Source: a virus. From it: 20,358 bases of DNA. The DNA is taken from IMG/VR virus record IMGVR_UViG_3300031566_000472, positions 1 through 20,358 of that record. One strand, written 5' to 3'. The position numbers and the translations under genes are program-made. This document shows positions 1 to 20,358 of this stretch, in pieces. The notes below the pieces were generated by a model. The model ran no database searches and was not told the DNA's origin. It saw only the letters and a program-made list of their open reading frames with translations. How positions within the stretch are numbered: the first letter of the stretch is position 1; every line of letters begins with the position of its first letter.

Positions 1-214
1 CTGGACGACCAAATGATTGTGGTGAAAGATGTGGCTTGTTACCCATATTGTAATGAAACAACAATTCAATAAAAGGATTTTCCTTATTGAATTTATACGG
101 CACAATTCTAATTACATGTGAGCCTGGTGTTGGTTTCCAAAATGAGTCTTGTTTTTTTGTTTGACTTTCGAGGGTTTTAAGTCTATCACGGACTTGATTT
201 AAATCTATAGGCAT
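1..214 (-). CDS. 32: gp32-like single-stranded DNA-binding protein, N-terminal part (cut by window edge)
   Basis: The first 71 codons are visible, starting at the ATG at 214-212; the rest lies beyond base 1. The visible protein begins MPIDLNQVRDRLKTLES and continues through WKPTPGSHVIRIVPYK, then a segment ending FIELLFHY, and LSPQSFGRP. Basic and aromatic residues around an IRIVPYK strand, followed by FHY and SFGRP, are what I expect of the start of the T4 gp32 OB-fold core in distant T4 relatives. By family, the protein coats single-stranded DNA at the fork and coordinates replication, recombination and repair. The start is set by a strong Shine-Dalgarno AGGAGAA (226-220) five bases before the ATG. 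The zinc-binding residues and acidic C-terminal tail of gp32 cannot be checked because they fall outside the window. Confidence 0.82.
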   Translation of the reverse strand, partial: MPIDLNQVRDRLKTLESQTKKQDSFWKPTPGSHVIRIVPYKFNKENPFIELLFHYNMGNKPHLSPQSFGRP

Positions 215-330
215 GATGTTTCTCCTAATTTATCATTGATTAATTAATTAATTTGTTAAGTATCATTCATTAAATAAGTATAACTTATCTAACAATGTAA
301 CTTATTATACACACACATTATTGTGTATGG
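215..330 (-). promoter_or_regulatory. Long A/U-rich leader of the gp32-like gene, possible autoregulatory operator
   Basis: If transcription starts near the motif at 331-339, the gp32-like mRNA has a leader of roughly 110 bases. It is almost entirely A/U and includes a tandem TTAATTAATTAATTAA run at about 238-253. It also holds a perfect inverted repeat ATAAGT-ATA-ACTTAT (274-288) upstream, and the ribosome-binding site AGGAGAA at its end. In T4, gp32 represses its own translation by binding cooperatively to an unstructured A/U-rich leader after nucleating at an upstream structured element. The same layout is seen here, but operator function is inferred. Confidence 0.4.
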
Positions 331-339
331 ATAAATATA
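331..339 (-). promoter_or_regulatory. Promoter-like motif TATATTTAT, site 1
   Basis: Read on the coding strand this is TATATTTAT, followed by CCATACACAATAAT. It lies about 117 bases upstream of the gp32-like ATG and just downstream of a candidate terminator hairpin. It is one of six identical 9-mers, all intergenic. The T4 late promoter is TATAAATA at -10; this motif is similar in A/T content but not the same, so promoter identity is inferred from position. Confidence 0.4.
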
Positions 340-342
340 GAA

Positions 343-378
343 ACTTTAAGCATTAATGCACTTTTTTACGCTCAAAGT
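343..378 (-). terminator. Candidate hairpin between the 103-aa gene and the gp32-like gene
   Basis: On the minus strand, ACTTTGAGC (378-370) can pair with GCTTAAAGT (351-343) over nine base pairs including one G-U, with an 18-base loop that is A/T-rich. TTCTATATTT follows. It sits 14 bases after the stop of the 103-aa gene and before promoter-like site 1, where a unit boundary would be expected. The loop is large and the U-run short, so this is a weak terminator call. Confidence 0.3.
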
Positions 379-391
379 AAAATTTTTTCTA

Positions 392-703
392 TTAAATATA
401 CTGCATTACGCTCTGTACAAACGCTTCTGACCTTTCTTCATCACCCATTTGTTCTGGATGATTATCTGTTACAAATTGGTATACAAAGTCATGAATAATT
501 TGCTCTATATTACTATTTTGTGACCAGTCTGTACCTTTAGATTGCCATTGTGGTCCTAATTTTGAGGCAAGTTGTTGAGCATATGCGGTTTTAAATTCTT
601 CTGCTGCTTGCTCTGATGCCGATTTGGCTTCTGATAAGAATTCATTTACATTATCCATCAATTCTCTTGTTTCTTTAATTGTTTTTTTCATTGTTTTTTT
701 CAT
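392..703 (-). CDS. Hypothetical protein, 103 aa, helical/coiled-coil
   Basis: I do not recognise this family. The protein is mostly predicted helix: a Lys-rich start (MKKTMKKTIKETRELM), then a charged Ala/Glu/Gln-rich stretch (EAKSASEQAAEEF), and a C-terminal part with IIHDFVYQFV and EAFVQSVMQYI. There is no signal peptide or membrane segment. The start is taken as the ATG at 703-701, because the GGAG Shine-Dalgarno (714-711) is then eight bases away. The in-frame ATG at 709 would leave only two bases of spacing. It follows the 131-aa gene with a gap of a few bases, so the two are probably co-transcribed. In T4 the small genes 33 and 59 precede gene 32, but I see no sequence match to either. 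The segment FLSEA would fit a T4-type prohead-protease site (LxE), which alone is weak. Confidence 0.7.
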   Translation of the reverse strand: MKKTMKKTIKETRELMDNVNEFLSEAKSASEQAAEEFKTAYAQQLASKLGPQWQSKGTDWSQNSNIEQIIHDFVYQFVTDNHPEQMGDEERSEAFVQSVMQYI

Positions 704-716
704 TACCATTTCTCCA

Positions 717-1112
717 TTAAACGGTTATCACCGAATGTATTTTTGTTTCAATTTTTTTAAGACCGTCTGTATTAGTCACAAGTATCATATTTTTATAATT
801 TTCCCACGGAACAGGAAATTTGTTATCTACTTGACCATCATTCAATAATGCTATAACATAATTTAATGCATTAATTGTATAAATGGTGTTTGTGTCCTTT
901 TTACGATGTACTGAAATTGTGTTTAATGGTATATCACCATTTACACCTGCTTTTACATCTATATTATAACTACAAATTAATTCTTTACTATCAATAGCAT
1001 TCTCTAATACATATATTTTGTTAAACGCTAATGTATAGCAACTTTTAATTTCCAATGTAGTATTAGATAATTTATTTAATTTTGTAAAAGTGACAAGCAA
1101 TTGTGTTTCCAT
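717..1112 (-). CDS. Hypothetical protein, 131 aa
   Basis: I do not recognise this protein. It starts METQLLVTFTKLNKLS behind a good Shine-Dalgarno (AGGAAAAACT then ATG), 15 bases after the stop of the 481-aa gene. It appears as a compact alternating-strand protein without membrane segments: LLVTF, TLEIKSCYTLAFNKIYVLENA, ELICSYNIDVKAG, NTISVHRK and NTIYTINALNYVIALL. The end is NMILVTNTDGLKKIETKIH. Its place between a candidate internal protein and gp32 suggests a small replication, regulatory or virion accessory protein, but nothing in the sequence decides this. It was chosen over the overlapping plus-strand ORF because it is in line with its neighbours and has a ribosome-binding site. Confidence 0.7.
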   Translation of the reverse strand: METQLLVTFTKLNKLSNTTLEIKSCYTLAFNKIYVLENAIDSKELICSYNIDVKAGVNGDIPLNTISVHRKKDTNTIYTINALNYVIALLNDGQVDNKFPVPWENYKNMILVTNTDGLKKIETKIHSVITV

Positions 1113-1127
1113 AGTTTTTCCTATAAT

Positions 1128-2573
1128 TTATATGAGGCCTTGCCAGAAATCAGGTGGTACTGGTGTTACTTTAGAAAATTGTACCTGTCCTGAAACATGC
1201 TCTTGCTCTCCTTCTTTAAAATTCAATTTTATGATTAATTCATCTCTATTATTTATTCTAATAGTAATACCTGACGGTTTAGTTAAATTTATATCTGACA
1301 AATCAAATTCTGGATGTTCGTCTACCAATTGTTTTACAACAATGTTATCACCTTTTTTTGACATTACTGCCAATAACATTCTGGTATCAGAATTAGTAAA
1401 ACCAATAGATTGTAATAAATTTCTAACAAAGATTTTTTTATTTTTTCCGTCTTTAATAAAACTTTTAAGTACATTAAATGCCATTTCAGCATGAGCCGGA
1501 TTTAAAATGTTCCTATAAAAGCCTCTTTTATCTCTAAGTAATTGTACCTTTGGGTGATTGCTTTCCAAAGATTTTTTTAATTCTTTCATATCTGTATTTA
1601 ATTTATCTGCGTTGTCCCATGCTTTCTTATATTTATTATTTTTTGCATATAATTTGTCTTGCATCTTCTTAGCTTTTTCACTATATTCATTTTTATTACG
1701 ACCTCGTTTCTCTGGCACTCCGGAAGGATTTGTTAAATTATACAATAAACTTGTCAGTGTCATATTAGATAAATTTAATTCGAGGTTAGAATACAATTTT
1801 AATGAATAATTTCTAATTTCTTCTGCTGACATTCCACGCTTAACTATAATACTTATATCCTTTTTTTCACCAACTGATTTTTCCATTCCAGATAAAAATA
1901 TATCAACAATTACAACTCCGTCAGACTTTGCTGAATTTATTAAATAGTTGGACATCGCTTCACTGCCAATTTCGGCCTGTAATAATATGTTTTTATCTTT
2001 TATCAAATTTTTATATATACTTACCGTTTTATCTATTTCATCTTTATGCTCTTTATGTTTCTTCTTATCTATATTTACTACATTTTTGTCGCCTGTGTAT
2101 TCCCAAATAATTTGGCACACTAACGCTTCATTGTAATAACCTTTCATAGCATCAAATTTTTTGCTTGCCTCTAAAATTAAATTTGCAGCATCAATATGTT
2201 CCAATAATTGCCGTGGTACAACAATAGTATATTCTTGCTCAAATTTATCATCATATGATAATACATCCGATGCTTTCTTAAACGATATGCTAATAATAGA
2301 TTTTAATTTCTGCCACGATGTAGATATAAACTTTTTAATGCTATCTAATATGCCTTCATCCAAATTTGATGGGTCCAGTTTATATATTTGACGCTTCATA
2401 TTTTCATATTTTAAATCATCAACATATTCTTCAATAAAATTAGAAGGATATTTCATATCGTACATAATATTCTCAAGGAATTTAACATCTTCATTATAGG
2501 ATAAATCCAAATATCCTTTTTTACTTTTATATGATGCTTCCAAAAGTATTTCTTCTATGTTAAAATCAACCAT
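1128..2573 (-). CDS. Hypothetical 481-aa protein with weak restriction-endonuclease-fold features
   Basis: The start is the ATG at 2573-2571, behind GAGGAAC (AGGA about nine bases upstream). The longer frame begins at a TTG inside that ribosome-binding site and is rejected. The protein begins MVDFNIEEILLEASYKSKKG; ILLE-A resembles a T4 prohead-protease site (LxE followed by a small residue) ending a short targeting peptide. Around residues 145-250 the pattern GYYNEALVCQIIWE, KSDGVVIVDIFLSG and KKDISIIVKRG resembles the E...(P)D...xK layout of PD-(D/E)XK-type nucleases, with candidate residues Glu149, Asp218 and Lys245. The acidic residue of the usual (D/E)xK is absent (IVK). The middle (about 290-345) is Lys-rich and probably coiled-coil. 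I cannot assign a function. It is the first gene after the polymerase and has promoter-like site 2 just upstream. Confidence 0.75.
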   Translation of the reverse strand: MVDFNIEEILLEASYKSKKGYLDLSYNEDVKFLENIMYDMKYPSNFIEEYVDDLKYENMKRQIYKLDPSNLDEGILDSIKKFISTSWQKLKSIISISFKKASDVLSYDDKFEQEYTIVVPRQLLEHIDAANLILEASKKFDAMKGYYNEALVCQIIWEYTGDKNVVNIDKKKHKEHKDEIDKTVSIYKNLIKDKNILLQAEIGSEAMSNYLINSAKSDGVVIVDIFLSGMEKSVGEKKDISIIVKRGMSAEEIRNYSLKLYSNLELNLSNMTLTSLLYNLTNPSGVPEKRGRNKNEYSEKAKKMQDKLYAKNNKYKKAWDNADKLNTDMKELKKSLESNHPKVQLLRDKRGFYRNILNPAHAEMAFNVLKSFIKDGKNKKIFVRNLLQSIGFTNSDTRMLLAVMSKKGDNIVVKQLVDEHPEFDLSDINLTKPSGITIRINNRDELIIKLNFKEGEQEHVSGQVQFSKVTPVPPDFWQGLI

Positions 2574-2607
2574 TTTTACAATGTTCCTCAAATATAATAT
2601 TATACAA

Positions 2608-2616
2608 ATAAATATA
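2608..2616 (-). promoter_or_regulatory. Promoter-like motif TATATTTAT, site 2
   Basis: Coding-strand TATATTTAT followed by TTGTATAATATTAT, in the 57-base gap between the polymerase stop and the 481-aa gene. The motif ends 34 bases before the ATG at 2573 and just ahead of the GAGGAAC ribosome-binding site. The position suits a promoter with a very short leader. Confidence 0.4.
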
Positions 2617-2630
2617 AGGTTTTTAATAAT

Positions 2631-3998
2631 TTAACCAATTTTCGTGATTTTATTGAAGTTTTTCCCAACATATTGCTTTGTTTTAAATTTCCCGCCATCT
2701 TCAAGTGTTTCTTTTATCTCGTCAAATAATTTTTTACCGTCGGTGATACAATAATCAAGCAAAAATCCATCATATAAATACATAATAAGACTGGTCTTAT
2801 ACGGCTCTAAAATTTGATGTATCTTTTCTATAATTAATATATTCCTCTCGGTTTCATAATTCTGTAAATAATAATTAAATAACTTGTTGGAACTCATGCT
2901 GTCCAGATTGTCAAGGTATATTTTCTTGCCTGATACGTTGGTTCTGATATATCCGTCTCTCTGATAATCGTTCCACATTTTTGTAATAAATTCTTGTGTC
3001 TTTGCGAAGAATGGTATAGCTTTTGCAATAGTATCATGAATACCACCATATAATATATTAAATGATACAATCTTTGATTCATCATAATCTTCTTCTGTCA
3101 ATTCTTCTTTTACAAAGTATTGTTTTCCAAGATACTCATGTATTGATGTGTCGGGAGGAAAACTATATCCAATTAAATCTGCAACAAGATTTAAATGATA
3201 TGCATCATAGTCAAAATAGAATAACCTGCCATCGTCTCCAAATCTGGATTCTATAAATTCTCTTTCGCCGTTGTCTTTATTTAATGCTGCAAAATTGAGG
3301 TTTCCAAATCTATTTGATGGTCTTCCTGTTGAAGTATATATATTGTAATCTGTATAAACATAATTATTACTTATGTGCATTTTGTATTGTGGGTGATATT
3401 TCAATAGTATATCAGAATTTACATAAATGCCATTCTTTTCTATTTTATGCAAACATTCTATTGTCTTGTTATTTAAGAAATCAAATGACCGTGTATCACA
3501 CTCCAAATTGGAATTAATAATAAATTCTATGTTATCAGAATATGGAACAAGCCTTTCTTTAATCTTTAATATGGGAATAGAATCATATACATCACCGGCA
3601 GTTTCCATCATGTTTCTACTAATTAAAAACATTTCACCTTTACTATACTTCTGTTGTATCTCTGTAATCTTATTTGTATTCAGATAAAATAGTATATTGA
3701 CATCTATTAGATTTTCCATTGGAGATATATTTAAGAATTGCTTCTTATCTATAACATACTTCTTATTGTTTGTGTGTGATAAATAATCCAACAATTTAAA
3801 ATCCAAATTGTTGGCTTCACTATGCGTGAATGGAAGGATATAATACTTTGGTGAATTTAAAATTTTTACGAATAATAAGCATAGTTTATTATTTAAAGCA
3901 TTACGCTCATTATCAGATAAAATTGGTATAAGGATTACGCTATTATCCTTATACAAATCAAAAAATTGTTGGAATTCTTCTCGTGTTTCTATTATCAT
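2631..3998 (-). CDS. Compact divergent family A DNA polymerase, exonuclease region degenerate
   Basis: The C-terminal half carries the family A palm and fingers motifs. TGRPSNRFGNLNF (224-236) matches the conserved TGRLSS..PNLQN region. FDYDAYHLNLVADL (262-275) is motif A, with catalytic Asp263. SKIVSFNILYGG (308-319) is the O-helix, with Lys309, Phe313, Tyr317 and Gly318. MYLYDGFLLD (406-415) is motif C, with Asp410. Residues 1-165 look like a decayed 3'-5' exonuclease fold (VILIPIL; KKYVIDKKQFL; NLIDVNILFYL), lacking the DxE pair that binds metal. No 5' nuclease is present, so at 455 aa it is short for the family. Several usual residues are replaced: the Klenow Glu710 position is His268, Arg754 is Tyr305 and His881-Asp-Glu is Tyr-Asp-Gly. 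The start ATG follows AAAGG at 11 bases, a long spacing. It could be the replicative, a repair or a defective polymerase. Confidence 0.88.
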   Translation of the reverse strand: MIIETREEFQQFFDLYKDNSVILIPILSDNERNALNNKLCLLFVKILNSPKYYILPFTHSEANNLDFKLLDYLSHTNNKKYVIDKKQFLNISPMENLIDVNILFYLNTNKITEIQQKYSKGEMFLISRNMMETAGDVYDSIPILKIKERLVPYSDNIEFIINSNLECDTRSFDFLNNKTIECLHKIEKNGIYVNSDILLKYHPQYKMHISNNYVYTDYNIYTSTGRPSNRFGNLNFAALNKDNGEREFIESRFGDDGRLFYFDYDAYHLNLVADLIGYSFPPDTSIHEYLGKQYFVKEELTEEDYDESKIVSFNILYGGIHDTIAKAIPFFAKTQEFITKMWNDYQRDGYIRTNVSGKKIYLDNLDSMSSNKLFNYYLQNYETERNILIIEKIHQILEPYKTSLIMYLYDGFLLDYCITDGKKLFDEIKETLEDGGKFKTKQYVGKNFNKITKIG

Positions 3999-4021
3999 AT
4001 GTTATGTAACCTTTATTACGG

Positions 4022-4030
4022 ATAAATATA
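4022..4030 (-). promoter_or_regulatory. Promoter-like motif TATATTTAT, site 3
   Basis: Coding-strand TATATTTATCCGTAATAAAGG, in the 65-base gap between the hub/peptidase stop and the polymerase. The motif ends 24 bases before the polymerase ATG and the ribosome-binding AAAGG follows shortly, consistent with a promoter for the polymerase gene. I see no clear terminator in the rest of the gap. Confidence 0.4.
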
Positions 4031-4063
4031 AAAATTTTAATACAAAACGCAATTTACTTTTAT

Positions 4064-7009
4064 TTACGCACGTACCTCAATATGGAAATGCCAACCAGTA
4101 CCAAAATGATACAAAACATAATCTGCCTGCGTTTTAAGATACGCTTCAAAATTAACACGCTCAGCAGCAGTGTATTTATCGCTTCGTAAATCTGCTCCTT
4201 CCCATGTTAAATGTTTCGAGCCAGGATTTGCTATCGATTCTTCTCTCTTTCTGTGAATATCCGTTACTGTGACAACCTTATTAAAATATTTCATACTGTA
4301 TGCATTTGCGTTAAGCAAAACTTCACGCAAATTTTTATTTTTTGTTTTCAGTGCTTCAAAATCAACAACTTCGTCTGTAGTCTTTAAATGAATTTGTTTT
4401 TTATTATAAAATACAAGTTCATCTGGAGTTATATTTCCTATAGGAATATTACTCACATTTCTTGAAGATTTTGGAACTGCACTTAGAGGTTTATATTTAA
4501 CATCATTAAATACTCTAAATTGACTTTTCAATTTTGTTACCCATGAATTTTTATCAACAGTATCAGTAATACCAATTATTTGGAACACACCTTTTTTTTG
4601 ATATATTGATGGTAAATGGTCTATTGTAAATACATTTCCTATTCTAAGTCCTGATATTCCTTCCAATTCAACATCACAATCTAAAGGTACCAATGCGGTT
4701 GAATTTATTGCTGGGTGTGGTGGGTCATTTAACAATACTGCAATTTTCATTCCTTCTATTCCAGTTAAATGTATAAATTCTTTTTTTGATGGAATACTAA
4801 CATCATAAACAAATCGTTTAGGCTTAATATCACCGTTTGCTATTGGTAAAAATCTCTGCAATGTTTCTCCATATGGAGATTGCTCTTGTAATACAAGTTC
4901 AGTAGTAGTTCCAGGTTCTCTTAATGGTACACCATCAACATTATCCATTTTAGGAGAATCAATTTTTAAAGGACGTAATGCAAATGTATCTTTTAATATA
5001 TTATTTGTTGCCTCTCCTATTGTAAAATCATATAAACTTCTAAATGTATTTGTTTGTGGAGTTCCCATAACCTTACCATCAGAATTTTGAGCCGAATAAA
5101 ATACATTCAATGCTGCCTGACTCGATAATTTGGATTGGAAATTTATATTACGAACAACACTTGTAAATTTATTCTCACTGCCTTGAATAGAAAATCCTTT
5201 TGTTCTAAATATATAAACATTTCCATCCTCTATTTTATTTTTTCCAACAACTTTGTCTGCATAATTTATATCTATAATTGAATATTTATTTAGTGCAGAC
5301 TCGTTTTCATCTGGAGCCAATTCCCTTGAAGATTGCAATGTCATTGGCTCTGCTGTAACATAAACATTTGTCTTCGGAACTATTTGATTAATTCTATCAG
5401 AATCTTTTAATTGTTCCTGTCTATCAGTATCATCATAAAATTGGTCCGTTGTTTTTAATTTAAAATTCCAATAGTTTACACAAGCATCATTTATTCCAGA
5501 CCATATTGCAAGAACACCTTCCATTACAGTTGTTGCGTTTAACATTGTTTCTCTAAAGTAATCCAAATTAATTAAAATTCTTCTTGGATATCCATAATTA
5601 TATGTATCATCATTTGTTTCGCCTCGTCTAATGTCTGGAACACGAGCGCCATCATATGGTATTAAACATACGCCCAAATCAGTTGTTCTTAAATTCTTAT
5701 GCATTGCAATCTTACTATTTCTACTATCAAATTTAAAATAAGTTTTTTTACTATTTGATGTCGCAATGTTAATGTGAGGATTTAAAATTTCATCTTCAAT
5801 ATATCCCCAAGATGCATATTGCGCAGGTCTTACTATTGTTTCGATTTCTTTCTGTGTTCCCTTAGTTGTCTTTAGTACTTTTGGTTTCGATGGGTCATCA
5901 ATATAGTCTGTTGTAAGAACCAATAAACCCGAAAATGGGTCCACCCAAGAACCCAAAATTTCTTTCTGTTGATATACAAGTTCGGTTTTATCTGGTGTAA
6001 CTACTTTTACATCATCAATAGTCTTTTTATCATCATCTATATTTTCTGATATATATGCGTTTGCTAAACTATCATCTTCATGCCCTTCTATAGGATTATA
6101 GATAAAATAATCATCATATACATTATTTGCATTATTATATATATCCTTATCAGCTTTAATTTTTGTATGCAATCGTTCGGTTAAAAAATACTGCAGGGTT
6201 TCTACTCTTGCGTCCTCAGTTGATTCTTTTAATTCAGTTTCGTTTTTCACCTGTTCATTAGCTTGGTCTTCATTTAACCCACCACCAGCTGGAGACATTA
6301 AAAATCTTTTTCTTGCATCCGTAGAATCTGTTGTAAATTGATTTGGTATCGTCATACCTTCCATTAAATATCCTGCTGAAATAACTTCTGTTGTACATTC
6401 AAATCCACCATCACGATTCATTGAAAATGAATAATTTGTGGTTACACCTAACATACAATCATAATTTCCATTTGTAAAACGCTGTCCTGCTTTTCCATAT
6501 CTAAATGCATTATCAAGTTTAATACCGGGGTCATTAGTAATCATTGCCTTTGCCATGTCACTCCAACCCCACTCAATCAAAACAGTATATCCTGGATTTA
6601 AAAAGTATGGTGACAATCTTTCCAAATCTTCTACTGAATGACATACCCAAGATATTGTAGCTTTTCTCGTACTACCATACGCATTTTTATAGTCAACTGT
6701 AACATTCTTAACGCCAGCAAGTGGTCGGTAAAATGCATCTGGTCTGTATAATTCATTGAATTTATATGTAGATGGGTCTCTATCATTTGGAGCTTCAATT
6801 CCTTTCATAACAATTTTACCTCCGGGAGTTGAATTTGAGGAAAATCCCGGTGTTATTTTTATATATGGAGTTGCGGCACGATTTCTGTTTTCCGCACGAT
6901 ATGTCAGTTCTGTCTGTACATAGTTATCTACGTTAGATATAAAAGGAAATCCTTCATAGACGACGGATTGGTCATTTACTTGTTCATTATCATTTTCTAA
7001 ATCTGGCAT
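4064..7009 (-). CDS. Baseplate hub-like tail protein with C-terminal M15-type peptidase domain
   Basis: This 981-aa protein has two recognisable parts. The N-terminal third includes a phage structural segment around 126-151 (VEDLERLSPYFLNPG then VLIEWGWSD), which I associate with large hub/structural proteins of T4-like marine phages, though I cannot name the exact family. The last ~55 residues carry a zinc-peptidase signature. SKHLTWEGADLR (931-942) has His933 and Asp940 seven residues apart, and GWHFHIEV (972-979) has His976 or His974 as third ligand. This fits SxHxxGxAxD...WHxH/E of M15 (VanY/L-Ala-D-Glu peptidase-like) enzymes. By analogy with T4 gp5, it would locally digest peptidoglycan when the tail is driven through the envelope. 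Downstream of tape measure and LysM genes is where hub/spike genes normally lie. Start: AAAGGAC five bases before ATG. Confidence 0.72.
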   Translation of the reverse strand: MPDLENDNEQVNDQSVVYEGFPFISNVDNYVQTELTYRAENRNRAATPYIKITPGFSSNSTPGGKIVMKGIEAPNDRDPSTYKFNELYRPDAFYRPLAGVKNVTVDYKNAYGSTRKATISWVCHSVEDLERLSPYFLNPGYTVLIEWGWSDMAKAMITNDPGIKLDNAFRYGKAGQRFTNGNYDCMLGVTTNYSFSMNRDGGFECTTEVISAGYLMEGMTIPNQFTTDSTDARKRFLMSPAGGGLNEDQANEQVKNETELKESTEDARVETLQYFLTERLHTKIKADKDIYNNANNVYDDYFIYNPIEGHEDDSLANAYISENIDDDKKTIDDVKVVTPDKTELVYQQKEILGSWVDPFSGLLVLTTDYIDDPSKPKVLKTTKGTQKEIETIVRPAQYASWGYIEDEILNPHINIATSNSKKTYFKFDSRNSKIAMHKNLRTTDLGVCLIPYDGARVPDIRRGETNDDTYNYGYPRRILINLDYFRETMLNATTVMEGVLAIWSGINDACVNYWNFKLKTTDQFYDDTDRQEQLKDSDRINQIVPKTNVYVTAEPMTLQSSRELAPDENESALNKYSIIDINYADKVVGKNKIEDGNVYIFRTKGFSIQGSENKFTSVVRNINFQSKLSSQAALNVFYSAQNSDGKVMGTPQTNTFRSLYDFTIGEATNNILKDTFALRPLKIDSPKMDNVDGVPLREPGTTTELVLQEQSPYGETLQRFLPIANGDIKPKRFVYDVSIPSKKEFIHLTGIEGMKIAVLLNDPPHPAINSTALVPLDCDVELEGISGLRIGNVFTIDHLPSIYQKKGVFQIIGITDTVDKNSWVTKLKSQFRVFNDVKYKPLSAVPKSSRNVSNIPIGNITPDELVFYNKKQIHLKTTDEVVDFEALKTKNKNLREVLLNANAYSMKYFNKVVTVTDIHRKREESIANPGSKHLTWEGADLRSDKYTAAERVNFEAYLKTQADYVLYHFGTGWHFHIEVRA

Positions 7010-7018
7010 TTTTGTCCT

Positions 7019-7591
7019 TTATAGTTGTGCTAAAATTCCTATTGAATCCTCGGTGTAAATTATATCAGAACCTTCAGTTAATATATATATAAATCCCCTT
7101 TCATCAAATAAAACTGCGGATACTAATTCAACATTAAACCGCTTTTTTTTTATAGGTATTTTAGGCAATTTATTCGTAACATCAAATTGTATTGCAGTAT
7201 CTGGTAAGTTTTGCCAAAATAATAAAAAATTGCTTGATAAAACATCTTTTATTCCTGGCATTACTTTGTCAGCAGTGTGAGCAACCTTAGTATTTATATT
7301 TTTTGCAACTTGTGCATCTCCTATTATTTTCCATTTTATTTTAAGGGTTCGGTATAAAAAATTTCCTTGTATCTTATCATATTCTGTTTGTGGAATCTCT
7401 TTAACAGATGCTTTTTTATCATTTGACTGCTGGTAAAAATATCTATAGCAGTATCCTTTTTTATAATCGCTCTTTTTTGGAGCTTCTATTTTTATTTTTG
7501 GAATATAAATATTAACACTGGCATCCTTATAATCATTGTATATAAGTATATCATATTGCGCAGTATCACTTATTTTTGGTTTTGTTGCCAT
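7019..7591 (-). CDS. Hypothetical structural protein, 190 aa, baseplate region
   Basis: I do not recognise this family. The protein starts MATKPKISDTAQYDILIYN and appears rich in beta strands and lysine (VNIYIPKIKIEAPKKSDYKKG, FLYRTLKIKWKIIGD, KIPIKKKRFNVELVSAVLFD). It contains a FLLFWQNLPDTAIQF segment but no membrane helix or signal peptide. Its ATG overlaps the stop of the LysM-like gene in a TAATG junction, so translation is very likely coupled, and it lies directly before the hub/peptidase gene. Tight coupling inside the baseplate block suggests a baseplate or hub accessory subunit; this is inferred from position only. Confidence 0.72.
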   Translation of the reverse strand: MATKPKISDTAQYDILIYNDYKDASVNIYIPKIKIEAPKKSDYKKGYCYRYFYQQSNDKKASVKEIPQTEYDKIQGNFLYRTLKIKWKIIGDAQVAKNINTKVAHTADKVMPGIKDVLSSNFLLFWQNLPDTAIQFDVTNKLPKIPIKKKRFNVELVSAVLFDERGFIYILTEGSDIIYTEDSIGILAQL

Positions 7592-7890
7592 TAATTTAAG
7601 TCCCTATAATCATTTATTATACTATTAATATCCATTGGGATTCTTAATTGGGAATCTTCTGGTAAAAAGAATGTACCTTTTATTTTATTTGCATGTGCTA
7701 TAATCCACCATTTATTTACATCACCATAATATTTTTTTGCTAATAAATCTAATCTATCGTTTTGTTTTGCAAATATATATACATCATTATCAGACACTCG
7801 TATCTTAGGATACAATACTGTTTTATATACATTTTTTCCAGTATCCGACTTTTTTATTAAATTTTTTATGCTATATCTTTCAATTGCCAT
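7591..7890 (-). CDS. LysM-like baseplate protein (gp53 / tail protein X type)
   Basis: This 99-aa protein contains a LysM-like core at about residues 42-84: NDRLDLLAKKYYGDVNKWW, then IIAHANKIKG and a final QLRIP. The sequence D-x-L-x-x-(I/L)-A-x-x-Y-Y-G-D-x-x-x-W-W-x-I-A-x-A-N ending in LRIP is typical of the small LysM proteins of contractile tails and of the LysM part of T4 gp53. They glue the tail-tube end to the baseplate hub and wedges. The start is well supported: GGAG about eight bases before ATG (AATCGGAGAAAATAAATG). It follows the large tube-cap-like gene and its stop overlaps the next start (TAATG). Tape measure, tube cap, LysM, hub is a conserved order in contractile systems. Confidence 0.8.
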   Translation of the reverse strand: MAIERYSIKNLIKKSDTGKNVYKTVLYPKIRVSDNDVYIFAKQNDRLDLLAKKYYGDVNKWWIIAHANKIKGTFFLPEDSQLRIPMDINSIINDYRDLN

Positions 7891-7911
7891 TTATTTTCTC
7901 CGATTAATAAA

Positions 7912-10900
7912 TTACCATCCGCCGCCGCCTATTGGTCCAAATCCACCTCCGGAAAAACGATTTACATTCTCAATATCATCTGAAATTCCTACTGGTGTTT
8001 TAGAGAGTGCATCTTTAGCTGCTTTATTATCAATATTTTCCTTTTTTGGAATAATTTTTCCGGCCACAGTTTCAACTATATCTACTTTATTTTTACTCGT
8101 CTGTTTATTATCACCATCATATGAAAATATTTTTGGTTTCATCCATTCCTGACTTTGACCTATATGACGAGATGCTGCCTTTGGAGTATCTGCATATATA
8201 ACTGTGAAATCTACTGCTATCTTAATATACATTGGTAATTGGAATCCAGGTTCAATTTCCCACAAAGTACTACCATCAAAACTATAATTTATACTATTCA
8301 TAATTACCTGTATTCTCTCAAATAAATTTCCCACAGTTAATGCCATTATAGGTGCTTTGAGTGAAATCTCCGCAGGATATTCAACTGGATAACACATACC
8401 TTGTAAGTAATTTATTTTATTCCAACTTGATATAAATTCGTCTTTACTGTTTATTGCTACCTCAAAATTAATTGCAACTCGTCTGTCAAATCCTTGATAT
8501 ATCCAAAACTTGTCTGCACGACCCATATAATCTTGTGCTGCCCAATTTGCATTTGTTCCGTCTGATAATGTTGTTAATATTGCTTTAAATGGAATTACAA
8601 TTGATTCTCGTTTCTCTGCATCAGAAAATGATGACAAGTCCTCAAAATAAAAATCAATTAAGTCATATTTATCTTCATATTTTTCTATACCTAATACATT
8701 ATCAGCATCATCAGATTGTGGCATTTGTATCATATTTAATCTATTTTTCTTATCTGAAAATTGTGATTCGTATGATGGAAATCCCTTGCTCTCCAATAAC
8801 TTATCTCTAACTTTGTTTTTCATCAATGATGAATAACTATCTTCACGACTGGCATCATTTATTGCCCTGTGTGCAGCTGAAAAATCATTGTATATATTTT
8901 TTAATACCGATTTAACCTCAAAATCTGCAAGTGTATCTACAGTCAATGCATTTAAATCTGATTTTGCAGTTGGTGTTTCTGGATAATTTTTATTAATGGA
9001 ATCTGTTAATGGTGGTCCGTCATAAACATATGTTCGACTTTCTATTGGAGTATCACTCGAATAATAATTTCGGTCTTCTGTATATGTACCAAATGTTTTA
9101 GAATCCTTTTTCATTAAGAACCTATTTTCTAAAGTATTTGGGTGAAGTCCAATTGGTATTAAAGTTGTGTCAATTCCACTTTTTGCAAGACTTAAAATAT
9201 TTTTTAATTGTCCATATTCATATGATGATATGGTCAAATCGACGCCAAATAATTCATCTACTGCAGTTGTAACATCTTTCACATATGGTATTGCATAATT
9301 AATTGCATTTAATCTATCTAATGTTTTTCCACCATCACTATATTTGTATTCGAGAGTATATAAATTAACTGCGTTATCACCCGTTGCTGAATATTTGCTG
9401 TTGTATGTTACTGCCAATCTATCAAAGAATGCCTTTGATTTTGTATATTTTGTGCCCATTAATATATGATAAAGCATTAAAACTTTATCATCATTTAATA
9501 GATTTGCTTCAACTGCGCTATTAAAAAATGATGATACTACATTACCAATTGCAGATTCTATTTTTGGAACAAAATATTCAGTCAATGTTCTTCCAAAAAG
9601 GTTAGAGCCTTGATTTATTAACCATTCTCTTGAATTTCTAACTGCACTTCCCAAATCATGTGTTGTCCAATATACTTCACCAGCTAATTGATGAAATACC
9701 ACTGGACTCTTTTTCCATGGTTGTAAGTCGGCATCAGTTAATCTATCGAGTAAATCTATTGTTTGTTGTGATAAAAATCCTGCGACGAGAGTTGAACCAA
9801 CATCCGAAAGTGTGTTTGTATATATATTTGCCCATGTTGGCAATCTATCATTTGCATACTTATATGGAGGAATTATTAATGATGTTGTTCCTATTGGTAC
9901 AAGTGGAGTGTGAAATCCCTGGTTATATAATGTTTGTGCTTGTGGAACCCTAATAATCTGATTATATGCCCAATCAATAACAGTTTTATATGTTACATTT
10001 GTTAATGGTGGATATTTAGAAAAATATACTGCATATTGATTTAATACTCCTGGATATCCAGGTGGTATGTTCCAATTAAATTGATATAAAGCTTTATCAT
10101 CAGTTCCTCCAAATGGATATACTTTATTATCATATCTATCTTGTATATTACTGAATTTTTCATCCAAATCTATAGTTTGGGCCCACTGACTTGGTACATA
10201 TGTAGTTTCATTACCAATCTCGTCAAACGTCCTGGTAAGTTTAAATTTTGTTTGCCCTTCTAATGCCCCCAATGTAAAACCATCTGCCTTTACATCTGGA
10301 ATAAAATTTACTTGATGAAGTTGTGCCCAATTAGATGGTATTGTATATTTACCAAATCTTGGTCTATCATCATATGATATATCTCCATAATCCAATTTAA
10401 ATTGTGTAATATATGGCTGTAGATTTCGTGTGAAACCGAATGCATATAAATCTGGAATAAAATTAACAATTCCTGTATTAGGATTTTTTCCAACAACATC
10501 TCCCATAAAATATCTATTAGGAAAATCTGCATCATCTGCAATAAATTTAATTTTTTCTGGAACTTCTGGTGGCGAATTTAATTGTGATATGAATTTCTCT
10601 GGAGTATCAGTAATGCCAATTATTGTTTCGGTATTTTTTGTTGGAGTTCCTGGCATTTCAATAATATTTGATGCCATCTTTTCAGGAGTTACTGCTGGCG
10701 GATTAATATCAGATATTGGTTTACTACTTGGGCCTAACATAGGAACCGGGTCAGTTATATTTTTTTCAGGCGTATCTACAAGTGGTAATATTTCTCCAAT
10801 AGGTTTATTTGGAGTACTTGGCATTTCAATTGTATCTACAATTGTTTTAACCGGAGTATTTGGCATTTCACTATATGGTGGAATATTATCTGTATTATAT

Positions 10901-11676
10901 AAACTTTGTCCTTTTTGTAATCCAGGAGTAAATCCAGGTGCATATATATTTTCAAAGAAATCTACTGCACCAGGAATAGTTCCTTGCAAATTAGATGCTA
11001 CATATACTTTTAATACTGAACCAATATCTTTAATAATCAAATCATCAAATTTACTATTTAAATCCAACACATTTGAATAAGGTAATTCGGTGACACCACC
11101 AAATGTACTATTGAAATCTAATACTGATGTTGTTTTAAAATCTACGATGTCGTCAAACTTACTATTAAATTTTAATACATCTGTTGTCTCAAATGATTTA
11201 TAGTCTGGCAAATTAGAATCTAATACAGAAGTTATTTGTAATAAACTAATTTCTTCTCTGGATAATGATAATACAGAAGTTTTGTTAGTCTCATTTAATG
11301 TAGGAACAGTTGAATCTAATAAATAAGTTTTCTTTGTATCTCTGATACTATCATATACACTATCCAATTTTAATAAATTACTATCCTGTGAAATCACTAT
11401 AATTGGACTCACATCTTGTGCAATTTTACTAAATAAATCTACAACAGATTTTGTAGGATTAACAGTGATTTTTCCAAAATTGCTTTGCTCCTCTAAAATT
11501 GTGGCATATGGTATCACAACTTCTTCAAAGAAATCTTTTTGTATATCTAAGATACTTTTTGTTTTAAATTTATTAATATTAATATCTTGTGGTATCTGCT
11601 TGTTTTGTATAGCAGACACTTTATTGCCTATATTAGCAAATATACTTTTATTATATGTTTCAATTAATTTTGACAT
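7912..11676 (-). CDS. Large repeat-bearing tail protein with C-terminal tube-cap-like domain
   Basis: This 1254-aa protein lies directly after the tape measure (five-base gap). The C-terminal ~130 residues (1033-1165) include FWIYQGFDRRVAINFEV, a KINYLQGMCYPVEYP segment, APIMALTVGNLF, SINYSFDG and STLWEIEPG...LP. This order of beta strands resembles baseplate tube-cap/tube-initiator proteins such as T4 gp54/gp48 and other tube-fold proteins; the assignment is inferred. The N-terminal 500 residues are built from three sets of short repeats, annotated separately. The middle (about 500-1030) looks like an unfamiliar folded domain. The tail end is Gly-rich (GGGFGPIGGGGW). It is much longer than T4 gp48/gp54 (about 320-365 aa), so the extra part is probably an added fibrous region. 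The ATG has no convincing Shine-Dalgarno (AGATAATAAATATG), so translation may depend on the tape-measure gene. Confidence 0.75.
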   Translation of the reverse strand: MSKLIETYNKSIFANIGNKVSAIQNKQIPQDININKFKTKSILDIQKDFFEEVVIPYATILEEQSNFGKITVNPTKSVVDLFSKIAQDVSPIIVISQDSNLLKLDSVYDSIRDTKKTYLLDSTVPTLNETNKTSVLSLSREEISLLQITSVLDSNLPDYKSFETTDVLKFNSKFDDIVDFKTTSVLDFNSTFGGVTELPYSNVLDLNSKFDDLIIKDIGSVLKVYVASNLQGTIPGAVDFFENIYAPGFTPGLQKGQSLYNTDNIPPYSEMPNTPVKTIVDTIEMPSTPNKPIGEILPLVDTPEKNITDPVPMLGPSSKPISDINPPAVTPEKMASNIIEMPGTPTKNTETIIGITDTPEKFISQLNSPPEVPEKIKFIADDADFPNRYFMGDVVGKNPNTGIVNFIPDLYAFGFTRNLQPYITQFKLDYGDISYDDRPRFGKYTIPSNWAQLHQVNFIPDVKADGFTLGALEGQTKFKLTRTFDEIGNETTYVPSQWAQTIDLDEKFSNIQDRYDNKVYPFGGTDDKALYQFNWNIPPGYPGVLNQYAVYFSKYPPLTNVTYKTVIDWAYNQIIRVPQAQTLYNQGFHTPLVPIGTTSLIIPPYKYANDRLPTWANIYTNTLSDVGSTLVAGFLSQQTIDLLDRLTDADLQPWKKSPVVFHQLAGEVYWTTHDLGSAVRNSREWLINQGSNLFGRTLTEYFVPKIESAIGNVVSSFFNSAVEANLLNDDKVLMLYHILMGTKYTKSKAFFDRLAVTYNSKYSATGDNAVNLYTLEYKYSDGGKTLDRLNAINYAIPYVKDVTTAVDELFGVDLTISSYEYGQLKNILSLAKSGIDTTLIPIGLHPNTLENRFLMKKDSKTFGTYTEDRNYYSSDTPIESRTYVYDGPPLTDSINKNYPETPTAKSDLNALTVDTLADFEVKSVLKNIYNDFSAAHRAINDASREDSYSSLMKNKVRDKLLESKGFPSYESQFSDKKNRLNMIQMPQSDDADNVLGIEKYEDKYDLIDFYFEDLSSFSDAEKRESIVIPFKAILTTLSDGTNANWAAQDYMGRADKFWIYQGFDRRVAINFEVAINSKDEFISSWNKINYLQGMCYPVEYPAEISLKAPIMALTVGNLFERIQVIMNSINYSFDGSTLWEIEPGFQLPMYIKIAVDFTVIYADTPKAASRHIGQSQEWMKPKIFSYDGDNKQTSKNKVDIVETVAGKIIPKKENIDNKAAKDALSKTPVGISDDIENVNRFSGGGFGPIGGGGW
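10168..10464 (-). repeat. Tandem ~50-residue duplication inside the 1254-aa protein
   Basis: Residues 405-455 and 457-503 are two copies of one unit. VNFIPDLYAFGFTRNLQ with FKLD and IPSNWAQLHQ aligns with VNFIPDVKADGFTLGALEG with FKLT and VPSQWAQTIDL. A third, shorter relative (NIYAPGFTPGLQKGQSLYN) is at 243-261, before the Pro-rich repeats. The shared core is an A-x-GFT turn followed by an FKL strand and a closing WAQ. Confidence 0.75.
10549..10887 (-). repeat. Proline-rich short repeats in the 1254-aa protein
   Basis: Residues 264-376 contain about eight diverged copies of a 12-17 residue unit built on MPxTPxK-x-I or xxTPEKxI (for example EMPSTPNKPIGEI, VDTPEKNITDPV, EMPGTPTKNTETI, ITDTPEKFISQL, PEVPEKIKFI). 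Regularly spaced Pro and Lys/Glu suggest an extended, flexible stalk. The repetition explains the long plus-strand shadow frame in the same region. Confidence 0.75.
10996..11283 (-). repeat. N-terminal S/T-x-VL-D-x-N-S repeats in the 1254-aa protein
   Basis: Residues 132-227 repeat a unit of about 17-24 residues: KTSVLSLSREEI, ITSVLDSNLPDY, TTDVLKFNSKFDDI, TTSVLDFNSTFGGV, YSNVLDLNSKFDDL and IGSVLKVYVAS. The (S/T)xVL(D/K)xNS(K/T)F core suggests a repeated strand-turn structure. Two earlier, weaker relatives occur at 39-45 (TKSILDI) and 75-82 (TKSVVDLF). Confidence 0.65.
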
Positions 11677-11681
11677 ATTTA

Positions 11682-14423
11682 TTATCTACCAAATCCTGGA
11701 TTTGATGTGCCGTCTGCCAGCACTTCGCCTACTAATTTTCCGTCCATTTTAACTTCCATTGAACCAACTTTATCTATTAAAATATCGAATTTTTTCCACC
11801 AATCACCTCTATCTGGAACATTAACTGTAACATTTGGTGTTTGCTCTACTTTTCCTTTTAATGCAATATCTCCAATTTCTTCTAATTTATCCATATCAAG
11901 TTTTGATGTATCTAATATCTTTAGGGCAGCTCCCAATCTTTCAATTGATGTTGCTACAATATTTAATGGGTTAGCTAATTTGGCCAATTCTGATAATGCT
12001 GCCGTTGTTCCCATTAGTTGTAATAGTCCAAACATTCCAAATATTCCAGTCATTCCAAATGCTGCAAGTGCTAATCCTATTAATGATAACCCGCCTGCAA
12101 CTCCTGCTAATTGTGAGAATGTAACTCTTGTAGCTAAATCACCTAAAGATTTTGCAAGCACTGCGAATAATTTACCAAATGCGTCCATTACCGGAATAAA
12201 TGCCTGTAATGCTAAACCTAATACCCATACAGCACCTGCTAAAATTACCATTGCCAATGCACCTAATATAATTGGACCCTGTAAAGTTCCTAATAATAAT
12301 GCTACTACTGTCAATGCTGCGAGTCCGACGACTGCGACTGCTAATGTTTCTGGTAATTTATCATTGTCTGAAAGTACCTTCAGTGCTTGGGCAAATATCC
12401 ATAATGCTCCAGCTATAAGAATCATACCTACAGCCGCTTTTGCCAATCCCCATCCACCGCCTGCTCCTTTACTGAATTTCTCCACACTATTATCAACAAT
12501 ATTAATTCCCTTTGCTACTTTTTCAACGCCCGAAGAAGCAAAGTTTGGTTTGAATATCATATCCATCAACCCACCAGAAATTTTTTGGCCCAGTTTTCCA
12601 ACAAGTGAAGTAACTGCTGTCAAAAGCACTCCGCCAACTATTACTGCAATTGCAATAAGTCCGATTCCAAGTGCTTTGCTTTTTTCAGCAATAGCGGCAA
12701 CCCACTCAGTTATCTGATATAATACATCGAAAACTGGAGATAATGCCATTAATATATTATCCCACATTTTCTTTAATTGCTCTGTCGCAAGTAATCTTTT
12801 ATTGTCATCAAGTAATGATTTTTCATTTACGTCTTGCATATTTTTTAATAATTCTAACCCATCTTTATATTCTTGTTTCTTTTTAGAATCCATACCAGCG
12901 AGAATCTTTTGTTGTTGCAACATATTCCCAAGTTGGTCAACTTCCATTCCTGCAGCCTTTGCTATTGCTTCTTTTTGGAATGGCATCATTGCATTAAATT
13001 CTTCTAAACTTCCAACTTGTTTTAAAACTTCTTTTTGTTGATTTTCTATATCGCCCATAAATGCATAATATCTTGCTGCACTAAAATCTAATTGACGACC
13101 TAATAATACTGATGCCTCTAACTCAGAACCAATACTTGCTTCAAAATCAACCATACTTTTAGCAGATGCGGATGCTTCTTTTATTGATGTGCCCATACGT
13201 CTAAGTTCAATTGCTGCTTTTGCTGCATTTGTAAAACTTCCTTTGAAATATGTTTGTATTTCTTTTGTTGATTGTGCCATATCCTCAAAAACTTTTGCAG
13301 GTGCAATACCACCTAATTTTGCTGCATTTCCAACTACTGCTGCCATTTGTATTGTGGTCGCAGTACTTGCGCCTTTCATAACTTCAAACATTCTTGCAAC
13401 TTTTGCTGCACTCTGCTCGCCTACACCTAAAATTCCAACCATAGCACCAACACCTTCAATCATATCTCGGGTTGCTACATCCATTATCTGAAACTCATTC
13501 ACAATTGCTCCGGTTGCTTTGCCTGCGGCTTCCATATCAAGCCCAAGATTTGACCACTCCCCTGCAACATCTCTGGATACTTTTGCCAATTCCGCAGCAT
13601 CTTTTGCTACAAGTCCAGTTTGGTCACGGATACCTTTCATCACATCTAAATATCTCTTTCCTAACTTGACCATTCCATACAATAAAAGTGAAACTGCACC
13701 AAATACAAGTAACATAGGATTTGCCACTATTGCAGCACCAATACTTTTAAATGCGGATTTTCCAGCTTCACCAATCAATTTAAATCCTCTAACACCTTCT
13801 TCATAAGCTTTTGCCAATTCGGTTTTTATTTTCGTTTCTATATCTTTTTTCATCTTATCCAAATCAAATGCTGCGGATAATAATTTTCCTCCTGGTAATT
13901 TTTCAATCCATCCAATAAGTTTATCGAATGGTTTCATCATATCACGAGCCAAATCCGAAACTGCATCCTTAAATGTTAAAATTAAATTTTCGTTTTCTTT
14001 AACTAATTTTTGTAAATTCTTAACAAAATCTTTATATTGTGATTCTGTTAGTCCGAATTCTGCTTTAATATCCATACCTTTTAATATTGCTTCAATTGCA
14101 TCTTTCACTTTAGCCGGAGATAACCCACCTGCTCCTAATTTTTTTGAGTACAAATCTAAAAAATTTGTATTAAAATTTTCCATTTGTTTTCTTGCGAGCG
14201 ATGCCATTTTACTGCTATCAAACCCTGCGATGCTTTTTGTAGCCTTTTGTAATATTCCTCCCATATCATCAGAAAAATCCTTAGTATCATCTCCAATATT
14301 TTTTGCTGCGTCGGATGCCATCTTGGCAAAGTTACCAATAAACTGCGTTACGGTATCCGTTAATGAATTTAATGCATTTTTAAGAGCGTCAAATTGCTCC
14401 TCTGCGGTTAGTTTTTCTGCCAT
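11682..14423 (-). CDS. Tail tape-measure protein
   Basis: This 913-aa protein has tape-measure character throughout. The N-terminal ~230 residues are amphipathic helix (MAEKLTAEEQFDALKNALNS). A hydrophobic segment at 229-251 (ending LLVFGAVSLLLYG) precedes a long Ala/Lys/Glu-rich helical stretch. Several further hydrophobic segments follow in the C-terminal 350 residues (GLIAIAVIVGGVLLTAV; VGMILIAGALWIFAQAL; LGALAMVILAGAVWVLGLAL). It ends with DGKLVGEVLADG, a common tape-measure ending. By family, it is packed inside the tail tube, sets tube length and may help DNA cross the inner membrane. At roughly 1.5 angstroms per residue, the family rule of thumb, the tail would be up to about 135 nm. 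It lies between the chaperone-type genes and the tube-cap gene. The ATG is preceded by an A/T-only sequence with poor Shine-Dalgarno, two bases after the previous stop, suggesting coupling. Confidence 0.9.
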   Translation of the reverse strand: MAEKLTAEEQFDALKNALNSLTDTVTQFIGNFAKMASDAAKNIGDDTKDFSDDMGGILQKATKSIAGFDSSKMASLARKQMENFNTNFLDLYSKKLGAGGLSPAKVKDAIEAILKGMDIKAEFGLTESQYKDFVKNLQKLVKENENLILTFKDAVSDLARDMMKPFDKLIGWIEKLPGGKLLSAAFDLDKMKKDIETKIKTELAKAYEEGVRGFKLIGEAGKSAFKSIGAAIVANPMLLVFGAVSLLLYGMVKLGKRYLDVMKGIRDQTGLVAKDAAELAKVSRDVAGEWSNLGLDMEAAGKATGAIVNEFQIMDVATRDMIEGVGAMVGILGVGEQSAAKVARMFEVMKGASTATTIQMAAVVGNAAKLGGIAPAKVFEDMAQSTKEIQTYFKGSFTNAAKAAIELRRMGTSIKEASASAKSMVDFEASIGSELEASVLLGRQLDFSAARYYAFMGDIENQQKEVLKQVGSLEEFNAMMPFQKEAIAKAAGMEVDQLGNMLQQQKILAGMDSKKKQEYKDGLELLKNMQDVNEKSLLDDNKRLLATEQLKKMWDNILMALSPVFDVLYQITEWVAAIAEKSKALGIGLIAIAVIVGGVLLTAVTSLVGKLGQKISGGLMDMIFKPNFASSGVEKVAKGINIVDNSVEKFSKGAGGGWGLAKAAVGMILIAGALWIFAQALKVLSDNDKLPETLAVAVVGLAALTVVALLLGTLQGPIILGALAMVILAGAVWVLGLALQAFIPVMDAFGKLFAVLAKSLGDLATRVTFSQLAGVAGGLSLIGLALAAFGMTGIFGMFGLLQLMGTTAALSELAKLANPLNIVATSIERLGAALKILDTSKLDMDKLEEIGDIALKGKVEQTPNVTVNVPDRGDWWKKFDILIDKVGSMEVKMDGKLVGEVLADGTSNPGFGR

Positions 14424-14425
14424 AT

Positions 14426-14707
14426 TTATTTCTTATCTTGAATATTAAATAAAAATTTTAAAAATTCTTTATTTTTTAAAAGGTCTTTAGCTATTACTTC
14501 ACTTTGGTTTTTTATATCTTCTGCTGCTTGTAATAATTCTGGATTTTCTTGTAATGCCTTTTTTGCAGCTTCCAAATCATTTTTTATGATAAACATATAA
14601 AATTTTGATATTAAATTTCCTATTATTCCACCAGACTTTCCACTTTCTTTAATTAATGCTTTTGTAATTTCTTCATTTACAATTTTATATATTTTTTTAT
14701 CATCCAT
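14426..14707 (-). CDS. Hypothetical protein, 93 aa, directly upstream of the tape measure
   Basis: I do not recognise the family. The protein is almost entirely helical and charged: MDDKKIYKIVNEEITKALIKE, a short hydrophobic stretch GGIIGNLISKFYMFII, then ENPELLQAAEDIKNQ and a Lys-rich end. The start has a good ribosome-binding site (AAAGGAACTCACA then ATG). It is the first gene after the terminator at 14766-14793 and promoter-like site 4, and it ends two bases before the tape-measure ATG, so the two are probably one operon with coupled translation. A small helical protein here could be a tape-measure chaperone; this is inferred from position. Confidence 0.7.
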   Translation of the reverse strand: MDDKKIYKIVNEEITKALIKESGKSGGIIGNLISKFYMFIIKNDLEAAKKALQENPELLQAAEDIKNQSEVIAKDLLKNKEFLKFLFNIQDKK

Positions 14708-14736
14708 TGTGAGTTCCTTTATATTTTACTATACAT

Positions 14737-14745
14737 ATAAATATA
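14737..14745 (-). promoter_or_regulatory. Promoter-like motif TATATTTAT, site 4
   Basis: Coding-strand TATATTTAT followed by ATGTATAGTAAAA, ending 30 bases before the 93-aa gene ATG. It lies just downstream of the strong terminator hairpin at 14766-14793. Terminator, motif, ribosome-binding site, gene is the order expected for the start of a new transcription unit, which makes this the best-supported of the six sites. Confidence 0.5.
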
Positions 14746-14765
14746 TTAAAATATGTTTTTTAAAC

Positions 14766-14793
14766 AAAAACCCGTTAAAAGTAACGGGTTTTT
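14766..14793 (-). terminator. Rho-independent terminator after the gp26/chaperone unit
   Basis: AAAAACCCGTTA (14766-14777) and TAACGGGTTTTT (14782-14793) form a perfect 12-bp stem with a four-base loop. On the minus strand the G/C core is followed by TTTTTGTTT. The stem begins within the stop codon (TGA, 14795-14793) of the preceding ORF. T-rich sequence follows on the plus strand as well, so it could act in both directions. Confidence 0.88.
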
Positions 14794-15200
14794 CATTTTT
14801 TCTTTGGTGAAGGTCGTCTTTGACTGGCTTTCTGTTTGCTTAATGCGGTTCCTACCTGTGATGGTATTTTTGGAGTCCCACCCGACGATTTGCTTGAGGA
14901 TTTGCTCTTTTCTATCTCTGCATTTTCTTTTTCTTTAGTATCCTTTATTAGTTTTAAACAGTACCTTCTGATATGCATCGGCATATCATATGCTATCTGC
15001 CAATTCCATCCGCCATTACCATAATAACATAATGCAAATAATTCATCATAAACACTTTTTTTATACTGCTCTATTTCAGTAAAATCAAATTCTTGTTCGC
15101 CAGTTTCATTATTTACTGTTTTCTTCGGCTCCAGGCCAAAAAAAGTTTGCGCCCAACGGCATTCTCGTCCTTTCTGTATATCCACAGATTTCACATTCAA
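14793..15200 (-). CDS. Probable +1-frame extension of the gp26-like gene (tail assembly chaperone type)
   Basis: The open frame runs from 15200 to the TGA at 14793 and overlaps the 3' end of the gp26-like gene by 92 bases, in the +1 frame. No ATG occurs upstream of the conserved-looking core; only TTG (15200) and GTG (15194, 15185) are available, with no Shine-Dalgarno. The core at residues 50-84 (YDELFALCYYGNGGWNWQI then AYDMPMHIRRYCLKLI) resembles small proteins encoded after gp26 in T4-like phages. The C-terminus is Lys/Ser-rich and disordered. A T7 run shared by both frames (15138-15144) could let ribosomes slip by +1 or -2 and make a gp26-extension fusion, as in the G/GT chaperone pair between tube and tape-measure genes. 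An independent protein from a TTG/GTG start remains possible. Confidence 0.65.
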   Translation of the reverse strand: MNVKSVDIQKGRECRWAQTFFGLEPKKTVNNETGEQEFDFTEIEQYKKSVYDELFALCYYGNGGWNWQIAYDMPMHIRRYCLKLIKDTKEKENAEIEKSKSSSKSSGGTPKIPSQVGTALSKQKASQRRPSPKKK

Positions 15201-15957
15201 ATAAAAATACTGACTCTATATCTGGACTTATTCTGGACATTTCATCTCTAAATGCTTTTGCATCAATTGCTAACATATTATCAACGAAGTTTTTAATTTC
15301 CAATCTATCATCAATAATGTTAGAATCCTTTGTTTGTACGGATAATAACGATACTCGTATTCTTGTTGTCATTTCAGGTGAAACTAATGTTTTTAAAGAT
15401 TTTTTACTTTGTTTTAATATACTCTCGGACTCTTTAAAATCCCTGCCGTTTAACACTTTAAATGTCAATGTTGCTCCCGATGCTGGCAATGTGAATTGAA
15501 ATTCATTCATGTAAATTTTATCTATTCCTTCAATTTCTTTAGCTTCAAATTCTGATATATCTATTACAACTTTATTTTGCTCTGTGCAAGATGGACATTT
15601 TATTTCAACTGGATACTCTTTGCCATATGCCAAGATTCTTGCTGCAATAAATAATGAATTTTTATCTCCAAGAAGCATGTCATCTATATTAATGGATTTA
15701 TCTACAATTAATGAACTCAAAAATGTATCAATCGCAGAACCTTTCATTATCAGGTTTCTTGATGTTAAAATATCTTCTTCTCTTGCAGTTGGATATTTTA
15801 ATAAAATTTTACCTGATGATAATGGATGTTCTTCTGGATAATACTTGCCTTTACTTGGCAAATCAATTTCTTCGGTAGGTATATCAGCACTAATCCTTCG
15901 TGTTGGTATTTGACCTTTCATAATCTGGTCTTGAATGGTTTTTTCTTCCGGTGTCAT
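15109..15957 (-). CDS. 26: gp26-like baseplate hub / tail assembly protein with zinc-binding CxxC pairs
   Basis: This 282-aa protein matches the T4 gp26 baseplate-hub family as I know it from T4-like phages. It has an N-terminal segment IDLPSKGKYYPEEHPLSSGK (31-50) and the AREEDILTSRNLI region (58-70). CPSC is at 121-124, CEIC at 255-258, and the end reads NFFWP. The four cysteines can form one zinc site. T4 gp26 acts in hub assembly; its position here between tube and tape-measure genes also suits a tail-assembly chaperone. The start is firm: AAAGGAG with six bases to ATG (CAAAGGAGTTATTATG). A hairpin lies upstream at 15989-16011. Its last 92 bases are open in the +1 frame and lead into the next ORF, so a longer frameshift product is likely. 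Confidence 0.82.
   Translation of the reverse strand: MTPEEKTIQDQIMKGQIPTRRISADIPTEEIDLPSKGKYYPEEHPLSSGKILLKYPTAREEDILTSRNLIMKGSAIDTFLSSLIVDKSINIDDMLLGDKNSLFIAARILAYGKEYPVEIKCPSCTEQNKVVIDISEFEAKEIEGIDKIYMNEFQFTLPASGATLTFKVLNGRDFKESESILKQSKKSLKTLVSPEMTTRIRVSLLSVQTKDSNIIDDRLEIKNFVDNMLAIDAKAFRDEMSRISPDIESVFLFECEICGYTERTRMPLGANFFWPGAEENSK
15138..15144 (-). other. T7 slippery run in the gp26/extension overlap
   Basis: On the coding strand the gp26 frame reads AAC TTT TTT TGG here. After a +1 (or -2) slip on the T run the ribosome reads TTT TTT GGC CTG GAG, the frame of the 14793-15200 ORF. The gp26 frame stops 27 bases downstream, at TAA 15111-15109. The run is inside the window open in both frames, where a programmed frameshift must occur. 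Confidence 0.45.
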
Positions 15958-15988
15958 AATAACTCCTTTGTATTTTATTTTAGAAATG

Positions 15989-16011
15989 AAGCCCCGATGT
16001 TGTCGGGGCTT
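15989..16011 (-). terminator. G/C-rich hairpin between the holin-like and gp26-like genes
   Basis: AAGCCCCGA (15989-15997) and TCGGGGCTT (16003-16011) form a perfect 9-bp stem with a five-base loop, standing out sharply from the AT-rich surroundings. It lies 20 bases after the holin-like stop. On the minus strand it is followed by CATTTCTAAAATAAAA, a poor U-tract, so it may be a partial terminator, an RNA-processing site or an mRNA end protector. No copy of the TATATTTAT motif follows it. Confidence 0.65.
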
Positions 16012-16031
16012 AAAATGTCACTTATTAATAT

Positions 16032-16424
16032 TTATTTTTTTGTTGATTTTTTTGTTGATTTTTTTGTCATTGCTTTAACTGGTTCAATAATTTCAATTAT
16101 CTTAGCGGTAATTTTCAATTTTAGCATTAATCCTTTAATAAATTGGTAAGTAAAAATGCCATTTGATATTAAGCCAATTACTATTGCGTTAAGTATTAAT
16201 GCGAATGTACCAAGTGTTATGGCATTCAATAAACCTAAAACATTTAATAAAATCAAAGCAATTAATATTGCTTCAAACTGATACCAAGAGATGAATTTAA
16301 TTTTGCCGGCAAACCATTCGGACAATTTAGTAATAAATCCGAGTTTTTTTGTATATTCAGTCAATAGTGTTACTACAATTGCTAACAATATTAAACTAAT
16401 TAGATAACCAAGTAATTCAAACAT
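16032..16424 (-). CDS. Small membrane protein, holin-like
   Basis: This 130-aa protein is very hydrophobic. The first membrane segment is about residues 3-22 (FELLGYLISLILLAIVVTLL). A short charged loop with an EWFAGKIKFISW stretch follows, then two nearly continuous segments at 51-69 (EAILIALILLNVLGLLNAI) and 70-90. The end is strongly basic, KKSTKKSTKK. Small size, two or three membrane helices and a Lys-rich C-terminus are what holins look like. Holins permeabilise the inner membrane and time lysis, but no specific holin family is recognised, and it could be another inner-membrane phage protein. The start has AGGAGAATAAATT before ATG and lies 17 bases after the tail-tube stop, so it should be co-transcribed with the tube gene. 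That is an unusual place for a holin. Confidence 0.65.
   Translation of the reverse strand: MFELLGYLISLILLAIVVTLLTEYTKKLGFITKLSEWFAGKIKFISWYQFEAILIALILLNVLGLLNAITLGTFALILNAIVIGLISNGIFTYQFIKGLMLKLKITAKIIEIIEPVKAMTKKSTKKSTKK
16035..16067 (-). repeat. 12-bp tandem repeat encoding the KKST tail
   Basis: The plus-strand unit TTTTTTTGTTGA occurs twice in full (16035-16046, 16047-16058) and once in part (16059-16067). It encodes the C-terminal (KKST)n of the holin-like protein. Unit length is a multiple of three, so gain or loss of a copy changes the basic tail without breaking the frame. Confidence 0.8.
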
Positions 16425-16441
16425 AATTTATTCTCCTGTTA

Positions 16442-16933
16442 TTAATATTCAAGTACTGCGTAATCGTATGCGAGAGTTAATTCTGCCATAACAACATCTG
16501 CTCCTGATGACCAATCTAAGTCACCAAAACTTGCTGCTACAATTAAAGCACCCTTAATTACCCACTGCTCTACAACATCACCAACCGGACCTAAAAGGTT
16601 AAGAGTCAAATCTTTTTTGTAGAAATCTGCATAGCCTCTACGACCTGTTAAAGACTCGTGTCCAAGTCTTACCCATTCCATTACCGCCTGTGCAGCTGAA
16701 GGAACAATTGGGTCATAAAGTGAAATGGTAATGTCCTGCCATTCTCCTTTACCTTGCAATTTTCTCTTGATGTTGATATGGTCAATTGTTATTGTTTCAA
16801 AATTTATTGATGGTCTGTTTGCCATTTTTACCATATAAGCTGGAACATCATTAATATACATAATAAATCTATTTTTTACCTTTGGTTCAAACGGTGTAAA
16901 AAACATTTCATTAGCGTCAAGTATTTTTGCCAT
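16442..16933 (-). CDS. 19: Tail tube protein (T4 gp19-like)
   Basis: This 163-aa protein matches the T4-like tail-tube family in length and pattern. It starts MAKILDANEMFFTPFEPKV, then NRFIMYINDVPAYMVKMANRP (residues 21-41), SINFETITIDHINIKRKLQGK and EWQDITISLYDPI. The end is the strand-rich ADVVMAELTLAYDYAVLEY. Subunits stack as hexameric rings to form the inner tube through which DNA passes. The start is clear: CTGGAGAAACAG before ATG. Two promoter-like motifs (16972-16980 and 17034-17042) precede it in the largest gene-free gap of this block, which would suit one of the most abundant virion proteins. The sheath gene that usually precedes the tube is not in the window; the gene directly upstream is the 994-aa modular protein. 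Confidence 0.92.
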   Translation of the reverse strand: MAKILDANEMFFTPFEPKVKNRFIMYINDVPAYMVKMANRPSINFETITIDHINIKRKLQGKGEWQDITISLYDPIVPSAAQAVMEWVRLGHESLTGRRGYADFYKKDLTLNLLGPVGDVVEQWVIKGALIVAASFGDLDWSSGADVVMAELTLAYDYAVLEY

Positions 16934-16971
16934 TCTGTTTCTCCAGAAAATTTAATTATTATTATATAATA

Positions 16972-16980
16972 ATAAATATA
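16972..16980 (-). promoter_or_regulatory. Promoter-like motif TATATTTAT, site 5
   Basis: Coding-strand TATATTTAT followed by TATTATATAATAATAATT, ending 39 bases before the tail-tube ATG. It is the nearer of two copies in this gap. Confidence 0.42.
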
Positions 16981-17033
16981 TTCTTTTTTAGTTTTTTGCG
17001 CTTTTCCTAAAGGTTCCACGCATTTTATATTAT

Positions 17034-17042
17034 ATAAATATA
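17034..17042 (-). promoter_or_regulatory. Promoter-like motif TATATTTAT, site 6
   Basis: Coding-strand GGTATATTTATATAATATAAAATG, about 100 bases upstream of the tail-tube ATG and 25 bases after the end of the 994-aa gene. Together with site 5 it would give the tube gene two tandem start sites. The following ATG opens an 11-codon frame (MRGTFRKSAKN) without a ribosome-binding site; I do not call it a gene. Confidence 0.38.
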
Positions 17043-17066
17043 CCGAATTTCTAAATTATCTCACTT

Positions 17067-20051
17067 TTACTCATTTTTAAGGACATTAAATGTCTCTTTT
17101 TTACCGCCAGGATAAGAATACATAAAAATCGATGAAGATGTCAATATAGGCATCTTTAAGTTGCTTACATATTTCTCTCCTTCGCCTGGTTTTACATATG
17201 CTATCGTTACATGTGGTTTATAGTCTTTATGTGTCTCGGTATATTCGAAATTCTGTCTTACTATCTCATTTAACTTATTTAACATTTTAGATTGTACATC
17301 AAATTTCACAACATCAAACATCTTTGTTGAAAATATATCTATCTTAGTTAGTTTAATTGAAATTGGTCTTTTTAATGTATTCAACATTTTCTTTATCCTC
17401 TCAACATCAACTGCTTCACTAAACCCATATAATATGGTTACATGTGGTTCAAATTCGTAACCAAAATCTTGCTGTGCATTATTATATATATCTTCTTCTT
17501 TAACATATTTTTCAACATAATTTTTCCACCATGGAAATTCCAATTTCAACATCAAACATCCGAATTCTGTTTGTATTTCATTTATTTTATTTTCACTTGT
17601 ATGTGTTAATTGATATTGTTGGGCCGGAGAAAGTGTAGATGTCCTTTTTTTAGAACCAACTCCTGTATAAACATCTGGTTTTTTTGCCATTGGACTTAAA
17701 GTGTGTAATTCTTTTCTTTTATTTAACGCATCATAATATAAAGAAGGATTTTTCATTATATTTGGCTTCCAATCAAAAACTGGAATAAAATACGATTCTT
17801 CATAATCGTCATCTCTAAGCCATTTCATAGAATCTTCATAATAGTCCGATGTAACTTTAGGAATATCTATTTTCCAAGACGAATTAATTTTAATATTTTT
17901 ATCATTATATTTGTTTATACTATCTATCATATCCAAAAATTGTTGCTTTGTATCTGTATAATCCCATAAAGATATAATTTTTTCATTCACCCATACCCTG
18001 CCAGAAATTGAACCTCCTTTCTTAGAATAAATTCTAATTGTTTGAATCCTATCATGAAATTGTCCAAACTCTGCAAAATAAGTTTTTTGAGATTCAATTC
18101 TATAAATAAAAGGTATAGCATCTTTATCTATTGCACTCAGCTTTTTCTGTTTTCCATTATCAATATAACGAACTTCATCTGCCCATTCTTTTATATTTTC
18201 ACTTGTTGATTTCATTTGGTGCCTCTGGGTTGTTGTTAGTTTTGCTGGTAATTTTTTTGAACCTATGCCAGGCGATACATCCGAACTTTTTGCAACGGGA
18301 GATAACATATGTTTCAATTGCATTGATTTCTTTTTTCGTTTTGATTTTGGAGCATTGGATATCAACCCCGCATCATATTTATCTATAGGTATATAAACTG
18401 ATTTGGTAGCCTTGCCGGAATACATAGCCGCATCATAATTTTTAACATGTAATTTTCCTCCCCGGTATTTAATATATTTTTTAGATAATAATTCGCTTGC
18501 GATTTCTATCTTCCAACTGCTATTTATATTCAAATCTGGATATTCATTATTCAAATCTTTTATTATCTTTTGTAATCTACTCTTACTTTCGGGATATCCC
18601 CAAAATGAAATCGCCTTTTGGTCAGCAAAAACACGACCAGCATAATTGTTAGTTAAGTCCGAATCATCGAATGTATCTATACCAATAAATCTATGTGCAG
18701 TTTCATATGACGATTTTAATTCGCCATCTACATACCCAAATGCTATTGAATTTTTGGTAGGATATCCATATATTCTTCCTTTATATTTAATACCATCTGC
18801 CCACTCATTCATGCTTTCTGATGTGGATTTCATTTGGTGCCTCTGCGTTGCTGTCATATCAACAGGTCTCTTTTTAGAACCTATATCACCAACTACATCA
18901 GATTTTTTTGCAAACGGACTTCTCATGTGCTGTTGCATTTGAGTATCCTTTTCTTTTTTATATTCGCTTGGATTTTTCATTATATCTGGAGTCCAATAAA
19001 ATATTGGAATCAAATAAGATTCTATTTCTCTGAACCCCATTGCCTTAGCTTCTCTCGAAGCATCATTAGCTATACTTGTCCAGTTTTTTCCCATAAAATT
19101 TATTGCTACCATTGGTATATCCATTTTCCAAGATGCATCTATTTTTCCTAATTTATTTTTTTGCATCTCATCACTTAATTTTTTTAACATTGCATTATAC
19201 ATTGCCTTAGTGTCTGGATATTCCCATACTGAAAGTACCTTTTCTTTTGTCCAAATTCTTCCTGGTATATAAACTTTATGTGTGAAATTTCCTTTTGGAA
19301 CACTACTATGTGTGTTTGATTCTTCTCCAAAACTTACAGAATAATTTTTTATATTATAAAAAAATGGATATGAACCTGGGTCTTCATTATCTAAATCTAA
19401 TTCACCACTACTTACCATATCTGCCCATTCATTTAAATGGTCTTTTTTAGGTGTAGTTCCAACTGGTCCATACATATGTTTCCATTCATATCTGGTATCA
19501 CCCTTTGTGAGCCAACCTTCGTTTTGTAATTCTTTCATTGCGGTATCATAACTATCTTTGCCAAAAAATTCGCTGATGTAATTTTTATAGCCATGCCAAT
19601 TATTTAGATTTACCGAACGACTTGGCATCTGTATAAAAATATCTCTTATTGCTGCCTTTGCATATTCTTTTATATCATTATCTGGTAATGAAACTATTGC
19701 TCCATATGATTCTGTTAGTTTGGCGAGCCTTCTCCTAATAATAGTTTCTGCTATTGCCCAATCCGGAATAGACTCTCCGGCATTCTTATCATTAATTATA
19801 TCATATACAAATTCAATTCTACTTTTATAGAAATTCATTCCATTTTTATATAATGCTTTTACTTGACCTTTCACAGCTTTATACAAAGATGTGTCTCTTT
19901 CATGTTTATCTTCCAAAAATTGTAATAATTCTTTCAATTCTGGGATTTCCATATTCCATGCAATTTTTAAAAATTCAACATCATTCATTTTATTCATTTC
20001 AATGAATTTATCATTTTTCATATCTTCTGATATTAAATTTTTAAGTTTCAT
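17067..20051 (-). CDS. Modular 994-aa protein: three repeat modules plus C-terminal 2H phosphoesterase
   Basis: The C-terminal ~165 residues are a 2H phosphoesterase (LigT / 2'-5' RNA ligase-like fold): EPHVTILYGF (His870, Thr872) and KPHVTIAYV (His947, Thr949) are the two HxT motifs, 77 residues apart. Relatives act on 2',3'-cyclic or 2'-5'/3'-5'-linked nucleotides, including the phage anti-CBASS enzyme Acb1. Residues 10-208 form a helical region. Residues 209-416, 417-622 and 623-825 are three diverged copies of one module, each with a (G/A)R(I/V)(W/F) strand, a SVWEYPDTK-like segment and an ASWKMDIP-like strand. Each module ends with a linker (SPxAKxxDV...GSKK...QRHQ...STSE) and begins after (L/M/I)xE-WAD. 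The start MKLKNLISE resembles T4 capsid-targeting peptides, so it may be a packaged, protease-processed protein; this is inferred. Start: AGGA six bases before ATG. Confidence 0.85.
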   Translation of the reverse strand: MKLKNLISEDMKNDKFIEMNKMNDVEFLKIAWNMEIPELKELLQFLEDKHERDTSLYKAVKGQVKALYKNGMNFYKSRIEFVYDIINDKNAGESIPDWAIAETIIRRRLAKLTESYGAIVSLPDNDIKEYAKAAIRDIFIQMPSRSVNLNNWHGYKNYISEFFGKDSYDTAMKELQNEGWLTKGDTRYEWKHMYGPVGTTPKKDHLNEWADMVSSGELDLDNEDPGSYPFFYNIKNYSVSFGEESNTHSSVPKGNFTHKVYIPGRIWTKEKVLSVWEYPDTKAMYNAMLKKLSDEMQKNKLGKIDASWKMDIPMVAINFMGKNWTSIANDASREAKAMGFREIESYLIPIFYWTPDIMKNPSEYKKEKDTQMQQHMRSPFAKKSDVVGDIGSKKRPVDMTATQRHQMKSTSESMNEWADGIKYKGRIYGYPTKNSIAFGYVDGELKSSYETAHRFIGIDTFDDSDLTNNYAGRVFADQKAISFWGYPESKSRLQKIIKDLNNEYPDLNINSSWKIEIASELLSKKYIKYRGGKLHVKNYDAAMYSGKATKSVYIPIDKYDAGLISNAPKSKRKKKSMQLKHMLSPVAKSSDVSPGIGSKKLPAKLTTTQRHQMKSTSENIKEWADEVRYIDNGKQKKLSAIDKDAIPFIYRIESQKTYFAEFGQFHDRIQTIRIYSKKGGSISGRVWVNEKIISLWDYTDTKQQFLDMIDSINKYNDKNIKINSSWKIDIPKVTSDYYEDSMKWLRDDDYEESYFIPVFDWKPNIMKNPSLYYDALNKRKELHTLSPMAKKPDVYTGVGSKKRTSTLSPAQQYQLTHTSENKINEIQTEFGCLMLKLEFPWWKNYVEKYVKEEDIYNNAQQDFGYEFEPHVTILYGFSEAVDVERIKKMLNTLKRPISIKLTKIDIFSTKMFDVVKFDVQSKMLNKLNEIVRQNFEYTETHKDYKPHVTIAYVKPGEGEKYVSNLKMPILTSSSIFMYSYPGGKKETFNVLKNE
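17571..17699 (-). repeat. Linker repeat copy 3 in the 994-aa protein
   Basis: Residues 785-827: LSPMAKKPDVYTGVGSKKR, then LSPAQQYQLTHTSENKINE. It joins the third module to the 2H domain and is the most diverged of the three copies (QQYQLTHTSE in place of QRHQMKSTSE; no WAD after the closing INE). Confidence 0.8.
18174..18305 (-). repeat. Linker repeat copy 2 in the 994-aa protein
   Basis: Residues 583-626: LSPVAKSSDVSPGIGSKKLP, then TTTQRHQMKSTSENIKEWADE. It shares a 20-base identical stretch (plus strand GATTTCATTTGGTGCCTCTG, 18208-18227) with copy 1, which lies 618 bases (206 codons) away. That is one module length. Confidence 0.85.
18789..18923 (-). repeat. Linker repeat copy 1 in the 994-aa protein
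   Basis: Residues 377-421: RSPFAKKSDVVGDIGSKKRP, then ATQRHQMKSTSESMNEWADG. The 20 bases at 18826-18845 are identical to those in copy 2, suggesting that the modules arose by tandem duplication and that this joint is under tight constraint or recent exchange. Confidence 0.85.
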
Positions 20052-20059
20052 ACTAATTC

Positions 20060-20358
20060 CTAATTAATCACAAAAGTCACATCATATCTATCTAATGGGT
20101 CTTTAATACTTCCTGCACCTGCGGCTGTAATAATCACGTTTAATTTATCTGGTCTTTGATTTTGGTTGGTAAAAGGAATTTCACACCACCAAATTTTTCT
20201 TGCTGGAACTCCACCTTCTTTTTGATATTCCGTTTTTTCTATAGAAATTGGAATCATTCCACGGTGTAAATCGCCTATGATACCATTAATTGGTTGCCAA
20301 GCATCATCACTGAAAAATCCTCTTAACTTTTCATATACCTTAAAATTCTTTGTAATAT
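20060..20358 (-). CDS. Hypothetical virion-region protein, C-terminal part (cut by window edge)
   Basis: The frame is open from the right edge to the TAG at 20062-20060, so about 98 C-terminal residues are visible. They include FKVYEKLRGFFSDDAWQPING, IIGDLHRGMIPISIE, then ARKIWWCEIPF and KLNVIITAAGAG, ending DPLDRYDVTFVIN. An internal ATG at 20257 has no good ribosome-binding site and the reading frame upstream of it is equally protein-like, so I treat the gene as continuing beyond the window. I do not recognise the family. The mix of aromatic strands and the final beta-rich segment would suit a structural protein. The stop lies eight bases before the ATG of the 994-aa gene, and the ribosome-binding site of that gene overlaps this stop. 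Confidence 0.65.
   Translation of the reverse strand, partial: ITKNFKVYEKLRGFFSDDAWQPINGIIGDLHRGMIPISIEKTEYQKEGGVPARKIWWCEIPFTNQNQRPDKLNVIITAAGAGSIKDPLDRYDVTFVIN

Follow-up and report, generated by a model that had tools for sequence, protein, structure and literature searches.

Two overlapping reading frames on a viral DNA fragment, hereafter ORF A and ORF B, very probably constitute a single tail assembly chaperone gene, whose product would be made in a short form and, after a +1 slip of the ribosome near the end of ORF A, in a long form. This reading draws on the frames themselves, the conservation of the extension, the absence of start codons, selection on silent bases at the slip site and the position of the gene. 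The fragment, referred to as the window in the rest of the text, is the whole stretch of 20,358 nt that we analysed (IMG/VR record IMGVR_UViG_3300031566_000472, positions 1 to 20,358). The features needed below, all on its minus strand, are as follows:

16442..16933, minus strand: tail tube protein, gp19-like, upstream of A
16032-16424, minus strand: membrane-protein-like small ORF with a KKSTKKSTKK tail
15963..15969, minus strand: Shine-Dalgarno-like AAAGGAG of ORF A, 5 nt upstream of its ATG
15109..15957, minus strand: ORF A, putative short chaperone form (G / TAC-N), PF12322/T4 gp26-family, 282 aa
14793..15215, minus strand: B frame, open stop to stop, +1 relative to A
14793-15200, minus strand: ORF B as listed, start TTG, in the +1 frame of A
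15136..15147, minus strand: candidate shift site AAC TTT TTT TGG (A frame), codons F272 and F273 followed by U, with a non-U base before the run
15138..15144, minus strand: T7 run on the coding strand
14796..15137, minus strand: B extension after the predicted +1 shift (GLEPKK...KKK), 114 aa
14426..14707, minus strand: 93-aa ORF between B and the tape-measure-like gene
11682..14423, minus strand: 913-aa ORF in tape-measure position, downstream of B

ORF A starts with an ATG and matched PF12322, the T4 baseplate protein family (E 9.6e-14, 52 bits for a gathering score of 24.5), as well as phrog_150 (baseplate hub, E 6e-18), in agreement with the gp26-like character that the initial annotation had given it. 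Along the minus strand the order is tail tube, membrane-like ORF, A, B, 93-aa ORF and 913-aa ORF. The proposed location of the pair between tail tube and tape measure genes is borne out upstream by the gp19-like protein (PF06841, E 2e-7; phrog_4542, E 9e-29) and downstream by the 913-aa ORF, assigned by length and position, which gave no convincing E-value with any Pfam or PHROG family. No convincing Pfam or PHROG match was obtained either for the ORF at 16032-16424 between the tail tube gene and A. The 93-aa ORF matched phrog_2717, a family of no assigned function (E 0.0017), and looks unrelated to the ORF of 116-118 aa, ending in FERRTGI.WP.K, that two relatives carry between B and their tape-measure-like ORF (L001:4031-4387 and L003:4024-4374). 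Elsewhere in the window, translation of a 994-aa ORF (17067-20051) revealed repeated segments, LSPMAKK..DV..GIGSKK...QRHQMKSTSE occurring three times in similar form.

ORF B returned no Pfam or PHROG match at E up to 1. Recomputing its overlap with A reproduced the +1 frame and the 92 bases initially reported, counted from the TTG of B; from stop to stop the overlap spans 107 nt. The reported lack of an ATG ahead of the conserved core and of a Shine-Dalgarno sequence also held: the only start codons (ATG/GTG/TTG) ahead of the core are the TTG/GTG codons at 15200, 15194 and 15185, none preceded by a Shine-Dalgarno sequence, and the first ATG falls within the core (MPMHIRR). The T7 run was exactly where it had been placed, and it forms the sole TTTTTTTGG of the window, a single occurrence in 20 kb that lies within the A/B overlap. 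Runs of seven or more T numbered 2 on the coding (minus) strand and 27 on the plus strand of the window. Around the site the coding strand reads GCA AAC TTT TTT TGG CCT, with F272 at 15144-15142, F273 at 15141-15139 and W274 at 15138-15136. Translation across a +1 slip at this point yielded the junction NFFGLEPK, as had been predicted, and a putative A-B fusion product of 387 aa.

AlphaFold2 modelled ORF A with a mean pLDDT of 90.7 and B alone with a mean pLDDT of 84.6, the latter with helices at 23-42, 49-54 and 57-87. In BFVD the A model retrieved 63 entries at E up to 0.001, phage baseplate-hub-type models of which SP-15 was the best (E 1.5e-18). Among solved structures, Foldseek gave no match at E 0.001. 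Second place, both in the Foldseek list (E 0.72, weak) and in the VIA list (second of 988 chains, Z 4.7, 96 aligned, rmsd 6.4, a weak resemblance), went to 2ob9, the tail assembly chaperone of HK97; the top VIA entry was 3fgx (Z 5.8), a Bacillus protein that is uncharacterised. The ranking of 2ob9 does no more than hint at a chaperone-like fold for A. When the A profile or T4 gp26 was searched against the sequences of solved structures, only zinc-finger or chance matches came back.

Relatives of A were collected from IMG/VR by a single-sequence search (3 loci), by a window-like alignment (best 80 of 596) and by a Firmicute-phage-like alignment (best 80 of 178). A search of GenBank phages added 17 records; we examined 9 of them first and 2 later. 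Among these 175 sequences, 173 contained A, the other two being the window's own copy on the opposite strand and T4; leaving out three contigs that end inside A gave 170 loci. A profile of B was seeded on 12 of these loci and iterated on the same set. Its first pass gave 162 candidates at E<1e-3, and after iteration 167 of the 170 loci carried a B-like extension out of frame after A at that threshold, 98 in the +1 frame and 69 in the -1 frame. The three remaining loci are +1 with weaker values (L117, E 0.0014; L114, E 0.0062; L109, E 0.03), and none of the 170 matched B in both frames (the second frame of L071 reached E 0.4). Removing exact duplicates left 94 +1 and 51 -1 loci; 90 and 37 representatives, respectively, remained once loci with 80% identity in the last 150 residues of A had been clustered. 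The B frame stayed open to +150 nt in all 123 representatives reaching that far, the third frame in 14 and the A frame in 0, a count that is partly circular, the B profile having served to define the classes. A tail tube gene lies upstream in 79/88 and a long ORF downstream in 66/67 of the +1 representatives with enough flank; the corresponding figures for the -1 representatives, 4/37 and 10/31, count against the chaperone reading.

The +1 arrangement also occurs in six cultured phages, Flavobacterium immuto, Microcystis Mel-JY01, Bacillus SP-15, Listeria LIS04, Streptococcus GXN1 and Rhodothermus RM378. Their records bear no frameshift annotation: those of immuto, Mel-JY01, SP-15 and RM378 list B as a separate small gene with an internal or TTG/GTG start, and those of GXN1 and LIS04 leave it unannotated. 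Since the long form is either unannotated or mistaken for a tiny gene in these relatives, many genomes probably have this tail gene misannotated. Gene decay, or a mistake in sequencing or assembling the homopolymer, deserved consideration in that a one-base change in run length would bring A and B into one frame; the relatives refute it, with the arrangement recurring in 90 diverse representatives and in cultured phages and the stop codon of A always falling 15-33 nt past the first codon of the +1 site, and we rejected this explanation as having practically no chance of being right.

We then compared codon choice at the site, denoting the equivalents of F272 and F273 as F1 and F2. Among the 90 +1 representatives, F1 is TTT in 85 and TTC in 5, F2 is TTT in 86, CTT in 3 and CTA in 1, and the following codon is TGG in 61, TAC in 13, CGN in 13 and another codon in 3; CTT followed by T occurs in 3/90. 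The 37 -1 representatives instead read U_UUU_UUC, with TTT at F1 in 34, TTC at F2 in 36 and TTC as the next codon in 33. Elsewhere in A, TTT makes up 75% of Phe codons in the +1 class and 56% in the -1 class, and the binomial probabilities of the observed bias, which ignore kinship, are 1.7e-6 (F1) and 3e-7 (F2) for the +1 class and 4e-12 (F2) for the -1 class. The base before F1 separates the two classes: it is T in 37/37 -1 representatives, where T makes up 34% of third positions in A, and in 1/90 +1 representatives as against 37%, the window being among the 89 with another base. One reading that accounts for this is that a U before U6 would create the -1 heptamer, needed by the -1 class and to be avoided by the +1 class. 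The window, with B in the +1 frame and a C before the run, lacks a canonical -1 X_XXY_YYZ heptamer.

The codon before the +1 site is itself strongly biased, with GAC in 10/10, AAC in 13/14, GGG in 13/14, CAG in 8/8 and GAG in 18/24 cases; the same synonyms account for 22, 30, 9, 24 and 25%, respectively, elsewhere in A. At codon 15145-15147 and its equivalents in the 90 +1 representatives, the preference for a G/C ending is well above what avoidance of U would give, as seen for GGG. In three of the -1 loci, L050, L055 and L062, the site reads AAT TTC TTC TGG CCT TCC and its heptamer is not canonical. Looking for stimulators of the +1 slip, we found none in downstream folding (mean z -0.42 and -0.56) or in Shine-Dalgarno-like motifs upstream of the site (26/90 versus 20.3 in shuffles). 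In the -1 class, folding downstream (+14..+104) is somewhat stronger than in shuffled sequences (mean z -1.28, 35% below -2), and a stimulatory stem is possible there.

The initial annotation had suggested checking whether relatives keep the T run. Most +1 relatives do, but the T6 run is absent from 9/90 +1 representatives, which have TTC TTT, TTT CTT or TTT CTA, indicating that the run as such is dispensable. This bears on transcriptional slippage, by which RNA polymerase would stutter on the T7 run present in the window and in most +1 relatives and produce mixed mRNAs. Besides failing to account for the nine members without T6, such slippage would have no need for a preceding base that separates +1 from -1, and what is fixed in the -1 class is TTT TTC, not a longer run; we regard it as highly improbable.

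The same nine sites bear on the direction of the slip. A -2 slip would also lead into the frame of B, with an extra Phe (NFFFGL), and has a precedent in phage Mu according to the part of Atkins et al. 2016 (PMC5009743) that deals with it; re-pairing of the Phe-tRNA fits both directions in 81/90 +1 representatives, including the window, whose own T7 run permits both. When only the Phe-tRNA is counted, however, the nine pair for +1 only and no representative pairs for -2 only. With TTC TTT, present in five of the nine, the tRNA would land on UCU after a -2 slip; at CTT, a Leu-tRNA could in principle re-pair for -2 with a G.U pair, which makes the CTT cases weaker than the five TTC cases. Since CUU_U and UUU_U are in addition +1 shift codons described in PMC5009743, in the portion on such codons, we favour +1 over -2 and consider the -2 slip unlikely.

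Could B instead be a separate protein, made by coupled re-initiation or from an upstream TTG/GTG? TTG/GTG codons do exist in the overlap of the window, where B lacks a Shine-Dalgarno sequence. A stop 8 nt or less ahead of F1 closes the B frame in 40/90 +1 representatives (2-8 nt ahead of the site) and in 16/37 -1 representatives, making the use of an upstream start impossible in them. From the upstream stop to site+9 there is no ATG, GTG or TTG in 42/90 +1 and 32/37 -1 representatives, and no ATG in 69/90 and 37/37, respectively. L003 and RM378 are clear single cases of B without an independent start; L007, with an ATG 8 nt ahead of its site, counts against. Independent initiation also leaves the selection on silent bases at the site unaccounted for.

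Re-initiation also finds arguments among the cyanophage/pelagiphage-like loci, which we examined as a separate set (best 80 of 587). B lies in the -1 frame in 78/80 of these, 2 being unclassified, and 73 unique classified loci were retained. A B-frame ATG close to the stop of A is present in 44 of the 73 and any start in 59, leaving 29 without an ATG and 14 without a start. All 73 have T before the site, 72 have TTT TTC, and all keep T_TTT_TT(C/T). The ATG is therefore not conserved while the slip site is, and re-initiation would be possible only in part of the group. The initial annotation had regarded relatives with an ATG and a Shine-Dalgarno sequence of their own for B, and no overlap, as refuting a frameshift; relatives with an ATG for B close to the stop of A do exist, in KVP40 and S-PM2 (both annotated with B as its own gene) and in the 44 cyanophage-like loci, but no such start is conserved in the +1 class. 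Given the conservation of the site, the closed B frames and the +1 members lacking T6, we rejected both re-initiation, which has a very small probability, and transcriptional slippage, which has a smaller one still.

Selection on silent bases, combined with many genomes in which no start codon is possible, supports programmed ribosomal frameshifting, and the comparative evidence for the proposed joining of a gp26-like gene to a chaperone extension is strong. We infer from these sequence comparisons that the slip is translational and in the +1 direction. The majority of ribosomes would terminate at the stop of A and release the short form, and a minority would slip +1 with the Phe tRNA on UUU (F272 or F273, UUU_U) before UGG, then read GGC CUG GAG and onwards to give the 387-aa long form, with B as a helical C-terminal domain. 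On the model of lambda G/GT, the role of A would be to coat the tape measure protein and that of B to recruit tail tube subunits.

To place other phages, we searched 13 phage records with PF12322. Ten matched, with two genes in T4 and one each in S-PM2, HTVC008M, KVP40, ViI, phiW-14, RaK2, SP-15, RAS14 and RM378; immuto and Mel-JY01, in which A was found by sequence, and phage G, in which none was found, were missed. A B-like stretch follows A in the -1 frame in S-PM2, HTVC008M, KVP40, ViI, phiW-14 and RaK2, recognised by eye in ViI and phiW-14, where the profile signal is weak; XacN1 and Atu_ph07 are -1 too, by eye. The sites are TCT TTT TTC in S-PM2, AGT TTT TTT in HTVC008M, GAT TTT TTC in KVP40 and phiW-14 and CGT TTT TTC in RaK2; that of ViI, GAA ATT TTC, is not canonical. 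Profiles of B from window-like and other loci matched the -1 extensions of HTVC008M, KVP40, S-PM2 and RaK2 (E 4e-10 to 5e-4 among 944 ORFs).

T4 itself carries the two forms as two genes, both with the A domain. PF12322 covers residues 1-206 of the 208 aa of gp26 and 1-201 of the 249 aa of gp51, leaving about 48 aa of gp51 past the domain that resemble B. The C-terminal part of gp51 thus corresponds to B in place, and visibly in sequence in RB43, whose gp51 ends in an in-frame B-like stretch (by eye). The B profiles used above did not match T4 gp51 among the same 944 ORFs; a three-sequence T4-like B profile gave weak matches to T4 gp51 (E 0.0036) and phiW-14 (E 0.029). Aligning A rows together with B rows gave visible misalignment, and that alignment was discarded. 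The window has one PF12322 gene, A, and differs from the T4-type arrangement of a separate gene with an in-frame extension, although its record is a 20,358-base fragment and a second copy may lie elsewhere. A quick tree of 135 A sequences placed gp26 and gp51 as sisters (SH-aLRT 93), an unsure grouping given the long branches. Mapping the labels +1, -1 and two-gene on this tree required 5 changes, at least 3 of them forced by well supported branches for +1.

These observations make it fairly probable that the direction depends mainly on which base precedes the Phe pair, U giving the -1 heptamer U_UUU_UUY and another base, preferably in a G/C-ending codon, giving +1 on UUU_U before a sense codon, with no stop codon, Shine-Dalgarno sequence or clear RNA structure, that direction switched at least three times, and that T4 exchanged the slip for gene duplication. 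With +1 and -1 sites on near-identical codons, the family is a direct test bed for frameshift direction; if this account is true, it would provide a natural series for testing the determinants of direction. It also offers a route from a frameshifted single gene to T4 genes 26 and 51.

Part of this picture is already known, namely the class of system, the link of gp26/gp51 to chaperones and the poly-T -1 sites in such genes, so the connection between gp26-type proteins and frameshifted chaperones made by the initial annotation holds but is not new. Annotators of KVP40 and cyanophages already label B 'gp51', and the KVP40 record likens its B-like gene to the C-terminus of T4 gp51. Vladimirov, Gautam and Davidson (2022, Virology 566:9-15) reportedly identified the tail assembly chaperone genes of T4-like phages. 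Passages of PMC10885494 and PMC12846349 credit these chaperones to Vladimirov et al. 2022, and a PRFect passage citing the same work describes some T4-like phages in which a short gene accompanies a fused long one. The relevant portions of Sullivan et al. 2010 (PMC3037559) and of a T4 tail review (PMC3004832) describe, respectively, cyanophage and marine vibriophage gp51 without the first ~200 residues, and T4 gp26 and gp51 as hub assembly chaperones. The elements that seem to be new are the +1 variant and its wide occurrence, the use of release factor 2-like shift codons before sense codons and the repeated switching of direction. Neither the +1 form in the gp26 family nor direction switching is described in the open-access literature that we searched; Vladimirov et al. 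2022 may describe +1 cases.

Among known systems, the poly-T -1 frameshifts reported for tail chaperone genes of Vandenendeviridae, Andersonviridae and T4-like phages, as outlined in part of PMC12846349, resemble ours in that one locus, situated upstream of the tape measure gene, encodes both a short and a long chaperone, with a T-run shift near the end of the short ORF, but they shift at GTTTTT, whereas the window would shift +1 at UUU_U with a non-U base before the run. Release factor 2 (prfB) offers a likeness in its shift codons, CUU_U being conserved and UUU_U used in a minority of species (PMC5009743, section on these codons), and the window has UUU_U. It differs in that its A site holds a stop codon and a Shine-Dalgarno stimulator lies close upstream; a sense codon (UGG, UAC or CGN) takes that place in the +1 class, with UGG in the window, and no such stimulator was found. 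According to the tail chaperone portion of PMC5009743, tailed phages differ in direction, using -1, -2 or +1, and the short/long pair of the window resembles those of lambda G/GT, Mu and HSTV-2. HSTV-2, an archaeal myovirus, is the +1 tail chaperone case named there ('very likely'), and the window differs from it in that A is a PF12322 protein. With G/GT-type genes in general, the A/B pair has in common its gene position, an overlapping ORF without a start of its own and a conserved site at the end of the first ORF.

What the first reader, a model, noticed from the sequence alone, without database searches (positions are those of the whole stretch)
17067..20051. Candidate packaged polyprotein: capsid-targeting-like start, three ~205-residue modules, and a 2H phosphoesterase warhead
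Seen: the protein starts MKLKNLISE. The modules run 209-416, 417-622 and 623-825 (208, 206, 203 residues), and their borders fall at LNE-WAD, MNE-WAD, IKE-WAD and INE-IQTE; the 2H domain follows. Known: T4 internal head proteins begin with a ~10-residue capsid-targeting peptide ending IxE or LxE, cleaved by prohead protease gp21, and are injected with the DNA; T4 Acb1 is a 2H enzyme that destroys CBASS cyclic nucleotides. Inference: this protein is packaged in the head, cut into modules at (L/I/M)xE, and delivers a 2H enzyme at the first moment of infection, perhaps against cyclic-nucleotide signalling or for RNA-end processing. Caveat: LxE/IxE triplets also occur elsewhere in this helical, Glu-rich protein (for example ISE at 159-161), so the coincidence with borders is suggestive, not decisive.
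Basis: partly seen in the sequence, partly recalled or inferred. Interest (0 to 1): 0.8.

Follow-up and report, generated by a model that had tools for sequence, protein, structure and literature searches.

The report
Phage-head polyprotein carrying a 2H enzyme
A T4-related phage encodes one long protein with a head-targeting tag, three repeated modules and an enzyme that may cut signalling nucleotides, joined by what look like cutting sites for the phage's own head protease, which suggests a set of proteins loaded into the virus head and injected with the DNA.

Summary
Window 20051-17067, on the MINUS strand, encodes a 994-aa protein: leader MKLKNLISE, three homologous ~205-aa modules, and a C-terminal 2H phosphoesterase with both HxT motifs. 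The borders LNE|WAD, MNE|WAD, IKE|WAD and INE|IQTE are exact. An ortholog (L003) has two modules and keeps the border motif. Packaging and cutting are not proven, but sequence support is considerable. (1) The leader has the T4 targeting pattern and recurs on capsid and probable prohead-core proteins of relatives. (2) Relatives' major capsid proteins carry a (V/I)xE site in 80/80, and the nearest named relative has a gp21-type S77 protease. (3) In 24 clusters of 2H fusions, 17 have [LIM][NKTSR]E just before the 2H core (3.5 expected); stand-alone 2H proteins 25/43 (6.9 expected). (4) SAM lyases show the same arrangement. (5) In L003 the neighbouring leader protein is fused to another with its site retained. 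The 2H substrate is open: cyclic oligonucleotide favoured over RNA ends. Injected multidomain phage proteins with 2H domains were proposed in 2017; the new element is the prohead protease splitting a cargo polyprotein. No proteomics exists, and the protease gene lies outside the window.

The parts
17067..20051 (-). whole gene, 994 aa plus stop
20025..20051 (-). leader MKLKNLISE (1-9), capsid-targeting-like; hydrophobic at P7, P4, P3 and E at P1
   Evidence: sequence; same spacing as the T4 IPIII determinants at residues 4, 7, 8, 10; same leader pattern on relatives' proteins
19428..20024 (-). helical region 10-208, 89% conserved with L003 and rich in [LIM]xE: probable long propeptide
19428..19436 (-). 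putative cleavage site LNE (206-208) before WAD
18804..19427 (-). module 1 (209-416)
18804..18812 (-). putative cleavage site MNE (414-416) before WAD
18186..18803 (-). module 2 (417-622)
18186..18194 (-). putative cleavage site IKE (620-622) before WAD
17577..18185 (-). module 3 (623-825)
17577..17585 (-). putative cleavage site INE (823-825) before IQTE and the 2H core
17070..17576 (-). 2H phosphoesterase domain (826-994)
17436..17444 (-). first catalytic HxT (870-872, HVT)
17205..17213 (-). second catalytic HxT (947-949, HVT)
20060..20356 (-). C-terminal part of the upstream 125-aa leader protein; complete in L002 (MKLKTLIPEE), fused to another leader protein in L003
16442..16933 (-). tail tube protein gp19, downstream neighbour (context)
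   Evidence: PF06841 and phrog_4542

Best explanation
The gene makes an injected-cargo polyprotein of a T4-related ('far T4') phage. The N-terminal leader, and probably the conserved helical region 10-208, bring the precursor into the assembling prohead. The phage's gp21-type S77 protease then cuts after (L/I/M)xE, removing the leader, probably shredding 10-208, and separating the three modules and the 2H enzyme. The pieces stay in the head and enter the cell with the DNA. The 2H enzyme then most likely destroys a defence nucleotide (CBASS or type III CRISPR kind), with RNA-end processing as the alternative; the modules are fast-diverging effectors of unknown target. Shown by sequence: architecture, placement of sites, recurrence of leader and site in relatives, protease in relatives, intact 2H catalytic motifs. 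Inferred: packaging, actual cutting, injection, substrate.
For: Borders exact and kept in an ortholog with two modules, P3 I/L/M, P2 N/K/R, P1 always E. All four borders in segments of pLDDT under 50. No [LIM]xE inside the window's modules. Leader-like N-termini two to three times commoner than at internal Met controls (13.8 against 4.3% in capsid loci, 10.7 against 5.8% in 2H loci, 4.4 against 1.7% in tail loci), including the capsid protein itself. Capsid site (V/I)xE in 80/80. S77 protease in Mel-JY01 (6e-30) and a match in all ten named phage records tested, seven over cut-off. [LIM][NKTSR]E before the 2H core in 17 of 24 fusion clusters, 3.5 expected; leaders on 25 of 43 stand-alone 2H proteins, 6.9 expected. 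SAM lyases: E of (L/I/F)xE directly before the conserved start in 14 of 15 loci. Fusion of two leader proteins in L003 with the internal site kept. Sheath-tube interval holds leader proteins in L002, L003, L007, L074. 2H: Acb1 is the best PDB profile match (2.5e-4).
Against: No virion proteomics. The protease and capsid genes of this phage are not in the 20-kb window. E|WAD could be a structural motif copied with the module. The strict site class and 22-residue window were set after viewing the sequences. Some stand-alone 2H proteins lack any leader (L111, L112, L155), so the enzyme can also be made after infection. In 11 of 30 records with relatives no S77 match was found, though several are fragments. 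In L003 the interior depletion is weak. Foldseek ranks CPDase and LigT above Acb1.
Confidence: 0.58

Rival explanations
1. Packaged and injected but not split: only the leader is removed and the rest acts as one multidomain polyvalent protein, the repeats serving as binding arms for the 2H enzyme.
For: Known for the N4 virion RNA polymerase, which is packaged unprocessed (PMC5512222); E|WAD may be structural.
Against: Site kept when module number changes, when a residue is inserted between TSE and the site (TSENKINE against TSENIKE), and before 2H domains in unrelated fusions.
Confidence: 0.2
2. Packaged and processed as described, but the 2H enzyme acts on RNA (2',3'-cyclic phosphate ends or as an RNase), repairing or cutting tRNA early in infection.
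For: Pfam places it above cut-off only in the 2'-5' RNA ligase family; Foldseek best is CPDase/LigT; some 2H fusions carry what reads by eye as a CCA-type nucleotidyltransferase (L110, L117, L126), and L013 joins 2H to a DEDD-type exonuclease.
Against: PDB sequence profile prefers Acb1; Iyer et al. found no association with RNA ligases for phage 2H domains of this kind.
Confidence: 0.3
3. Late-expressed tail-associated or cytoplasmic protein; the LxE triplets and the leader are chance in a Glu-rich protein.
For: No overall excess of LxE; the leader pattern has a 2-6% background and false positives such as a thymidylate synthase start (L098, L108); the gene sits among tail genes.
Against: Statistics; same leaders on capsid and probable core proteins.
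Confidence: 0.12

Closest known systems
T4 internal head proteins IPI, IPII, IPIII and Alt with capsid-targeting sequences cut by gp21 (PMC9026906)
   Same: Short N-terminal leader with the same hydrophobic and E spacing, S77-type protease in relatives, suspected injected cargo against host defence (IP1-3 block GmrSD enzymes, PMC12373910)
   Different: T4 proteins are single-domain or Alt; none is a repeat polyprotein with a site at every border
Polyvalent proteins of phages and plasmids (Iyer et al. 2017, PMC5512222)
   Same: Several domains in one phage protein thought to be packaged and injected; 2H domains among them, already proposed to degrade defence nucleotides
   Different: Processing there is ascribed to their own peptidase domains; here none is seen and the prohead protease is proposed to split the protein
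T4 Acb1, anti-CBASS 2H nuclease (PMC9117128)
   Same: HxT/HxT 2H enzyme; best PDB sequence profile match
   Different: Acb1 is a stand-alone protein; Pfam Acb1 score here is below cut-off; substrate untested
SPN3US and phiKZ inner head proteins with long propeptides (PMC5694885, PMC10052503)
   Same: Long N-terminal regions with several protease motifs, cut more than once, cargo ejected
   Different: Motif there is (A/S/G)xE and cutting is shown by mass spectrometry; here (L/I/M)xE and not shown

Membership tests
T4-type capsid-targeted internal head proteins | N-terminal ~10-residue leader ending (I/L)xE | tested here: met
   MKLKNLISE; spacing as in T4 IPIII
T4-type capsid-targeted internal head proteins | gp21-type (S77) prohead protease in the same phage | tested here: inconclusive
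   Not in the 20-kb fragment; present in Mel-JY01 and other relatives
T4-type capsid-targeted internal head proteins | Present in the mature head and cut there | not testable with these tools
   Needs virion proteomics
2H phosphoesterase superfamily | Two HxT motifs in a 2H fold | tested here: met
   870-872 and 947-949; PF13563 above cut-off; fold match to CPDase and LigT
Acb1 anti-CBASS nucleases | Pfam PF23474 score over the curated cut-off | tested here: not met
   23.1 bits against 27
Acb1 anti-CBASS nucleases | Cleavage of CBASS cyclic nucleotides | not testable with these tools
   Needs an enzyme assay
Polyvalent proteins | Several domains of disparate activity in one phage protein | tested here: inconclusive
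   One enzyme plus a repeated module without confident fold or function

The most novel reading that the evidence does not exclude
A tailed DNA phage uses its prohead protease as a polyprotein protease: one gene supplies several separate injected effectors, and this is one case of a widespread cargo code of leader plus (L/I/M)xE sites in T4-related and huge phages that lets injected proteins be read off from sequence alone.
Probability: 0.45. Interest if true: 0.85.

Novelty: new variant of a known kind. Interest (0 to 1): 0.7.

Why it matters
If right, a leader plus a three-residue site predicts which phage proteins are loaded into the head, exposing large sets of unknown early effectors (for example seven leader genes in a row in L266 and eight within 6 kb in L191), and shows that tailed phages can use a polyprotein strategy. 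It also gives a direct test of which counter-defence enzymes (2H, SAM lyase, ART-like) arrive with the DNA.

Tried and rejected
Module relatives: none beyond L002 and L003 in viral contigs, none in named phages, none in genome contigs. Region 1-208 and the 125-aa neighbour: no match in named phages. Module fold: no Foldseek match at E 0.001 or better; best VIA Z 3.6 to gelsolin, rmsd 4.6, 94 aligned, not taken as meaningful; weak SENP-like hits dropped. Pfam Cyto_heme_lyase hit in module 1 (4e-4, below cut-off) judged spurious. T4 late promoter TATAAATA: 7 found, 6.7 expected, none in front of this gene. The leader regex has false positives (thymidylate synthase starts in L098 and L108 match it), so single leaders prove nothing. 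A first search used the wrong strand.

Full report
Observation. The gene lies on the minus strand, 20051 to 17067, 994 aa. Leader, three modules and borders are as described, and the modules are truly homologous. A second contig, L002, carries the same gene (100% by tblastn) and extends upstream; one difference was seen, S to W in module 3. L003 carries an ortholog of 799 aa with two modules and borders INE|WAD, LRE|WAD and LNE|IQTE. So module number varies while the border motif stays, with I, L or M at P3, N, K or R at P2 and always E at P1.

Placement of the triplets. The protein has no overall excess of [LIM]xE. The window's module interiors hold none where 4.7 are expected; residues 1-208 hold nine where 3.6 are expected. 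In L003 the interior depletion is weaker (2 against 4.4). In the full-length model only the 2H domain is confident throughout, and all four borders fall in stretches under pLDDT 50. Residues 1-208 are 89% identical between the two phages, module 1 is 52%, the other module pairs 34-42%, the 2H domain 63%, the tail tube 96%. My reading, an inference: region 10-208 touches conserved phage machinery and may be a long propeptide cut several times, as shown for SPN3US (PMC10052503), while the modules diverge as effectors do.

Surroundings. Gene order in L002 is sheath, a 96-aa ORF, three proteins with leader-like starts (MKKSDIKNMIKEE, MNKLQKLIKEE, MKLKTLIPEE), the polyprotein, then the tube. In the huge phage LR756508 the sheath-tube interval also holds leader proteins, one matching the KptA/ART family (6e-5, below cut-off). 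In Mel-JY01 and immuto no gene is annotated between sheath and tube. In L003 the 125-aa protein is fused behind another leader protein, and its own leader survives inside: SLKNLVPE|EF against MKLKTLIPE|EF.

Is the leader a targeting signal in this lineage? Mel-JY01 (tube 66% identical) has an S77 protease and a Gp23-type capsid protein. All ten named phage records tested have an S77 match, seven over cut-off. In 80 capsid sequences a site (V/I)xE, followed by A, V or S, is invariant at E; in Mel-JY01 it is at residue 60, close to the 65-residue propeptide of T4 gp23. Leader-like starts are two to three times commoner at true N-termini than at internal Met controls, and they occur on the capsid protein and on a likely core protein.

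Independent tests. A scan with eight 2H sequences gave 79 loci. In 24 fusion clusters, 17 have [LIM][NKTSR]E in the 22 residues before the 2H core (3.5 expected; none of 200000 simulations reached it); looser classes give 22 (7.3 expected) and 24 (9.9 expected). In 43 stand-alone proteins 25 carry it (6.9 in shuffles). The strict class and the window were set after viewing the data, so the looser classes are the safer figures. SAM lyases give the same picture: the E of (L/I/F)xE directly precedes the conserved (S/A)S(L/I/M) start in 14 of 15 loci and in Mel-JY01. In L127 the 2H enzyme, three unknown proteins and a SAM lyase (5e-12) stand in a row, all with leaders.

Function of the 2H domain. 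Family hits: PF13563 above cut-off, Acb1 below. PDB sequence profile: Acb1 2.5e-4, CPDase 0.06. Foldseek: CPDase 2e-5, LigT, a poxvirus cGAMP phosphodiesterase 5e-4, Acb1 6.7e-3. The fold does not decide the substrate. Iyer et al. proposed in 2017 that phage 2H domains in injected proteins degrade defence nucleotides or act as RNases, and Acb1, a phage 2H enzyme, was later shown to do the former (PMC9117128). I favour cyclic oligonucleotides at roughly 0.5 against 0.3 for RNA.

Verdict. Ordinary parts: 2H domain, targeting leader, S77 protease. Unusual: a repeat polyprotein with the protease-like site at every border, and a recurring site in front of 2H domains across unrelated fusions. The papers searched here showed no account of prohead-protease splitting of cargo polyproteins; only parts of some were read, and the library lacks most subscription journals. 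Packaging and cutting remain inferences.

Noticed in passing
L266 383-4720: Seven leader-bearing ORFs in a row (MIKLKSLLKE type), then a P-loop kinase-like protein with a leader and a SAM lyase.
   Followed up: partly
L191 2087-7946: Eight ORFs near the capsid genes with near-identical starts (MKKSELKQIIKEE type) and otherwise different sequences.
   Followed up: no
L004 37896-39182 (Mel-JY01): SAM lyase with leader MQFKQYILGE, a second region behind an IINE triplet, and a leader-like stretch at its C-terminus (MKITREQLKEKIRIIVKRVLNE).
   Followed up: partly
L013 3947-5263: Leader, 2H domain and a DEDD-type exonuclease in one protein, with ISE and INE triplets between the two domains.
   Followed up: partly
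L151 2003-6820: 1605-aa protein that begins, by eye, with an NMN adenylyltransferase-like domain and carries a 2H domain; possible NAD-restoring cargo.
   Followed up: no
L110, L117, L126: 2H domains fused to what reads by eye as a CCA-type nucleotidyltransferase; hints at RNA repair.
   Followed up: no
window 1128-2591 and 14426-14707, minus strand: Two further ORFs with leader-like starts (MVDFNIEEILLEAS, MDDKKIYKIVNEE).
   Followed up: no
window 2631-3998, minus strand: ORF that by eye resembles a DNA polymerase, lying among baseplate genes; RM378 has an annotated DNA polymerase near its tail genes.
   Followed up: no
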